A stretch of 64,000 bases of DNA from Pseudomonas sp. R84 (GTDB lineage: Bacteria > Pseudomonadota > Gammaproteobacteria > Pseudomonadales > Pseudomonadaceae). The stretch is from positions 2,035,501 through 2,099,500 of the forward strand of contig NZ_CP019426.1 in NCBI RefSeq assembly GCF_009834515.1, written 5' to 3'. The notes under the pieces are model-generated. The model worked only from the letters and a program-made list of their open reading frames with translations, searched no databases and was not told the origin of the DNA. The number at the start of each line of letters is the position of its first letter. Position 1 is the stretch's first letter. Shown in pieces: positions 1 through 64,000 of this stretch. The position numbers and the translations under genes are program-made.

Positions 1-338
1 AGAAACGCCCAAAGGGTTTCCCGGGCTTTTTCCACACTCATGCCATGCAAATCGAGGCTGCCCTCGAACGGAATCTGGCCGACCTTGAGTTTGCGCATCT
101 GACTTTCCTGCACCCCGTCACGAGCCCACATCAACTCGTCTTCCGGGCCGACGTCTATCACGAACTGATCGGACAGACCATCAACGGTAGCGGTGTCAGT
201 GCGCACGGTGGCCGACTGACGCAGCTTGGCAATCTGTGCGCGGTCAGCCTTGGGTTTGCCGGTGTCGGCGCGGTCGTGCTTGATCGGCTTGACGCCTTGG
301 ATCGCACTTTTGAACAGGGAAAAATCGTCGTCTTGCAT
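1..338 (-). CDS. Smr/MutS2-C domain protein, 3' end cut by window
   Basis: Reading leftward from an ATG at 338, the frame stays open to the window edge. It gives a protein starting MQDDDFSLFKSAIQGVKPIK and reaching SLDLHGMSVEKARETLWAF. The LDLHG motif followed by a helix is the opening of the Smr domain, a small nuclease-like fold found at the C-terminus of MutS2 and in free-standing proteins of about 185 residues. The charged, low-complexity N-terminal half is typical of the free-standing form. Only about 112 residues are present, so the remainder of the catalytic domain lies outside. The role in DNA or RNA processing is inferred from the family. Confidence 0.85.
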   Translation of the reverse strand, partial: MQDDDFSLFKSAIQGVKPIKHDRADTGKPKADRAQIAKLRQSATVRTDTATVDGLSDQFVIDVGPEDELMWARDGVQESQMRKLKVGQIPFEGSLDLHGMSVEKARETLWAF

Positions 339-412
339 GTCAGCCTCCGCGAAGGGCGGCCAGTTTACCCAAGTCGAAACAAAACGGCCCGGCAAAAAGC
401 CAGGCCGGTGAT

Positions 413-733
413 TCAGTCGTGTTTTTTCATCAGGTGCGGGGACATGTTCAGTTCCCGCGATTGCCGCGCGCGACGGCGGCAGCGGCGCCACAGAGCAACA
501 CCGAAATACAGAAACAGCAAACCGACCGCCAGAATGATTGCCGAGCCCATTGGCGTGGCATTCAAGTCACCGAGCGCTGGTGGGCGCCCGAGCAGGCTGG
601 CCGCCCCGGCCATCGCCAGCAGCACGCCAAACGTCGCCAGAATGGCCGCGATCGCCGCGCCGAATCGAAAACGCCAGTTGCTTTGGCCTTTGGGCCGCAA
701 GCGGCGTGCGTCAAATCCATCGGATAACTTCAT
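413..733 (-). CDS. Small two-helix membrane protein of unknown function
   Basis: A 106-residue protein. The frame could begin at a TTG five codons upstream, but the ATG at 733 has an AGGAAGG ribosome-binding sequence just before it and is preferred. Two hydrophobic stretches are visible: one rich in Ala/Ile/Leu at about residues 25-45 and one (AIILAVGLLFLYFGVALW) at about 65-82. The second is followed by a strongly basic run (RRCRRRARQ), so both ends are probably cytoplasmic. It lies between the Smr gene and the cysteine hydrolase, all on the minus strand. No family is recognised. Confidence 0.7.
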   Translation of the reverse strand: MKLSDGFDARRLRPKGQSNWRFRFGAAIAAILATFGVLLAMAGAASLLGRPPALGDLNATPMGSAIILAVGLLFLYFGVALWRRCRRRARQSRELNMSPHLMKKHD

Positions 734-863
734 TCCGACCTTCCTCAATGGGTATCGGCCCTTCGACCGGGAGTTGACCGGGTTGTTCCTGAGGCTATGG
801 CATTTGCGGCAAATGAGAGGAATTTGCGGATGAGCGGCGTGCTGAGCCGCTCATCAGAGCAGA

Positions 864-1454
864 TCAGATCAGGTCTTGAGTCAGTGCGAGGGTGGCGAAG
901 TTGTCCGCCATGATCGCCATTTCCGCTTCCTGCACCACGGCGGCGCTGAGCACGCGGCCCTTGAACGGCAAGTCGCGGGTGGCGCAGGCGTCTTCCACCA
1001 GGGTGCAACGGAAACCCAGGTTCTTCGCCGCACGCACGGTGGTGCTGACGCTGGAGTGGCTCATGAACCCGCAGACGATCAAGTCCAGCGAGCCAAGGTT
1101 TTGCAGACGATCGAGCAACTCGGTGCCATGGAAGGCGCTCGGCAGCAGTTTGCCGATAATGGTTTCATCGCCTTGTGGCTCGAGGCCCGGGATGAATTCG
1201 CCGCGTTCACCCTGTGGGTCGAACAGGCCACCGACGGTGCCGAGATGACGCACGTGCACGATCGGCCGACCGGCTGCACGGGCTGCGGCAACCACTTGTT
1301 TGATGTTCGCGACGGCCGCGTCCATGCCGCTCAGGGCCAGCGGGCCACTGAGATACTCTTTCTGGGCATCGATGATGACCACGGTGGCATGGCTCAGTGT
1401 GGCCGCTGCGTAACCGCGACCGCTGAGTTGAAACATCGTTTTTGGAACGGACAT
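864..1454 (-). CDS. Isochorismatase-like cysteine hydrolase
   Basis: A 196-residue member of the isochorismatase/nicotinamidase-like superfamily. The ATG at 1454 is chosen because AAGGAG lies just upstream; longer in-frame extensions lack homology. The catalytic Asp is in VVIIDAQKEYL near residue 30, and the VCGFMSHSSVSTTVRAAKNLG stretch near residue 140 replaces the usual catalytic Cys position: here the sequence reads CGFMSHSS, with Ser where many members have Cys. That makes the hydrolase activity uncertain, although the fold is clear. Relatives cleave amide or ester bonds in small molecules. The substrate is unknown. It is divergent from prmB. Confidence 0.85.
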   Translation of the reverse strand: MSVPKTMFQLSGRGYAAATLSHATVVIIDAQKEYLSGPLALSGMDAAVANIKQVVAAARAAGRPIVHVRHLGTVGGLFDPQGERGEFIPGLEPQGDETIIGKLLPSAFHGTELLDRLQNLGSLDLIVCGFMSHSSVSTTVRAAKNLGFRCTLVEDACATRDLPFKGRVLSAAVVQEAEMAIMADNFATLALTQDLI

Positions 1455-1692
1455 TCTGGGGCTCCTTGGGGTGGGGCTTTTGCGACATTGTCCTCTGGCT
1501 GAGCGGTTCTGTGAATCGCTACCATCGTAGGCACCGTCGTTATTGGCCTGCAGCCTTGTCAAGTTACACGTTCTGTTCAATAGCTGATGCAAAAAACAGA
1601 AAACTCCTACTGTCGCGCGATGTTTTTCCCGCGTCGTCGTCAGGCGTTTTGGCTGGTAGAATCGCCAGTCGTTTTTTCTGGAGTTCTGCGCC

Positions 1693-2601
1693 GTGATCAC
1701 TTCCCGCCTTCGTACCCTGCGTGACCATATCCGTTGGGCCGTCAGCCGCTTCCATGGGGAGGATCTGTTTTTCGGCCATGGCACCGACAATGCCTGGGAC
1801 GAAGCCCGGCAGCTTGTGCTGGGAGCTTTGCACCTGCCGTGGGAAATCGCCGACAGCTATCTCGATTGCGCGCTGGAAGACGACGAGCTGGTCAACCTGC
1901 AGCGACTGCTCAAGCGCCGCATCGAAGAACGCATTCCCACCGCTTATCTGTTGGGTGAAGCGTGGTTCTGCGGCATGTCGTTTATCGTCGATGAGCGTGT
2001 GTTGATCCCGCGTTCGCCGATTGGCGAATTGATCGAAAAACACTTCGCCCCGTGGATCGGCACCGAACCTGCGCGGATTCTCGACCTGTGCACCGGCTCC
2101 GGTTGCATCGGTATCGCCTGCGCCTACGAGTTCCAGGACGCCGAAGTGGTGCTGGCGGATCTGTCGTTCGAAGCGCTGGAAGTGGCCAATCAGAACATCG
2201 AGCGTCATGGTGTCGATGAGCGCGTGTACACCGTGCAGGGCGATGGATTTGATGGTTTGCCGGGTCAGCGTTTCGACCTGATCGTGTCGAACCCGCCTTA
2301 CGTGGATGCGGAAGATTTCGCCGACATGCCGGACGAATATCAACATGAGCCCGAGCTGGGTCTGGCGTGTGGCGATGATGGTCTGAATCTGGTTCGACGG
2401 ATGTTGGCTCAAGCGGCCGATCATCTGACCGAGAAGGGCTTGCTGATCGTTGAAGTGGGCAACAGCCAGGTACACGTTGACGCGCTGTACCCGGAAGTCG
2501 ATTTCGCCTGGCTCGAGTTCGAGCGCGGCGGGCATGGCGTGTTCATGCTGACGGCGGAGCAGTGCCGCGATCATCAGGCCTTGTTCGCTTCCCGCGTCTG
2601 A
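1693..2601 (+). CDS. prmB: Ribosomal protein L3 N5-glutamine methyltransferase
   Basis: A 302-residue SAM-dependent methyltransferase that methylates a glutamine side chain of ribosomal protein L3. The SAM-binding motif [12 protein letters not shown] is at residues 131-142 and the N5-glutamine methyltransferase signature NPPY at 200-203. The N-terminal 90 residues ([17 protein letters not shown] region) distinguish PrmB from the release-factor enzyme PrmC. The start is a GTG at 1693, which gives the usual family length. The gene stands alone, divergent from the cysteine hydrolase and followed by a REP palindrome. Confidence 0.93.
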
Positions 2602-2613
2602 CCCGTTAAAAGC

Positions 2614-2687
2614 AAAAGATCGCAGCCTTCGGCAGCTCCAGGGGGTACACCATCCCGTGTAGGAGCCGTCGAAGGCTGCGATCTTTT
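2614..2687. repeat. REP-like palindrome, GATC class
   Basis: Two inverted arms, beginning AAAAGATCGCAGCCTTCGGC and ending with its complement, separated by about 28 bases. The same arm sequence recurs at 10185-10261, 51285-51362 and 60175-60258. It lies between two convergent genes and could fold into a long hairpin that ends or stabilises transcripts. Confidence 0.9.
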
Positions 2688-2690
2688 GAT

Positions 2691-3482
2691 CTACCGGTGC
2701 GTGGCAATCCAGATCAACAACCCTGCCTGAAACACTGCAAACGCCACCAGACAAGTGATGGTGAAACGCAGCCCGGCGTCTTCACGCTTGAACTTGCTGA
2801 CCTTGTCTTCCTGCTTCTTCAGCTTCACTTCCTGCTCGGCCAGATTTTGCTCCGCTTGCTGAAGCATCTGCGCCGCTTCAAGAATTTCGACGATCTGCAG
2901 CTTTTCGCTGTTCCAGTCACCGAGCAGATCGCCAACCTGCACTTCCTTGACGCTACCCTTCAAATGCTGGGCATCGGCATAGACCACATCAAAACCATGC
3001 ACACGCAGGAAATGATCGCGACGCAGACGCGTGTCTTCGTTCAGCGCGTCCTTGTTGTTCAAATCCATGCCGTCGACGGTGTAGGTCGGCCAGCGCTTTT
3101 TCGCCCAATTGATGCCTTGCGCGGCCATATAGCGGCCAATGCCACGGTTCATCGGTTCGATCTGCAAGCCGCTGTCCGGGCCGAAGTGCACACGCTTGGT
3201 CGTGTGATCAACCCACACGTCCAGTTGATTCTGCTCTTTGCGCACACGCTGGCCGGGCAGTTTGATGGCCATGCGCATCAGGCTTTTTTCTTTGCTGTTG
3301 CGCTCGGCATAGCCGAATTCGACGAAGCGCAAAGGGCGACCGCCGGTGTTGCGGTCGGTCTGCAGCGGGGCCAGGCGGAGCATCTTGTGGTGCTCGACGT
3401 GGACATCCGCCCACGGCAGCTCGACCGCTGGCGGTGCGTCTTTTTCAGCGGTGGTGTCGGGTGAAGTCGGGGTATCAGTCAT
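2691..3482 (-). CDS. Coiled-coil, tail-anchored membrane protein, unknown function
   Basis: A 263-residue protein. The N-terminal 25 residues are polar and Pro/Thr-rich. Residues 30-170 look like a soluble domain with conserved-looking charged segments. Residues 185-235 form a predicted coiled coil (repeating Glu/Gln/Lys heptads, AQMLQQAEQNLAEQEVKLKK). The C-terminus is one hydrophobic segment (FTITCLVAFAVFQAGLLIWIA) with a short basic tail, so it is probably anchored in the inner membrane with the domain in the cytoplasm. No known family is recognised. Its stop codon abuts the REP element. Confidence 0.75.
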   Translation of the reverse strand: MTDTPTSPDTTAEKDAPPAVELPWADVHVEHHKMLRLAPLQTDRNTGGRPLRFVEFGYAERNSKEKSLMRMAIKLPGQRVRKEQNQLDVWVDHTTKRVHFGPDSGLQIEPMNRGIGRYMAAQGINWAKKRWPTYTVDGMDLNNKDALNEDTRLRRDHFLRVHGFDVVYADAQHLKGSVKEVQVGDLLGDWNSEKLQIVEILEAAQMLQQAEQNLAEQEVKLKKQEDKVSKFKREDAGLRFTITCLVAFAVFQAGLLIWIATHR

Positions 3483-3581
3483 AACGGCGAGATCCTGTCC
3501 AAGCCCTGCTTGTCGCCAGCCATTGCGCTGGCGACAAAGGCTTATCGGCCGTTTTTTGCAGGACTAGAGGGTAAACCGCGC

Positions 3582-4532
3582 TTAACGGGTGCGAAGTCCG
3601 TCAATAAACTCGATGATCTTCGCGCCGAGTTCCGCCGCCAGCGGCAAATTTGGATCCTTGTACGAAGCCAATTGCCGCTTCATATCGTTGTGCACGATGC
3701 GCATGACGTGGTTCATGCCTTCGATCACCACCAGATCGGCGTCCGGTTTGACGGCTTTGAGGCGTTTCGCGTCCTCGGTGCCAACCTGGATATCGTTGCT
3801 GCCCTGAACAATCAGCGCCGGCATCTTCAATTGCGCGAACGCTTTTGCCGGGTCCTGGCGGAACAGTGAAATCAGATACGGCTGCACGCTCGGGCGGAAA
3901 ATCACCTGCAACGGCTGCGGAACATTGTCGTCGGTGTGGCCAGCCTTGAGGCTGTCGAGCAGTTCGTTACTGCGCAGCATCAGCGGTGGCGGCAGGCTGC
4001 GGGCCAGTTGCTCGCGGATCACCTGATCGACCGGACGGGCGCTGCCGGACAGAGAAATCACCGCCGCTGCATCGACTTTCGGCGCAGCGAGGCTGGCAAT
4101 CAGCGCGCCTTCGCTGTGCCCGAGCAGAATCAATTTGCCGAAACGCGGATCGGCCTTGAGCTTCTGCCCCCATGCCACCGCGTCCGCCGCGTAGGCTTCT
4201 ATCGACAAATTGCGCTCATCCGGCGTCGCAGCGAGACTCGCGGCAACACCGCGTTTGTCGTAACGCACGCTGGCAATGTTGTGTTTGGCCAACACCCAGG
4301 CCAGGCGCTTGAGGCTGTCATTGCGCCCACCGTCGGGGTTGTTTCCGTCACGGTCCGTAGGACCCGAGCCAGAAATAATCAGGACAACCGGCACCGGGTT
4401 GTCAGATTTTGGCAGCAGCAGCGAACCGAAAAGTTCGCCGGTGCCGGTATCCAAAGTGACCGGGCGTTGTAGGACCGTCGCTTGGGCAAAGCCCGTAAAC
4501 AGGGTAAGACTCAAGATCAAAACTCGCAGCAT
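3582..4532 (-). CDS. Secreted alpha/beta hydrolase
   Basis: About 316 residues with a cleavable signal peptide (MLRVLILSLTLFTGFAQA). The alpha/beta hydrolase nucleophile elbow GHSEG is at residues 138-142, with a late SNDIQV segment (acid) and GMNHV (histidine) completing a plausible catalytic triad. The oxyanion region SGSGPTDRDGN at about 54-64 is typical of dienelactone-hydrolase-like or lipase-like members. Several starts are possible (ATG at 4535 or 4532, GTG or ATG further upstream); the chosen one puts the signal peptide at the N-terminus. The substrate is unknown; it probably acts in the periplasm. Confidence 0.82.
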   Translation of the reverse strand: MLRVLILSLTLFTGFAQATVLQRPVTLDTGTGELFGSLLLPKSDNPVPVVLIISGSGPTDRDGNNPDGGRNDSLKRLAWVLAKHNIASVRYDKRGVAASLAATPDERNLSIEAYAADAVAWGQKLKADPRFGKLILLGHSEGALIASLAAPKVDAAAVISLSGSARPVDQVIREQLARSLPPPLMLRSNELLDSLKAGHTDDNVPQPLQVIFRPSVQPYLISLFRQDPAKAFAQLKMPALIVQGSNDIQVGTEDAKRLKAVKPDADLVVIEGMNHVMRIVHNDMKRQLASYKDPNLPLAAELGAKIIEFIDGLRTR

Positions 4533-4665
4533 CATCACGCCATCATTCGCCAAGGTGCCGGTTGGACTCGCCAGCACCACTAAGGTTCGAGGATGAACTA
4601 CTCGGTTAGCCTGCGTATACTGGCGCGCATCACGAATTTGGGTTTGATTTCACGGAGCGTCCTGC

Positions 4666-5757
4666 ATGTCCGGCAATACCTACGGCAAGTTGTTCACTGT
4701 CACCACCGCTGGCGAAAGCCATGGTCCGGCGTTGGTCGCCATTGTCGACGGCTGCCCGCCGGGCCTGGAGATCTCCCTCGAAGACCTGCAGCGCGACCTT
4801 GATCGCCGCAAGCCAGGCACCAGCCGCCACACCACCCAGCGTCAGGAAGCCGACGAAGTCGAAATCCTTTCCGGCGTGTTCGAAGGGCGCACCACCGGTT
4901 GCTCGATCGGCTTGCTGATCCGCAACACCGACCAGAAGTCCAAGGACTACTCGGCGATCAAGGACCTGTTCCGTCCGGCCCACGCCGACTACACCTACCA
5001 CCATAAATACGGTGAGCGCGACTACCGTGGCGGTGGCCGCAGTTCGGCCCGCGAAACCGCGATGCGCGTAGCGGCCGGTGCGATTGCCAAGAAATATCTG
5101 GCAACCCAAGGCATCGTCATTCGTGGCTACATGAGCCAGCTCGGTCCGATCGAAATCCCGTTCAAGACTTGGGATTCGGTGGAAGAGAACGCCTTCTTCA
5201 GCCCGGATCCGGACAAGGTTCCTGAGCTTGAGGCCTACATGGATCAATTGCGTCGCGACCAGGACTCGGTCGGCGCAAAAATCACCGTGGTCGCCGAAGG
5301 CGTCATGCCAGGTCTGGGCGAGCCGATTTTCGACCGCCTCGACGCTGAACTGGCCCACGCACTGATGAGCATCAACGCAGTGAAAGGCGTGGAAATCGGC
5401 GCTGGGTTTGCCTCGGTCGCGCAGCGCGGCACCGAACACCGCGATGAAATGACTCCGGAAGGTTTCCTCAGCAACAACGCCGGCGGCATTCTCGGCGGTA
5501 TTTCCTCCGGTCAGCCGATCGTTGCGCATCTGGCGTTGAAGCCGACTTCCAGCATCACCACCCCGGGTCGATCGATCGACATCCACGGCAATCCGGTGGA
5601 CGTGATCACCAAGGGGCGTCACGACCCTTGCGTCGGCATTCGTGCCACGCCGATCGCCGAAGCGATGATGGCCATTGTGCTGATGGATCACCTGCTGCGT
5701 CACCGTGGCCAGAACGCCGATGTGCGCGTGAGCACGCCGGTGCTGGGTCAGCTTTGA
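4666..5757 (+). CDS. aroC: Chorismate synthase
   Basis: A 363-residue enzyme that converts 5-enolpyruvylshikimate-3-phosphate to chorismate, the last step of the shikimate pathway, using reduced FMN. All three family signatures are visible: [18 protein letters not shown] near the N-terminus, the block [18 protein letters not shown] at about residues 115-132, and the C-terminal [19 protein letters not shown]. The length matches the family. It is followed after 31 bases by an MFS transporter gene on the same strand. Confidence 0.97.
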
Positions 5758-5788
5758 TGGCAGGTTCTAAAGCTGTCGCGGCATAACC

Positions 5789-6934
5789 GTGACGGCGCTC
5801 CCTTACTGGCGGCTGTCCAGTTTCTATCTGTTCTATTTCGCCTTGCTCGGTTCGACAGCGCCGTTTCTGGCGCTGTACTTCGACCATCTCGGCTTCAGTC
5901 CGGCGCGCATCGGTGAGCTGGTCGCCATTCCGATGCTGATGCGCTGCGTGGCGCCGAACATCTGGGGCTGGCTCGGCGATTACACCGGCAGACGCCTGGC
6001 CATCGTGCGCTTTGGCGCGGTGTGCACACTACTGACCTTCTCGTTGATTTTCGTCAGCAAGACCTACGCCTGGCTGGCGATGGTCATGGCGCTGCACGCA
6101 TTCTTCTGGCACGCGGTGCTGCCGCAGTTTGAAGTCATCACCCTGGCGCATTTGCAAGGGCAGACCTCGCGTTACAGCCAGATTCGTTTGTGGGGTTCGA
6201 TCGGTTTCATTATCACCGTGGTTGTGTTGGGGCGGCTGTTCGAATGGCTGAGCCTCGACATTTATCCGGCGGCGTTGGTGTTGATCATGGCCGGCATCGT
6301 CCTCAGCAGCCTGTGGGTGCCGAATGCGCAACCGCCGCAAGGCAATCGGCCGAGCAGTGAGGGCTTCCTCAAGCAACTGCGCAATCCCGGCGTGCTGGCG
6401 TTCTATGGCTGTGTGGCGCTGATGCAAATGAGCCACGGCCCGTATTACACCTTTCTGACCTTGCACCTCGAACGACTCGGCTACACACGCGGCACCATCG
6501 GTATGCTCTGGGCCGTGGGCGTGGTCGCCGAAGTGCTGATGTTCATGGCCATGAGCCGGATTCTTGCGCGGTTTTCCCTGCGCCGCGTGCTGATGGCGAG
6601 TTTTCTGCTGGCGGCGCTGCGCTGGTTGCTGCTAGGTTCGTTCGCCGAGTTTCTGTGGGTGCTGTTGCTCGCGCAGATTCTGCACGCGGCGACCTTCGGC
6701 AGTTTTCACGCCGCTGCCATCGCGTTCGTGCAACGTAGCTTCGGCGCCCGCCAGCAAGGGCAGGGCCAGGCGTTGTACGCAGCACTGGCCGGCACCGGTG
6801 GTGCGCTCGGCGCGTTGTATTCCGGTTACAGCTGGAATGCCCTCGGCGCGACATTGACCTTTAGTATTGCCAGTCTCGCGGCGCTCGCTGCTGCCGTTAT
6901 CATTGCCACACGTATGCAAGAGGACAGGCCATGA
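5789..6934 (+). CDS. MFS transporter upstream of methionine salvage genes
   Basis: A 381-residue transporter with about 12 hydrophobic segments and the MFS loop motif GDYTGRR near residue 65. It resembles the PPP-type (3-phenylpropionate permease-like) MFS branch. The start is a GTG at 5789, immediately downstream of aroC. Its TGA stop overlaps the mtnB start in an ATGA junction, so the two are translationally coupled. That coupling suggests a substrate related to methionine salvage (for example a methylthio compound), but this is inference from position only. Confidence 0.82.
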   Translation: MTALPYWRLSSFYLFYFALLGSTAPFLALYFDHLGFSPARIGELVAIPMLMRCVAPNIWGWLGDYTGRRLAIVRFGAVCTLLTFSLIFVSKTYAWLAMVMALHAFFWHAVLPQFEVITLAHLQGQTSRYSQIRLWGSIGFIITVVVLGRLFEWLSLDIYPAALVLIMAGIVLSSLWVPNAQPPQGNRPSSEGFLKQLRNPGVLAFYGCVALMQMSHGPYYTFLTLHLERLGYTRGTIGMLWAVGVVAEVLMFMAMSRILARFSLRRVLMASFLLAALRWLLLGSFAEFLWVLLLAQILHAATFGSFHAAAIAFVQRSFGARQQGQGQALYAALAGTGGALGALYSGYSWNALGATLTFSIASLAALAAAVIIATRMQEDRP

Positions 6935-7557
6935 GCCTTACGCGTGAACAACTCGCCCAGCAAATCGTCGACGCCGGGCGCTTTCTTTATGGTCGCGGCT
7001 GGTCGCCGGCCACCAGCAGTAATTACTCGACGCGCCTGTCGCCGAGCGAAGCGCTGCTGACCGTATCCGGCAAGCACAAGGGCCAGTTGGGCCTGGACGA
7101 TGTGCTCGCCACGGACCTTTCCGGCAACAGTCTGGAGCCGGGTAAAAAACCGTCCGCCGAAACCCTGCTGCACACCCAGCTCTACAGCTGGCGGGCGGAG
7201 ATCGGCGCAGTGCTGCACACTCATTCGGTGAACGCCACGGTGTTGTCGCGCCTGACCCCGGAAGACTTTATCGAGTTCGAAGACTACGAACTGCAAAAAG
7301 CCTTCAGCGGCATCTCGACCCACGAATCGCGGGTGCGCGTGCCGATTTTCGACAACGATCAGGACATTGCGCGCCTCGCCGCCAAGGTGCAGCCTTGGCT
7401 CGACGCCCATCCCGATTGCGTCGGTTATCTGATTCGCGGCCACGGCCTCTACACCTGGGGTGCGCAGATGAACGACGCGCTGCGACAGATCGAGGCTTTT
7501 GAATTTTTGTTTGAATGCGAGTTGAAAACCCGCAGCGTCATGAACCGCCAAGGCTGA
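6931..7557 (+). CDS. mtnB: Methylthioribulose-1-phosphate dehydratase
   Basis: A 208-residue class II aldolase-fold enzyme of the methionine salvage pathway. It dehydrates 5-methylthioribulose-1-phosphate to 2,3-diketo-5-methylthiopentyl-1-phosphate. Visible features are the substrate-binding SGKHKG segment, the zinc-binding HTHS motif at about residues 95-98, and a later RGHGLYTWG segment supplying another histidine ligand. Its ATG overlaps the stop of the MFS gene by four bases. The next gene, mtnD, begins about 95 bases downstream. An mtnA gene is not in this window. Confidence 0.94.
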   Translation: MSLTREQLAQQIVDAGRFLYGRGWSPATSSNYSTRLSPSEALLTVSGKHKGQLGLDDVLATDLSGNSLEPGKKPSAETLLHTQLYSWRAEIGAVLHTHSVNATVLSRLTPEDFIEFEDYELQKAFSGISTHESRVRVPIFDNDQDIARLAAKVQPWLDAHPDCVGYLIRGHGLYTWGAQMNDALRQIEAFEFLFECELKTRSVMNRQG

Positions 7558-7651
7558 CTTCACCAGAAGCAGCCCATTTGCCTGATGAAATGCTGTGCCC
7601 GACCGGTCTGCAAGAACCGGACGGCAAGGCTGATACCGAGGAATTGCCCCA

Positions 7652-8197
7652 ATGAGCAGCCTGTCCGTCTATCACGTCTCCAGCCCCGAGATTCCCAACA
7701 AAGTGCTGACCCACTTTGAAGACATCGCCTCGACCCTGGCCGAACAGGGCGTGCGCTTCGACCGCTGGCAAGCCGCCGCAAAGATCCAGCCCGGCGCCAC
7801 CCAGGAAGAAGTGATCAGCGCTTATAAAGAGCAGATCGACAAGCTGATGACCGAGCGCGGTTACATTACTGTCGACGTGATCAGCCTGAACAGTGATCAC
7901 CCGCAAAAAGCCGAACTGCGCGCCAAGTTCCTTGAAGAACACCGCCATGGCGAAGACGAAGTACGCTTTTTCGTTGCTGGCCGTGGGCTGTTTACCTTGC
8001 ACATCGACGATTACGTTTACGCCGTGCTCTGTGAGAAGAACGACCTGATTTCAGTGCCGGCCGGCACCAAGCATTGGTTCGACATGGGCGAGCATCCGCA
8101 CTTTGTCGCGATCCGTCTGTTCAACAACCCTGAAGGCTGGGTTGCCAATTTCACCGGCGAAGACATCGCCGGTCGTTTCCCGCGACTGGAGGACTGA
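7652..8197 (+). CDS. mtnD: Acireductone dioxygenase
   Basis: A 181-residue cupin. It oxidises acireductone (1,2-dihydroxy-3-keto-5-methylthiopentene): with iron it gives the methionine precursor keto acid and formate, and with nickel an off-pathway product. The metal-binding cupin motif [18 protein letters not shown] near residues 95-112 provides two His and one Glu. A second motif, GTKHWFDMG, gives the remaining His. The length is normal. It is separated from mtnC by only four bases, so both are probably in one transcript. Confidence 0.95.
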
Positions 8198-8201
8198 TTC
8201 G

Positions 8202-8885
8202 ATGTCGATCAAAGCCATTGTCACTGACATCGAAGGCACCACCAGCGCGGTGAGTTTCGTCTTCGACGTGCTGTTTCCGTATGCCGCTAAACACCTGCCG
8301 GACTTTGTCCGTCAGAACGCCGAGCGTGCCGATGTCGCCGAGCAACTTGATGCCGTGCGCCGTGACAGCAATGCACCGCAGGCGGATGTTGAACGGGTTG
8401 TTGAAATCCTCTTGAGCTGGATCGAGGAAGATCGCAAAGCCACTCCGCTCAAGGCCTTGCAAGGCATGGTCTGGGCCCAGGGTTATCACGCCGGGCAGTT
8501 GAAAGGGCATGTTTATCCGGATGCCGTTGAAGCGCTCAAGCAATGGCATCAGGCGGGTTATCAACTGTTTGTGTACTCGTCGGGCTCGATTCAGGCGCAG
8601 AAGCTGATTTTCGGCTGCTCGGAGGCGGGGGATCTGACACCGCTGTTCAGCGGCTATTTCGACACGACGTCGGGGCCCAAGCGCGATTCGCAGTCGTACA
8701 CCAATATCCAGAAAGCCATTGGCGTCGAACCCGAAGAAATCCTGTTCCTCTCGGATATCGTCGAAGAACTCGACGCCGCGCAGTCTGCCGGCCTGCAAAC
8801 CTGCGGTTTGGCTCGCGAAGGCGGCGAGCTGGGCAGCCACATCACCGTCGACACCTTCACCGGCATCGAACCCGAAGCCTTCTAA
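8202..8885 (+). CDS. mtnC: Enolase-phosphatase E1
   Basis: A 227-residue HAD-superfamily enzyme that enolises and dephosphorylates the diketo intermediate of methionine salvage to give acireductone, the substrate of MtnD. The HAD nucleophile motif [13 protein letters not shown] is at residues 7-19. The [11 protein letters not shown] segment provides motif II, and [13 protein letters not shown] provides the acidic motif III. The ATG at 8202 follows GGAGGACTGATTCG, which holds a good ribosome-binding site. It closes the mtnB-mtnD-mtnC series; the IS110 element begins 18 bases after the stop codon. Confidence 0.95.
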
Positions 8886-8918
8886 CCCACACAATCCCTG
8901 TAGATACTCTGTTCACGG

Positions 8919-9914
8919 TCAAGCTTTTGCGAGATCTTTTGCGCAAAAAAGCTTGGCCGTATTGAAATCTTCGCCGGCTCGCATGCAGGCCCACAAGCCG
9001 GTCAGGTATTTGCGCATGACGGCGACGATAGCCTGCATCTTTCTCTTCCCTCGCCCGATCAACGCTTCGTAAAAGGCTTTCACGTTGCTGTCGCAACGTA
9101 TGGCAGTCAGCGCTGGCATGTACATCGCTGAACGTAGGTAGGTGTTTCCGCCCTTACTTATCCGCCCAGGTTTATCGATGCTGGTACCTGATTGCGTAAG
9201 CCGCACATCGAGTCCTGCATGTCGGCTGACCTGCGCGGACTTAAGTGTCACTGGCAAGGTCGTCAATTCAGCCAGTGCCGCAAATACTGAAATTTCGCCC
9301 ATGCCCGGCGCTGCGATCATGTGCCCAAACTGGGCGCTTAGCGTCGGGCAGTTGTCGATCAGCGCCCGACCTGCGAGCCTGAAACGCTCGATTCGCTTGT
9401 CAAAAGCTTCAATGGCTTCTTCTTCGTCTTCAATCAGCATTTTCACGGTTGTTTGAGTAGCTTTCAGCGCATGCAGCTCGTTCTTGGCTCGGGTGCGATG
9501 ACACGTCAAACGATTGATATGCCTTCCGATAGCCCGCAGTTCCAACTGTATGGTCGTGGGCGGCGTCCACAATTTTGGGCTCATGCGTTCGCCGTATTCG
9601 GCTAGCAACTGGGCATCGATCGCATCGGTTTTGCTGTTTTTCAGCATCAGCTTGGCAAAGTTATGAAAGCTCTTCGGGTTGATAACCGAAACGGGCAAAC
9701 CCGCCGCGGTGAGCTCCATGGCCAAATCCAGGTAATAGATGCCGGTGGCCTCCATCACTACGGATAAAGGCTTGAGCTCGAGCAACCTGTTGACCGCTGC
9801 TTTGCGCCCGGCGGGTGTTTGGTCGATGTTGCAGGCCCCTGCAAAACGGCCGTCGTTGCGCCAGCCCATGGCGGTCGTGCGAGACCCCACATCCAAACCG
9901 ACATGCATGCTCAT
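8919..9914 (-). CDS. IS110-family DEDD transposase/recombinase
   Basis: A 331-residue recombinase with the RuvC-like N-terminal DEDD domain: D8 (GLDVGSRTT), E55 (VMEATGIYY), and D97 and D100 (KTDAIDAQLL). A helical linker at about 120-180 leads to the C-terminal Transposase_20 domain (IAAPGMGEISVFAALAEL), then a QSG segment at 241-243 whose serine is the candidate catalytic nucleophile, followed by GRISKGGNTYLRS. The length is normal and there are no interruptions, so it is probably active. A ribosome-binding GGAG sits nine bases before the ATG. Members use a bridge RNA encoded by their own non-coding end. Confidence 0.95.
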   Translation of the reverse strand: MSMHVGLDVGSRTTAMGWRNDGRFAGACNIDQTPAGRKAAVNRLLELKPLSVVMEATGIYYLDLAMELTAAGLPVSVINPKSFHNFAKLMLKNSKTDAIDAQLLAEYGERMSPKLWTPPTTIQLELRAIGRHINRLTCHRTRAKNELHALKATQTTVKMLIEDEEEAIEAFDKRIERFRLAGRALIDNCPTLSAQFGHMIAAPGMGEISVFAALAELTTLPVTLKSAQVSRHAGLDVRLTQSGTSIDKPGRISKGGNTYLRSAMYMPALTAIRCDSNVKAFYEALIGRGKRKMQAIVAVMRKYLTGLWACMRAGEDFNTAKLFCAKDLAKA

Positions 9915-9969
9915 GCTTTCAACTCCGAGTGAACTGGGTTAGAAATGCATCCTGGTTCCCCTGACCTCG

Positions 9970-10172
9970 AACTTCATGCCACTGCAACCTTGTAATGCGA
10001 AGTCCGACTTGTCGGCTTCTCGATACTCTTCGTGGTGGGCAATGAGGCGGGGGGACCTCTCTACAGACAAGGTCAGGAGCAAGTCCTGCCTTTAGGAGCG
10101 ATCGGTCTCCCCCAGAAACACATCTTCGTATGTCCGCACCAGCGAGCTTAGATCTCAATTGACTGGTGTGAG
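9970..10172 (-). ncRNA. Predicted IS110 bridge RNA
   Basis: Read 5' to 3' on the minus strand. A 5' hairpin pairs 10163-10168 with 10137-10142. A target loop follows: outer stem 10108-10113 with 10050-10055, apical hairpin 10090-10071. Its left arm (10099-10093, GCTCCTA) matches one strand of the rejoined REP target and its right arm (10066-10061, CTGTAG) the other. A donor loop follows: outer stem 10041-10035 with 9982-9977, apical hairpin 10019-9999. Its left arm (10029-10022, AGAGTATC) matches the left element end at 8903-8910 and its right arm (9994-9989, TACAAG) complements the right end at 10180-10185. This is the published bridge RNA layout; expression is inferred. Confidence 0.75.
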
Positions 10173-10184
10173 GGCAACATACAA

Positions 10185-10261
10185 GGAGCTGCGGAAGGCT
10201 GCGATCTTTTGATTCTGATCTTAAAAAAAAGATCAAAAGATCGCAGCGTTCCGCAGCTCCT
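10185..10261. repeat. REP-like palindrome, GATC class, split by the IS110 element
   Basis: The arms GGAGCTGCGGAAGGCTGCGA and their near-complement (ending GCAGCTCCTACA) flank a short AT-rich centre. The first bases of the left arm (CCTGTAG) now lie at 8897-8903, on the other side of the insertion sequence. Confidence 0.9.
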
Positions 10262-10296
10262 ACAAAGAGTTCGCGATCGCGATGGAGATCGCGCAT

Positions 10297-10341
10297 AAAA
10301 AAACAGGCCGTGAAGCGAGAGCTCCACGGCCTGTTTTGTTT
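10297..10341 (-). terminator. Rho-independent terminator
   Basis: The stem AAACAGGCCGTG pairs with CACGGCCTGTTT around a short loop, with A/T runs on both sides. It lies 16 bases beyond the stop of the DUF3509 gene on the minus strand and could work in both directions. Confidence 0.85.
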
Positions 10342-10356
10342 AAAGCGCTTTAGAAG

Positions 10357-10635
10357 TTACAGCGAGTGATAAGTCGGCAGGGCAAAACGCTGCTGGCTCT
10401 GCAGCATGGCAATTTGCGGCAGTTCACTGGCCTGTTCAGCCAGGTCGCGGCGAATTGCACTGATCGCCCACGACAGTTGGTCGCCGGCATGCAGTTGTTG
10501 ATAAGTCAGTGCGCGTTTAAACACTTTGCCGTCGCTGCTGCGCAGAGTCAGCAGGATCCCGCCATCGGGACGTGGCGCAGTGGTGACGTCGAAGTTGGAG
10601 AACAGGGAGGTAAATTTTTCTTGGATCAGGCTCAT
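10357..10635 (-). CDS. DUF3509 family protein
   Basis: A 92-residue soluble protein starting MSLIQEKFTSLFSNFDVTTA, recognisable as the Pseudomonas-specific DUF3509 family. No biochemical function is established. The ATG at 10635 is preferred over upstream in-frame codons because GGAGCTGAAAG precedes it. The region further upstream is very AT-rich, with the direct repeat GTTATAAAT at 10720 and 10735, and probably holds the promoter. A strong terminator follows the gene, so it is probably transcribed alone. Confidence 0.85.
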   Translation of the reverse strand: MSLIQEKFTSLFSNFDVTTAPRPDGGILLTLRSSDGKVFKRALTYQQLHAGDQLSWAISAIRRDLAEQASELPQIAMLQSQQRFALPTYHSL

Positions 10636-11025
10636 GTCTTTCAGCTCCGTATGCACTTGAATGGCAAGCATGCAAAGGAGGTTGCAGTGATTGTGCCAGC
10701 ATTTAAAAATAAAATTATCGTTATAAATCAATTAGTTATAAATAATGAAAATTCAGGTCGTCGTGCAAACTGCATGAATGGCCATCGTGCATCCTGCATT
10801 TTGCGGGATCGTTATCGAAACAACGGAACCAATCGCTTACCCGATGATCATCGCCGCCCTCGGCCGATCAGCGGATACAAAACATTGCAAAAACCGCGTG
10901 TACAGTCTGAGAAGCGCTGACGTATTTTCGATCTCGACCCGCGCTCGCACGCGTCGGTTACTGCAAGCCAAAGCCCGAAAAATAAAAACATCGACCTGCA
11001 CGCCAAGGTCGGACGGGGAGCTTTT

Positions 11026-12864
11026 ATGAGCCACGCGCCAAGCGACACGATTACCTGGGGCATGATGCTCCGCAAACTGCCGATGATCGCCAAAGCTATC
11101 CCTCGGGTGGTCAAGGGCATGAAGGTGGCCAACGTCACGGATCCGACCCAAAGCTGTGGCCTTGGCTGGACGTTCGAGCAAGCGACACTGCGCAATCCCG
11201 AGGGGCCGGCGTTATTGCAGGGCGATGTATCGCTGACCTATTCGCAGGTCAATCAGTGGGCCAACCGCATTGCTCATTATCTGAACGGGCAGGGCATCGG
11301 CAAGGGCGACGTGGTCGCGGTGTTTATCGAAAACCGCCCGGAGTTGCTGGTGACCATTCTGGCGCTGGCCAAGGTCGGCGCGGTCAGTGCTCTGCTCAAT
11401 ACCTCGCAGACTCGCGACACGCTGATCCACAGTGTGAATCTGGTGGCGCCGGTGGCAATTGTCGTCGGCGAAGAACTGCTTCCGGCGTATGCGGCGATTC
11501 GCGAGCAAGTGGCGATTACCACGCCGCGCACCTGGTTTGTCGCCGATCAGGACACCTATAGCCATCCGGGCATTGCGCCCGAAGGCTACGTCAATCTGAT
11601 CAGCGCCAGTGCCGACGCCGCCAGTGATAATCCGCCGAGCAGTCAGCAGGTGTTTTTCGACGATCCGTGTTTCTACATTTACACCTCCGGCACCACCGGC
11701 CTGCCCAAGGCCGGGGTGTTCAAGCACGGGCGCTGGATGCGCAGCTCCGCCAGTTTCGGCATGATCGCCCTCAACATGGGCCCCGACGATGTCGTCTACT
11801 GCACCTTGCCGCTGTATCACGCCACCGGTCTTTGCGTGTGCTGGGGCTCGGCAGTCAACGGCGCCTCGGGCTTCGCGATTCGTCGCAAGTTCAGCGCCAG
11901 CCAGTTCTGGAACGACGTGCGTCGTTATCGCGCGACGACCATCGGTTACGTCGGCGAGTTGTGCCGCTATCTGGTCGATCAACCGGCCAGCGCCGATGAC
12001 AGCCGCCACGAGGTGCGCAAGATGATCGGCAATGGCTTGCGCCCCGGCGCCTGGGCTGAGTTCAAGACGCGCTTTGCCGTCGAGCACATCTGTGAGCTGT
12101 ACGCGGCGAGCGACGGCAACATTGGTTTTACCAACATCCTCAACTTCGACAACACCATTGGCTTCTCGCTGATGGCTTGGGAGCTGGTGGCTTACGATCA
12201 TGACAGCGGAGAGCCGCTGCGCGGTGCCGACGGTTTCATGCGCAAGGTCGGCAAGGGCGAGCAGGGCTTGCTGCTGGCGCGAATCGACGAAAAGGCGCCG
12301 CTGGATGGCTACACCGATCCGCAAAAAACCGCCAAAGTTGTCCTTCACGACGTGTTTAGCAAAGGCGATCGCTTTTTCAACACCGGTGATCTGCTGCGCA
12401 ACATCGGTTTCGGCCACGCACAATTTGTTGATCGACTCGGTGATACCTATCGCTGGAAGGGCGAAAACGTCTCGACCACTGAAGTCGAAAACCTGTTGCT
12501 GCAACACCCGCACATCTCCGAAGCGGTGGCCTATGGGGTGGAAATTCGCAATACCAACGGCCGTGCCGGGATGGCGGCTATCACGCCGGCGGAGTCCCTG
12601 GCGACGCTGGATTTCGCCGAGTTGCTGACCTTTGCCCGCGAACGTATGCCGGCCTACGCGGTGCCGTTGTTCCTGCGGGTGAAGGTAAAAATGGAAACCA
12701 CCGGTACCTTCAAATACCAGAAAACCCGATTGAAAAATGAAGGCTTCGACCCCGGCCAGACCAGCGATGACCCGATTTACGCTTGGCTGCCCGGCACGCA
12801 GACTTACGTACGAGTCACCGACGAAGTGTTGGCGGAAATTCATCAGGGCAAGCATCGTTATTGA
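11026..12864 (+). CDS. Long-chain acyl-CoA synthetase, FATP/VLACS type
   Basis: A 612-residue AMP-forming enzyme. The P-loop-like AMP-binding motif YTSGTTGLPKAG is at residues 219-230. The later RFFNTGDLLR and FVDRLGDTYRWKGENVSTTEVE segments are the hinge and fatty-acyl-CoA synthetase signature. The extended N-terminus and the LYAASDGNIGF segment place it with fatty-acid transport protein/very-long-chain synthetases rather than FadD. It would activate exogenous or internal long-chain fatty acids to CoA thioesters for beta-oxidation or lipid synthesis. It stands alone, with about 290 bases of apparently non-coding DNA upstream. Confidence 0.92.
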   Translation: MSHAPSDTITWGMMLRKLPMIAKAIPRVVKGMKVANVTDPTQSCGLGWTFEQATLRNPEGPALLQGDVSLTYSQVNQWANRIAHYLNGQGIGKGDVVAVFIENRPELLVTILALAKVGAVSALLNTSQTRDTLIHSVNLVAPVAIVVGEELLPAYAAIREQVAITTPRTWFVADQDTYSHPGIAPEGYVNLISASADAASDNPPSSQQVFFDDPCFYIYTSGTTGLPKAGVFKHGRWMRSSASFGMIALNMGPDDVVYCTLPLYHATGLCVCWGSAVNGASGFAIRRKFSASQFWNDVRRYRATTIGYVGELCRYLVDQPASADDSRHEVRKMIGNGLRPGAWAEFKTRFAVEHICELYAASDGNIGFTNILNFDNTIGFSLMAWELVAYDHDSGEPLRGADGFMRKVGKGEQGLLLARIDEKAPLDGYTDPQKTAKVVLHDVFSKGDRFFNTGDLLRNIGFGHAQFVDRLGDTYRWKGENVSTTEVENLLLQHPHISEAVAYGVEIRNTNGRAGMAAITPAESLATLDFAELLTFARERMPAYAVPLFLRVKVKMETTGTFKYQKTRLKNEGFDPGQTSDDPIYAWLPGTQTYVRVTDEVLAEIHQGKHRY

Positions 12865-12961
12865 ATCTGGCTATGGCGCGACTTGAGAAAAAGGGGGTGA
12901 CAGCCAGCGTCTCGCTCGGGAAACTGTCGGCTTTCCGATTGACCGAAAGTGGAGTTGCACC

Positions 12962-13480
12962 ATGTCCGACCAAAGCCGCCAGATGACCCCTGAAGAAGCT
13001 GCCGAATTCACCGAGCAGGTTTTCAACAAGGCGCGCGACGGTGATGCCGAGATGCTTGATCGTCTGGTCACGGCCGGTTTGCCGGTGAACCTGAAAAACA
13101 GCAAGGGCGACACATTGCTGATGCTGGCCAGCTACTACGGCCATGTGGATGCGGTGCAAGTGCTGCTTAAACACAAGGCCGACCCGGAAATGCGCAATGG
13201 CAACGGCCAGAGTCCGATTGCCGGTGCGGCGTTCAAAGGTGATCTGGCAGTGGTCAAGGCGCTGGTCGAGGCGGGTGCCGAGATTGAGGGCTCGTCATTT
13301 GACGGGCGTACGGCGCTGATGATGGCAGCGATGTTCAACCGTGTTGAAATCGTTGAATACCTGATCAGCAAAGGCGCCAACGCGCAGGCCAAGGACGCCA
13401 ATGGCGTGACTGCACTCGACGCGGCCCGGACGATGGGCGCGGTTGATACCACTGCTCAGTTGGAAAAGCTGTCGGGTTGA
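12962..13480 (+). CDS. Ankyrin repeat protein
   Basis: A 172-residue soluble protein made of about four ankyrin repeats: starting near residue 40 (KGDTLLMLASYYGHVDAVQ), 73 (NGQSPIAGAAFKGDLAVVK), 106 (DGRTALMMAAMFNRVEIVE) and 140 (NGVTALDAARTMGAVDT). Each shows the G-T-ALxxAA and G-hxxVV consensus. There is no signal peptide. Such proteins mediate protein-protein contacts; in Pseudomonas one relative, AnkB, protects against peroxide, but a partner cannot be assigned here because no catalase gene is adjacent. Confidence 0.9.
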   Translation: MSDQSRQMTPEEAAEFTEQVFNKARDGDAEMLDRLVTAGLPVNLKNSKGDTLLMLASYYGHVDAVQVLLKHKADPEMRNGNGQSPIAGAAFKGDLAVVKALVEAGAEIEGSSFDGRTALMMAAMFNRVEIVEYLISKGANAQAKDANGVTALDAARTMGAVDTTAQLEKLSG

Positions 13481-13566
13481 AATCCCTTCTGATGGACTGT
13501 GGCGAAGGAGAGAATGCGCTATCCTTCGCGCCCTCGAAATTCACCTTCGCCACAGGATCCGCCCTC

Positions 13567-14097
13567 ATGAAAGCTGCACTCGTCGAACTCATCAGCAAAA
13601 TCAGCTCCGGCTGCATGGGCGAGGACGAGATCGTGAAAGTCGCCGACGAAGCGGCACAGGCCTACGCCGATGCCGATGCTTTTCTGGCAGCCAACCCCGA
13701 CATCAACTACGACGACACCTTCCCGATCCCGCTGGGCGAGTGGGTCGTGGTCGGTAGCTTGCCGGAAACCGTGCTGTTCCAGGCAGACACCTATGGCGAC
13801 CTGTTCGCGCAGATCGTCGCCTCGTTCGGCCCAGGCGTGGATTTCAACCTCAAGCCCAAGCAATTGGCCAAGACCGAAGCGCTGGTCGCACTCAACCGCA
13901 TCCAGGTGCAGATGAGCAGCATGAACAAGGAAAACGGCGGCTACACGCTGATGAACTTCAGCCAATTGCTCGACGACGAATTGCAAATGGTGTTGGTTTT
14001 CGGCAACGACGTGCCTCGGGTGCTGGAACTGTGCGCCGAAGTCGGCATCGCCGCCGCGCCTTCGCTGGAAGCCTTGAAGATCGCCGTTCACGTCTGA
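13567..14097 (+). CDS. Conserved-looking hypothetical protein
   Basis: A 176-residue acidic soluble protein of no recognised family. The ATG at 13567 is chosen because the coding pattern begins there. The N-terminal half is alpha-helical and Ala-rich (residues 1-42), followed by a segment with likely beta structure (GEWVVVGSLPETVLFQADTY) and a C-terminal helical part. There is no signal peptide, membrane segment or cysteine pair. It follows the ankyrin gene by 86 bases on the same strand but may have its own promoter. Confidence 0.75.
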   Translation: MKAALVELISKISSGCMGEDEIVKVADEAAQAYADADAFLAANPDINYDDTFPIPLGEWVVVGSLPETVLFQADTYGDLFAQIVASFGPGVDFNLKPKQLAKTEALVALNRIQVQMSSMNKENGGYTLMNFSQLLDDELQMVLVFGNDVPRVLELCAEVGIAAAPSLEALKIAVHV

Positions 14098-14168
14098 ACG
14101 TAATAAAAGGGAACCCTGCGCGCGACCGTCTATCCTAAAAGTGCATGCCACTATTCTGGAGCGACACC

Positions 14169-14360
14169 ATGGGTTCCACGTTCAACGGTCTGATTGGCCT
14201 GATCATCCTTGCCCTCGACATCTGGGCCATCATCAATGTGCTGAAAAGCGGCGCGACCACCGGGATGAAAATCGTCTGGGTGTTGCTGATCATCCTCCTG
14301 CCAGTGCTGGGCCTGATCATCTGGGCGATCGCCGGGCCGCGCGGCAACGTGCGGATCTGA
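14169..14360 (+). CDS. PLDc_N-domain small membrane protein
   Basis: A 63-residue protein that is nearly all membrane segments: a first helix (NGLIGLIILALDIWAIINVL) and a second (KIVWVLLIILLPVLGLIIWAI) ending in GPRG. This is the phospholipase-D-nuclease N-terminal (PLDc_N) pattern, found as a membrane anchor in cardiolipin synthases and as stand-alone proteins of unknown role. GGAG lies eight bases before the ATG at 14169. A REP element follows. Confidence 0.85.
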   Translation: MGSTFNGLIGLIILALDIWAIINVLKSGATTGMKIVWVLLIILLPVLGLIIWAIAGPRGNVRI

Positions 14361-14387
14361 CCCGATCCCGAGAACACCGCAATACCC

Positions 14388-14477
14388 TGTAGGAGTGAGC
14401 CTGCTAGCGATAGCTATTTTCCAGTCAATGAGTCAGTGACTGAAAAACCGCTATCGCGAGCAGGCTCACTCCTACAA
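14388..14477. repeat. REP-like palindrome pair, GCGAGCAGGC class
   Basis: Inverted arms TGTAGGAGTGAGCCTGCT and AGCAGGCTCACTCCTACA enclose a second pair of inverted segments (GCGATAGC and GCTATCGC). Same family as 20111-20199 and 44670-44759. Confidence 0.9.
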
Positions 14478-14599
14478 GGGATTATGGTTTGCCGATGAAG
14501 TGAGGTTCGACCTGTCATCTTCGGCAACGTAGAATGCGCGCCTTTCCCGGGCAATCGTCCCCACGATTGGCGCCCGCGCATTCATCGGAGCACTTGACC

Positions 14600-15475
14600 A
14601 TGACCGTCACCAAAACCAGCGAGTACCTGGAAACCCTCTACGAAGGCTACGGCCAGCGTTTTCGCATGGAAAAACTGCTGCACGAAGTGCGCACCGAACA
14701 CCAGCACCTGGTGATCTTCCAGAACCCGCGTATGGGCCGTGTCATGGCGCTGGACGGCGTGATCCAGACCACCGAAGCCGACGAATTCATCTACCACGAA
14801 ATGCTCACCCACGTGCCGATCCTCGCTCACGGCAGTGCCAAGCGCGTGCTGATCATCGGTGGCGGTGACGGCGGCATGTTGCGCGAAGTGACCAAGCACG
14901 CCGGTGTCGAGCACATCACCATGGTCGAGATCGACGGCACCGTGGTCGACATGTGCAAAGAGTTCCTGCCGAACCACTCCAGCGGCGCCTACGACGATCC
15001 ACGTCTGAACCTGGTGATCGACGACGGCATGCGTTTCGTCGCCACCACCACGGAAAAATTCGACGTGATCATCTCCGACTCCACCGACCCGATCGGCCCG
15101 GGCGAAGTGCTGTTCTCGGAAAACTTCTATCAGGCCTGCCACCGCTGCCTGAACGAGGGCGGCATCCTCGTGACCCAGAACGGCACGCCGTTCATGCAGA
15201 TCGACGAAGTGAAAACCACCGCCGGTCGCCTCAACAGCCTGTTCCCGGACTGGCACTTCTATCAGGCGGCCGTACCGACCTACATCGGCGGCTCGATGAC
15301 ATTTGCGTGGGGCTCGACCAACCCGGCCTACCGCAAGCTCAGCCGTGAAACCCTGCAACAGCGCTTCATCGGCAGCGGCATCGTTACCCGCTACTACAAC
15401 CCGGAAATCCACATCGGCGCCTTCGCCTTGCCGCAATACGTGCTGCAGGCGATCAACAAGCCAAGCAACGACTAA
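14600..15475 (+). CDS. speE: Spermidine synthase (polyamine aminopropyltransferase)
   Basis: A 291-residue enzyme that transfers an aminopropyl group from decarboxylated S-adenosylmethionine to putrescine, giving spermidine and methylthioadenosine. The nucleotide-binding motif GGGDGG is at residues 87-92. The [15 protein letters not shown] segment near residue 158 carries the catalytic Asp. The N-terminal beta-barrel ([20 protein letters not shown]) is complete. The ATG at 14600 gives the usual length. Its by-product methylthioadenosine feeds the salvage pathway whose mtn genes lie about 6 kb upstream. Confidence 0.93.
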
Positions 15476-15494
15476 AAGAACACTGCAACTCCCC

Positions 15495-15518
15495 TGTGGG
15501 AGCCGGCTCGCTCCCACA
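15495..15518. repeat. Short single REP hairpin
   Basis: TGTGGGAGC and GCTCCCACA flank CGGCTC, a half-size version of the REP unit, 19 bases after speE. Confidence 0.75.
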
Positions 15519-15647
15519 TTTGTTTGCCCCCCACGATAGATGTCGTTTTTTTCATCTTTGCCCGCTGTAATCCTTTTGAACCAACTTTCGGCGTACACAG
15601 TCGAGATAGGTGTAAGCCCATTTGCGGGTTTGATCGAGGAGGCACCG

Positions 15648-15881
15648 ATGCAAAAGTGGAAAGTCACTTTCGTGGACGATCATGGTGAAATTGTCGATGA
15701 GGTGTTCGAGCGCGCGGAATGTCCCAGCGACGATGAGGCCGCTCGATTGATCAAGGCACGGCTTCTGCCCGTCGCCGCCGAACTGGACCTGAACGATCTG
15801 GAAGGGCGCACCGCCGATGCGGGCGTGAAAAACCTGAAAACCCAGAACAGCATCGAAATCCGCAGCATTACTCCCGTCTGA
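15648..15881 (+). CDS. Small hypothetical protein
   Basis: A 77-residue acidic protein starting MQKWKVTFVDDHGEIVDEVF. The ATG at 15648 is preceded by GAGGAGG, a strong ribosome-binding site, which decides the start. It begins with a likely beta-hairpin, then a charged helix (SDDEAARLIKARLLPVAAEL). No membrane segment, signal or cysteine pair is visible beyond one Cys. No family is recognised. It stands alone between speE and rraB. Confidence 0.75.
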   Translation: MQKWKVTFVDDHGEIVDEVFERAECPSDDEAARLIKARLLPVAAELDLNDLEGRTADAGVKNLKTQNSIEIRSITPV

Positions 15882-16090
15882 CATTCTTCCTGACACCTTT
15901 CACACCAGGCCTTGGCAGCGGCTCTAACTTGGGGCTACTCTGCAAGCGAGATCAGCGAACGGATCGCTAAGGTCTGGTCTTGTCAGCTACATGCTTGTTC
16001 CCGCGTGCAACCACGTTGCCGTAGTACTTTGGCCAGAGGCCCGGGGCGGGAATACGGAAAGTCTATCCATCTATGCGAGGGGGACGATTC

Positions 16091-16438
16091 ATGAGCACAG
16101 CCTATCAAGAAGACATCAGCAGCAATGTTCTGCGCCGCATGAAAGAAGGCGGTTTCGATTTTTCCCGATTCCATCCCATCGAGTTCTACGCAATTTTCCC
16201 GGACGAGGAGCGGGCGCGCAGGGCGGCAGGCAAATTTCGCGGTGAATCCATCAATGCTCAGGTCAGCGTGCGTGATGACGGTGCGTGGGCGCTGGAATTG
16301 AGCAAAGTGATGTACGCGACGTATGACGATATCGGCGACTTCGAGCAGGGATTCTCTGCCGTGGTTGAACCTTTGGGCGGCATCATCGAAGGCTGGGGCG
16401 TGAAGCAGGAGGTGCGCAATCGCCACCGTTTGAACTGA
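16091..16438 (+). CDS. rraB: Ribonuclease E inhibitor RraB-like protein
   Basis: A 115-residue protein with the RraB-fold pattern: an N-terminal acidic helix (DISSNVLRRMKEGGFDFSRFHPIEFYAIFPDEERARRAAGKF) and a beta-rich second half ending in GGIIEGWGVKQEV. In E. coli RraB binds the C-terminal scaffold of RNase E and lowers mRNA turnover. The ATG at 16091 is preferred over an upstream codon because GGGGGAC precedes it. A strong UUCG-capped hairpin follows the gene. The name rests on family resemblance, not on genome context. Confidence 0.82.
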   Translation: MSTAYQEDISSNVLRRMKEGGFDFSRFHPIEFYAIFPDEERARRAAGKFRGESINAQVSVRDDGAWALELSKVMYATYDDIGDFEQGFSAVVEPLGGIIEGWGVKQEVRNRHRLN

Positions 16439-16458
16439 TCTCTGATTTCAATGGTTGA

Positions 16459-16494
16459 ACAACGGCTGACCTTCGGGTTGGCCGTTGTCGTTTC
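16459..16494 (+). terminator. UUCG-capped terminator after rraB
   Basis: A 13-pair stem (ACAACGGCTGACC with GGTTGGCCGTTGT, two wobble pairs) is closed by a TTCG tetraloop. The following T-run is short (CGTTT), so termination efficiency is uncertain. Confidence 0.6.
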
Positions 16495-16543
16495 CGGCGT
16501 ACGCAAAGCGCCGTGGCAAAACCCTGAAACAAGAAACCGAGGC

Positions 16544-16573
16544 AAAAAAGAGCCACCGGAGAGGGTGGCTAAA
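16544..16573 (-). terminator. Orphan minus-strand Rho-independent terminator
   Basis: On the minus strand, AGCCACC pairs with GGTGGCT around CTCTCC and is followed by CTTTTTTG. It has the classic stem plus U-tract form. No minus-strand gene precedes it, so it may end an unannotated small transcript. Confidence 0.75.
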
Positions 16574-16925
16574 AGGGAAGACCGACAAGGAGAGGAAACC
16601 GGTCAGGGTTACAGCGGGGCGGGCTGCGAGGGCAGTCCAGATCAGTTGAGCTGGCGACTTCGCGGCGCTGTGCACGCGGAAGTTTTGCAGCGAATGCGCG
16701 GATTATCCGCAGGCAGCGCCGGGCAGTGAAATCAACTCTGACTATGCTGGTGATAGGCGATGCAGTGCGTCGCAATGAAGCGGGGGCAATCCGGTTGGGG
16801 CATTTGCCGCACAGGAATGGTGCGGTGCCTGCGGCGTGTATTTCCAACCGATTGAAATCAAAGCGTTTATGCCGATGGCACGGGCCTTGCGAAGGCCTGT
16901 ATGTCCGGGTGACAAGGAGTACGGC

Positions 16926-18335
16926 ATGATCCGCACCTATTTTGATGAGATGTACGATGCCGGCGGCCAGGTTCGCCCGCATTATCGGGAGTTCGCCCGC
17001 TGGCTGGCCGACACGCCTGACGAACTGCTGGCTCAACGGCGACGCGAGGCCGATCTGCTGTTCCATCGCGCCGGCATTACCTTCACGCTCTACGGCGACG
17101 AGCAGGGCACCGAGCGCCTGATTCCTTTCGACACCATTCCGCGCAGCATCCCTGCCAGTGAATGGCGGATCGTCGAGCGCGGCTGCATCCAGCGCGTCAA
17201 AGCGTTGAACATGTTTCTCGCCGACCTCTATCACGAGCAGCGCATCATCAAGGCCGGGATCATTCCCGCCGAACAGGTGCTGGCCAACGAGCAATACCAG
17301 TTGGCGATGCAAGGCCTGGATCTGCACCGCGATATCTATTCGCACATCTCCGGCGTCGATCTGGTGCGTGATGGCGACGGCACGTATTACGTGCTCGAAG
17401 ACAACCTGCGCACGCCGAGCGGCGTTAGCTACATGCTCGAAGACCGCAAGATGATGATGCGCCTGTTCCCGGAGCTGTTCGCCGCCCAGCGCATTGCGCC
17501 GATCGATCACTACCCGAACCTGTTGCTCGATACCCTGAAAAGCTCAAGTCCGATCGATGACCCAAGCGTGGTGGTGCTGACGCCGGGGCGCTTCAATAGT
17601 GCGTTCTTCGAGCACGCTTTTTTGGCGCGGGAAATGGGCGTGGAGCTGGTCGAGGGTGCGGATCTGTTCGTGCGTGACGACAAGGTTTTCATGCGCACCA
17701 CTGACGGCCCGAAAGCGGTGGACGTGATCTACCGCCGCCTCGACGATGCGTTCCTCGATCCACTGGCGTTCAATCCTGATTCGATGCTTGGTGTGCCGGG
17801 GCTGCTGTCGTCCTATCGCTCGGGCAACGTGGTGCTGGCCAACGCCATCGGTACCGGCGTGGCGGACGACAAATCGGTGTATCCGTTTGTCACCGACATG
17901 ATCCGTTTTTACCTCGACGAAGAACCGATCCTGAAGAACGTGCCGACCTGGCAATGCCGCAACCCGTCTGAACTTTCCCATGTCCTGGCCAATCTTCCAG
18001 ATCTGGTGGTCAAGGAAACCCAAGGCTCGGGTGGTTACGGGATGTTGGTGGGGCCAGCATCGACGAAGGCCGAAATCGACGCCTTCCGCGAGCGCATCAA
18101 AGCCAAGCCGCACGCATACATCGCGCAACCGACGCTGTCGCTGTCGACCTGTCCGACCTTTGTCGAAAACGGCATCGCCCCGCGCCATATCGACTTGCGT
18201 CCATTTGTCTTGTCCGGGCGCGAAACCCGCGTGGTGCCTGGCGGTTTGACCCGTGTGGCACTGCGCGAAGGCTCCCTGGTGGTGAATTCCTCCCAGGGCG
18301 GCGGAACCAAGGACACCTGGGTGGTCGAGGATTGA
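16926..18335 (+). CDS. Circularly permuted ATP-grasp protein
   Basis: A 469-residue protein of the circularly permuted ATP-grasp type 2 family (former DUF404/DUF407). Recognisable blocks are VERGCIQRVKALNMFLADLYHEQRI at about 85-110, the metal/ATP region YVLEDNLRTPSGVSYMLEDR at about 155-175, and KETQGSGGYGMLVGP near residue 365. Such enzymes are predicted amide-bond ligases. The ATG at 16926 follows AAGGAG. It is the first of three tightly packed genes with an alpha-E protein and a transglutaminase-like protein, a conserved module thought to make and process a small peptide. The product is unknown. Confidence 0.9.
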   Translation: MIRTYFDEMYDAGGQVRPHYREFARWLADTPDELLAQRRREADLLFHRAGITFTLYGDEQGTERLIPFDTIPRSIPASEWRIVERGCIQRVKALNMFLADLYHEQRIIKAGIIPAEQVLANEQYQLAMQGLDLHRDIYSHISGVDLVRDGDGTYYVLEDNLRTPSGVSYMLEDRKMMMRLFPELFAAQRIAPIDHYPNLLLDTLKSSSPIDDPSVVVLTPGRFNSAFFEHAFLAREMGVELVEGADLFVRDDKVFMRTTDGPKAVDVIYRRLDDAFLDPLAFNPDSMLGVPGLLSSYRSGNVVLANAIGTGVADDKSVYPFVTDMIRFYLDEEPILKNVPTWQCRNPSELSHVLANLPDLVVKETQGSGGYGMLVGPASTKAEIDAFRERIKAKPHAYIAQPTLSLSTCPTFVENGIAPRHIDLRPFVLSGRETRVVPGGLTRVALREGSLVVNSSQGGGTKDTWVVED

Positions 18336-18347
18336 AGGAAGCTTGCC

Positions 18348-19298
18348 ATGTTAAGTAGAACTGCCTCGGATCTGTATTGGATGTCGCGTTACCTGGAGCG
18401 GGCGGAAAACCTCGCACGGATGCTCGACATCAGTTATTCGCTGTCGCTGATGCCGCAGGACGGCCGTGGTGACGGTCTGCACGAACTCGCCATGCCGCTG
18501 CTCATCACTGGCACCCTCGACGATTATCTGGAGCGTCACGGCGCGCTGCATGCCGAACGCCTGCTGCACTTTTTTGCCCTCGACGCCGCCAACCCGGCGA
18601 GCATTTACAGCTGCCTCGGCGCGGCGCGGGCCAGCGCCCATGCGGTGCGTGGGCGCATCACGGCGGATATGTGGGAGAACATCAATTCGACATGGTTGGA
18701 GATTCGCGGGATCGCCGAACAGGGTCTCAGTCGCTATGGAATGAGCCGTTTCTGCGAGTGGATCAAGGAACGTTCACACCTGTTCCGTGGTGCGTCGTAC
18801 GGCACGATCATGCGCAACGATGCGTTTCGTTTCATTCGTCTCGGGACGTTTATCGAGCGCGCGGACAACACCTTGCGACTGCTCGATGCCCGTTATGAAA
18901 TGGCCGGTGATCAGGCCGAAGCGGTCAGCGACGGCACTGCCCACGCCTATTATCAGTGGAGTGCCTTGCTGCGTGCGTTGTCTTCCTTTGAGGCCTACAC
19001 CGAAATCTACCGCGATGCGCCCGGCGCCCGTCACGTCGCCGAGTTGCTGCTGTTGCGCGCCGATGTACCGCGCTCACTGCGTGCCTGCACCGAAGAGATT
19101 GATCAGATCCTCGCGCAACTGCCCGGTGCCAACGGTCGTCCGGCGCAACGTCTGGCGGCAGAGATGGACGCGCGCCTGCGTTACACCGGCATCAACGAAA
19201 TTCTCGAGGAAGGCCTGCACGCCTGGCTGACCGAATTCATCCCGCTGGTGCGCCAGTTGGGTAACGCCATTCACAGTTCATACCTGGAGGCTGCATGA
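18348..19298 (+). CDS. Alpha-E domain protein (DUF403)
   Basis: A 316-residue, mainly alpha-helical protein with the family start MLSRTASDLYWMSRYLERAENLARMLD. The conserved helix pattern FIRLGTFIERADNTLRLLDARY is at about residues 160-185. No catalytic motif is known; the family is defined by its company with permuted ATP-grasp and transglutaminase genes. It begins 12 bases after the ATP-grasp stop and its own stop overlaps the next start (ATGA), so the three genes are almost certainly one operon. Its role may be to assist the ligase. Confidence 0.9.
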   Translation: MLSRTASDLYWMSRYLERAENLARMLDISYSLSLMPQDGRGDGLHELAMPLLITGTLDDYLERHGALHAERLLHFFALDAANPASIYSCLGAARASAHAVRGRITADMWENINSTWLEIRGIAEQGLSRYGMSRFCEWIKERSHLFRGASYGTIMRNDAFRFIRLGTFIERADNTLRLLDARYEMAGDQAEAVSDGTAHAYYQWSALLRALSSFEAYTEIYRDAPGARHVAELLLLRADVPRSLRACTEEIDQILAQLPGANGRPAQRLAAEMDARLRYTGINEILEEGLHAWLTEFIPLVRQLGNAIHSSYLEAA

Positions 19299-20098
19299 GA
19301 CTTTCCATAAGCCACGAAACCACCTATCACTACGAAGATCAGGTGCGGGCGAGCATCCAGTACCTGCGGCTGACACCCCACGACAGCGAGCGTCAGCACG
19401 TGTTGAGCTGGCAGCTCGACCTGCCGCGCCCGGTGCGTGCGCAACTCGATCCGTTCGGCAATATCCTGCATGTGCTGACCATGGATGAACCGCACGAAGC
19501 GATCATCATCGGCGCGCGCGGGCAGGTTGATATCGACGAACTGCGCGAGGCCGAGCATGAGAGCCAGTCGGCGCTGCCGTTCCTGCGCTTTACTCGCTTG
19601 ACCGAGGCGGACGAGGCCTTGCGCGCGTTTGCCGAGAGGTCCTGCAAGCAACGGCGGGATCGCACCGCGCTGATTGATCTTATGCACGGTTTGAATCAAC
19701 ACATGACTTACACGCCGGGATCCACCGAGGTCGATACCAGCGCCGCTGAGGCCTTCGCCGGGCGTGCGGGTGTTTGCCAGGATCATGCTCACGCGTTTCT
19801 GGCTTGTGCACGTAGTCTCGGGATTCCGTCGCGTTATGTGTCGGGGTACTTGTACAGCGAGGATTGCGAACATCTCGCCAGCCACGCCTGGGCAGAAGCA
19901 TGGCTGGATGACGCCTGGTACAGCTTTGACGTGACCAATCAACTGGCGCGGCCGGAGCGGCACTTGAAACTGGCGGTGGGTCTGGATTATCTGGATGCCT
20001 GCCCGGTGCGCGGCATGCGCCGGGGCGGCGGGTGTGAGCAGATGCACGCGAAGGTATTTGTCTCGCCGACGCCAGTCATCTCCGTACAACAACAGTAA
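19295..20098 (+). CDS. Transglutaminase-like cysteine protease family protein
   Basis: A 267-residue protein with an N-terminal beta-rich domain (MRLSISHETTYHYEDQVRASIQYLRLTP) and a papain-like transglutaminase core. The catalytic Cys is in GRAGVCQDHAHAFLACARSLGIPSRYVSGYL (about residues 148-178), the His in SHAWAEAWLDDAWYSFD, and the Asp near residue 210. It starts within the stop of the alpha-E gene. In this operon type the protein is thought to hydrolyse or transfer the peptide bonds made by the ATP-grasp partner. Confidence 0.9.
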   Translation: MRLSISHETTYHYEDQVRASIQYLRLTPHDSERQHVLSWQLDLPRPVRAQLDPFGNILHVLTMDEPHEAIIIGARGQVDIDELREAEHESQSALPFLRFTRLTEADEALRAFAERSCKQRRDRTALIDLMHGLNQHMTYTPGSTEVDTSAAEAFAGRAGVCQDHAHAFLACARSLGIPSRYVSGYLYSEDCEHLASHAWAEAWLDDAWYSFDVTNQLARPERHLKLAVGLDYLDACPVRGMRRGGGCEQMHAKVFVSPTPVISVQQQ

Positions 20099-20110
20099 AC
20101 GCCGTACTCC

Positions 20111-20199
20111 TGTGGGAGCGAGCCTGCTCGCGATAGCGGTCTGTCAGTTACAAATGTGCTGACTGATACACCGCTATCGCGAGCAGGCTCACTCCTACA
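20111..20199. repeat. REP-like palindrome pair, GCGAGCAGGC class
   Basis: Inverted arms TGTGGGAGCGAGCCTGCTCG and CGAGCAGGCTCACTCCTACA separated by about 50 bases, lying between convergent genes. Confidence 0.9.
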
Positions 20200-20210
20200 A
20201 GGAAATGTGC

Positions 20211-21032
20211 TCAGGGCTTAACTTTGCGTCCGGCCATGTGCTGGAGATACCCCACAAGCATTTCCAGATCCCCCTCCGGCAACACCTCTACCGAAAACCC
20301 CGGCATCTTCGCCTGCGGCCACTGACGCAAACTCTGCGGATCACGAATGTAACGCTTGAGGAAATCCGCGCCGAAGTACTCGGTCGGGTTATACGGAATA
20401 TTCAGATCCGGCCCGAACTGCGCATCCCCCGCACCGTTCAACCGGTGACACGCCAGACAGTTTTTCTGAAACAGCGCAAATCCCAGGTTCACAGGGTCAT
20501 CCGCTTTCAACGCAGAATCCGGTAGCAGGGCAGGAAAGCGCTCGGCCACTGGTGCCATGCGCTTGATGCTCGCGACCTGGAATGGCCATTGCTCCGGGCT
20601 GATATTGCCGGCTTGCGGATCGCTCCAGACCAGATAGAACGGCCCGGCGCTGTGCTTGCCTTCCGACAGTGCTGGCCACGGCTGCGCCGGATCTTCGATG
20701 GCCAGCCAGGCCCGTGCGCCGTCGCGGTTAAGCAGTGGCGCAGCGGCCAGTTCTGCAGCAAACCCGTCCAGTGCCACCGCTTGCAGATGATCTTGCGGTT
20801 TTATCCCGGTCAGCAGCGCAGCCACAGGCACGACGCGATAGGTCATGTCCTTTTTATAGGACACATCGTTTTTGATCGTGAGGGTTTGCACTTGAGGATG
20901 CTTGAGCAATTCCTCGGTCTGCCAGGTGCGGCTGTTTGTACCCAGTTGTAAGTTCAACTGAGCGGCAGACAAGGGCATGCTCAGCAGCATGGCCCCGAAC
21001 ACAATGAGCGCTTTCAAATGATCGCCGTCCAT
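20211..21032 (-). CDS. Exported cytochrome c family protein
   Basis: About 273 residues. A signal-like hydrophobic segment (LKALIVFGAMLLSMPLSAAQ) starts the protein. Residues 28-175 resemble a molybdopterin-oxidoreductase-like beta domain without obvious cofactor ligands (tentative). The C-terminal 90 residues are a class I cytochrome c: haem motif CLACH at 192-196 and the axial methionine in KMPGF near residue 243. The start is uncertain (ATG at 21032, or an internal TTG a few codons later). It should act in the periplasm as an electron carrier; its partner is unknown. Confidence 0.85.
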   Translation of the reverse strand: MDGDHLKALIVFGAMLLSMPLSAAQLNLQLGTNSRTWQTEELLKHPQVQTLTIKNDVSYKKDMTYRVVPVAALLTGIKPQDHLQAVALDGFAAELAAAPLLNRDGARAWLAIEDPAQPWPALSEGKHSAGPFYLVWSDPQAGNISPEQWPFQVASIKRMAPVAERFPALLPDSALKADDPVNLGFALFQKNCLACHRLNGAGDAQFGPDLNIPYNPTEYFGADFLKRYIRDPQSLRQWPQAKMPGFSVEVLPEGDLEMLVGYLQHMAGRKVKP

Positions 21033-21127
21033 GTCGTGGGAGTGCGCCAAGGTTGGCACAGCCACGCTGGCCCGGGTAGCGGGCCAGTCACATTTTCAGT
21101 GGCGATAAACAGCACCTGCCGCTCGAT

Positions 21128-21223
21128 TCAGCCGATGACCTTGGTCAGATTCGGCAAAATCAACAACAGCGTCGTGGCGAAAAGAATGAGCCCTGCTTGA
21201 CGAACTTTCGGTTGTTTGAACAT
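21128..21223 (-). CDS. 31-residue single-pass membrane peptide
   Basis: A short open frame from an ATG at 21223 encodes MFKQPKVRQAGLILFATTLL and continues LILPNLTKVIG. A basic N-terminus (KQPKVR) precedes one hydrophobic helix of about 17 residues, the usual pattern of small inner-membrane proteins. A weak purine-rich AAAGGCGG precedes the start. It lies about 95 bases upstream of the cytochrome c gene on the same strand. No family is assigned; support is from composition and position only. Confidence 0.5.
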   Translation of the reverse strand: MFKQPKVRQAGLILFATTLLLILPNLTKVIG

Positions 21224-21617
21224 GGCTTGACCGCCTTTATTGTTATTTCCTGATGCTTGCCTGCATATCCATGACGGCGAGCGCTGCACTTCCTGTTGAA
21301 GAACGTAGGCCTCGGCAAAACCCGACGACCCTGACGTACATGTACTACCTTAGGGCCCGCGTCACGCTTGCCTTAGATCCATTTCATATGGAGTTACTGA
21401 AAATCGCGATTAAAAAAGCATGAGGCGTATTGCCAGCTTCTTTGCCGCCCGCTGGCTAGACAACTCGCTGACCTGAACCGGTTCACCCGGCCTTTGATGA
21501 CCGTCCGTCTGAGCGTGTGCGTCAAGTGTATTGAGCACTGTGGTCATTGAAACGATGACGGCTTGGGCCAAGAGTGAAGGTACAAGAAATCACTCACCGC
21601 ACAGGTTCGAGGACGAC
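21224..21617. other. 394-base divergent intergenic region
   Basis: Between the minus-strand cytochrome locus and the plus-strand thiolase. Two perfect palindromes are present: GTACATGTAC at 21336-21345 and TGAACCGGTTCA at 21474-21485. The second is a plausible regulator site for the beta-oxidation genes. No convincing gene was seen. Confidence 0.6.
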
Positions 21618-22823
21618 ATGACCCAAGCTTTGATATTCGATGCGTTACGCACGCCCCGTGGCAGAGGCAAGGCCGATGGCGCCCTGCACAGCGTCAAACC
21701 GGTGAATCTGCTGGCCGGTCTGCTGACCGCGCTGCAAGCGCGCACCGCGCTGGACACCAGTCAGGTCGATGACGTAGTGATCGGCTGCGTGACGCCGATT
21801 GGCGATCAAGGCTCGGACATCGCCAAAACCGCCGTGCAAGTGGCCGATTGGGACGTCAGCGTCGCGGGCGTGCAGATCAACCGTTTCTGCGCCTCGGGAC
21901 TCGAAGCGGTCAACCTCGGCGCAATGAAAGTGCGTTCGGGCTTCGAAGACCTGGTGGTGGTCGGTGGTGTCGAGTCGATGTCGCGGGTGCCGATGGGCAG
22001 CGATGGCGGCGCCTGGGCACTGGACCCGCAGACCAACCTGCACAGCCACTTCACCCCGCAAGGGGTTGGCGCTGACCTGATCGCCACGCTGGAAGGCTTC
22101 AGTCGTCAGGACGTCGATGCCTACGCCTTACACTCGCAACAGAAGGCCGCGTGGGCCCGGGCTGACGGCTCGTTCAACAAGTCGCTGGTGCCGGTGCAGG
22201 ACCAGAACGGCATCATCCTGCTCGATCATGATGAGCTCATTCGTGCCGAGTCGACTCTGGAAGGCTTGGGCAAGCTCAAGCCGAGTTTCGAAATGATCGG
22301 GCAGATGGGCTTCGACGCCACGGCGTTGCGGGTCTACAGCCATGTCGAGCGAATCAATCACGTGCACACACCGGGTAACAGTTCCGGGATCGTCGACGGT
22401 GCGGCGCTGATGCTGATCGGCTCAGAAGCGAAGGGACGGGCGCTGGGCTTGCAACCTCGGGCGCGCATCGTCGCCACGGCGGTCACCAGCACCGACCCGA
22501 CCATCATGCTCACCGGCCCTGCGCCGGCGACGCGCAAGGCACTGGCCAAGGCCGGGTTGCGCGTTGAAGACATCGATCTGTTTGAGGTCAACGAAGCGTT
22601 CGCTTCGGTGGTGCTGAAGTTCATCAAGGACATGGCAGTCGACCCCGACAAGGTCAATGTCAACGGCGGCTCCATCGCCATGGGCCACCCGCTGGGCGCG
22701 ACCGGTTGCGCGATCCTCGGTACCTTGCTCGATGAGCTGGAAGCGCGACGCCTGCGCTATGGCCTGGCGACGCTGTGCGTCGGCGGCGGCATGGGCATTG
22801 CGACCATCATCGAACGCCTCTGA
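21618..22823 (+). CDS. Acetyl-CoA C-acyltransferase (thiolase)
   Basis: A 401-residue thiolase that cleaves 3-ketoacyl-CoA with CoA to give acetyl-CoA and a shortened acyl-CoA. The nucleophilic Cys91 is in [11 protein letters not shown], the NEAFA block is near residue 320, His357 is in MGHPLGATG, and Cys387 in LCVGGGMG. The ATG at 21618 is preferred over an upstream codon because GAGGACGAC precedes it and family homology starts there. It is followed after 23 bases by the FadB-like gene, so the pair forms a beta-oxidation operon separate from fadAB. Confidence 0.94.
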
Positions 22824-22846
22824 GCCCGAATCCAAGGAACCTTGTT

Positions 22847-24991
22847 ATGAGCGAAGCCATTCGTTACGAAAAAGGCCAGGACGCTATCGTCGTGCTGACC
22901 ATCGACATGCCGGGCCAGAGCGCCAACACCATGAACGCTGTGTACCGCGAGGCCATGGCCGCTTGCGTTGCCCGTCTGGTGACTGAAAAAGACCAGATTG
23001 CCGGGGTCATCATCACCTCGGCGAAGAAAACCTTCTTTGCCGGCGGCGACCTTAAGGAGCTGATCAAGATCGGCAAGCCCGAAGCCAAAGCCTTCTACGA
23101 CATGGTGCTGACCCTCAAAGCGCAGTTACGCACCCTGGAGACCCTTGGCAAACCGGTGGTCGCGGCGATCAACGGCGCGGCGTTGGGCGGCGGTTGGGAA
23201 ATCTGCCTCGCCTGTCATCATCGCGTGGCGCTGGACGATGCATCGGTGCAGCTCGGTCTGCCGGAAGTGACTCTCGGCCTGTTGCCGGGCGGCGGCGGAG
23301 TGGTGCGCATGGTGCGCATGCTCGGGATCGAGAAAGCGCTGCCGTATTTGCTCGAAGGCAAGAAAGTACGTCCGCAACAGGCGTTGCAGGCGGGGTTGAT
23401 TGATGAACTGGCGGCGGATCGCGATGAATTGCTGGCCAAGGCGCGCGCCTGGATCGTTGCCAATCCGACGGCAGTGCAGCGATGGGATGTGAAGGGTTAT
23501 CAGATTCCGGGCGGCACGCCGTCGAATCCGAAAGTCGCGCAGATGCTGGCGATTGCGCCGTCGATTCTGCGCAGCAAGACCCAAGGGACAATGCCGGCGC
23601 CGGAGAAAATCCTCTGCGCGGCAGTCGAGGGCGCTCAGGTCGATTTCGACACCGCGCACCTGATCGAAACCCGTTACTTCACCGAACTGACCACCGGGCA
23701 GATCTCGAAAAACCTGATCGGCACGTTCTGGTTTCAACTCAATGAGATCAACGCCGGTGGTTCGCGGCCGCAGGGCTTTGCGCCTTATAAGACGCAAAAG
23801 GTCGGCGTGCTTGGCGCTGGGATGATGGGCGCGGGGATTGCGTTTGTCAGTGCTTCGTCGGGTATTGAAGTGGTGCTCAAGGACGTCAATCTGGCTGCCG
23901 CCGAAAAAGGCAAAGCACATTCTGCGGCGTTGCTGGACAAGAAAGTCGCTCGCGGACAGATGGATGCTGCGAAGCGTGATGAGGTGTTGGCGCGGATCAA
24001 GCCGTGCGAAAGTGATGCGGACCTCGCGGGATGCGATCTGATCATCGAAGCGGTGTTCGAAGATCGCGATCTCAAGGCTAGGGTTTCCTCTGCCGCCCAG
24101 CAAGTGGTTGGCGCCGAAGCCGTCATCGCTTCCAATACTTCGACGTTGCCTATCACCGGTCTGGCAAAGGCTGTGCCTGATCCTGGCAAATTCATCGGCC
24201 TGCATTTCTTCAGTCCGGTGGAAAAAATGCCGCTGGTGGAAATCATCAAAGGGGCACAGACCACCGATGAAACGCTTGCCCGAGGTTTTGATTTCGTCCT
24301 GCAAATCAAGAAAACCCCGATCGTCGTCAACGACAGTCGCGGCTTCTTTACTTCACGCGTCTTCGGCACCTTCACCAACGAAGGCATCGCCATGCTTGGC
24401 GAGGGCGTGAGTGCGCCGATGATCGAAACCGAGGCGCGCAAGGCCGGCATGCCGGTCGGGCCTCTGGCGATCTCCGACGAAGTTTCCCTCAGCCTGATGA
24501 GCCATATCCGTCAGCAAACTGCCAAGGACCTACAGGCAGAAGGGAAATCGCTGATTGAGCACCCGGCCTTCGCCGTGATTGACTTGCTGCTCAATGAATA
24601 CAAGCGCCCGGGCAAAGCGGCGGGTGGCGGCTTTTACGATTATCCGGCCGGTGGACAGAAACATTTGTGGCCCGAACTGGAGGCGCGTTTCGAGCAGGTC
24701 GACGGGCAGATTTCGCCCAAAGACGTGCGTGATCGACTGTTGTTTGTGCAAGCCATCGAAACCGTGCGCTGCGTGGAAGAGGGCGTATTGACCTCGACGG
24801 CGGACGCCAATATCGGTTCGATCTTCGGCATCGGATTTGCGCCGTGGACCGGTGGCGCCTTGCAGTTCATCAACCAGTACGGGGTGAAGGATTTCGTCGC
24901 TCGCGCGCAGTATCTGGCCGAGCAGTATGGCGAGCGTTTCGCGCCGCCAGCGTTGCTGCTGGATAAAGCGGCAAAAGGTGAAATGTTCTAA
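22847..24991 (+). CDS. FadB/FadJ-like enoyl-CoA hydratase/3-hydroxyacyl-CoA dehydrogenase
   Basis: A 714-residue two-domain enzyme. Residues 1-190 are the crotonase domain, with the oxyanion segment KTFFAGGDLKEL and NGAALGGGWEICLACHHRVA. The NAD-binding motif GVLGAGMMGAGIAF begins near residue 318, and the catalytic HFFSPVEKMPLVEII segment is near residue 450. It would hydrate enoyl-CoA and oxidise the hydroxyacyl-CoA. It is slightly shorter than FadJ but has both domains intact. It forms an operon with the upstream thiolase. Confidence 0.93.
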   Translation: MSEAIRYEKGQDAIVVLTIDMPGQSANTMNAVYREAMAACVARLVTEKDQIAGVIITSAKKTFFAGGDLKELIKIGKPEAKAFYDMVLTLKAQLRTLETLGKPVVAAINGAALGGGWEICLACHHRVALDDASVQLGLPEVTLGLLPGGGGVVRMVRMLGIEKALPYLLEGKKVRPQQALQAGLIDELAADRDELLAKARAWIVANPTAVQRWDVKGYQIPGGTPSNPKVAQMLAIAPSILRSKTQGTMPAPEKILCAAVEGAQVDFDTAHLIETRYFTELTTGQISKNLIGTFWFQLNEINAGGSRPQGFAPYKTQKVGVLGAGMMGAGIAFVSASSGIEVVLKDVNLAAAEKGKAHSAALLDKKVARGQMDAAKRDEVLARIKPCESDADLAGCDLIIEAVFEDRDLKARVSSAAQQVVGAEAVIASNTSTLPITGLAKAVPDPGKFIGLHFFSPVEKMPLVEIIKGAQTTDETLARGFDFVLQIKKTPIVVNDSRGFFTSRVFGTFTNEGIAMLGEGVSAPMIETEARKAGMPVGPLAISDEVSLSLMSHIRQQTAKDLQAEGKSLIEHPAFAVIDLLLNEYKRPGKAAGGGFYDYPAGGQKHLWPELEARFEQVDGQISPKDVRDRLLFVQAIETVRCVEEGVLTSTADANIGSIFGIGFAPWTGGALQFINQYGVKDFVARAQYLAEQYGERFAPPALLLDKAAKGEMF

Positions 24992-25083
24992 GGGCAACGA
25001 GCATTCCGGGGCTTGCCTTGCCAGGGTGTTTCAAGGCAGGCTCTGGGGTGTTCATTATTCCCATCACGTGTCAGGTATTTTTT

Positions 25084-25806
25084 ATGTCGCTACGCATCTG
25101 CATTCTGGAAACCGACATCCTGCGTCCAGAGCTGGTCGATCAATATCAGGGTTACGGGCAGATGTTCCAGCGCCTGTTCTCACAGCAACCGATTGCCGCC
25201 GAGTTCACCGTCTACAACGTGATGCAGGGCGAATACCCAAGCGACAACCAAACCTTCGACGCGTACCTGGTCACCGGCAGCAAGGCTGACTCGTTCGGTA
25301 CTGATCCGTGGATCCAGACCCTCAAGGAATACCTGCTGACTCGTTACGAGCGTGGTGACAAACTGCTCGGCGTGTGCTTCGGCCATCAACTGCTGGCGCT
25401 GCTGCTCGGTGGCAAGAGCGAGCGCGCCACGCAAGGTTGGGGTGTTGGCACCCACAATTACAAACTGGCAGCCAAGGCGCCATGGATGAGCCCGGTACGC
25501 GAAGAGTTGACGCTGCTGATCAGCCACCAGGATCAGGTCACAGCGCTGCCGGAAAACGCGACGGTTATTGCATCCAGCGATTTCTGCCCGTTCGCGGCCT
25601 ATCACATCAACGATCAGGTGCTGTGCTTCCAGGGGCATCCGGAATTTATCCACGATTATTCGCGGGCGCTGCTGGATCTGCGTCAGGAAGCGTTGGGTTC
25701 GCAGATCTACACCAAGGGCGTGGCCAGTCTTGAGCAGGAACACCATGGTGCGACGGTTGCGGAGTGGATGATGCGTTTTGTGGCGCATAAGCCAGAAACT
25801 GTCTAA
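25084..25806 (+). CDS. Class I glutamine amidotransferase-like protein
   Basis: A 240-residue stand-alone amidotransferase domain. The nucleophile Cys98 is in LLGVCFGHQLLA, and His185 and Glu187 are in CFQGHPEF, completing the triad. Stand-alone members of this type include GuaA-like domains and gamma-glutamyl hydrolases acting on glutamylated amines. No synthase partner is adjacent, so the acceptor is unknown. The ATG at 25084 begins the conserved start MSLRICILETD; no strong ribosome-binding site precedes it. Confidence 0.87.
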   Translation: MSLRICILETDILRPELVDQYQGYGQMFQRLFSQQPIAAEFTVYNVMQGEYPSDNQTFDAYLVTGSKADSFGTDPWIQTLKEYLLTRYERGDKLLGVCFGHQLLALLLGGKSERATQGWGVGTHNYKLAAKAPWMSPVREELTLLISHQDQVTALPENATVIASSDFCPFAAYHINDQVLCFQGHPEFIHDYSRALLDLRQEALGSQIYTKGVASLEQEHHGATVAEWMMRFVAHKPETV

Positions 25807-25818
25807 GGCCAAAAAGCT

Positions 25819-25892
25819 TCGCGAGCAGTCTCGCTCCCACATTGGATGTTCGGTGCGCCATCGATCAGTGTGGGAGCGAGCCTGCTCGCGAA
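25819..25892. repeat. REP-like palindrome, GCGAGCAGGC class
   Basis: TTCGCGAGCAGTCTCGCTCC and its near-complement ending CCTGCTCGCGAA, between convergent genes. Confidence 0.88.
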
Positions 25893-25915
25893 TGTTCCAG
25901 ACAACTCGGTCTGCG

Positions 25916-26887
25916 CTACAACCACCCGGACTTCTTGAAGCTCGCCCACAAACTCACACACCCCACCGCAATAAACCCCAGCACCCCGAAGTAACCGTAG
26001 TGCCAGCTCAACTCCGGCATGTTCTGGAAGTTCATCCCGTAAATCCCCGCCACCGCCGTCGGAAACGCCAGGATCGCCGCCCAGGCAGCAAACTTGCGCT
26101 GCACCACGCTTTGCCGTGAAGCCTCGAGCAACACACCGATCTCGATGGTCTGGCTGGCGATGTCGGCCAAAGTGCTCAGGTCTTCCATCTGCCGCGTTAC
26201 GTGGATCTGCACATCGCGGAAGTACGGGCGCATGTTCTTGTCGATAAACGGGAAACTCAGTTTCTGCAGTTCCTCGCCAATCTCCACCATCGGCGCCGCG
26301 TAACGGCGCAGGCGCACGACATCGCGGCGCAAGCCATGCAGCTTCTGAATGTCGCGTTCGTTCAACGCGCTACACAACACGTTGCGTTCCAGTTCATCGA
26401 TTTCGGCATGAATGGCTTCGCCCACCGGTTGGTAGTTCTCGATGACGAAATCCAGCAGCGCATAGAGTACGAAATCTTCTCCATGCTCCAGCAGCAGCGG
26501 ACGCGCCTCACAACGTTGGCGGACATGCGCGTAGGACGCCGAGTGACCGTTACGCGCGGTGATGATGTAGCCCTTGCCGGCAAAGATGTGCGTCTCGATA
26601 AATTGCAGAACGCCGTTTTCGCGGATGGGCGAATAGGTGACGATAAACAAAGCGTCGCCAAAGGTTTCCAGCTTCGGTCGGCTATGTTTTTCCAGGGCAT
26701 CTTCAATGGCCAGTTCGTGCAGGTTGAACTGACGTTGCAGATTGGAAAGCTCTTGAGCGTCCGGCTCTTCCAGGCCGATCCAGACAAAGTGACCGGTTTT
26801 CGCGGCCCAGGCAGCGCCTTCGTCGAGGGTAATATTGGTGACTTTCTTGCCTGCGCTGTACACCGCAGCAGCAACAACTCGACCCAT
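25916..26887 (-). CDS. CorA-family divalent cation transporter
   Basis: A 323-residue transporter. The first 265 residues form the large cytoplasmic funnel domain, with a long helix near 200-265. Two membrane segments lie at the C-terminus: the first ends in the family signature GMN (284-286, YGMNF) and the second is GVLGFIAVGCVSLWA. The tail is basic (KKSGW). It imports magnesium, or in some members zinc or cobalt. It is not in an operon. Confidence 0.93.
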   Translation of the reverse strand: MGRVVAAAVYSAGKKVTNITLDEGAAWAAKTGHFVWIGLEEPDAQELSNLQRQFNLHELAIEDALEKHSRPKLETFGDALFIVTYSPIRENGVLQFIETHIFAGKGYIITARNGHSASYAHVRQRCEARPLLLEHGEDFVLYALLDFVIENYQPVGEAIHAEIDELERNVLCSALNERDIQKLHGLRRDVVRLRRYAAPMVEIGEELQKLSFPFIDKNMRPYFRDVQIHVTRQMEDLSTLADIASQTIEIGVLLEASRQSVVQRKFAAWAAILAFPTAVAGIYGMNFQNMPELSWHYGYFGVLGFIAVGCVSLWASFKKSGWL

Positions 26888-26992
26888 GGTGGTGATTCAC
26901 TTCTTCTTGGCAGGTGGCAGGGAATACACGGCTTCAGCTTAGCCGTGTCGTTGCTTGAGAGTCAGTGAAATCTGTACAGTTCACCGGGCAAA

Positions 26993-27020
26993 AGAAAACC
27001 CGCACAGGGCGGGTTATCTT
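26993..27020 (-). terminator. Terminator after the acyltransferase gene
   Basis: On the minus strand, AACCCGCCC pairs with GGGCGGGTT-type arms (CCCGCCCTGTGCGGG) followed by TTTTCTTTT. It lies directly after the stop at 27022. Confidence 0.85.
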
Positions 27021-27021
27021 T

Positions 27022-27744
27022 TCAGGCGGCTTGCAGTTGCCGATCCATCGACTCAATGCACTCGCGCATCTGTTCGCGGCACTGATTGATGAGCATGGGC
27101 ATGTCATCCATGGTCAATCCGGCTGTAGGAATCGCCGGCAGCGAGCGTATGAGGATTTTCCCGCTACGCCAGCGATTCAGACGCATGTGCTTGATGTAAC
27201 TGCTCACGCAAACCGGAACGATCGGTACACCGGCGGCAATCGCCATCTGGAACGCGCCTTTCTTGAAGGGCAGCAATTCTTCGCCGAGATTGCGCGTGCC
27301 TTCCGGAAACACCCAGATCGAGGTGTCTTCGTTCTGCAAGGTATTGGTGGTGGTCAGCATCGACTGACGTGCTTTGTGCGCATTGCCACGATCGATCAAC
27401 ACATTGCCGGCCAGCCAGAACAGTTGTCCGAACAGTGGCACCCACTTGAGGCTCTTCTTGCCGATGCACACGGTACGGCGTGGCACGACGTTGCCGAAAA
27501 CGAACAGGTCATAGTTGGACTGATGGTTGGCGATGATCACGCAGCTATCGGGTTTGTTCAGCAAACCGCTGACATCGGATTTCACTCGTAAACGCAAAAT
27601 ACACATCGCTGGTAGCGCATAGAGGCGGGCGCACAGACGGCTGTTGTCAGGATTGAACGGGCGGCAGATCCCGAGAATCACCCCGAGCACACCGGCCAGA
27701 ATAAAGTGCAGGCCCATCAATAACATACGAAACACGAACAGCAT
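27022..27744 (-). CDS. PlsC-like 1-acyl-glycerol-3-phosphate acyltransferase
   Basis: A 240-residue membrane-bound acyltransferase. Motif I, NHQSNYD (the HX4D catalytic pair), is at residues 73-79; motif III, FPEGTR, at 146-151. One hydrophobic N-terminal segment (residues 1-27) anchors it in the inner membrane. It would transfer an acyl group to lysophosphatidic acid in phospholipid synthesis. Longer in-frame starts exist up to 27804, but the ATG at 27744 directly precedes the membrane segment. Confidence 0.9.
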   Translation of the reverse strand: MLFVFRMLLMGLHFILAGVLGVILGICRPFNPDNSRLCARLYALPAMCILRLRVKSDVSGLLNKPDSCVIIANHQSNYDLFVFGNVVPRRTVCIGKKSLKWVPLFGQLFWLAGNVLIDRGNAHKARQSMLTTTNTLQNEDTSIWVFPEGTRNLGEELLPFKKGAFQMAIAAGVPIVPVCVSSYIKHMRLNRWRSGKILIRSLPAIPTAGLTMDDMPMLINQCREQMRECIESMDRQLQAA

Positions 27745-27911
27745 TTTCAGGCCCCACCGGGACAAAAGGTGGCGCAGTGTACGGATGTGCACTGTTTTCG
27801 GCAATTGCCACTATAGAGTCCGGAGATAGCCGATGTTTAAGCGCATGTTTCCGAATTGATGATCAGACCTGTCCTAGAGCTGTTGCAGACTTTTAAACCA
27901 TATGTGCAAGT

Positions 27912-27940
27912 AAAAGCCCGACACGACGGTCGGGCTTTTC
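27912..27940 (-). terminator. Terminator after crotonase gene
   Basis: AAAAGCCCGAC and GTCGGGCTTTT are complementary around ACGACG-type loop bases, with the U-tract on the minus strand, 22 bases past the stop at 27962. Confidence 0.85.
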
Positions 27941-27961
27941 GTTACGTTCTTGAATCCAGGC

Positions 27962-28651
27962 TTAACCCAGATGCTCCTGATCCTGGATGATCGCGTTATC
28001 CAGCGCTTCCAGCAGTGCCTTACGGACTTTCAACTTGGTGTTCTTGTGCGCGAGCATGTTGATCTTCTTCAGTTGGCGCGCAGCGGCGAGGGCGGCGCCT
28101 TGCAGCTCCTCGGCGGAAACCACCTTGTCGAGAAAACCGGCATCCACGGCGCTTTTCGGATCGAACATCTCGCCGTTGATTACCGAGCGGTGAAATGCCG
28201 AGCGACGCAGACGGTCACGCGCCAACTCGATACCAGCGTGGTGCATGGTCATACCGATCTGCACTTCGTTCAGGCCGATGCTGAACGGGCCATCAACACC
28301 GATGCGGTAATCGGCAGACAACAGAATAAACGCGCCCTTGGCCACGGCATGACCCGGGCAAGCTACGATCACCGGGAACGGGTGAGAGAGCAGACGACGG
28401 GCCAGCGTCGAACCGGCAGTCACCAACGCTACCGCTTCTTTAGGGCCGGCTGTCATCACCTTCAGGTCATAGCCGCCGGACAAAATCCCTGGCTGACCGG
28501 TGATGATCACGATGGCACGATCCGTTACCGCCTGATCCAGCGCCGCGTTGAATGCCACAATCACGTCCGGAGAAATGGCATTGACCTTGCCGTTGCTCAA
28601 GGTCAGGGTCGCGATACCGTCTTCGAGGTGGTAGGAAATCAACTCACTCAT
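27962..28651 (-). CDS. Crotonase/enoyl-CoA hydratase family protein
   Basis: A 229-residue crotonase-fold protein (MSELISYHLEDGIATLTLSN). The first oxyanion-hole segment reads GILSGGYDLKVM and the second CPGHAVAKGAFILLSADYRIG. The catalytic Glu usually found after the second loop is in LNEVQIGMTM, position uncertain. It is at the short end of the family range. Whether it hydrates enoyl-CoA or carries out another crotonase reaction is not clear. It stands alone with its own terminator. Confidence 0.88.
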   Translation of the reverse strand: MSELISYHLEDGIATLTLSNGKVNAISPDVIVAFNAALDQAVTDRAIVIITGQPGILSGGYDLKVMTAGPKEAVALVTAGSTLARRLLSHPFPVIVACPGHAVAKGAFILLSADYRIGVDGPFSIGLNEVQIGMTMHHAGIELARDRLRRSAFHRSVINGEMFDPKSAVDAGFLDKVVSAEELQGAALAAARQLKKINMLAHKNTKLKVRKALLEALDNAIIQDQEHLG

Positions 28652-28879
28652 GACGCTATTCCTTGTAAGAAAGATCGGCAGACGTTACCCACCGTCGCAG
28701 GCCAGGTAAAGCGCCGTGACTGACTCGCCAGTCACCGTTTCCCGGCCCACCCAGCGTAACGAGGCATTGCGCTTCTATATAGAAGGGCCGCGCCCACCGA
28801 AGATTGGCCGGTTTGCCATGGCCCGCCGGTGGGCAAAATGGTTTTTTCTCTTAACCGCATGAAAATTCTGAAAAAAAGT

Positions 28880-28908
28880 TTGCCATCGCAAAAGCTTTCG
28901 ACTACATT
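28880..28908 (+). promoter_or_regulatory. Sigma-70 promoter of the tRNA-Ser gene
   Basis: TTGCCA (28880-28885) and TACATT (28903-28908) are spaced by exactly 17 bases, about 40 bases upstream of the mature tRNA. A GCGCGCC discriminator-like stretch follows the -10 box, as in stable RNA promoters. Confidence 0.65.
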
Positions 28909-28946
28909 AGCGCGCCTCGACAGACAGAACATGTTTGAAGAGATAC

Positions 28947-29036
28947 GGTGAAGTGTCCGAGTGGCTTAAGGAGCACGCCTGGAAAGTGTGTATACAGGAA
29001 ACTGTATCGAGAGTTCGAATCTCTCCTTCACCGCCA
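28947..29036 (+). tRNA. tRNA-Ser(GGA)
   Basis: A 90-base class II tRNA with encoded CCA. The acceptor stem GGTGAAG pairs with CTTCACC, and G is the discriminator base. The anticodon stem CACGC/GTGTG (one wobble pair) holds the loop CTGGAAA, giving anticodon GGA, which reads UCC and UCU serine codons. A long variable arm (TATACAGG AAA CTGTAT region) is typical of serine tRNAs, and the T loop reads GTTCGAATC. A strong terminator follows. Confidence 0.96.
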
Positions 29037-29045
29037 TATTCAGTA

Positions 29046-29085
29046 CACAAAACCCCTGATTTCGAAAGAAGTCAGGGGTTTTGTG
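29046..29085 (+). terminator. Terminator after tRNA-Ser
   Basis: ACAAAACCCCTGA and TCAGGGGTTTTGT are perfect complements around TTTCGAAAGAAG, followed by GGTTTC. Confidence 0.85.
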
Positions 29086-29179
29086 GTTTCTGGCGTCCGG
29101 ATTTTATTGGCTGCGGCTTGAATTCCGCTTTGAGCTATTACAATCGCGGATTTATTCATCCATATAGGCACGACATTCC

Positions 29180-29500
29180 ATGATTATTTCCACCACGCAC
29201 GCAATTGAAGGTCGGCAGATCACCGCATACCTGGACATCGTCAGCGCCGAGTCGGTGCAGGGCGTCAATGTGATCCGTGACATGTTTGCCGGTATGCGCG
29301 ACTTTTTCGGCGGGCGTTCGCAGACGCTGGAGCGGGCGTTGAAGGAGGCGCGTATTCAGGCGACTGAAGAGATCAGGGAGCGCGCGCGTGCTCTGCAAGC
29401 TGATGCGGTGGTCGGAGTGGATTTCGAAATCAGCATGCCCGGCGGCAAGGGCGGGATGGTTGTGGTGTTTGCGACGGGTACAGCGGTGAAGTTGCGCTGA
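29180..29500 (+). CDS. YbjQ/DUF74-family protein
   Basis: A 106-residue protein matching the YbjQ family from end to end: a beta strand start (MIISTTHAIEGRQITAYLDIVSAESV), the GVNVIRDMFAGMRDFFGGRSQTLE segment, a long helix (RALKEARIQATEEIRERARALQADAVVGVDFE) and a final beta strand. Relatives form pentamers and are sometimes called heavy-metal-binding, but no cysteine or histidine cluster is visible here, so metal binding is doubtful. It is alone between the tRNA and a convergent gene. Confidence 0.92.
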   Translation: MIISTTHAIEGRQITAYLDIVSAESVQGVNVIRDMFAGMRDFFGGRSQTLERALKEARIQATEEIRERARALQADAVVGVDFEISMPGGKGGMVVVFATGTAVKLR

Positions 29501-29518
29501 GTTTGTTGGGCGGTGTGT

Positions 29519-29553
29519 GAGCCCATTCAGAGATTGAACGGGCTCAGTCTTTC
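29519..29553 (+). terminator. Hairpin between convergent genes
   Basis: GAGCCCATTC pairs with GAACGGGCTC (one mismatch) and is followed by AGTCTTTCT on the plus strand. It can end the ybjQ-like transcript. Confidence 0.6.
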
Positions 29554-29560
29554 TGTGTAA

Positions 29561-29845
29561 TCAGCCTTGTGGCTTGAGGAGCACGGTGCCTCTTTCGTCA
29601 TAGGTCAGTGGTGTATCAATGGCGACCAGAGGGGGTGTATCAGAAGGCGGGATGGGTTCGACTGGCTTGCTGGGATGGTAAATGACCCCTGGTTGCAGAA
29701 CCGGTGTATCCGGATCTGGATACTTGATGGTGATTTCACCGGAAGCGATCTTTTCCTTGAGTTTTTCAGCGCCAGCCTTGCCGGCTGCGATCTGTTCGTC
29801 CGTGAGTTTTACGACAGGCATATTCGGGAATCCGTTGATTTGCAT
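29561..29845 (-). CDS. Hypothetical proline-rich acidic protein
   Basis: A 94-residue soluble protein starting MQINGFPNMPVVKLTDEQIA. The ATG at 29845 has AAGGAGAGAAC upstream, which decides the start over an earlier in-frame codon. Residues 12-36 form a charged helix (DEQIAAGKAGAEKLKEKIA). Residues 40-75 are Pro-rich (YPDPDTPVLQPGVIYHPSKP). No membrane segment, signal or cysteine is present. No family is recognised. Confidence 0.65.
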   Translation of the reverse strand: MQINGFPNMPVVKLTDEQIAAGKAGAEKLKEKIASGEITIKYPDPDTPVLQPGVIYHPSKPVEPIPPSDTPPLVAIDTPLTYDERGTVLLKPQG

Positions 29846-30085
29846 GTTCTCTCCTTGAGATTCATTTGTATGAAAAAGGGCAACGGCCTGTCTCTGCAAT
29901 TCTTTAGCGGTGTAGGACCAATGGCACTACATCGCGTTGAGTTTTTGTAGGCCATTCGTCGGGCATCAGGAGATCTGAATAACAAGTCCAGGAATGACCA
30001 GCTAGTCTCAAAAACGTTGGAGGTCGATATTTTTTCAGGCGAATGGGTTTTTGCCGGTGTCGACCGGTGGCGAAGGGGCGATGGT

Positions 30086-30274
30086 ATGACTGATCCGTAT
30101 ATCGAAGACGATGGCGCTGAATTTTCCTTCAATAACTGTGTACGGTGCGGTCAGACCGAGTACCAGTCAGGCTTTGGCGAGGACCGGGTGCAGACCGGCA
30201 AGATCAAATCCACAGCACCGAAAGGACCGAAGGCAAAATTTCTACCCAAGGTCAGCGCGCGATCCAGAAAATAA
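30086..30274 (+). CDS. Small hypothetical protein with a CxxC motif
   Basis: A possible 62-residue protein starting MTDPYIEDDGAEFSFNNCVR. A CVRC motif at residues 18-21 could bind a metal, but only one pair is present. The second half is basic (KGPKAKFLPKVSARSRK). The chosen ATG at 30086 has GAAGGGGCG upstream; an earlier ATG at 30017 is in frame. A clear terminator follows 14 bases after the stop, which supports it being a real gene. No family is recognised. Confidence 0.5.
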   Translation: MTDPYIEDDGAEFSFNNCVRCGQTEYQSGFGEDRVQTGKIKSTAPKGPKAKFLPKVSARSRK

Positions 30275-30287
30275 TCTGTCACTGCAT

Positions 30288-30314
30288 AACCCCGTCATTG
30301 AACGGGGTTTTTTA
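30288..30314 (+). terminator. Rho-independent terminator
   Basis: CCCCGT and ACGGGG around TCATTGA-type loop bases, followed by TTTTTT, after the small CxxC protein gene. Confidence 0.85.
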
Positions 30315-30432
30315 TGGCTGATTGAGTGAGAGACATGTCCTACTCAGTTCGGCGGCAAATGCAGTGGGCTTTCACAAACTTTTCACGTCTACCGCGGTAG
30401 GGTGAAGCCATCCGTTAGAAAGCAAGTCTCCA

Positions 30433-30460
30433 GCCCGTCTCCCCAGCGGGCTTTTTTTTG
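30433..30460 (+). terminator. Orphan plus-strand Rho-independent terminator
   Basis: AGCCCG and CGGGCT around a TCTCCCCAG-type loop, followed by eight T residues. No gene precedes it after the earlier terminator at 30314. Confidence 0.8.
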
Positions 30461-30598
30461 CCTGTCATAAAACCTTTTGCAGAATCGCTGTCCAATCGGC
30501 GCCGAGTACGCGAAGCCTCTGATTTCGGCTGGACTTTTGCGCAGCGACGGCATTAAATCCCGGCCCTTTTTGTCATCCCAATTTTTGAGGTTTTCGTC

Positions 30599-30970
30599 AT
30601 GCGTTTAACACTGCCTGCTCTGGTTCTCGGGCTTCTGGTTGCTCAAGGTGCAATGGCTGCTGGCGATGGTACTGCTGCGCTGGGCGGTGGTCTGGGTGGC
30701 GCGCTGGGTAATGTCGTCGGCCAGAAAATGGGCGGCAGCACTGGCGCGGCAATCGGTGCTGGCGTAGCAGGCGCGGCGGGCAGCGCAATGGCGGCACGCA
30801 AGGGTAGCCGGACCAAAGCGGCCATTGGCGGCGGTGTTGGTGCAGCCGGTGGTTCGGTGATCGGCAACAGCCTGGGCGGCAGAACCGGCGCCACGATTGG
30901 TGCAGGCCTGGGCGGCGCAGCTGGCGGCGCGGTGGGCAGCAACTTGTCCAAAGGTCACAAGCGTCACTGA
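30599..30970 (+). CDS. Exported glycine-zipper protein (copy 1)
   Basis: A 123-residue protein with a signal peptide (MRLTLPALVLGLLVAQGAMA, cut after AMA). The mature part is almost entirely Gly/Ala repeats of the glycine-zipper type (GGGLGGALGNVVGQKMGGST, then GAAIGAGVAGAAG, GGRTGATIGAGLGGAAGGA), which pack as membrane-associated helices. The end is basic (SKGHKRH). The paralogue at 32542 shares the same order of blocks. The gene's own terminator is split by the IS4 element, which begins 37 bases after the stop. Confidence 0.88.
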   Translation: MRLTLPALVLGLLVAQGAMAAGDGTAALGGGLGGALGNVVGQKMGGSTGAAIGAGVAGAAGSAMAARKGSRTKAAIGGGVGAAGGSVIGNSLGGRTGATIGAGLGGAAGGAVGSNLSKGHKRH

Positions 30971-30990
30971 GACTGATTGTTTGTCCGAAA

Positions 30991-31006
30991 AAGCCCGGCT
31001 TGATGT
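30991..31006 (+). terminator. Left half of a terminator split by an IS
   Basis: AAGCCCGG followed by CTTGATGT. The matching right half, CGGGCTTTTT, is at 32441-32450. Together they form the terminator of glycine-zipper copy 1, with the loop GCTTGATGT duplicated by the insertion. Confidence 0.85.
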
Positions 31007-31053
31007 CTAATGCTGTTCACTTAAGCATTTGAATCCTCGCCGGGCTTCTTCGA

Positions 31054-31087
31054 AAATCCGATGTCAGATCTCTGGCATCGGATTTTT
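31054..31087 (+). terminator. Internal terminator in the IS4 left end
   Basis: AAAATCCGATG pairs with CATCGGATTTT around TCAGATCTCTGG, followed by TTT, ending three bases before the transposase ATG. It could stop outside transcription from reaching the transposase, or sequester its start. Confidence 0.75.
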
Positions 31088-31089
31088 TT

Positions 31090-32421
31090 ATGTCTGTTCA
31101 ACAGGACTTGCTCGACCTCGGCGACCTTTTCAACTTCTGTGACTTGAGTACTTTCACTCAAAATATTCCCATCGAGTGGGTTGCGTCTGCGCTGGATCTG
31201 TCTAGCCAGGCCACTATCCGGCGGCGTCGCTTGCCTGCCGACCAAGTGCTCTGGCTGGTGCTCGGCATGGCATTGTTTCGCGACGAGCCCGTTCATGAGG
31301 TCGCCCGACGTTTGAACATCTGCGCCCAAGGTCTGGCTTCTGACCATCTGTTGGCCCGTAGCGGTGTGACCGAGGCCCGCAAGCGGCTGGGGGCCGACCC
31401 GGTTGAGTGGTTGTTTCGCAAAACGGGTACTCAATGGGGCGCGCAGCGCTATCCCGATGATGCCTGGCAGGATCTGCAAGTATTTGCAGTCGATGGTGCG
31501 CTTCTGCGCACGCCGGATACGCCGGAGTTGCGAGACCATTTCGGTTCTGGAAACACCTCGACCGACCGCCAGACTCCCTTTCCCATGCTGCGCCTGGTGG
31601 CGCTGATGAATGTGCGTTCACACCTGATCCTGGATGCACAGCTTAGCCCTTACCGACGCAACGAAATGCGTCTGGCCGATGAGTTTTTGCAGCAGATCCC
31701 CGACCACTCCGTGACGCTGTTCGATAAGGGATTCTGGAGCGCCGATCTCATGCTCAGCCTGAGCGGCGACGGCAACCAGCGCCACTGGCTGATTCCGGCA
31801 AAAAAGGGATTGGTTTGCGAGGAGATAGCCCGTTACAACCAGCACGACCGTTTGGTGCGTATGAAAGTGTCGCCGCAAGCCAGAAAGCGAAATCCGACTC
31901 TTCCCACACACTGGGAGGCGCGTGAAGTCAGTTATGAAATTCAAGGCAAAGTAAAAACAGTCATGACGTCGTTGCCGGCCAAGATCTACAGCACCAAGTC
32001 TGTTGCCAAGCTTTATCAGGAGCGCTGGGAAATCGAATTGGGCTTCAGGGATATCAAAAGCTCAATGCAGCAAAACGCAATGACCTTGCGCAGCAAAAAG
32101 GTCGATCTGATCTACCAGGAAGTATGGGGGTTGTTGCTGGCTTACAACGTGATTCGTCGGGAGGCAAGTCAGGCAGCAGTGGCGTTTGGTCGAGCGCCGT
32201 CGGACGTCCGTTTCAAGCCGGTTTGCCAGTACATCGCCGTGCAGTTGATCGTGATGGCTGCGGCCAATCCTGTTTCAGCGACGGGTAGACGGTTGGCGGA
32301 ACTTAGAAAAGGCGTTGGCGGGTTGTTTCTGGATCACCGCCCAAGGCCTTCGAGGCCAAGGACGGTGAAGAGCTCAAAAACCCGGTTTCCGGTGGACCGT
32401 AAGGCTGCTCCGCTTAAGTGA
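31090..32421 (+). CDS. IS4-family DDE transposase
   Basis: A 443-residue transposase. After a helical N-terminal domain (residues 1-120), the RNase H-like core shows the first Asp in FAVDGALLRTPDTPE, the second in VTLFDKGFWSADL, and the Y-(2)-R-(3)-E signature typical of IS4 in LYQERWEIELGFRDIKSSM. An insertion domain rich in beta strands lies between the second Asp and the Glu. It is intact. The stop codon lies inside the right terminal repeat. The start is immediately after an internal terminator hairpin. Confidence 0.95.
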   Translation: MSVQQDLLDLGDLFNFCDLSTFTQNIPIEWVASALDLSSQATIRRRRLPADQVLWLVLGMALFRDEPVHEVARRLNICAQGLASDHLLARSGVTEARKRLGADPVEWLFRKTGTQWGAQRYPDDAWQDLQVFAVDGALLRTPDTPELRDHFGSGNTSTDRQTPFPMLRLVALMNVRSHLILDAQLSPYRRNEMRLADEFLQQIPDHSVTLFDKGFWSADLMLSLSGDGNQRHWLIPAKKGLVCEEIARYNQHDRLVRMKVSPQARKRNPTLPTHWEAREVSYEIQGKVKTVMTSLPAKIYSTKSVAKLYQERWEIELGFRDIKSSMQQNAMTLRSKKVDLIYQEVWGLLLAYNVIRREASQAAVAFGRAPSDVRFKPVCQYIAVQLIVMAAANPVSATGRRLAELRKGVGGLFLDHRPRPSRPRTVKSSKTRFPVDRKAAPLK

Positions 32422-32440
32422 ACAGCATTAGGCTTGATGT

Positions 32441-32450
32441 CGGGCTTTTT
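32441..32450 (+). terminator. Right half of the split terminator
   Basis: CGGGCTTTTT, complement of AAAAAGCCCG at 30989-30997. It is now 1.4 kb away from its partner, so the glycine-zipper copy 1 transcript has lost its normal terminator. Confidence 0.8.
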
Positions 32451-32541
32451 CATGGCTGAACGTTTTTCCCGTTTGCGTCTCCAATCTCACATAGGCCCAT
32501 GTCTGGGCGGACTGTCCCGCTTCGGGAACTGTGAGGTTCAT

Positions 32542-32961
32542 ATGCGCTTGTCATTATCTGCACTGTTTTTCGGTTTGCTGGTAGCACAAGGGGCGATGGC
32601 CGCTGGTGATGGCACCGCCGCTGTGGGTGGCGGCCTGGGCGGCGCGCTCGGCAATGTGGTCGGTGGACAACTCGGTGGCAGTACTGGCGCGGCGGTAGGT
32701 GCGGGTGTTGGCGGCGCGGCCGGCAGTGCCGTCGGGGCGAATAAGCGTAATCGCACCGAAGCTGCCATTGGTGGTGGTCTCGGCGCGGCGGGTGGCTCGG
32801 TCGTCGGCAACAGCCTCGGCGGCTCAACGGGTTCGACCATTGGCGCAGGGTTGGGCGGCGCGGCGGGTGGTGCGGTCGGTAATAACCTCGGTGACGATGG
32901 TGGCTCTCATTCGGGCGGCGGTCATAAACACAAGAACAAACATAAAAACCGCCATCATTGA
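32542..32961 (+). CDS. Exported glycine-zipper protein (copy 2)
   Basis: A 139-residue paralogue of the protein at 30599 with the same signal peptide pattern (MRLSLSALFFGLLVAQGAMA) and the same Gly/Ala-rich zipper blocks. The C-terminus differs: an acidic DDGG segment is followed by a His/Lys tail (GGGHKHKNKHKNRHH), which might bind metal ions or the cell surface. An upstream ATG in frame was rejected because the signal peptide starts at 32542. A terminator follows at about 32977. Confidence 0.88.
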   Translation: MRLSLSALFFGLLVAQGAMAAGDGTAAVGGGLGGALGNVVGGQLGGSTGAAVGAGVGGAAGSAVGANKRNRTEAAIGGGLGAAGGSVVGNSLGGSTGSTIGAGLGGAAGGAVGNNLGDDGGSHSGGGHKHKNKHKNRHH

Positions 32962-32975
32962 TGGAGGTTTGAACA

Positions 32976-33003
32976 GAAACCCGGCTTTTTGCCGGGTTTT
33001 TTG
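32976..33003 (+). terminator. Rho-independent terminator
   Basis: AAACCCGGC and GCCGGGTTT around TTTTT, followed by TTTG, 15 bases after copy 2. Confidence 0.88.
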
Positions 33004-33083
33004 TATTTGCTCGTCAGACACCGGAACGATTGGCCGTAGGGCTTTTCGAACGTCATACACGCCATGAGATGATGAGGTTTGCC

Positions 33084-33257
33084 ATGACTCCCGAAACTGA
33101 AGGCAAGGAAGAGAAAGGTTCGAGTGGACTGCCGTTTATCAATGACCCGGGGAATGAGGATCCGGGGTCGTTGATGGATGATGCCACGGTGCCGTTGAAT
33201 GATTCGGATGAGGCGGATATGGAGTATGAAGAGGATGAGGATGAGGATGAGCAGTGA
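33084..33257 (+). CDS. Small acidic hypothetical protein
   Basis: A 57-residue, highly acidic protein: MTPETEGKEEKGSSGLPF, then a low-complexity tail that is almost all Asp/Glu (EADMEYEEDEDEDEQ). It has no membrane segment or cysteine and is probably disordered. GATGAGG before the ATG at 33084 supports this start; longer in-frame options exist from 33030. The acidic run at the end is encoded by a purine-rich repeat (GATGAGGATGAGGATGAG). No family is assigned. Confidence 0.65.
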   Translation: MTPETEGKEEKGSSGLPFINDPGNEDPGSLMDDATVPLNDSDEADMEYEEDEDEDEQ

Positions 33258-33303
33258 ACGCTTGTCTTCAAACCGAACCTAGTTATCTGAACCTGAATCT
33301 ACT

Positions 33304-33323
33304 GGGCCTGTAATTTCAGGCCC
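33304..33323. other. GGGCCTG hairpin downstream of the orphan immunity gene
   Basis: GGGCCTG and CAGGCCC around TAATTT. Almost the same hairpin recurs at 33779-33796, so the two flank the decayed toxin/immunity remnant. Confidence 0.6.
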
Positions 33324-33338
33324 TTATAGGTGTGCATG

Positions 33339-33643
33339 CTAGTCAGCCATACTTTCGTTTAACTTCCTTTCGATGTGATGTAGCCATACTTCGCCAGATG
33401 CCCATTCGTTCCAGTAACAGTAGTAGCAATGCAGTTCCTTTAACAGAAACGCCCGTAGGTCCATTTCGTTTAGCCTTCGGCTGAGTAAGGTTTGCAACTC
33501 GTTACGGACTAATAGTAATACTTCCTTGTCGGAGTTTCTCAAAAAATCGTCAATCACTTGATCAGATGTGTCGTGCTCCACCAGCCAGTCTTGATGAAAG
33601 TAGGCGCCAAAAAATCATGAGCCTCTGGAAAGTCACTTTTCAT
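33339..33643 (-). pseudogene. Frameshifted second immunity gene
   Basis: From the ATG at 33643 the frame reads MKSDFPEAHDFLAP, then leaves the family pattern. In the next frame the sequence continues FFGAYFHQDWLVEHDTSDQV and runs to a stop at 33339 (...CYYCYWNEWASGEVWLHHIE). This matches the intact immunity protein at 33870 along its whole length. The break is at a run of six T (minus strand) in GATTTTTTGG; one more T restores the frame. It is a CdiI-type immunity gene, either decayed, read by frameshifting, or affected by a sequencing error. Confidence 0.8.
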
Positions 33644-33772
33644 AGCTCTGGAAATCCCGTTAGTAAAAAATATCCCAAAGGTAGCGCAGGGTCTTTTTTC
33701 AAGACCAATAGTAATTTTGATGTTGAGTGAGAGTGCGTGAAGCCATTGAGCATGTTTGTAGATGGTTTTCAC
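33644..33772 (-). pseudogene. Orphan Rhs toxin C-terminal fragment
   Basis: About 43 residues ending SLNIKITIGLEKRPCATFGI and FFTNGISRA. The pattern matches the last 30 residues of the intact Rhs toxin (SIRLIIQREAKAPLGYFILT, then GFVNDK): alternating hydrophobic strands around a central Pro-containing turn and a final T-x-G. It runs directly into the frameshifted immunity gene. This is the remnant of a displaced toxin tip left behind when a new one was acquired. The fragment has no proper start and cannot make a working toxin. Confidence 0.65.
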
Positions 33773-33778
33773 ACTACA

Positions 33779-33796
33779 GGGCCTGTTTTCAGGCCC
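33779..33796. other. GGGCCTG hairpin upstream of the orphan module
   Basis: GGGCCTG and CAGGCCC around TTTT, almost identical to 33304-33323. Neither has a long T-run, so these may be recombination scars rather than terminators. Confidence 0.55.
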
Positions 33797-33869
33797 TATT
33801 GGAAGTAAGTGGTGATTTGGTAGTTTCCTTCGACTGGATGATGTTTTTTAAAAATCAATGATCGATCGT

Positions 33870-34172
33870 TTACCTCCGTTTTTTTAGTAAAAGCTTAACG
33901 TGATCTAGCCATTCGATCCCATTCGGCCATTCATGCCAGTAGCAGTAACAACATCCTATTTCTTTGAGTAAAAAACTCCGTAAGTCAGTTTCTGTAAGAT
34001 TTAGCGCCAATAGGGTTTCAATTTCTTTTGCGACATCGAGCAATGTTACTTCCTCGGAGTCTGCTATGAACGACTTGATAATGTCGTCTGCCCGTGCTGA
34101 CTCACACATCCAGTCTTCATGGAAATATGCGCCGAGGAATTGAAAGAGCTGGGGGTGATCATCATTTGTCAT
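33870..34172 (-). CDS. CdiI-type immunity protein of the Rhs toxin
   Basis: A 100-residue acidic protein starting MTNDDHPQLFQFLGAYFHED and continuing W. The FxGAYFHxDW block at residues 12-21 and the YCYWHEW segment near 75-81 are the family hallmarks of contact-dependent inhibition immunity proteins. Its start lies 11 bases inside the 3' end of rhs, so the pair is translationally coupled. It should bind and neutralise the RNase-like toxin domain in the producing cell. Base composition is AT-rich like the toxin tip and unlike the Rhs body. Confidence 0.87.
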   Translation of the reverse strand: MTNDDHPQLFQFLGAYFHEDWMCESARADDIIKSFIADSEEVTLLDVAKEIETLLALNLTETDLRSFLLKEIGCCYCYWHEWPNGIEWLDHVKLLLKKRR

Positions 34173-37100
34173 TTACGAATCCTGTCAAAATGAAATAGCC
34201 GAGAGGTGCTTTTGCCTCACGTTGGATTATCAGCCTAATGCTGAATAGCGGTTCCAGCTTCCCGCTCTGCCGAACAACACCTACGCCTGCCGGAGCAATT
34301 GTAGGTTCATTGATAACAAGTTTCTTTCCCTTACCTTTGAGAAAACTGTCTATCTTGTTTTGATTGTTTTTGATCACGGCTGAAATAGAGGATTCGGCTT
34401 CAGTTCTAGTGAGAAATGTGGAGGCAATGGGTATGTTTGGCTCTGCTTTTAACCTATGTCTTAGCTGGGCCTCAGATCGTTCGACATGTTTTTCATAAAC
34501 ATGCCCTCCCCGAGAGTCGTTTGCCTTCAAACCACCTCCTGGAACTATCTCACTATAGGGTCCATCAGCTTGTATTGCTCCCGGACACGGAGTGCAAGTC
34601 AACCCCAACGGATCCACCCACCCCGTCGGATTCGGCACGTACTGGTACTGATTCAACCCACCGGCCAACTTGATCGGATCCGGCGTCAGATACCGTCCCA
34701 GCCGCGGGTCGTAGTACCGGTGCCGGTTGTAATGCAGGCCGCTTTCCCCGTCGAAATACTGCCCCTGAAAGCGCAGCGGCTGATTCAGGTAGTCGTCGCC
34801 GGCCAGGGTCAGCGTGGCGACTTTGCCGTAGGCGTCGTATTGCGCGGACCAGACGATGTCGCCGCTGTAGTCGGTGAGTTCCTGCGGGGTGCCGAGATGA
34901 TCGAGTTGGTAGTAGAACGGGCAGGCCTTTTTCGGGCCTTTGCCGTCGAGCAGCGCGAGCGGGCGGAAGGTGCCGGGTTCGTAGACGTAGCTGCGGTATT
35001 CGTGTTCGCTGCTTTCAGCGACGAGGTGGTCGCCTTGCCAGAAGAATTCGGTGGTGGCGTCGCCGACGGTTTTGCGGATGCGTCGGCCGAAAGCGTCGTA
35101 GGCGTAAGTCGCGGTCTGGCCGTCGGGGCGGGTCAGGCCTATCAGGCGGTGCTGGCTGTCGTAGCGGTATGCAGTGACGAGAGTTTGCGCGCGGCCGCGG
35201 CGTTCGCGGATCAGGTTGCCGAAGGCGTCGTAGTCGTAATGGCGGTCGCCCTGCATGAGCAGGCGGTTGCCTTTGATTTGACTCGGGCCGGGGCGGTCCT
35301 GCATCAGCAGGTTGCCGGCCGGGTCGTGGGCGAAGCTTTCCGGCAGTTCGTCGCGCGAGTGGCGTACGCGAATGAGGCGGTCGAGGGCGTCGTAGCCGTA
35401 GGTGCGCTGGCCGTGGCGGCTGTCGGCGATGTGCGCGAGATTGCCGTTGGCGTTGTAGGCATAATCGCGGCGATACAACGCATCGCGCTGATGGCCTACG
35501 GCGTGGGCGAGTAATCGTCCCTGGTCGTCGTAGGTATATTCGCTGAGCAGCAGACCTTGCTGACGTTGCCTTTCGCGTCCGGACTGATAGACGTGACGGG
35601 TCAGCGGCGTGCCGTTGAGGTCGATGTCGGTCAGCGCGCCGCCCTTGGCGTGGCGGTAATCGAGCACGCTGTTGTCCGGTAGACGCAGGCGCTTGAGCTG
35701 ACCGCAGGCGTCGTAGCGGTAACGCAGAGTGCCCCAGCCCTGATGCTCGGTGATCAAGCGGTCCTGGCGGTCGTACTCGAAGGCGAGCGGATGGTTCTGG
35801 CCATCGTCGACGCTGACCAGTCGGCCGAGGCGATCGTATTGGTAGGTGACCTTGATCCCATCGGGCAGGGTTTTGACTAACAGCCGGCCAGCGGCATCGC
35901 GCTCATAAGCGGTGAGCAGACAAGAGCCGTCATCGCCGAACTCGGTTTTCTCCAGCAGATGGCCGTTGAGGTCATAGGCATACGCGGTACGCCGGCTATC
36001 AAAACCGCTTTCCTGGCGAATCAGCCCGGTCGGCGTGTAATCGAGCCGGTATTTTTCCCCCGATTCGTTTTCGATCTCGGTGAGCAATAACTGCGCATGG
36101 TCGTAGCGATACTGCACCTGCGTGCCGTCGGGGTTGATTCGCCGCGAAACCAGGTGCAGGTCGTCGTCATACTCATAACGGGTGATGCGCCCCAGTTCAT
36201 CGCGCTCGGCAATGACCTGACCGTAGGCGCCGTAGCTGTAGGCGCGAGTGCTGCCGGTAGGAAAAGTCGTCTGAATCAGTCGGCCAACGGCGTCCCAATG
36301 CTGGCGGGTGACCGCACCGTGTTCGTCTGCGGTTGTGGTCCGGCGCCCCAGTGCATCGTAGGAAAAACGCCGCACGCCACCGTCGGGCAGGGTTTCCTCG
36401 GTCAACTGGCCGAGGTTGTTCCAGACCAAGCGATGGCGGCTGCTGTCCGGATAACGGATCGACAGCAACTGACCCCAGGTGTCGTAGTAGTAATGGGTGA
36501 CCTGACCATCGGGGTCGACCGCTTCGGTGACATCGCCCTCGGCATTGCGCCGGTAGATCCACACCGCCTCGCCGCGCGAACGCCGATGCAAGAAACCGTT
36601 GCGATACTCGTAGGACGTGGGCGCCTCGTCCGGCGGAATCAGCGCGATCAGCCGTCCGACCTCGTCGTAGCGGTATTCGGTGACCGCCCCCAAGGCATCC
36701 TGCTCGGCGATCAACCGCCCCGATGAGTCATAGGCCTTGAGCTGCTCGCCACCATCCGCCGAGACTTTACGCACCAGCCGCGCACGCTCGTCGTGGACGT
36801 ACGTTTCTTCGGTGCCATCGACGTAATGCACCGCGACACTGCCGTCGTCGTTCCAGACGTAGCGCGTGTCCATCTGCGAAAACGAGGCCCAATGCCTGAC
36901 ACAGCGAGAAGCCTTGCCCGAACGTTCCCACTCCCAGAAAAAACTCGCGCCACCGGCCAGTTGCCGCTGCAGAATCACGTGAGCGTCGTCGTAGTCGTAA
37001 CGCTCGCTGTCACCGACGGCGTTGCTCGCTTCGATCAGGTGCTGATAGGCGTCGTAGCGGTAACTGACCAGCGCCTGTTCGGTGCTCCAGGCACCGTCGC

Positions 37101-38949
37101 GAAACACCTGGTAATCCACACCAACCAACTGCGCGCGGTCATAGCGCAACAGCAGCGAACGCCCGGCGCCGTTGTCCAGGCGCTGCACCCGGTCAGAGCG
37201 ATCGCGCTGCACCGTCAGACGATTGCCATAGGCATCGCTGATCGCCGTCAGCCGTCCCGCGCGAAAGTGATAAAACCGCGCCGCGTCCCCGGCCAGTGCG
37301 AGGATCAGCTCTTCCGGCTCATCGCCCAGAAAAATCGCCGCCCGCGATAGGCTGTTGTGAATCGCCGGTCGTTCAACGCTCGGCAACGGAAAACGAGTAC
37401 ACCGGTTTTCGTGGTCGACCCAGACCACAGAGTCGCCCTCAAACGCCAGTCGATGCGCCAGCGAATGGCTCCAGCCAAACCCCAACCCAACATCGATTTC
37501 GGCGGCACTGCTGCGATACAACCGCGTGAATTCAAACGGCAACACGCCATCGAGCACGGCATCAGTCAGGGTCAGCAGTTCTTCACCGGTGACCATCGAC
37601 ACCGGGCAACCGTTGGTGCAGGTGTGGGGCACACAATCAGCGCTGTCACCGTTGGGATTTTTCGCCTGATCCGGCGAGTCGTCATGCGGCTCATGTCGCT
37701 CGATCCGGCTCGAACCGCCAGACTTGTCCCGCACAACAGGCGCCGGATTCGGCACCGTCAACACCACAGAATCGGCCTGACGAATGTTCAGCGGTATCGA
37801 CGGTGTCGGTTTCAACTCAACGTCACGCACATTGAGCATCAGTGGCTTCAAAACGCTGGCATGCCGCGTCAAATCCGCCGAGGACGTCAGTTCGGCCAAG
37901 CGCAACGCCGAGGCCGCCAGCCATTCCCGCGCCCGTGGCGACTTGACCTTCGCCAGCACCTTGCTGCTCAAGCGCACCGGCACGCCGACGCCACCCGACA
38001 ACCCCATCAGCAGAAAACTGATCAGCAGTTCGACCCGCACCTCGGCTACCACTTCAGCTACATACTGCGGCGGCAGCATCTTCAGCCAACTGGTGAACGC
38101 GGCCAGATGAATGAACAGCAAAGGCTCGTCACTGAGGATCAGCAGACCATTGGCAATGGCGTCGCTGGAGGCATTCAACAACGCCTCAAGCTCGGCCTCA
38201 CTGAGGTACTCCAGCAGTTTTTCACTGTTGGCCTGCAGGTCGGCGAGCAGGCCGAATACCTGTTTGATGTCGTCCCAAACGCCATTCAGGGCTTTCTCGA
38301 ACCCGCGCCAGTCGGCCTGCTGCAACTGGCCGTAACGGTCAAGAAATCCGGCGCTGGAGAACTCCGTCCACTGGGGCTGAAACCCTGCCCACTCAGCGCG
38401 CAGCCAGCCTTCCAGGCCTGCAATGACACCTTCATAAGAGGCATACAGCGCACGCACATGGTCCGTGGACACATCGGGAAAGAAGGTGATGCGATAACGC
38501 TGGCCCCGATCGCAGTTGGTCACCTGCAGAATGCCGCTGGGGCCGATGGTGTAATGCAGCGCTTCGCCGAAAGTCAGCACGCCGCCGACATCGGCAAGCA
38601 CCGGTTCGAGGGTTACCGGGGTGTTGCCAATCGGCACAAACCGCGCGGCGTCGAATATGTGCACCAGCGTCAACGTCCCGCTGGCCGGGCACATGACCAC
38701 CGATGAACTGAGCGGTTGGCGCGACTTGATCGGCGCGCTGAGGCGCACGTCGTTGCCGACAGTGAACACCTGCTCGACCTCCAGCGCGGTGCCTGTCCAG
38801 AACTGCTCGGCCCAGGCGTCGTAGTGGTTCAGGCACAGGCGGAATTCGCGGATCAGGTGTTCGAAGTCCGGCTCGTCCGGGTTCAAAGCAGCAACAACGA
38901 GCAGGCCGATGCTGTTGTTCAGGGCCAGCAGCCGATCGGTTGGAAGCAT
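34162..38949 (-). CDS. Rhs polymorphic toxin with RNase A-like C-terminal domain
   Basis: About 1,595 residues (a GTG six codons upstream is an alternative start). Residues 1-430 are an N-terminal region with a hydrophobic patch (LLISFLLMGLSGGVGVP). A DUF6531-like segment (CTNGCPVSMVTGEELL) follows, then about 900 residues of YD repeats forming the Rhs shell. The Rhs core ends in RYYDPRLGRYLTPDPIKLAG and the NPTGWVDPLGL cleavage motif. The last 145 residues (34162-34599) are the toxin: GGHVYEKHV, TFLTRTEAE and a final FILTGF strand fit the bacterial RNase A-like (CdiA-CT) family. No VgrG, PAAR or EagR gene is near. Confidence 0.93.
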   Translation of the reverse strand: MLPTDRLLALNNSIGLLVVAALNPDEPDFEHLIREFRLCLNHYDAWAEQFWTGTALEVEQVFTVGNDVRLSAPIKSRQPLSSSVVMCPASGTLTLVHIFDAARFVPIGNTPVTLEPVLADVGGVLTFGEALHYTIGPSGILQVTNCDRGQRYRITFFPDVSTDHVRALYASYEGVIAGLEGWLRAEWAGFQPQWTEFSSAGFLDRYGQLQQADWRGFEKALNGVWDDIKQVFGLLADLQANSEKLLEYLSEAELEALLNASSDAIANGLLILSDEPLLFIHLAAFTSWLKMLPPQYVAEVVAEVRVELLISFLLMGLSGGVGVPVRLSSKVLAKVKSPRAREWLAASALRLAELTSSADLTRHASVLKPLMLNVRDVELKPTPSIPLNIRQADSVVLTVPNPAPVVRDKSGGSSRIERHEPHDDSPDQAKNPNGDSADCVPHTCTNGCPVSMVTGEELLTLTDAVLDGVLPFEFTRLYRSSAAEIDVGLGFGWSHSLAHRLAFEGDSVVWVDHENRCTRFPLPSVERPAIHNSLSRAAIFLGDEPEELILALAGDAARFYHFRAGRLTAISDAYGNRLTVQRDRSDRVQRLDNGAGRSLLLRYDRAQLVGVDYQVFRDGAWSTEQALVSYRYDAYQHLIEASNAVGDSERYDYDDAHVILQRQLAGGASFFWEWERSGKASRCVRHWASFSQMDTRYVWNDDGSVAVHYVDGTEETYVHDERARLVRKVSADGGEQLKAYDSSGRLIAEQDALGAVTEYRYDEVGRLIALIPPDEAPTSYEYRNGFLHRRSRGEAVWIYRRNAEGDVTEAVDPDGQVTHYYYDTWGQLLSIRYPDSSRHRLVWNNLGQLTEETLPDGGVRRFSYDALGRRTTTADEHGAVTRQHWDAVGRLIQTTFPTGSTRAYSYGAYGQVIAERDELGRITRYEYDDDLHLVSRRINPDGTQVQYRYDHAQLLLTEIENESGEKYRLDYTPTGLIRQESGFDSRRTAYAYDLNGHLLEKTEFGDDGSCLLTAYERDAAGRLLVKTLPDGIKVTYQYDRLGRLVSVDDGQNHPLAFEYDRQDRLITEHQGWGTLRYRYDACGQLKRLRLPDNSVLDYRHAKGGALTDIDLNGTPLTRHVYQSGRERQRQQGLLLSEYTYDDQGRLLAHAVGHQRDALYRRDYAYNANGNLAHIADSRHGQRTYGYDALDRLIRVRHSRDELPESFAHDPAGNLLMQDRPGPSQIKGNRLLMQGDRHYDYDAFGNLIRERRGRAQTLVTAYRYDSQHRLIGLTRPDGQTATYAYDAFGRRIRKTVGDATTEFFWQGDHLVAESSEHEYRSYVYEPGTFRPLALLDGKGPKKACPFYYQLDHLGTPQELTDYSGDIVWSAQYDAYGKVATLTLAGDDYLNQPLRFQGQYFDGESGLHYNRHRYYDPRLGRYLTPDPIKLAGGLNQYQYVPNPTGWVDPLGLTCTPCPGAIQADGPYSEIVPGGGLKANDSRGGHVYEKHVERSEAQLRHRLKAEPNIPIASTFLTRTEAESSISAVIKNNQNKIDSFLKGKGKKLVINEPTIAPAGVGVVRQSGKLEPLFSIRLIIQREAKAPLGYFILTGFVNDK

Positions 38950-39192
38950 TCGCAGTCTCTCGCGCACATCAAAAAGGTGCGGGGACTTTGCGGGGGATCA
39001 ATCAGGAAAGAAGTCGGGCGAGTAGGCAATACCTGTAGGATGTTTCGCTGAATTGTTACGAGTCGTTCATCGCTGCGATGGACATTGCCGTTGCTCAATG
39101 TCCGTCGCGCTCGTTATGCTGCTGAACCCTTTAATCAGATCCGCGTAGTGGCGCCAACTGTGCCGCCCGGGATGTCTTTGTTAACGGATCCG

Positions 39193-39891
39193 ATGATGAA
39201 TGCACCGCTGAAGGCGTTCGGCCCGATCAAGGCCGTGATTTTCGATATGGACGGTTTGCTGCTGGACACCGAGGGCATTTACACCGAAGTCACCTCGTTG
39301 ATTGCCGGGCGCTACGGGCGCACCTTCGACTGGAGCATCAAGCAGAACATCATTGGTCGCGGGGCCAACGATCTGGCGAACTACGTGGTGCAGGCACTGG
39401 ATCTGCCGATCACCGCCGAAGAGTTTCTGGTGATTCGCGAGCCGCTGATGCGCGAACGTTTTCCCACCGCACAAGCGATGCCGGGCGCAGAGGAATTGAT
39501 TCGCCATCTCAAGGCGCACAACATCCCGATTGCTGTTGGCACCAGTTCCTCGCGTCAATCGTTCGGCCAGAAAACCACGCTGCACCGTGACTGGTTTGCG
39601 TTGTTCGACTTCATCGTCACGGCAGACGACCCGGAAGTCGGCGCGGCCAAACCGGCGCCGGATATCTTCCTGACCGCTGCCCGTCGTTTGGGTGTCGCGC
39701 CTGAAGATTGTCTGGTGTTCGAGGATTCGCCGTTTGGCGTGACCGCTGCGAAAGCCGCAGGCATGACCGCGATTGCGATCCCCGATGCTGCCATGGCCGA
39801 TGAAAAGTACGCACACGCCGACGGGATTCTGCGCACACTGAAAGCGTTTACTCCGAGTGCTTGCGGCTTGCCGGCGCTGGAATGGGCGTAA
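39193..39891 (+). CDS. HAD-superfamily phosphatase (beta-phosphoglucomutase-like)
   Basis: A 232-residue HAD hydrolase. Motif I, FDMDGLLLDTEG, is near residue 17 (nucleophile and acid Asp); motif II in VGTSSSRQS; motif III/IV in KPAPDIFLTAARRLG and VFEDSPFGVTAAKAAGM. The motif DMDGLLLDTE and the alpha-helical cap place it with beta-phosphoglucomutase/GS1-like phosphatases. The substrate is unknown. Several in-frame starts exist (39172, 39193, 39196); 39193 has GGATCC upstream. Confidence 0.88.
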   Translation: MMNAPLKAFGPIKAVIFDMDGLLLDTEGIYTEVTSLIAGRYGRTFDWSIKQNIIGRGANDLANYVVQALDLPITAEEFLVIREPLMRERFPTAQAMPGAEELIRHLKAHNIPIAVGTSSSRQSFGQKTTLHRDWFALFDFIVTADDPEVGAAKPAPDIFLTAARRLGVAPEDCLVFEDSPFGVTAAKAAGMTAIAIPDAAMADEKYAHADGILRTLKAFTPSACGLPALEWA

Positions 39892-39900
39892 GCATCTGAC

Positions 39901-39946
39901 ACAAAAAACGCCGCCCCTCTGTAACAAGAGGGGCGGCGTTTTTCGT
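39901..39946 (+). terminator. Bidirectional terminator
   Basis: AAAAAACGCCGCCCCTCTGT and its complement ACAAGAGGGGCGGCGTTTTT fold into a strong stem with A/T runs on both sides, serving convergent genes. Confidence 0.9.
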
Positions 39947-39964
39947 TCAGGCGACCCGGAAAAA

Positions 39965-40711
39965 TCAGGCGCCGAAACCACCGTCGATGGTCAGGCTGGC
40001 ACCGGTGATGTAACCGGCTTCCGGGCCTGCCAGGTAGGCGACGAAACTGGCGATTTCTTCGGCTTTGCCGTAACGACCCACTGCCATCAACGGGATCAGG
40101 CTTTCGGCAAAGTCACCGTGCGCCGGGTTCATGTCGGTGTCGACCGGGCCGGGTTGCACGTTGTTGACGGTGATACCGCGTGGGCCGAGGTCGCGGGCCA
40201 GGCCTTTGGTCAGGCCGACCAGCGCTGATTTGCTCATCGCATACACACCGCCGCCGGCAAAGGGCATGCGGTCGGCGTTGGTGCTGCCGATGTTGATGAT
40301 GCGCGCGCCTTCGCCCATGTGCTTGGCGGCTTCCTGCGAGGCGATGAAGACGCTGCGGATGTTGATCGCCACGGTCTGGTCGAAGTCTTCGAGTTTGAAA
40401 TCTTCCAGTGGTGCGACGGCCAGCACGCCAGCGTTGTTGACCAGAATATCGACGCGGCCAAAGGCTTCGACGGTGGCGCTGACGGCGTGGCGAATGGCGG
40501 CGGCATCAGCGCTGTCAGCCTTGATCGCCAAGGCTTTGCCGCCGTTGGCGGTGATGCTGTTCTGCAATTCTTCGGCTTTGGCGGTGGAGCTGACGTAGGT
40601 GAAGGCTACTGCAGCGCCTTCAGCGGCCAGGCGTTTGACGATGGCTGCGCCGATACCACGGGAACCGCCTTGAATCAGAGCAACTTTACCGCTGAGGTGT
40701 TGAGTGGTCAT
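39965..40711 (-). CDS. SDR-family oxidoreductase
   Basis: A 248-residue short-chain dehydrogenase. The NAD(P)-binding motif is GGSRGIGAAI at residues 15-24, the NNAG motif near 90 (LVNNAGVL), and the catalytic tetrad in INIGSTNADRM (Ser), YAMSKSAL (Tyr and Lys). The Thr-Gly-GFGA C-terminus is normal. It is closest to 3-oxoacyl-ACP-reductase-like enzymes of unknown substrate. It is divergent from the LysR gene 127 bases away, which is the usual arrangement for a regulated target. Confidence 0.93.
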   Translation of the reverse strand: MTTQHLSGKVALIQGGSRGIGAAIVKRLAAEGAAVAFTYVSSTAKAEELQNSITANGGKALAIKADSADAAAIRHAVSATVEAFGRVDILVNNAGVLAVAPLEDFKLEDFDQTVAINIRSVFIASQEAAKHMGEGARIINIGSTNADRMPFAGGGVYAMSKSALVGLTKGLARDLGPRGITVNNVQPGPVDTDMNPAHGDFAESLIPLMAVGRYGKAEEIASFVAYLAGPEAGYITGASLTIDGGFGA

Positions 40712-40791
40712 GTTCGATCTCCAGAGTGGTCAAGGCAGGAATGCCTTGGTATTGGTGCCGAGTATCGGCGTGGTATCGACAACTGTGTAGA

Positions 40792-40842
40792 CCATGATTG
40801 CTATAGTCTGTGTAAACCAGAAGTTTATAGTGGCAATCATGG
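40792..40842. promoter_or_regulatory. Inverted repeat in the SDR/LysR divergent promoter
   Basis: CCATGATTGC at 40792-40801 and GCAATCATGG at 40833-40842 are perfect complements 31 bases apart, with TATAG beside both arms. The right arm contains the LysR start codon. It may be the regulator's binding site or a translational hairpin. Confidence 0.6.
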
Positions 40843-41765
40843 AAACCTTCAGCAGCATTGAATGCTTCGTGCGCAGCGCCGAAGTCGGCAGCTTTGCCGA
40901 GGCCGCGCGACGCTTGAGCCTGACCCCGGCAGCCGTCGGCAAAAGTGTGGCCAAACTCGAAGTGCGGCTCGGCGTGCGGCTGTTCCAGCGTAGTACACGC
41001 AGCCTGACGCTGACCGAGGCCGGGCAACTTTTCCTGGATCAGGTCAGTGGCAGTTTGACGACGATTCAAAATGCCGTGGCCAATCTGTCCAGTGTCGAAG
41101 GCCTGCCGGCGGGAACGCTGAAAGTCAGCATGGGCGCAGCATTTGGCTGTCTGCATATCGTGCCGATGCTCGGTGAGTTTCTACGACGATATCCCGCGAT
41201 CAATCCGGACTGGCATTTCGATAATCGACAGGTTGATCTGATCGGGCAGGGCTTTGATGCGGCCATTGGTGGTGGTTTTGAACTGCCGCAAGGGGTGATC
41301 GCACGCAAGTTGAGCCCGGCGCACCGTATATTGGTGGCATCCAAAGATTATCTAAAGGCCAACCCCAAGATCATCGATCCAGACGACCTCAGCCATCACG
41401 ACGGCATTCTGATCCGCTCGCCGCAAACCGGACGCGTGCGTTCCTGGCAATTGACCGGACGTAATCCACAGAACTGTCAGCCGTTGATGCTCAAGGCGCG
41501 AATGACCATGAGTGATTCCGAGGCGGCTTGCAGGACAGCAGCACAAGGCTTGGGAATCGCGCTGGTGAGTATGCCTTTTGCGGTGGGCTATCTGCAGGCC
41601 GGGACATTGCAGCGGGTGTTGCCGGACTGGTTTGTTGATGATGGCAATATCTCGATCTATTACGCCGAACATAAATTGTTGCCTGGCAAGACTCGGGCGT
41701 TTGTGGATTTTGTGATTGAGCAGTTTGCGGAGCAGGGGTTGGCGCGACGGTTCAGTGCGATTTGA
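40839..41765 (+). CDS. LysR-family transcriptional regulator
   Basis: A 308-residue regulator. The winged helix-turn-helix is at residues 1-60 (FVRSAEVGSFAEAARRLSLTPAAVGKSVAKLEVRLG), followed by the linker helix and a periplasmic-binding-protein-like effector domain. It probably controls the divergent SDR gene and itself through the shared promoter region. The ATG at 40839 lies within an inverted repeat arm. The effector cannot be predicted. Confidence 0.94.
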   Translation: METFSSIECFVRSAEVGSFAEAARRLSLTPAAVGKSVAKLEVRLGVRLFQRSTRSLTLTEAGQLFLDQVSGSLTTIQNAVANLSSVEGLPAGTLKVSMGAAFGCLHIVPMLGEFLRRYPAINPDWHFDNRQVDLIGQGFDAAIGGGFELPQGVIARKLSPAHRILVASKDYLKANPKIIDPDDLSHHDGILIRSPQTGRVRSWQLTGRNPQNCQPLMLKARMTMSDSEAACRTAAQGLGIALVSMPFAVGYLQAGTLQRVLPDWFVDDGNISIYYAEHKLLPGKTRAFVDFVIEQFAEQGLARRFSAI

Positions 41766-41791
41766 GTAAGGCATCAGATCGAGTTGTGGCC

Positions 41792-41857
41792 TTCGCGAGC
41801 AGGCTCGCTCCCACATTTGGAATGCGTTTCCCCTGTGGGAGCGAACCTGCTCGCGAA
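41792..41857. repeat. REP-like palindrome, GCGAGCAGGC class
   Basis: TTCGCGAGCAGGCTCGCTCC and its near-complement ending TGCTCGCGAA, between convergent genes. Confidence 0.9.
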
Positions 41858-41886
41858 TGGGTCGACTCGGTTTTTCGCTGATGACC

Positions 41887-42615
41887 TCAGCGGGCAAACC
41901 GCCCCGGCCAGCCAATGATGGTCTTCGGTCGCGGTGTCGCGTAAGTCCGCACTTTCGAGGTTGATAACTTCAGTCGAACCAGCGATTCCGCAATCGTCAC
42001 CGCCGCCGTCACTCCATCCACCACTGGCACCCCGGTACGCCGACGAATCTGCTCATCCAGCCCGGCCATGCCGCCGCAACCCAGGCAGATCACCTCGGCT
42101 TTGTCCTGCGTCACCGCCAGTTCTGCCTGATGCACGATGGCTTCCAAGGCACGCTGCGGCTCGTGTTCCAGTTCCAGCACCGCCAAACCACTGGCCCGTA
42201 CCGAAGCGCAGCGGTCCCACAGACCGGACAGTTTCAACCGATCCTCAATCAGCGGCACGGTGCGATCCAGCGTGGTCACCACCGAATACGCATGCCCCAA
42301 AAACATCGCCGTACTCGCTGCAGCATCGGTGATGTCCACCACCGGCACGTTGAGCAATTCCTGCAAACCTTCACGACCATGTTCGCCGTAACCGGCCTGA
42401 ATCACCGCGTCGAACGGTTGATCGTAGGCCATCACCCGATCCATCACCGCGATGGCCGCCAGGTAGCTTTCAAAATTTCCTTCAATCGAATCGGCGCCGA
42501 AGTACGGCGTCAAACCGACGATTTCGGTACCGGGTGACGCAACGGCCTGCGCCGAACGGGCGATGGCCTCGGTGATGGACTCGGTGGTGTTGACGTTGAC
42601 CACGAGAATACGCAT
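41887..42615 (-). CDS. Asp/Glu/hydantoin racemase family protein
   Basis: A 242-residue racemase. It begins MRILVVNVNTTESITEAI. The two catalytic cysteine regions differ: the second is clear in ICLGCGGMAGLD near residue 180, while the first site has QAGYGEHGREG in place of the usual Cys. Members interconvert 5-substituted hydantoin or allantoin enantiomers. The gene is 54 bases downstream of an NCS1 permease gene on the same strand, so import and racemisation of a hydantoin or allantoin-like substrate is likely. The missing first Cys, if real, would leave a one-base mechanism in doubt. Confidence 0.88.
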   Translation of the reverse strand: MRILVVNVNTTESITEAIARSAQAVASPGTEIVGLTPYFGADSIEGNFESYLAAIAVMDRVMAYDQPFDAVIQAGYGEHGREGLQELLNVPVVDITDAAASTAMFLGHAYSVVTTLDRTVPLIEDRLKLSGLWDRCASVRASGLAVLELEHEPQRALEAIVHQAELAVTQDKAEVICLGCGGMAGLDEQIRRRTGVPVVDGVTAAVTIAESLVRLKLSTSKVRTYATPRPKTIIGWPGRFAR

Positions 42616-42669
42616 GGGGAAATCCTTATAGCGGGCAGTTCTGCGGCCCGAAACCGGGCCGCGAGGGAG

Positions 42670-44208
42670 TTAATGGCAGACGTTGTCGACAGCGATCGAT
42701 TCGCCGCTGATGTCGGCGTAGTGCGGTTGGCGTTTGGCGATGATCAGGTAAAGCATTCCGGCGATCCCGGCGCCGATCAGCCAGGAGAACGGCGAGACGC
42801 TGTGGAAACCGGGAACCAAGGCCAGGACCATCGCGATCAGCGCCGCAGGAATAAACGCCGCCACCGCACGGAAATTGACGCCGTGGCTGTAGTAATAAGC
42901 GCCGTTGGGATCTTCGCTGTAGAGCTGCGGGACGTTGATCCGGCCTTTGCGGATCAACCAGTAGTCGACCATGATCACCCCGTACAACGGGCCGAGCAGG
43001 GCGCCGAGACCGGACAGGAAGTACACGATCACCAGTGGGCTGTTGTAGAGATTCCACGGCAGGATCAACACAGCGATGGTCGCGCTGATCAGCCCGGCGC
43101 GGCGGAAGGTCAGGTACTTCGGCGCCAGGTTGCTGAGGACGAAGGCCGGGGCGACGAAGTTGGCCATGATGTTCACCGCCACGGTGACAATCAGGAATGC
43201 CAGGCAACCGAGCACCAGGAAGAAGGTGTTGGGAATCGAGGCGATGATCTCGGTCGGGCTTTCGATGATCCGGCCATTGATCTGAAATTGCGCGCCGCAG
43301 AGCAGGACAGTAATCGCAGCGAACACCAGAATATTCACCGGCAAACCCCAGAAGTTTCCTACCTTGATGGTCTTGCGGCACGGCGAGGAGCGGGCGAAGT
43401 CGCAGAAATTCAGAATCAACGTGCCGTAGATCGCCAGCCACAACGCGCCGCCGGCAAAGATGTTGCGCCACATCTCGCCACCGGTGAGCGGTTCGCGGAT
43501 CGACCAGGCGATGGTCGCGTCGGCCTGGAAATACATCCAGGCGGCGAGGGCGGCAACGGTTAGCAGAATCACCGGCCCGGCAAACGCTTCGTAGCGGCGA
43601 ACCATCTCCATGCCGTAGGCGAGGATCGCCAGTTGTACGAACCAGATCGCCACGAAGCAAATCCAACCCAGCGTCGACAGGCCAAGAATCGAATCGTGGT
43701 CGTATTCGGCAAAACCGGGATGCACTGCGGTGAGCAATACGCGGAACACCACCGACGCCAGATACGTCTGAATGCCGAACCAGGCGATGGCGATAACCGC
43801 CCGGATCAGTGCAGGAATTTGCGCGCCGTGGATGCCGAAACTGATCCGGCTGATCACCGGAAACGGCACTCCGGTTTTCTGCCCCATGTAACCGGACAGG
43901 TTCATGAAGAAATACACCAGCGCCGCACCAATCCCCAGCGACAGCAGAATCTGCCAGCCCCCCAGGCCCAGGGCGTACAGGCCAATGGCGAACGAGTAGT
44001 TGGCGATGTTGTGCACATCGTTGGTCCACAGGGCGAAGATGCTGTATTTGCCCCAGCGTCGACCTTCGGCCTTGGTTGGCGCCAGATCGCTGTTGTGCAG
44101 GCGGGGGCTCAGTTGCAGCGGCTCAATCAGGCCATCGTGCGGCGACGGTTGATCGAGAGCAGAGGCAGGCAGATTCAGCGCGATGTTATTGGAGAGACTT
44201 GTACGCAT
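42670..44208 (-). CDS. NCS1-family nucleobase/hydantoin symporter
   Basis: A 512-residue transporter with about 12 membrane segments. The conserved NCS1 start region is seen at NSDLAPTKAEGRRWGKYSIFALWTNDVHNIANYSFAIGLYALGLG (about residues 35-80), followed by GYMGQKTGVPFPVISRISFGIHGA. The ATG at 44208 has AGGAG upstream; a longer frame to 44289 lacks support. It would import a purine, hydantoin or allantoin-type base with a cation. It precedes the racemase gene, and a 16-base palindrome lies 164 bases upstream. Confidence 0.92.
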   Translation of the reverse strand: MRTSLSNNIALNLPASALDQPSPHDGLIEPLQLSPRLHNSDLAPTKAEGRRWGKYSIFALWTNDVHNIANYSFAIGLYALGLGGWQILLSLGIGAALVYFFMNLSGYMGQKTGVPFPVISRISFGIHGAQIPALIRAVIAIAWFGIQTYLASVVFRVLLTAVHPGFAEYDHDSILGLSTLGWICFVAIWFVQLAILAYGMEMVRRYEAFAGPVILLTVAALAAWMYFQADATIAWSIREPLTGGEMWRNIFAGGALWLAIYGTLILNFCDFARSSPCRKTIKVGNFWGLPVNILVFAAITVLLCGAQFQINGRIIESPTEIIASIPNTFFLVLGCLAFLIVTVAVNIMANFVAPAFVLSNLAPKYLTFRRAGLISATIAVLILPWNLYNSPLVIVYFLSGLGALLGPLYGVIMVDYWLIRKGRINVPQLYSEDPNGAYYYSHGVNFRAVAAFIPAALIAMVLALVPGFHSVSPFSWLIGAGIAGMLYLIIAKRQPHYADISGESIAVDNVCH

Positions 44209-44371
44209 TCCGGCAGGCTCCTGATGTTCAAGGCTGCGATGACTGTGCATAAGCCGTGAGGCTCGACAAATCTTCGTCGCGGCCAGCAAACATCACTGGT
44301 TACGGGGCATCTGCAGCCTGTACGGGATAGGGCGCTTCAGGCTTGCGGATCGAAAGTGTTTATGTTTTGCA

Positions 44372-44387
44372 GTTTTGTATACAAAAC
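44372..44387. promoter_or_regulatory. 16-base palindromic operator
   Basis: GTTTTGTATACAAAAC is perfectly symmetric. The form (T-rich arms, central GTATAC) is typical of GntR-family regulators. Position upstream of the NCS1/racemase pair suggests it controls that operon; no matching regulator gene is adjacent. Confidence 0.65.
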
Positions 44388-44669
44388 ATGTATGCACCTA
44401 AGCCAGATCTGTGCCAGTCGTTGATCTATGCGCAACCGTGCTCATTTCGAAAAGTTATCGATGAGCGCTAAGTGTCTGAAAATAATTGGTTAAAAATTGA
44501 CCGGTTGAACAGGTATTTATTTTTGGCGCGGGAATTTCATCGCGGATTGGAGTGAGCGTTTTGCAGGCGGGATGTAACTTTTCAGGGCGCGGAAACAAAA
44601 AAGTGCACACATAAATGGCACCGATGGTGACATTCGTGTGTACATGTTTTTAGAGTCGCTAGTGACCTT

Positions 44670-44759
44670 TGTAGGAGTGAGCCTGCTCGCGATAGCGGTA
44701 TATCAGGCAAAAAATTCATCGACTGAGACACCGTTATCGCGAGCAGGCTCACTCCTACA
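44670..44759. repeat. REP-like palindrome pair, GCGAGCAGGC class
   Basis: TGTAGGAGTGAGCCTGCTCG and CGAGCAGGCTCACTCCTACA enclosing a second inverted pair GCGATAGCGG/CCGTTATCGC. Confidence 0.9.
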
Positions 44760-44783
44760 GGGGGAAATCAGCGCGACAGGGAG

Positions 44784-45518
44784 TTACGTCTTGCTGATGA
44801 TGTTACCGGCATGCAGCCCGCACTCTTTCTGCGTCGCTTCTTCCCACCACCAGCGCCCCTCGCGCTCGTGCTGGTTCGGCAGCACCGGGCGGGTGCACGG
44901 TTCGCAGCCGATGCTGATAAAGCCGCGCTCATGCAGGCTGTTGTACGGCAGTTCGAGCATGCGGATGTAACCCCAGATCTCTTCGCTGGTCATCTGCGCC
45001 AGCGGGTTGAACTTGTACAGGGTGCGCTCAGGAGTGGAGAACGCAGTATCGATTTCCATCACCGCCACGGCACTGCGTGTACCCGGGCTCTGGTCGCGGC
45101 GCTGGCCGGTGGCCCAGGCTTTGACACCGGACAGTTTGCGGCGCAGCGGCTCGATCTTGCGGATGCCGCAGCATTCGCCGTGGCCGTCCTTGTAAAAACT
45201 GAACAGGCCTTTTTCCTTCACGAACGGTTCGAGTTTCGTGTAGTCCGGCGACACCAGTTCGATATCGATCTTGTAGTGCTCGCGCACTTGATCGATGAAG
45301 CGGTAGGTCTCTGGATGCAGACGGCCGGTGTCGAGGCTGAACACCTTGACGTTCTTGTTGAGCTTCCAGGCCATGTCCACCAGCACCACATCCTCGGCGC
45401 CGCTGAAAGATATCCACAGGTCATCGCCGAACTCGGCAAACGCGAGTTTGAGGATGTCTTGCGCGGATTTGTTGGCATAGGTCGTGGCGAGTTCCACGAC
45501 GTCGAACGTTGCACTCAT
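44784..45518 (-). CDS. cysH: Phosphoadenylyl/adenylyl-sulfate reductase
   Basis: A 244-residue PAPS-reductase-fold enzyme that reduces activated sulfate to sulfite in cysteine biosynthesis. The substrate P-loop is in [12 protein letters not shown] (about 39-50). A CC pair at 116-117 ([13 protein letters not shown]) plus Cys205 and Cys208 (IGCEPCTRP) provide the four ligands of a [4Fe-4S] cluster, and the catalytic Cys233 is in KECGLH. The cluster means it is probably an APS-type enzyme. It stands alone, divergent from thrH. Confidence 0.95.
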
Positions 45519-45683
45519 CAGGGCGGCTTCCTACAGGTCGGTGGCGCTGGGCGCTCTATATGGCGCTGATGGTAACAAAAAGCTGCACGACTCGGGGACG
45601 TGCTGTGCGTTGCGCGTCTGCATGTGAGTCGCTAGAGTTCGGCCTCGCTCGACTCAAATAATCAATACAAACGGGAGTGTCTT

Positions 45684-46301
45684 GTGGAAATTGCTTGCCT
45701 GGATCTTGAAGGGGTGTTGGTGCCGGAAATCTGGATCGCCTTCGCCGAAAAAACCGGAATCGAATCCCTCAAGGCCACGACCCGGGACATTCCCGATTAC
45801 GACGTGCTGATGAAGCAGCGCCTGCGCATCCTTGATGAGCATGGCTTGAAGCTGTCGGACATTCAGGAAGTGATCGCCACGCTGAAGCCGTTGGACGGGG
45901 CGGTGGAATTCGTCAACTGGCTGCGCGAGCGCTTTCAGGTAGTGATTCTGTCGGACACGTTTTACGAGTTTTCACAGCCGCTGATGCGCCAGTTGGGCTT
46001 CCCGACGTTGCTTTGCCATCGTCTGATTACTGACGAGACCGGGCGGGTGACCAGCTATCAACTGCGTCAGAAAGATCCCAAGCGTCAGTCGGTGCTGGCG
46101 TTCAAGAGCCTGTATTACCGGGTGATTGCGGCGGGGGATTCGTATAACGATACGACGATGCTGGGCGAGGCGGACGCGGGGATTCTGTTTCACGCGCCGG
46201 AGAATGTGATTCGCGAGTTTCCGCAGTTTCCGGCGGTGCATACCTTTGCCGAGTTGAAACAGGAATTCTTGAAGGCTTCTAATAGAGAGTTGAGTTTTTA
46301 G
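45684..46301 (+). CDS. thrH: Bifunctional phosphoserine phosphatase/homoserine phosphotransferase
   Basis: A 205-residue HAD enzyme found in pseudomonads. It starts MEIACLDLEGVLVPEIWIAF, where DLEGVL is the nucleophile motif (with Glu in place of the usual second Asp, as in ThrH). Motif II is in VVILSDTFYEF and motif IV in IAAGDSYNDTTMLGEA. ThrH removes phosphate from phosphoserine and can transfer it to homoserine, linking serine and threonine synthesis. The start is a GTG at 45684 with GGGAG upstream. Confidence 0.93.
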   Translation: MEIACLDLEGVLVPEIWIAFAEKTGIESLKATTRDIPDYDVLMKQRLRILDEHGLKLSDIQEVIATLKPLDGAVEFVNWLRERFQVVILSDTFYEFSQPLMRQLGFPTLLCHRLITDETGRVTSYQLRQKDPKRQSVLAFKSLYYRVIAAGDSYNDTTMLGEADAGILFHAPENVIREFPQFPAVHTFAELKQEFLKASNRELSF

Positions 46302-46318
46302 TCGTCTGGAAGGACGCC

Positions 46319-46384
46319 TTCGCGAGCAGGCTCGCTCCCACATTTGGAACGTATTCACCCTGTGGGAGCGAGCCTGCTCGCGAA
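46319..46384. repeat. REP-like palindrome, GCGAGCAGGC class
   Basis: TTCGCGAGCAGGCTCGCTCC and its complement, an almost perfect pair between convergent genes thrH and pabB. Confidence 0.9.
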
Positions 46385-46396
46385 GCTTTTAAGCTT

Positions 46397-47740
46397 TTAG
46401 AGGTTCTGCAGGGTTTCCAGGAGGATTTTGACTTTGGTGATCGACTCCTGATACTCCGCCTGCCAGTCCGAATCGGCAACAATCCCGCCGCCGCCCCAGC
46501 AACACACCTGCCCATCCTTGACCAACAGACTGCGGATCGCGATGGAACTGTCCATCTCGCCGCGCACGTCCAGATACAGCAGCGACCCGCAATACAACCC
46601 ACGCCGCGTCGGCTCCAGCTCATCAATGATCTGCATCGCGCGAATCTTCGGCGCGCCGGTGATCGAGCCGCCGGGGAAGCTGCCGGCAATCAGATCCAGT
46701 GCATCGCGGTCATCCGCCAATTCACCGGTCACGCTGCTGACCAGGTGATGCACGTTCGGATAGCTTTCCAGGCTGAACAACTCCGGCACCCGCACCGAGC
46801 CGATGCGGCAGGTGCGGCCGAGGTCGTTGCGCAACAGGTCGACGATCATCAGGTTTTCCGCGCGATCCTTGGGGCTGGCCAGCAGTTCAGCGGCGTTGGC
46901 GGCATCTTCGGCGGGTGTCAGGCCACGCGGGCGGGTGCCTTTGATCGGGCGAGTTTCCACCTGGCGCTGGCTGACTTTGACGAAGCGCTCGGGTGACAGA
47001 CTCAACACGGCGCCGCCGTCGGGCAGGCTCTGGAAACCGGAAAACGGCGTCGGGCAGGCTTCGCGCAATTTGCAGTAGGCCAGCCACGGGTCGCCCTGGC
47101 ACGACGCGCGGAAACGCTGAGCGAAATTGACCTGATAGCAGTCGCCGGCCTGGATGTAATGCTGAATGCGTTCGAACGCCTGGCGGTAATCGTCGGCCGA
47201 GAGATCGGCGGCCATCGGCTTGTTCAGTTTGAACGGGATCAGTGCACTGGCGACTGGCTGCGTGAACAACGCAATCAGCCGCTGTTTCTCGCTATCAATC
47301 ACCGACGGGTGGAAGACCAATTGGCTGGTGGCCGCCTGGTGATCGCTGATCAGTGCCCAGTCGTAGAGGCCAAAACGTGCATCCGGCAGCTGCAGATCAT
47401 CGCGGGCCTGGCTCGGCAGGTTTTCCAGATGCCGGCCGAAGTCGTAGCTCAGATAACCGATCAAGCCGCCAGCGAATGGCAGTTCGAAACCCGCTGGCAA
47501 ATCAGCCTCACCGAGGCGATTCAGATTGTCACGCAGACGTTGCAGGAAATGGCTGCCGCTTTCGTCAGGCAACACCGCCAGTTGTTCCAGCGGCCAGGCG
47601 CTGAGCAGGTCATAACGGCCACGGTCAGCGCTCGGCCGGCCGCTGTCGAGCAGCACGGCGCCGGGCGCGTTGCGGATGGCCGCGAAATAGTCGGCGGGAT
47701 TGGCGCGGTAGGGCAGCGGGTGTACGGAACAGGTCAACAT
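46397..47740 (-). CDS. pabB: Aminodeoxychorismate synthase component I
   Basis: A 447-residue enzyme that aminates chorismate for 4-aminobenzoate and folate synthesis, working with the glutaminase PabA. The N-terminal domain (LPYRANPADYFAAIRNAPGAVLLDSG) is followed by the catalytic chorismate-binding core: YQAGDCYQVNFAQRF at about 240, ETRPIKGTRPRG, PNVHHLVSSVTG, and the terminal PGGSITGAPKIRAMQIIDELEP with GIVADSDWQAEYQE. The KGTRPRG block distinguishes PabB/TrpE-type enzymes. The ATG at 47740 gives the usual length; longer frames overlap repeats. Confidence 0.93.
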   Translation of the reverse strand: MLTCSVHPLPYRANPADYFAAIRNAPGAVLLDSGRPSADRGRYDLLSAWPLEQLAVLPDESGSHFLQRLRDNLNRLGEADLPAGFELPFAGGLIGYLSYDFGRHLENLPSQARDDLQLPDARFGLYDWALISDHQAATSQLVFHPSVIDSEKQRLIALFTQPVASALIPFKLNKPMAADLSADDYRQAFERIQHYIQAGDCYQVNFAQRFRASCQGDPWLAYCKLREACPTPFSGFQSLPDGGAVLSLSPERFVKVSQRQVETRPIKGTRPRGLTPAEDAANAAELLASPKDRAENLMIVDLLRNDLGRTCRIGSVRVPELFSLESYPNVHHLVSSVTGELADDRDALDLIAGSFPGGSITGAPKIRAMQIIDELEPTRRGLYCGSLLYLDVRGEMDSSIAIRSLLVKDGQVCCWGGGGIVADSDWQAEYQESITKVKILLETLQNL

Positions 47741-48044
47741 GGGCGGGGCAGATCGGCCGTTGAGGCGGGGTGGGGATTGTAGTCCTCTCCGATGCCAGAT
47801 CAAAGTCAAAAGCCTCCCCCTCACCCCAACCCTCTCCCCCAAGGGGGGCGAGGGGGAAAGGGGGCAGATCGGGGGCTTTTCAAAACTTGGGTTCGGCTCG
47901 ATATCTTGGGGGAGGGAGCCGATCTTCATGCTTTTCAAGGCCTGAGTTCGATTCAAGACGTTCAGGTCGGCGTACCTCGAACATCCACCTCGGTCAGTCC
48001 CCTCTCCCTTTGGGAGAGGGCTAGGGTGAGGGGCTTTTCAGCTT
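47741..48044. other. 304-base intergenic region made of repeats
   Basis: Between pabB (minus) and the RimK-like gene (minus). It is nearly filled by the C-rich repeat pair. Short open frames across it follow the low-complexity sequence and are not taken as genes. Confidence 0.6.
47813..48034. repeat. Inverted pair of C-rich repeats
   Basis: CCCCTCACCCCAACCCTCTC near 47816 and GAGAGGGCTAGGGTGAGGGG near 48015 are complementary and about 150 bases apart. The same pair lies at 58396-58562. This is a third repeat family, unlike the REP elements, and each arm also carries a shorter local hairpin. Confidence 0.8.
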
Positions 48045-49031
48045 TTAGCCCTCGACCGCAGGAATATGCCCAAACATTTCCTGAGTAAACGCCACCCGCT
48101 CCTCAACCGTCTCCGTCACCCCACGCGCCTTCAGCTCTTCCAACCGCGCTTCCACCGCATGTGTACGCAACGTCAGCCCACAGTCGTTGGCAATCTGAAT
48201 ATTCAACCCAGGCCGCGCATTCAGCTCCAGAATCAGCGGACCTTTCTCCTGATCCAGCACCATATCAACACCGATATAGCCCAACCCGCACAGCTCATAA
48301 CAGCCAGCCGCCAGTTTCATGAAGCCGTCCCAGTAGGGCAGTTGCACGCCGTCCACCGCGTTGGTGGTGTCGGGGTGTTTGGTGATGATGTTGTTCAGCC
48401 AGGTGCCACGCAACGTCAAACCGGTCGCCAGATCGACACCGACGCCAATCGCGCCCTGGTGCAGGTTGGCCTTGCCGCCCGACTGCCGGGTCGGCAGGCG
48501 CAGCATCGCCATCACCGGATAACCCATCAGCACGATGATGCGGATGTCCGGCACGCCTTCATAACTGATGCTTTTGAAGATCTGATCCGGGGTCACGCGG
48601 TATTCGATCAGCGCGCGGTCACGGTGGCCGCCCAGCGAGTACAAACCGGTAAGGATGCTCGAGATGTGATGCTCAAGCTCCTCATGGGCGAGGATCTTGC
48701 CAGACACCGTGCGATAGCGGCCCTCGAAGCGGTCGGCAATCACGATGATGCCGTCGCCGCCCGCGCCCTGCGCCGGTTTGATTACGAAATCGTTGCGCCC
48801 GCCGATGATCTCGTCGAGCTTGTCGATTTCCTTCTCGGTGGAGATCACACCATACAGTTCCGGCACATGGATGCCGGCCTCGATGGCGCGCTCCTTGGTG
48901 ATGATCTTGTCATCGACGATCGGGTACAGGCTGCGCTTGTTGTACTTGAGCACGTAGTCGGCGTTACGCCGATTGATGCCCATGATGCCCCGCGCCTCCA
49001 GGGCCTTCCAGGTCTTCCAGAAACCGAACAT
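48045..49031 (-). CDS. RimK-like ATP-grasp ligase
   Basis: A 328-residue protein of the alpha-L-glutamate ligase-like group. The ATP-grasp core is visible in FVIKPAQGAGGDGIIVI (about 98-114), a metal-binding segment GLGYIGVDMVLDQEKGPLILELNARPGLN near residue 255, and the N-terminal MGINRRNADYVLKYNKR. It would form an amide bond between an amino acid and an unknown acceptor. Its start overlaps the preceding membrane gene by one base, forming a three-gene operon with the transglutaminase-like protein and a protease. Confidence 0.9.
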   Translation of the reverse strand: MFGFWKTWKALEARGIMGINRRNADYVLKYNKRSLYPIVDDKIITKERAIEAGIHVPELYGVISTEKEIDKLDEIIGGRNDFVIKPAQGAGGDGIIVIADRFEGRYRTVSGKILAHEELEHHISSILTGLYSLGGHRDRALIEYRVTPDQIFKSISYEGVPDIRIIVLMGYPVMAMLRLPTRQSGGKANLHQGAIGVGVDLATGLTLRGTWLNNIITKHPDTTNAVDGVQLPYWDGFMKLAAGCYELCGLGYIGVDMVLDQEKGPLILELNARPGLNIQIANDCGLTLRTHAVEARLEELKARGVTETVEERVAFTQEMFGHIPAVEG

Positions 49032-50566
49032 CAGGCGTCAGCCTTCTTCAGGAAAGCCTTGAAGCGCACCAGCTCGGTCAGGCGGTAGCCGCGATAACGC
49101 CCCATCGCCAACATGAAGCCGACCAGAATCAGCAGGATCGCAGGGAAGGTAAACACGAAGTACACCAGCTCAGGCACGGTCATGATCAGGTGCGCCAGAG
49201 AAGCGGCGAACAGCGTACCAATCGCGACTTTCATCGCATGGCTGGCACCGCGCTCTTCCCAAGTGATCGACAGGCGTTCGATGGTCATGGTCAGAATCAC
49301 CATCGGGAACAGCGCTACAGACAAGCCGCGCTCCAGACCCAGTTTATGGCTGAACAAACTGATCGCCGCGATCAGCACTACGACAAAGGTCAACACCACC
49401 GAGAGTCGCGGCAGCATTTGCAGCTTCAGGTGTTCCAGATACGAACGTAATGACAGGCCCAGCGCGGTGATCACGGTAAACAGCAGAATGCCGAAGCCCA
49501 GCTGCGTTTCGCGGAAGGCGAGAGCGATCAGTACCGGGGTAAACGTGCCGAGGGTCTGCAGGCCGATCAGGTTGCGCAGTATCAGAATCACCAGCACGCC
49601 GATCGGGATCATCACCATGATCATGAAGGTCTGCTGGGTCTGCAGCGGCAAGCCATACAGCGAGTATTCGAGGAAGTTGGCGTCGGTGTTTTCGTCGGTC
49701 AGCTTGGCCAGACGAATCGCGTTCATCTCGCTGTTGTTCAGGCTGAAGGTCACGTTGGCTTTTTTGCCACCGTCGACGGTGATCAGGTTTTCATCGCCGG
49801 TCCACCACAGCAGGCGGTCGGTCGGCAGGCCTTGCTCGCCGGTTTCCGGGTTGAAGTACAGCCAGTCGTTGCCGTTGAAGCTGCGCAGCCACAGTTCAGG
49901 CATTTGTGGCTGGTCGGCGACGAGGCGGATGGTGTGGACTTTTTCCACCGGGACGTGGGCGATGGACAACAGCAGTTCGACGATTTTGGCTTTGTGCGCC
50001 GTCGATGGATCGCCGGCCAGCAGCAGTTTCACGTTGTCATCGTTAAGGTTGTTGACGCGTTTGATCGCCTCGCCAATAAAGGTTTCGACGTCGGCCGAGT
50101 GTTGGCGAATCGGCGCGAGCAGGGCTTCGGCGGCGATTTTCTCAGGGCCTTCGATGGCGATGCTGTCGCGGAAGGTCGGGCCCTTGATCTTGGATTTTTC
50201 GGCGGTGTAACGCTTGGTCAGCACCAAACGGTAATAAAGGGTTTGGTTGCCCTTGGCCCGGCGCGCCGACCAGGTGACCTTGCGGTTGCCGTCGACGCGG
50301 TTGACGGCGACGCCGTAGTTATTGGAGATAAAGCTTTCGTTGAGACTGACGTAGTCGCGGCTCAACGGTGGCACGAACATCTGGATCTTCACCGGATCCT
50401 TGGTGCTGGCGACGAACTCGACCTTGGCGTCGATGTTCCACAAGTCGTCGGTGGCATCTTCGGTCACCGGGATGCCGAGCACGAAAATCTGATAGGCCGT
50501 AACCGAAACGCCCAGGAGCACCAGAATGGTGATCAGGATTTTCAGGTGGAAGGTTAGAGAACGCAT
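49031..50566 (-). CDS. Membrane protein with inactive transglutaminase-like domain
   Basis: A 511-residue protein. An N-terminal membrane segment (LKILITILVLLGVSVTAYQI) is followed by a periplasmic domain of about 300 residues resembling a transglutaminase core that has lost its catalytic Cys (annotated elsewhere as inactive transglutaminase with a UUP1 domain). The C-terminal half has about seven membrane helices (FMIMVMIPIGVLVILILRNL onward). It sits between the ligase and protease genes with minimal spacing. It may sense or transport a peptide product; function unknown. Confidence 0.88.
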   Translation of the reverse strand: MRSLTFHLKILITILVLLGVSVTAYQIFVLGIPVTEDATDDLWNIDAKVEFVASTKDPVKIQMFVPPLSRDYVSLNESFISNNYGVAVNRVDGNRKVTWSARRAKGNQTLYYRLVLTKRYTAEKSKIKGPTFRDSIAIEGPEKIAAEALLAPIRQHSADVETFIGEAIKRVNNLNDDNVKLLLAGDPSTAHKAKIVELLLSIAHVPVEKVHTIRLVADQPQMPELWLRSFNGNDWLYFNPETGEQGLPTDRLLWWTGDENLITVDGGKKANVTFSLNNSEMNAIRLAKLTDENTDANFLEYSLYGLPLQTQQTFMIMVMIPIGVLVILILRNLIGLQTLGTFTPVLIALAFRETQLGFGILLFTVITALGLSLRSYLEHLKLQMLPRLSVVLTFVVVLIAAISLFSHKLGLERGLSVALFPMVILTMTIERLSITWEERGASHAMKVAIGTLFAASLAHLIMTVPELVYFVFTFPAILLILVGFMLAMGRYRGYRLTELVRFKAFLKKADA

Positions 50567-50571
50567 GGAAA

Positions 50572-51108
50572 TTACTCGGCGGTATGAGCGGCGATGGTGC
50601 AGGCGGGTTTGCCGGCAGCGTATTTAAGGCTTGGATCGACCAGCGCATCGAAGCGTTTCAGCGCTTCGGAGCCAATCAAAAGCGGGTATTGGAACGCACT
50701 TCGGTCGGTCAGGTTCACTTCGATGCTGCGAAGCGCCGTGCCCATGCAGATATCCAGCTCGATCACCGGACGGGCGGTGTACTTCTTACCCTCTTCAGGG
50801 TCGTAGTCGCCGGCGCGGCGCTTGATCTTGCTGACCCGGGCCAACGGCCGTTCGATCGGGTGCGAATGCGCGGCGTCAATCGCCAGGTAGAAACGTACCC
50901 AGGACTCACCATTGCGTTTAAAGCGTTTGATGTCGCGGGCACTCAGCGAGGCGGTTTTCGCGCCCGTATCGAGTTTGGCTGCGACTTCGAGATTGATGCC
51001 GTCAAGCGAAGCGTATTCGTTGAGGCCGTACACGGTTTTTTCCCCCGCGGCGGCGAGGCCGGGCAGGCAAAACAGGGCAAAGAATGTGGGAAAAGGCTTG
51101 AGTCTCAT
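50572..51108 (-). CDS. ATP-dependent zinc protease-like (RimB/aspartyl-type) protein
   Basis: A 178-residue exported protein with a signal peptide (FPTFFALFCLPGLAAA). The motif AKLDTGAKTASLSA near residue 45 is the DTGA(K/A) signature of retropepsin-like aspartyl proteases; the family is often labelled ATP-dependent zinc protease, but no zinc motif is seen here. The ATG at 51108 is chosen to place the signal peptide first. It is the first gene of the operon, six bases before the membrane gene. It may process the peptide built by the ligase. Confidence 0.87.
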   Translation of the reverse strand: MRLKPFPTFFALFCLPGLAAAGEKTVYGLNEYASLDGINLEVAAKLDTGAKTASLSARDIKRFKRNGESWVRFYLAIDAAHSHPIERPLARVSKIKRRAGDYDPEEGKKYTARPVIELDICMGTALRSIEVNLTDRSAFQYPLLIGSEALKRFDALVDPSLKYAAGKPACTIAAHTAE

Positions 51109-51284
51109 AAATCCTGGTGCGCAGCGTTCCGTTTTCGGTTCAGGTCCTTGGCAAAACTTGCGCAAGGCCCTTCGTGTGCCTGGCAGCTTTATATGACAAG
51201 CCGTACAAATGGCCAGCAAATGCGGGCGGCATTCTAGCACGGTGGTTTTATGGCGCCAGCGCCGGGGCCGGTCTATAAAACATC

Positions 51285-51362
51285 AAAAGATCGCAGCCTT
51301 CGGCAGCTCCTACATAGGATTTGCGTGCGACCTGTAGGAGCTGCCGAAGGCTGCGATCTTTT
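51285..51362. repeat. REP-like palindrome, GATC class
   Basis: AAAAGATCGCAGCCTTCGGC and its complement, the best-preserved copy of the class in the window, between divergent transcription units. Confidence 0.9.
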
Positions 51363-51376
51363 AAGGTTATTAGACG

Positions 51377-51388
51377 ATTGTCGACAAT
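51377..51388. promoter_or_regulatory. prp operon operator 1
   Basis: ATTGTCGACAAT is perfectly symmetric, a common site for GntR/FadR-type regulators. Confidence 0.75.
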
Positions 51389-51450
51389 GCCCATTTATCC
51401 TTTGACTGATGCGGGCTAATTGGCTAGTTTTTGCCGCATTGGATTTAAAG

Positions 51451-51461
51451 GTGTCGACAAT
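51451..51461. promoter_or_regulatory. prp operon operator 2
   Basis: GTGTCGACAAT shares the symmetric TGTCGACA core with operator 1 and ends two bases before the prpR start, 75 bases from it. The pair brackets the expected promoter, which suggests autorepression. Confidence 0.65.
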
Positions 51462-51462
51462 C

Positions 51463-52188
51463 ATGCTGGATCAACTCGATCCCCCGGTCATCAGCGGCGA
51501 CGATTCCGAGACACTCTCGGAAAACGTCTTCCGGCGCATTCAGGCAGCCATCGTCAAAGGCGAGATCGCTCCGGGCAGCAAGATCTCCGAGCCGGAGCTG
51601 GCGCGCACCTACGGCATCAGCCGTGGGCCGTTGCGTGAGGCGATTCATCGCCTGGAAGGCCAGCGCCTGCTGGTGCGCGTACCACACGTTGGTGCGCGGG
51701 TGGTCTCGCTCAGCCACGCCGAATTGCTCGAACTCTACGAAATCCGCGAATCCCTCGAGGGCATGGCCTGCCGTCTGGCGGCCGAACGCATGAGCGTCGA
51801 AGAAATCGACGAACTGCGCCGGGTGCTGGAAACCCACGAGCGCGACGCGGCGTTTCAGGCCGGCGTGGGTTATTACCAACAGGAAGGTGATTTCGACTTC
51901 CATTACCGGATCATCCAGGGCAGCGGCAACCGCACGCTGACGCAGATGCTCTGCGGCGAGCTCTATCAATTGGTGCGCATGTACCGCATCCAGTTCTCCA
52001 CCACACCGAACCGCCCGCGTCAGGCCTTCGCCGAACACCACCGGATTCTCGATGCCATCGCCGACCGTGACGGCGAGCTCGCGGAATTGTTGATGCGCCG
52101 TCACATCGGCGCCTCGAAACGCAACATCGCCCGTCATTACCAGGACGGCACCCACAATAAGACAGCCACTGAACGAGGTGAGTCATGA
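51463..52188 (+). CDS. prpR: GntR-family regulator of the methylcitrate operon
   Basis: A 241-residue FadR-type GntR regulator. The winged helix-turn-helix is at residues 15-80 ([50 protein letters not shown]), followed by an all-helical FCD effector domain with metal-binding-like His residues (RHIG, EHHRI). This is the pseudomonad regulator type, not the sigma-54-type PrpR of enterics. It overlaps prpB by four bases, so it is cotranscribed and probably represses its own operon through the two symmetric sites upstream. Confidence 0.92.
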
Positions 52189-53078
52189 GTTCCAAGCACA
52201 GCACCCCAGGCCAGCGTTTCCGCGATGCGGTCGCCAGCGAGCATCCCTTGCAGGTGGTCGGCGCGATCAACGCCAACCACGCGCTGCTGGCCAAGCGCGC
52301 CGGTTTCAAGGCGATCTACCTGTCCGGTGGCGGGGTGGCCGCAGGCTCGCTCGGCGTGCCGGATCTGGGCATCACCGGTCTGGATGACGTGCTGACCGAC
52401 GTGCGCCGTATCACCGACGTTTGCGATCTGCCGCTGCTGGTCGACGTCGACACCGGTTTCGGCTCGTCGGCGTTCAACGTCGCGCGCACGGTGAAGTCGA
52501 TGATCAAGTTCGGCGCGGCGGCGATTCATATCGAGGATCAGGTTGGCGCCAAGCGTTGCGGCCACCGTCCTAATAAAGAGATCGTCAGCCAGCAGGAAAT
52601 GGTCGACCGCATCAAAGCCGCCGTTGATGCCCGCACCGACGACAGCTTTGTGATCATGGCCCGCACCGATGCGCTGGCGGTGGAAGGTCTGGAATCGGCA
52701 CTCGATCGCGCTGCCGCGTGCATTGAGGCCGGTGCTGACATGATTTTCCCGGAAGCGATCACTGAGCTGGAGATGTACAAGCTGTTCGCCAACCGTGTGA
52801 AAGCGCCGATTCTGGCCAACATCACCGAGTTCGGTTCGACACCGCTGTACACCACCGAGCAACTGGCTGGCGCCGATGTTTCGCTGGTGCTCTATCCACT
52901 GTCGGCGTTCCGCGCGATGAACAAGGCCGCGGAAAACGTCTACACCGCAATCCGCCGCGACGGCACGCAGCAGAATGTCATCGACACCATGCAGACTCGC
53001 ATGGAGCTTTACGATCGCATCGATTACCACACGTTCGAGCAGAAGCTCGATGCGTTGTTTGCACAAAAGAAAGGCTGA
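52185..53078 (+). CDS. prpB: 2-methylisocitrate lyase
   Basis: A 297-residue lyase that splits 2-methylisocitrate into pyruvate and succinate, the last step of the methylcitrate cycle. The active-site motif KRCGH is at 123-127 and the metal-binding DVDTGFG at about 87-93. The fold and length match the isocitrate-lyase/PEP-mutase superfamily. It starts in the stop of prpR. A REP element separates it from prpC. Confidence 0.96.
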
Positions 53079-53087
53079 ATCAAACCC

Positions 53088-53176
53088 TGTGGGAGCGAGC
53101 CTGCTCGCGAAAGCGGCGGGTCAGGCAATATCAATGTGACTGACACGACGCATTCGCGAGCAGGCTCGCTCCCACA
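53088..53176. repeat. REP-like palindrome pair, GCGAGCAGGC class
   Basis: TGTGGGAGCGAGCCTGCTCG and its complement, inside the prp operon between prpB and prpC; it may stabilise the upstream mRNA. Confidence 0.9.
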
Positions 53177-53214
53177 AGTTTCCCCATACAAATTCAAGAA
53201 GATTGGAGAACACA

Positions 53215-54342
53215 ATGGCCGAAGCAAAAGTACTCAGTGGCGCCGGGCTCCGTGGCCAGGTTGCCGGGCAAACCGCACTGTCCACCGTGGGCCAGGCCGG
53301 TGCCGGGCTGACCTATCGCGGCTACGACGTGCGTGAACTGGCAGCCGATGCGCAATTTGAAGAAGTCGCGTACTTGCTGCTGTACGGCGAGCTGCCAACG
53401 AAAGCGCAACTTGACGAATACCAAGGCAAACTGAGCAAGCTGCGCGACCTGCCGCAAGCGCTGAAAGAAGTGCTCGAACGCATCCCTGCCGACGCCCACC
53501 CGATGGACGTGATGCGCACCGGTTGCTCGTTCCTCGGCAACATCGAACCGGAGAAAGACTTCTCCGAGCAGCGCGACAGGACTGACCGTCTGCTCGCCGC
53601 GTTCCCGGCGATCATGTGCTACTGGTATCGCTTCAGCCACGACGGCAAACGCATCAACTGCGTTAGCGACGAGCCGACTATCGGCGGCCACTTCCTGCAC
53701 CTGCTGCACGACAAGAAACCGAGCGAACTGCACGTCAAAGTGATGAACGTCTCGCTGATCCTTTACGCCGAACACGAATTCAACGCCTCGACCTTCACCG
53801 CCCGCGTTTGCGCCTCGACCCTGTCCGATTTGTATTCTTGCGTGACCGCCGCCATCGGCTCACTGCGCGGCCCGTTGCACGGTGGCGCCAACGAAGCGGC
53901 GATGGAAATGATCGAACGCTTCTCGTCGCCGGAAGAGGCAATCAAAGGCACCCTCGGCATGCTCGAACGCAAAGACAAGATCATGGGCTTCGGCCACGCG
54001 ATCTATAAGGACAGCGATCCGCGCAACGAGGTGATCAAGGGCTGGTCGAAAAAACTCGCGGATGAAGTCGGTGACAAGGTGTTGTTTCCGGTTTCCGAAG
54101 CGATCGACAAGACCATGTGGGAGCAGAAAAAACTGTTCCCCAACGCCGATTTCTACCATGCCTCGGCGTACCACTTCATGGGCATCCCGACCAAGCTGTT
54201 CACGCCGATTTTCGTCTGCTCGCGCCTGACCGGCTGGGCTGCGCATGTGTTCGAACAGCGCGCCAACAACCGCATCATCCGTCCAAGCGCCGAGTACGTC
54301 GGCGTTGAACAGCGCAAGTTCGTGCCAATCGAACGTCGCTGA
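53215..54342 (+). CDS. prpC: 2-methylcitrate synthase
   Basis: A 375-residue citrate-synthase-fold enzyme that condenses propionyl-CoA with oxaloacetate. The catalytic His is in GPLHGGANEAAMEMI, a second in MGFGHAIYKDSDPRN, and the acid near NADFYHASAYHFMGIP. The ATG at 53215 is preferred over an upstream codon because GGAGAAC precedes it. It is the second enzyme gene of the prp operon. Confidence 0.95.
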   Translation: MAEAKVLSGAGLRGQVAGQTALSTVGQAGAGLTYRGYDVRELAADAQFEEVAYLLLYGELPTKAQLDEYQGKLSKLRDLPQALKEVLERIPADAHPMDVMRTGCSFLGNIEPEKDFSEQRDRTDRLLAAFPAIMCYWYRFSHDGKRINCVSDEPTIGGHFLHLLHDKKPSELHVKVMNVSLILYAEHEFNASTFTARVCASTLSDLYSCVTAAIGSLRGPLHGGANEAAMEMIERFSSPEEAIKGTLGMLERKDKIMGFGHAIYKDSDPRNEVIKGWSKKLADEVGDKVLFPVSEAIDKTMWEQKKLFPNADFYHASAYHFMGIPTKLFTPIFVCSRLTGWAAHVFEQRANNRIIRPSAEYVGVEQRKFVPIERR

Positions 54343-54383
54343 AATGGTGAGCTGACCCGGAACCAGAGAGCACCGCTAGACCC

Positions 54384-54473
54384 TGTGGGAGCGAGCCTGC
54401 TCGCGAAGACGGACTGACATCCAGCATGGATGTAGACTGATCTACCGCTTTCGCGAGCAGGCTCGCTCCCACA
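54384..54473. repeat. REP-like palindrome pair, GCGAGCAGGC class
   Basis: TGTGGGAGCGAGCCTGCTCG and its complement, between prpC and acnD. Confidence 0.9.
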
Positions 54474-54541
54474 GTGGACGGTGTGTAACTCAGGTTTCTG
54501 GCCTCACCCTTTGAAACTACCGTGACCCGAGTCCTGACCCG

Positions 54542-57136
<2,595 letters not shown>

Positions 57137-57190
57137 ATCAACTGATGTGGGCATGGGATTTTAAGTCCCATGCTTTCGGTAAGGAGCAAT

Positions 57191-58381
57191 ATGGCTCACG
57201 CACCACAAATCAAAATCCCCGCCATCTACATGCGAGGCGGCACCAGCAAAGGCGTGTTCTTCAGCCTCAAGGATCTGCCTGAAGCGGCACAGATTCCCGG
57301 CCCGGCTCGGGACGCTTTATTGCTGCGCGTGATCGGCAGTCCTGACCCGTACGACAAGCAGATCGACGGCATGGGCGGCGCGACTTCGAGCACCAGCAAA
57401 ACCGTGATCCTGTCGAAAAGCATCAAGGCCGATCACGACGTCGATTACCTGTTCGGACAGGTCTCGATCGACAAGCCGTTCGTGGACTGGAGCGGCAACT
57501 GCGGCAACCTCTCGGCTGCGGTCGGTTCGTTTGCCATCAGCAACGGTCTGGTCGACGCCAGCCGCATTCCGCACAACGGTGTCGCGGTGGTGCGCGTGTG
57601 GCAGGCCAACATTGGCAAAACGATTATTGCCCACGTGCCGATCACCAACGGCGAAGTGCAGGAAACCGGTGATTTCGAACTCGACGGCGTGACCTTTCCT
57701 GCGGCCGAAGTGCAAGTTGAATTCATGGACCCGGCAGCGGAAGAAGAGGGTGGCGGTGGCTCGATGTTTCCTACCGGCAACCTGATCGATGAGCTGGAAG
57801 TGCCGGGTGTCGGTACGTTCAAGGCGACCATGATCAACGCCGGTATCCCGACGATTTTCGTCAACGCCGCAGACATCGGTTACACCGGGACCGAGTTGCA
57901 GAGTGCGATCAACAGCGATCCGCAAGCGCTGCAGATGTTCGAGACGATTCGAGCTTATGGCGCGTTGCGCATGGGCCTGATTGCCAATGTGGATGAAGCG
58001 GCCAAGCGGCAGCACACGCCGAAAGTCGCGTTCGTTGCCAAGCCTGCTGATTACGTGGCGTCGAGTGGCAAAGCGGTTGGGGCTGGCGATGTGGATTTGC
58101 TGGTGCGCGCGTTGTCGATGGGCAAGTTGCACCACGCGATGATGGGCACGGCGGCGGTGGCGATTGGGACTGCGGCGGCTATTTCCGGCACGTTGGTAAA
58201 CCTTGCTGCCGGTGGCGTTGAACGCAATGCCGTGCGTTTCGGGCATCCGTCCGGGACCTTGCGCGTTGGCGCTGAAGCCAGTCTGGAAAACGGCGAGTGG
58301 ATCGTCAAAAAAGCCATCATGAGCCGTAGTGCCCGCGTGCTGATGGAAGGCTATGTACGCATCCCCGGAGACTCTTTCTGA
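57191..58381 (+). CDS. prpF: 2-methylaconitate cis-trans isomerase
   Basis: A 396-residue diaminopimelate-epimerase-fold protein. It starts MAHAPQIKIPAIYMRGGTSK with the MRGGTSKG family motif. The DPYDKQIDGMGGATSSTSK block and VDWSGNCGNLSAAVG (catalytic Cys region) are clear. It isomerises the product of AcnD so that aconitase can rehydrate it. The ATG at 57191 follows AAGGAGC. It follows acnD after 54 bases. Confidence 0.95.
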   Translation: MAHAPQIKIPAIYMRGGTSKGVFFSLKDLPEAAQIPGPARDALLLRVIGSPDPYDKQIDGMGGATSSTSKTVILSKSIKADHDVDYLFGQVSIDKPFVDWSGNCGNLSAAVGSFAISNGLVDASRIPHNGVAVVRVWQANIGKTIIAHVPITNGEVQETGDFELDGVTFPAAEVQVEFMDPAAEEEGGGGSMFPTGNLIDELEVPGVGTFKATMINAGIPTIFVNAADIGYTGTELQSAINSDPQALQMFETIRAYGALRMGLIANVDEAAKRQHTPKVAFVAKPADYVASSGKAVGAGDVDLLVRALSMGKLHHAMMGTAAVAIGTAAAISGTLVNLAAGGVERNAVRFGHPSGTLRVGAEASLENGEWIVKKAIMSRSARVLMEGYVRIPGDSF

Positions 58382-58395
58382 TTCGATAACCTTTG

Positions 58396-58562
58396 CCCTC
58401 ACCCCAGCCCTCTCCCGGAGGGAGAGGGGGCCGACCGAGGTGTCTGGGGTTGTACATTGATCTGATCGATTATGGATTCAGCGCAGATCGCTCACGTCGG
58501 TGAACCTCTACAGCATCCCCCATTCGGTTCCCTCTCCCTCGGGAGAGGGCTAGGGTGAGGGG
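58396..58562. repeat. Inverted pair of C-rich repeats, second copy
   Basis: CCCTCACCCCAGCCCTCTCC and CCCTCTCCCTCGGGAGAGGG with CTAGGGTGAGGGG are inverted, about 100 bases apart, as at 47813-48034. They fill the gap between prpF and prpD. Confidence 0.8.
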
Positions 58563-58680
58563 CAACTCACTGAAGAAACCCAAAACAAGCAGGCACCCCG
58601 GACCTGCAATCAACCAGACCAACCCAGCCAAGCCCTGAGGAAGACCGCACCACTCATCATTCCCGCACAGGAGAACCGCA

Positions 58681-60165
58681 ATGAGCGCCAACGTCGACCT
58701 GAACAACCGCCCCGATTACGACCGTGTCCTGCAGGACATTGCCGACTACGTCCTCACCTTCAAAGCCCCCTCTGCCGAAGCCCTCGACACCGCCCGCAAC
58801 TGCCTGATGGACACGCTGGGCTGTGGCCTGCTGGCGTTGCGCTTTCCCGAGTGCACCAAACACCTGGGCCCGATAGTCGAAGGAACGGTGGTTCCTTACG
58901 GTGCGCGGGTCCCCGGCACCTCCTATCGCCTCGACCCAGTCAAGGCCGCGTGGGACATCGGCTGCATCGTCCGCTGGCTCGACTACAACGACACCTGGCT
59001 CGCTGCCGAGTGGGGCCATCCATCCGACAACCTCGGCGGGATTCTCGCGGTGGCCGATCATCTTTCGCAGAAGCGTCTGGCCAGCGCTGAAGCGCCGCTG
59101 ACAATCCGCGATGTGCTTGAAGCGATGATCATGGCCCACGAAATTCAAGGTGTGATTGCCCTGGAAAACTCCTTCAATCGTGTAGGACTCGATCACGTCA
59201 TTCTGGTGAAAGTCGCTTCAACCGCTGTCACCGCCAAACTGATGGGCGCCAATCGTGAGCAACTGTTGTCGGCGTTGTCTCATGCGTTTGCCGATGGTCA
59301 GGCCCTGCGTACCTATCGTCATGCGCCGAACGCCGGTTCACGAAAATCCTGGGCGGCGGGGGATGCGTCGAGTCGCGGTGTGCGTCTGGCCGATATTGCG
59401 ATGCGTGGCGAGATGGGCATTCCCGGCGTTCTCACCGCCAGGCAATGGGGCTTTTATGATGTGCTGTTCAGCCACACCAATAGCGATCTGGCGCTGAAAC
59501 CGGAAGATAAACGCGCCTTCAATTTCTCTCGGCCATTCGGCAGTTATGTGATGGAAAACGTCCTGTTCAAGATCAGCTTTCCCGCCGAATTCCACGCGCA
59601 AACCGCCTGCGAAGCCGCGGTGACACTGCACCCGCAAGTGCGCAATCGCCTGCACGAAATCGACAAAATCGTCATCACCACCCACGAATCGGCAATCCGC
59701 ATCATTTCCAAGGTTGGACCGTTGGCCAACGCCGCCGACCGCGACCACTGCATCCAGTACATGACCGCCGTGCCACTGGCCTTCGGCAATCTGGTCGCCG
59801 AGCAATACGAAGACGATTTCCACCGTGCGCATCCGATCATCGATGTGCTGCGCGAGAAAATGCTCATCGTCGAAGAACCGCGTTTCACCCGCGAATATCT
59901 GGAGGCTGACAAGCGCTCGATCGCCAACGCCGTGCAGGTGTTTTTCAAGGATGGCAGCAGCACGGAAAACGTTGTCGTGGAGTACCCGATCGGCCATCGC
60001 CGGCGCCGTGCCGAGGGCATTCCATTACTGGAAGACAAGTTCAAGGCCAATCTGGCAACACGTTTCACCGGCCAGCGCAGCGGTGAGATCTTTGCGTTGT
60101 GCAAGGATCAAACCCGGCTCGAGGCCACCCCGGTAAACCGTTTCGTCGACCTACTTGTGATCTGA
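58681..60165 (+). CDS. prpD: 2-methylcitrate dehydratase PrpD
   Basis: A 494-residue MmgE/PrpD-family enzyme. It begins [20 protein letters not shown]. Conserved blocks are [42 protein letters not shown] (about 100-121) and the C-terminal [20 protein letters not shown]. It is the non-Fe/S 2-methylcitrate dehydratase; having both AcnD and PrpD suggests partial redundancy or specialised roles. The ATG at 58681 follows GGAGAACCGCA. It is the last gene of the operon; a REP follows. Confidence 0.95.
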
Positions 60166-60174
60166 CGAAAAACC

Positions 60175-60258
60175 TGTAGGAGCTGCCGCAGGCTGCGATC
60201 TTTTGACGTTGATGTTTAAAACAAGATCAAAGGATCGCAGCCTTCGGCAGCTCCTACA
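60175..60258. repeat. REP-like palindrome, GATC class (overlaps a stop codon)
   Basis: TGTAGGAGCTGCCGCAGGCT through GGCAGCTCCTACA. This is the intact form of the sequence interrupted by the IS110 element. Its right end contains the stop codon of the EamA transporter gene. Confidence 0.9.
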
Positions 60259-61192
60259 CGGACCGCGTACGCCATTTTTCGATGGGCAATTTGGTGATCG
60301 CAAAACCGCTCAACAAAATCGCTGAATAGATCATCAACTCCCGGGACAGGGGTTGTCCCTCGTACCAGGCGCCGATGATCACGGCGAACACCGGGAAAAT
60401 GATAAACACGAACGACAGAATGATCGGGCTCAAGCGTTTAAGCAGCAAAAAGTAAACGATGAATCCGCCGACCGACGCCACCAGTCCTAGGTAAAACAGG
60501 GCAGCCCAGGAGCGTGCGCTGACATCCCTGAACACCGGCGTCTCAATGCTCAGCCCGACAATAAATAACATCGCCCCGGCAATGCCGATCGGTAGCGTGT
60601 TGTAGGTAATCACGCTGATGGCGCTGCCATGTTTTTTCGTCACCACGTAACACAGCGCGTGCATCACCGCTGCGCACAGGATCGCCAGCCCCCCCAGCCA
60701 TTCGGCCTGATCCAGGTGCAGACCCTGACTGCGGATAATCATGAGCAGACTGCCAAAGCCAATCGCGATACCGAGCATCTGCGACGGGTAGATTTTCTCG
60801 CGCAGAAACAACGCGGAAAACAGCAGGATAAACACCGGCATGCAACTGAACAGCAGGGCGGTCAAGCCCGATGACACGTGCATCTCGCCGTAGTTGAGCA
60901 GGTAGTAGGGCAGGCTGAAATACGACAGCGTGACGAACACAAAAAACCAGCGACTTTTTCTGGGAAACAACAGCGGTTCCTTGCGCAACAGCGCGAAGCT
61001 CAGAAACAGCGGAAAAGCGATCAAAAAACGCAATCCGGCGGCCGTCAGCGGCGGCACGCTTTCCACCGCAATCTTGATCCCCAGCCACGTCGTGCCCCAA
61101 CTCAGGCAGACGATCAGAAACAAGGTGCTGGTAACCAGTCCTGCGAGCCAGGGTTTGCTGATGTGCATCGGTGTGCTGACGGCGGTCGACAT
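60254..61192 (-). CDS. DMT-family (EamA) transporter
   Basis: A 312-residue drug/metabolite transporter with ten hydrophobic segments in two repeated EamA halves; the second half starts near residue 165. The first repeat shows the typical SWGTTWLGIKIAVESVPPL region. It is divergent from a MocR-type regulator gene, a common arrangement for amino-acid or vitamin exporters. The stop codon falls inside a REP element, so the last residues are encoded by the repeat. Confidence 0.9.
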   Translation of the reverse strand: MSTAVSTPMHISKPWLAGLVTSTLFLIVCLSWGTTWLGIKIAVESVPPLTAAGLRFLIAFPLFLSFALLRKEPLLFPRKSRWFFVFVTLSYFSLPYYLLNYGEMHVSSGLTALLFSCMPVFILLFSALFLREKIYPSQMLGIAIGFGSLLMIIRSQGLHLDQAEWLGGLAILCAAVMHALCYVVTKKHGSAISVITYNTLPIGIAGAMLFIVGLSIETPVFRDVSARSWAALFYLGLVASVGGFIVYFLLLKRLSPIILSFVFIIFPVFAVIIGAWYEGQPLSRELMIYSAILLSGFAITKLPIEKWRTRSV

Positions 61193-61282
61193 GTGGCGTG
61201 CTCCGAACGGTGGAATTGACCTGATCGCGGAAACGGTCTATTTCTGATTGACCCTTTTTTAATCACGCTATTCGGGGTGAGA

Positions 61283-62692
61283 ATGACTGTCAAAGTAAGT
61301 ATTGCCATGGTGTCAATCCTCCGTGGTGGTCTCGCCAATGGCGTGGGCGTGAAGTACAAACGCCTGGCGAATGCCGTCGCGCAGGCCATCGATGAGGGCG
61401 TCATCGATTCCGGTAGTAAACTGCCGCCGCATCGGTTGTTGGCCGACAATCTCGGAGTGACCATCGGTACGATCAGCCGTGCCTACGGCGAATTGGAACG
61501 CGTGGGATTGGTCGTCGCCCGCGTCGGAGATGGCACTTATGTGTCTCAGCGCGGGATGGAGCGGGCGCAGGACAAAGGCTTTCGTAATGTCAGCGATGAG
61601 CCGTCAGCCTGTTTCGATATGAGCCGCAATCAGCCGATTCCCGCACAGGAAGCGGCGTTCATGAGCCAGAGTCTGCAGGAACTGGCCAGTGATCCGCGGG
61701 TGTTACAGCAGTTGACCGGTTACACCGCCGAAGCGGGGCTGGCACGGCACCGATTGGCCGGGGCGGTCTGGCTGCAGCACGAAGCGTTCGTGCCGCACGC
61801 CGATCAGGTGTTGTGCGTCAACGGTGGTCAGCATGGCTTGTTGTGCGCGTTGATGGGCCTGCTCAAGGTCGGCGACACAGTGGTGACTGAGCATTTGTCC
61901 TACCCGGGATTGATCGGCGTCGCACGCCAGCTTGGGATAAAACTTGTCGGCGCGACGATGGATGACGAAGGACTGTTGCCGTCGGCACTGGAGGACATCT
62001 GCCGTCAACATCGTGTTTCAGCGCTGTATTGCACGCCAACGATCCAGAATCCTACAGCCGCTGTGATGTCGATCTCACGGCGCCAGGCGATTGCCGATAT
62101 CTGCCGCCAGCACAATTTGCTGATTATCGAAGACGAAGCCCATGCGGTTCTGGACCGCCAGCGCCCGTTGCCGCTGAGTTATTTCGCGCCGGAGCGCTCG
62201 GTGTTGATCGGCAGTCTGAGCAAGGCTGTTTCCGCCGGATTGCGCGTCGGTTACCTGCATGCGCCACTGCCGCTGGTCGGGCGTTTGAGTTCCGCCATTC
62301 GTGCAACGTGCTGGATGGCCAATCCGTTATCGATGGAAGTGGCGAGCCTGTGGATTGAAAGCGGCATGGCCGAGCGCTTGTTGGACGAGCAAATAAGCGA
62401 GATTGGCCGGCGCAAGGCACTGGTTTCGCCCGTTCTGCAGGGCTTGAATTACAAGACTCATGCTTACAGCCCGCATTTCTGGGTGGAGGTGCCTGAGCTG
62501 TGGCGGGCGTCGCAGATTGCCGCGGAGTTGAAGGAAAACAACTATCTGGTCGCCACCGCTGAGGCGTTTGCGGTCGGGCATGCGGCGGTGCCGCAGTTTG
62601 TTCGGGTGAGTGTGTGTAATGCAGTGGGGGATGATGGGTTGTTGCTGGGGGGCTTTGAAGCTCTGGCGCAGGCATTAACAGAGTCCGTGTAA
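61283..62692 (+). CDS. MocR-type PLP-dependent GntR regulator
   Basis: A 469-residue fusion protein. Residues 20-85 form a GntR winged helix (VKYKRLANAVAQAIDEGVIDSGSKLPPHRLLADNLGVTIGTISRAYGELER). A linker leads to a type I aminotransferase-like domain with the PLP lysine in IGSLSKAVSAGLRVGYLH. Such regulators sense a small molecule through PLP. The start is taken at 61283, after GGGGTGA; a GTG at 61277 is an alternative. The divergent EamA gene is the likely target. Confidence 0.9.
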   Translation: MTVKVSIAMVSILRGGLANGVGVKYKRLANAVAQAIDEGVIDSGSKLPPHRLLADNLGVTIGTISRAYGELERVGLVVARVGDGTYVSQRGMERAQDKGFRNVSDEPSACFDMSRNQPIPAQEAAFMSQSLQELASDPRVLQQLTGYTAEAGLARHRLAGAVWLQHEAFVPHADQVLCVNGGQHGLLCALMGLLKVGDTVVTEHLSYPGLIGVARQLGIKLVGATMDDEGLLPSALEDICRQHRVSALYCTPTIQNPTAAVMSISRRQAIADICRQHNLLIIEDEAHAVLDRQRPLPLSYFAPERSVLIGSLSKAVSAGLRVGYLHAPLPLVGRLSSAIRATCWMANPLSMEVASLWIESGMAERLLDEQISEIGRRKALVSPVLQGLNYKTHAYSPHFWVEVPELWRASQIAAELKENNYLVATAEAFAVGHAAVPQFVRVSVCNAVGDDGLLLGGFEALAQALTESV

Positions 62693-62698
62693 TCGTTC

Positions 62699-62782
62699 TT
62701 CGCGAGCAAGCTCGCTCCCACAGTGGACCGCATTCTTTCAGTTGGAATGCATTCCCCCTGTGGGAGCGAGCCTGCTCGCGAT
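62699..62782. repeat. REP-like palindrome, GCGAGCAGGC class
   Basis: TTCGCGAGCAAGCTCGCTCC (62699 onward) and its near-complement ending GCCTGCTCGCGA, between convergent genes. Confidence 0.9.
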
Positions 62783-62806
62783 AGCGGTCATTCAGACACC
62801 ACAAAT

Positions 62807-63625
62807 CTATTTGAACCGCCGCTCCACACCTTTCTCCACCAGAATCTTCGCCGAAATCTCTTCCACCGAAAAATGCGTGGAGTTGATGTTGGGGATGTTC
62901 TCGCGGCGGAACAGATTCTCTACCTCACGCACTTCGAATTCGCACTGGGCGTAGCTCGAATAGCGGCTGTTGGGCTTGCGCTCGTTGCGGATCGCGGTGA
63001 GGCGGTCGGGGTCGATGGTCAGGCCGAACAGCTTGTGCTGATGGGCGCGCAGGGCCGTCGGCAGGGTCAGGCGTTCCATGTCGTCTTCGGTCAGCGGATA
63101 GTTGGCCGCGCGAATGCCGAACTGCATGGCCATGTACAGACACGTCGGCGTTTTGCCGCATCGCGACACGCCCACTAGTATCAAATCGGCTTTGTCGTAA
63201 TAGTGCGTGCGCGCACCGTCGTCGTTGTCGAGGGCAAAGTTAACCGCCTCGATACGCTCCATGTAATTGGAGTTGTGCCCGATCGAGTGCGACTTGCCGA
63301 CCGTGTAGGAAGAGTGCTCGGTCAGTTCCTGCTCCAGCGGGGCAAGAAAGGTCGAGAAAATGTCGATCATGAAACCATTGGACGTTGCGAGAATCTCACG
63401 GATGTCCTGATTGACGATGGTGTCGAAGATGATCGGGCGAAAGCCGTCGGTTTCAGCGGCTTTGTTGATTTGTTGTACCATGGCCCGCGCTTTTTCAACG
63501 CTGTCGATGTACGGTCGCGTGAATTTGCTGAAGGTAATGTTTTCGAACTGCGCCAGAAGGCTTTGACCCAGGGTTTCGGCAGTGATGCCGGTGCCATCGG
63601 AGATGAAGAAAGCAGATCGTTTCAT
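62807..63625 (-). CDS. ppsR: PEP synthase regulatory protein (kinase/pyrophosphorylase)
   Basis: A 272-residue DUF299 protein that both phosphorylates and dephosphorylates PEP synthase to switch it off and on. It starts [20 protein letters not shown]. The P-loop [10 protein letters not shown] is at 152-161. The length is normal. It is divergent from ppsA, its target, across a 174-base region, the conserved arrangement in pseudomonads and enterics. The ATG at 63625 is preferred over one ten codons earlier because homology starts there. Confidence 0.94.
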
Positions 63626-63799
63626 TTGCACCTTGGGCCTTAAGCTAATGAGCATTTCTGGATATGATAGGCGCGATTTGTCGGCCGCGACTGGCCCGCA
63701 TTCTCACTTATTTTCCAGGTCCAGGCCATACAACCGGCCAAGGCTCCCCCGGGCCGCCGGTTTCTGAGCTTTTCCAACACAGTTAGTGGAGAGATCACC

Positions 63800-64000
63800 T
63801 TGGTAGAGTACGTAGTTTCCCTCGATAAGCTCGGCAAACACGATGTTGAGCATGTGGGGGGCAAGAACGCATCCCTGGGCGAGATGATCAGTAACCTGGC
63901 AGGCGCCGGTGTTTCGGTCCCCGGCGGCTTCGCCACGACGGCTCAGGCTTATCGTGATTTCCTCGAACTGAGCGGCCTCAATGACCAGATCCACGCGGCC
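63800..64000 (+). CDS. ppsA: Phosphoenolpyruvate synthase, 3' end cut by window
   Basis: The first 67 residues of PEP synthase, reading [20 protein letters not shown] then [20 protein letters not shown] and [15 protein letters not shown]. The [11 protein letters not shown] and VPGGFATTA blocks are the start of the ATP-binding domain. It makes PEP from pyruvate during growth on three-carbon compounds. The start is a TTG at 63800 with GGAGAG upstream; an ATG is absent. The gene runs off the right edge. Confidence 0.93.

Follow-up and report, generated by a model that had tools for sequence, protein, structure and literature searches.

An IS110 element in REP sequences of Pseudomonas sp. R84 with a predicted bridge RNA and target guide letters that vary with the insertion site

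The 64,000 nucleotides of Pseudomonas sp. R84 analysed here (the window) contain an IS110 transposase gene preceded by a long non-coding stretch and inserted in a REP sequence. The locus raises the question of whether this stretch specifies a bridge RNA, as a first-pass annotation had proposed from the letters, and how much of the REP such an RNA would read. Other copies and relatives are referred to below by locus (L) and genome (G) numbers.

Transposase and element ends

The element and its surroundings are organised as follows, in window positions.
8904..10183, minus strand: IS110 element of 1280 bp with a CT core on either side
8919..9914, minus strand: DEDD transposase (recombinase) of 331 amino acids with PF01548 and PF02371, the longest frame in the element
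8902..8903, minus strand: CT core of the right end (RE), followed by the right half of the target, ACAG, at 8901-8898
10184..10185, minus strand: CT core of the left end (LE), with the left half of the REP target, ...CCGCAGCTC, just before it
10184..10264: two inverted REP copies adjoining the left end, the copy at the element being the interrupted target

PF01548 and PF02371 are both above the Pfam cut-off in the 331-residue protein, and the NCBIfam model NF033542 (IS110 family RNA-guided transposase) scores 178.8 bits against a cut-off of 140. E55, D97, D100 and S242 fall at conserved columns in an alignment with IS621 and ISCro4, and D8 is the expected first D of the DEDD set. Beyond the residues equivalent to D102 and S241 of IS621, the remaining DEDD and serine residues are presumably catalytic too. 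ISCro4 and IS621 are the only PDB sequences matched at E 0.001, with ISCro4 as the best match (E 2e-34) and IS621 as a distant one (phmmer E 1e-26). The catalytic residues described for IS621 include D102 and S241 (PMC11208158). Among plasmid records four relatives passed the limit used, with 49% identity at best, and therefore no element name could be taken from them.

The non-coding DNA is divided into 269 bases 5' of the transposase gene and 15 bases from the stop codon to the right end. A CT core is found ahead of LE in 50 of 50 rows and behind RE in 46 of 46, host and relatives together; the motif used to search for loci had already fixed the two end motifs and, in the LE core, the T. The full CTTGTATGTT is present in all 38 loci tested, and the target-loop loci outside the flank table are second fetches of tabled copies only. 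A search of positions 8800-10400 against Rfam gave 11 matches, all to miRNA models under the gathering score and all on the REP hairpin.

Three kinds of partial duplication were seen in relatives. In L023 (G020) the element 5' end is repeated in tandem over 286 bp, at about 947-1240 of the reversed locus; the first LE runs into its own transposase gene start and is joined there at CT (with CGGT before) to the second LE. All four copies in G213 (L021, L030, L037, L043) contain another RE, 412 bp beyond the first; L021 shows an exact duplication of the 411-bp 3' end, with the inner RE joined at AGTATC to transposase sequence, and the element appears to have transposed as one unit of 1693 bp. L017, from Pseudomonas sp. 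Root562, has 103 bp of the 3' end repeated at about 1246-1349, with RE-CT-ACAGG as the junction to the transposase-gene sequence ACAGGTCG. Each of the three has one breakpoint at the element's own core, and they are perhaps misdirected recombinase events.

A promoter-like sequence across the joined ends

8917..8922, minus strand: TTGACC in RE, a -35-like box that shares letters with the transposase stop codon (8921-8919)
10176..10181, minus strand: TATGTT in LE, a -10-like box that lies 17 bp away from TTGACC once RE and LE are joined

Joining RE to LE would create TTGACC-17-TATGTT in all but one of 14 elements, the exception having TTGATC-17-TATGTT, as judged by match to the consensus only, and in the 13 elements with a full flank the REP-side stretch at LE scores below the joined-end promoter. 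By this consensus match the joined ends would form a putative, promoter-like sequence of the σ70 kind, and in IS621 a promoter is described as arising from the joined ends (PMC11208160).

The predicted bridge RNA

Downstream of the -10-like box the following parts are predicted.
9975..10169, minus strand: predicted bridge RNA of ~195 nt, its start placed by the -10 box and its end by the donor loop
10137..10168, minus strand: 5' stem-loop CACCAG/CUGGUG, from single-sequence folds judged by eye
10049..10113, minus strand: target-binding loop, with the stem GGGGG-A-GACC / GGUCCCCCC containing a bulged A, the left target guide, an upper hairpin and the right target guide
10094..10099, minus strand: left target guide (LTG), core-proximal GCUC and core CU, with the invariant GAUC (10103-10100) before it
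10061..10066, minus strand: right target guide (RTG) CUGUAG, complementary to CT-ACAG
9975..10044, minus strand: donor-binding loop, its extent set by analogy
10022..10029, minus strand: left donor guide (LDG) AGAGUAUC, equal to the RE end and the first core base
9989..9996, minus strand: right donor guide (RDG) AUUACAAG, complementary to CT-TGTAT with one U unpaired, which may be a bulge by analogy with IS621

The four guide segments of the first-pass annotation are found on the strand and at the positions it gave, namely GCTCCT at 10099-10094, CTGTAG at 10066-10061, AGAGTATC at 10029-10022 and TACAAG at 9994-9989. It had also counted a seventh letter, as GCTCCTA; among relatives this position is A, T or G, which makes the letter incidental. 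When the 223-nt stretch was shuffled 20,000 times with its dinucleotides kept, the four segments never came up together in order, and the single frequencies of the four multiply to about 7e-7, in both cases for words picked after viewing the sequence; the ordered pair of target guides occurred in 42 of 20,000 such shuffles.

The single-sequence fold of the host RNA is unremarkable (z -1.3, with 19 of 200 shuffles folding equally well) and is unconvincing by itself, and the structural argument rests on compensatory changes among the relatives. In the target loop, all 13 distinct RNAs have a fully paired inner lower stem, whose letters change on both sides (GACC/GGUC, GGCC/GGCC and AGCC/GGCU) beside an invariant bulged A. 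Stems with compensatory changes among homologues had been predicted, and the target-loop stem bears this out, changing in step on its two sides in 13 of 13. The 5' stem-loop is located at the same place in 12 of the 13, with differing letters, the exception being L032. RNAalifold on a MAFFT alignment gave changes on both sides in four of 53 pairs, but gaps were placed such that the 5' stem-loop and a portion of the target-loop stem escaped it, and the stems were therefore judged sequence by sequence. For the lower stem of the donor loop, covariation was looked for in the relatives' alignment and none supporting the stem was found. The LDG and RDG letters match the element ends in 15 of 15 distinct RNAs, and as the donor guides and ends are invariant, covariation cannot probe the donor pairing.

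The GAUC just 5' of the left guide (10103-10100) is invariant in all 15 distinct RNAs, though the targets vary there; the nine-base guide of IS621 would cover part of the place that it holds.

Copies in the host genome

The host genome (6.6 Mb, one contig) contains six copies of the element, four identical and two with three differences each, in different surroundings and with exact ends. The transposase frame is open in all five of the home copies listed. All six are inserted at CAGCTC-CT-ACAG of a REP and in the same orientation to it, with the left flank CGCAGCTCCT in one copy and GGCAGCTCCT in five, and CTACAG on the right.

The guides fit the GCTCCTACAG class of host REP ends, of which 242 intact examples are present in the genome against 51 of the reversed pattern. 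There are 11 occurrences of TCGCTCCTACAG, a form that fits two further guide letters, and none of the six copies is inserted in one. A 400-kb host sample has about equal numbers of ACTCCTACA (35) and GCTCCTACA (32), and 18 of the GCTCCTACA are followed by G. Six draws from the 77 host background sites of the form [AG][CG]TCCTAC equalled the observed match in a share of 0.00017 of 100,000 trials, and of 0.005 when the +4 letter was removed.

Agreement between guides and targets in relatives

Relatives with about 70-97% DNA identity were collected, and the counts below draw on 12 genomes, with 53 flanks on the left and 45 on the right, among them those of the six home copies. One scan of genome contigs gave 11 loci, and searches of the genus at set E-values found relatives in 9 of 398 genomes (own genome included) and in 8 of 397, the draws being apparently near-identical. 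Whole-genome searches scored no more than five protein candidates per genome, and further copies were taken from eight relative-bearing genomes and from the genomes of L009, L010 and L015. The inner LE of the self-rearranged L023 was left out of the counts, as was a merged G131 row that was replaced by five flanks; one of these, the L017 flank of nine bases at a contig end, may duplicate another, so that the independent left flanks are maybe 52. The partial or distant loci L016, L018, L019, L070, L223 and a G134:C46 fragment were not used.

Every insertion site had been expected to match the two target guides, and this holds next to the core, where 52 of the 53 left flanks have all four core-proximal guide letters and all 45 right flanks the first three. 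By position, the agreement on the left is 53/53 at each of -1, -2 and -3 and 52/53 at -4, and then drops to 39/53 at -5, 17/53 at -6 and 1/53 at -7; at -8 it is 45/52, but the guide letter there never varies. The right side agrees in 45/45 at each of +1, +2 and +3 and in 33/45 at +4. The first core letter agrees in 53/53 and the second, a flank T that was part of the search motif, in 49. The poor agreement at -5, -6 and -7 indicates a left guide of fewer bases than the nine in IS621. The agreement of invariant letters says little, and the weight is therefore carried by changes in the guide.

The only left-side mismatch at -4 is L031 in G034, where the guide has G and the site, ACTCC, has A. 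For G389 the guide calls for T at +4, and the 11 sites have A in four, G in four, T in two and C in one, against a background of 12 AG, seven AA, two AT and one AC (T in 2 of 22). These sites rule out the +4 letter of the RTG as a strict determinant. The G217 copy L074 has the RTG AUGUAG against CUGUAG in the other seven, and its site is CTACAG as in the others.

For each genome, 100,000 draws were made from background sites and the share with at least as many matched letters was counted, first over -4, -3, +3 and +4 and then over -4, -3 and +3. These shares are too small, because the background sets include some non-REP TCCTAC sites.
G000 (host): 0.00017 and 0.005
G020: none and 0.0003
G034: 0.0085 and 0.10
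G213: 0.076 and 0.57
G217: 0.0033 and 0.015
G389: 0.0098 and 0.033

Natural switches of guide letters

Three guide positions (-4, -3 and +3) vary among the elements and the targets vary alongside, two of them (-3 and +3) being known from a single genome, G020. The elements with guide A at -4, in G213 and PfAR1, face target A in 5 of 5 sites. In G020 the guide has G at -3, and the RTG is CCGTAG instead of CTGTAG; the sites read GGTCC and ACG in 4 of 4, so that both changed letters, at -3 and at +3, face G in all four. Among 20 sites in a sample of this genome that consist of GGTCCTAC followed by A, G or T, G was found in just five. At the second core base the G020 guide disagrees with its sites, with C against T in 4 of 4.

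In a tree made after removal of the guide letters, PfAR1 (guide A) is located beside the host copies (guide G) in a clade with support 100/100, the DNA identity of PfAR1 to the host elements being 96.9%. The G213 element (guide A) lies beside those of SWRI31 and G034 (guide G) in another clade (100/99), with an inner pair at 94/94, just under the tool's mark. Each of the two clades needs at least one change, and the -4 letter has therefore switched at least twice. Host and REP class are partly confounded, as the A class dominates in the genomes with guide A, by 66 to 5 in 400 kb of G213 and by 6 to 1 in 100 kb of PfAR1, and site choice and host REP content are therefore inseparable there. PfAR1 has a single copy, with a mismatch at the +4 letter. 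From these comparisons the guide letters between -4 and +3 appear to vary with the site, and those at -7, -6 and +4 do not.

Alternative explanations and proposed mechanism

The family, ends, cores, guide letters, promoter-like boxes, the six home insertions of one type and the matched changes of guide and target can all be read from the DNA. Guide matches, stem covariation, the PDB relatives and the NCBIfam family together support the first-pass reading, and we give a probability of roughly 0.94 to the element being an intact-looking IS110 insertion sequence of the IS621 type with a predicted bridge RNA. One could also suppose that the transposase protein, not the RNA, recognises the REP and that the likeness of the RNA letters to the target has a different origin, for instance the capture of REP DNA. 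All counted sites are REP-like, host and REP class are partly confounded as described above, and the IS3 and IS4 families, outside IS110, also include REP-specific elements (PMC1525189), but elements as close as 96.9% differ at -4 and occupy correspondingly different REP ends (with one PfAR1 site), and a second clade shows this switch again. The guide letters are moreover distributed on the two strands of a loop in opposite sense and not as one REP copy, and IS621 acts through RNA (PMC11208160), making recognition by protein alone very unlikely.

It is less probable still that the element is immobile and that its copies were duplicated by homologous recombination between REPs. With 242 intact GCTCCTACAG in the genome REPs are abundant enough to recombine, yet the six copies, differing from one another by so little, have exact ends in different surroundings, and the frame is open in the five that were listed. 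An IS1111-type element with a downstream seekRNA has an equally slight chance; that type belongs to the same superfamily, and ISPa11, a member of it, targets REPs of P. aeruginosa (PMC11187229). A long non-coding region is found upstream of the gene in IS110 but not in IS1111 elements (PMC11187229), and here only 15 bases follow the stop codon against 269 upstream, which speaks strongly against IS1111 membership, and the order of the strand matches, with the bottom-strand match 5' of the top-strand match, is that of IS110.

For the preferred reading, an insertion sequence guided by a bridge RNA, the steps of excision, transcription, pairing and strand exchange can be sketched by analogy with the family. 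The recombinase would excise the element as a circle, and the joining of RE to LE would build the promoter TTGACC-17 bp-TATGTT, from which LE would be transcribed into the RNA of ~195 nt. Both strands of the REP, around its CTAC (GTAG) end, would pair with the first loop of this RNA, the joined element ends would pair with its second loop, and strands would then be exchanged by the recombinase at the shared CT.

A further reading, offered tentatively and with somewhat better odds against it than for it, is that the clade is a short-guide lineage that reads only the REP end (four letters on the left, the core and three on the right, centred on CTAC), where one guide serves several REP classes and hosts because the REP end is common to several REP types, and where single base changes shift the class as host REPs change. 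REP transposases (RAYTs) are thought to recognise GTAG, and the target centre CTAC is its complement, suggesting that the guide may exploit the part of the REP that is kept by RAYT recognition. GTAG starts many, but not all, of the REPs in Table 1 of PMC2817692, where several Pseudomonas REPs start with GTGG.

Related elements with bridge RNAs form a natural series in which a difference of one or a few letters between guides is matched by a difference between sites, and the important guide bases should therefore be readable from genomes and then testable. The effective target of about nine bases, against eleven in IS621, would be a useful comparison for bridge-recombinase tools.

Comparison with known systems

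In a literature search limited to open-access journal papers, none turned up that deals with altered guides in REP-targeting IS110 elements of Pseudomonas. A natural case of redirected guide and target has been reported for the relatives ISEc21 and ISMch6 (PMC11187229), where the target lies in IS3-family genes and ISMch6 is a single copy, whereas many copies and a repeated one-base switch are seen here. ISPpu9 and ISPpu10 of P. putida KT2440 are IS110 elements with seven of seven copies each in REPs, at one identical REP point and with 2-bp repeats (PMC1525189), and are likened to the present element by that description; the repeat of ISPpu9 is given as AG (PMC8450116). The sRNAs Asr9 and Ssr9 have been described for ISPpu9. 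The likeness to the ISCro4 recombinase is known from sequence alignment alone.

The closest comparison is with IS621, an E. coli element with a distant protein, whereas the element here uses Pseudomonas REPs. The two share the recombinase domains, the upstream non-coding end, two guide loops, the CT core, a REP target with CTAC, a promoter across the joined ends and a flipped-out A in the loop stems, as well as the donor top strand CTTGTAT, when read from the base numbers in PMC11208158. They differ in the left guide, with seven letters and the core in IS621 and effectively four and the core here, and in the right target guide, which extends effectively three letters beyond the core here and two in IS621; the RDG is one U shorter than that of IS621 by the base numbering in PMC11208158. 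The REP insertion and bridge RNA of IS621 have been published (PMC11208160; PMC1525189), as has guide-target covariation across IS110 elements (PMC11208160). Bridge RNA elements of the IS621 type in REPs are thus already known, and what is added by the Pseudomonas element and its relatives is the short effective guide and the repeated one-letter switches.
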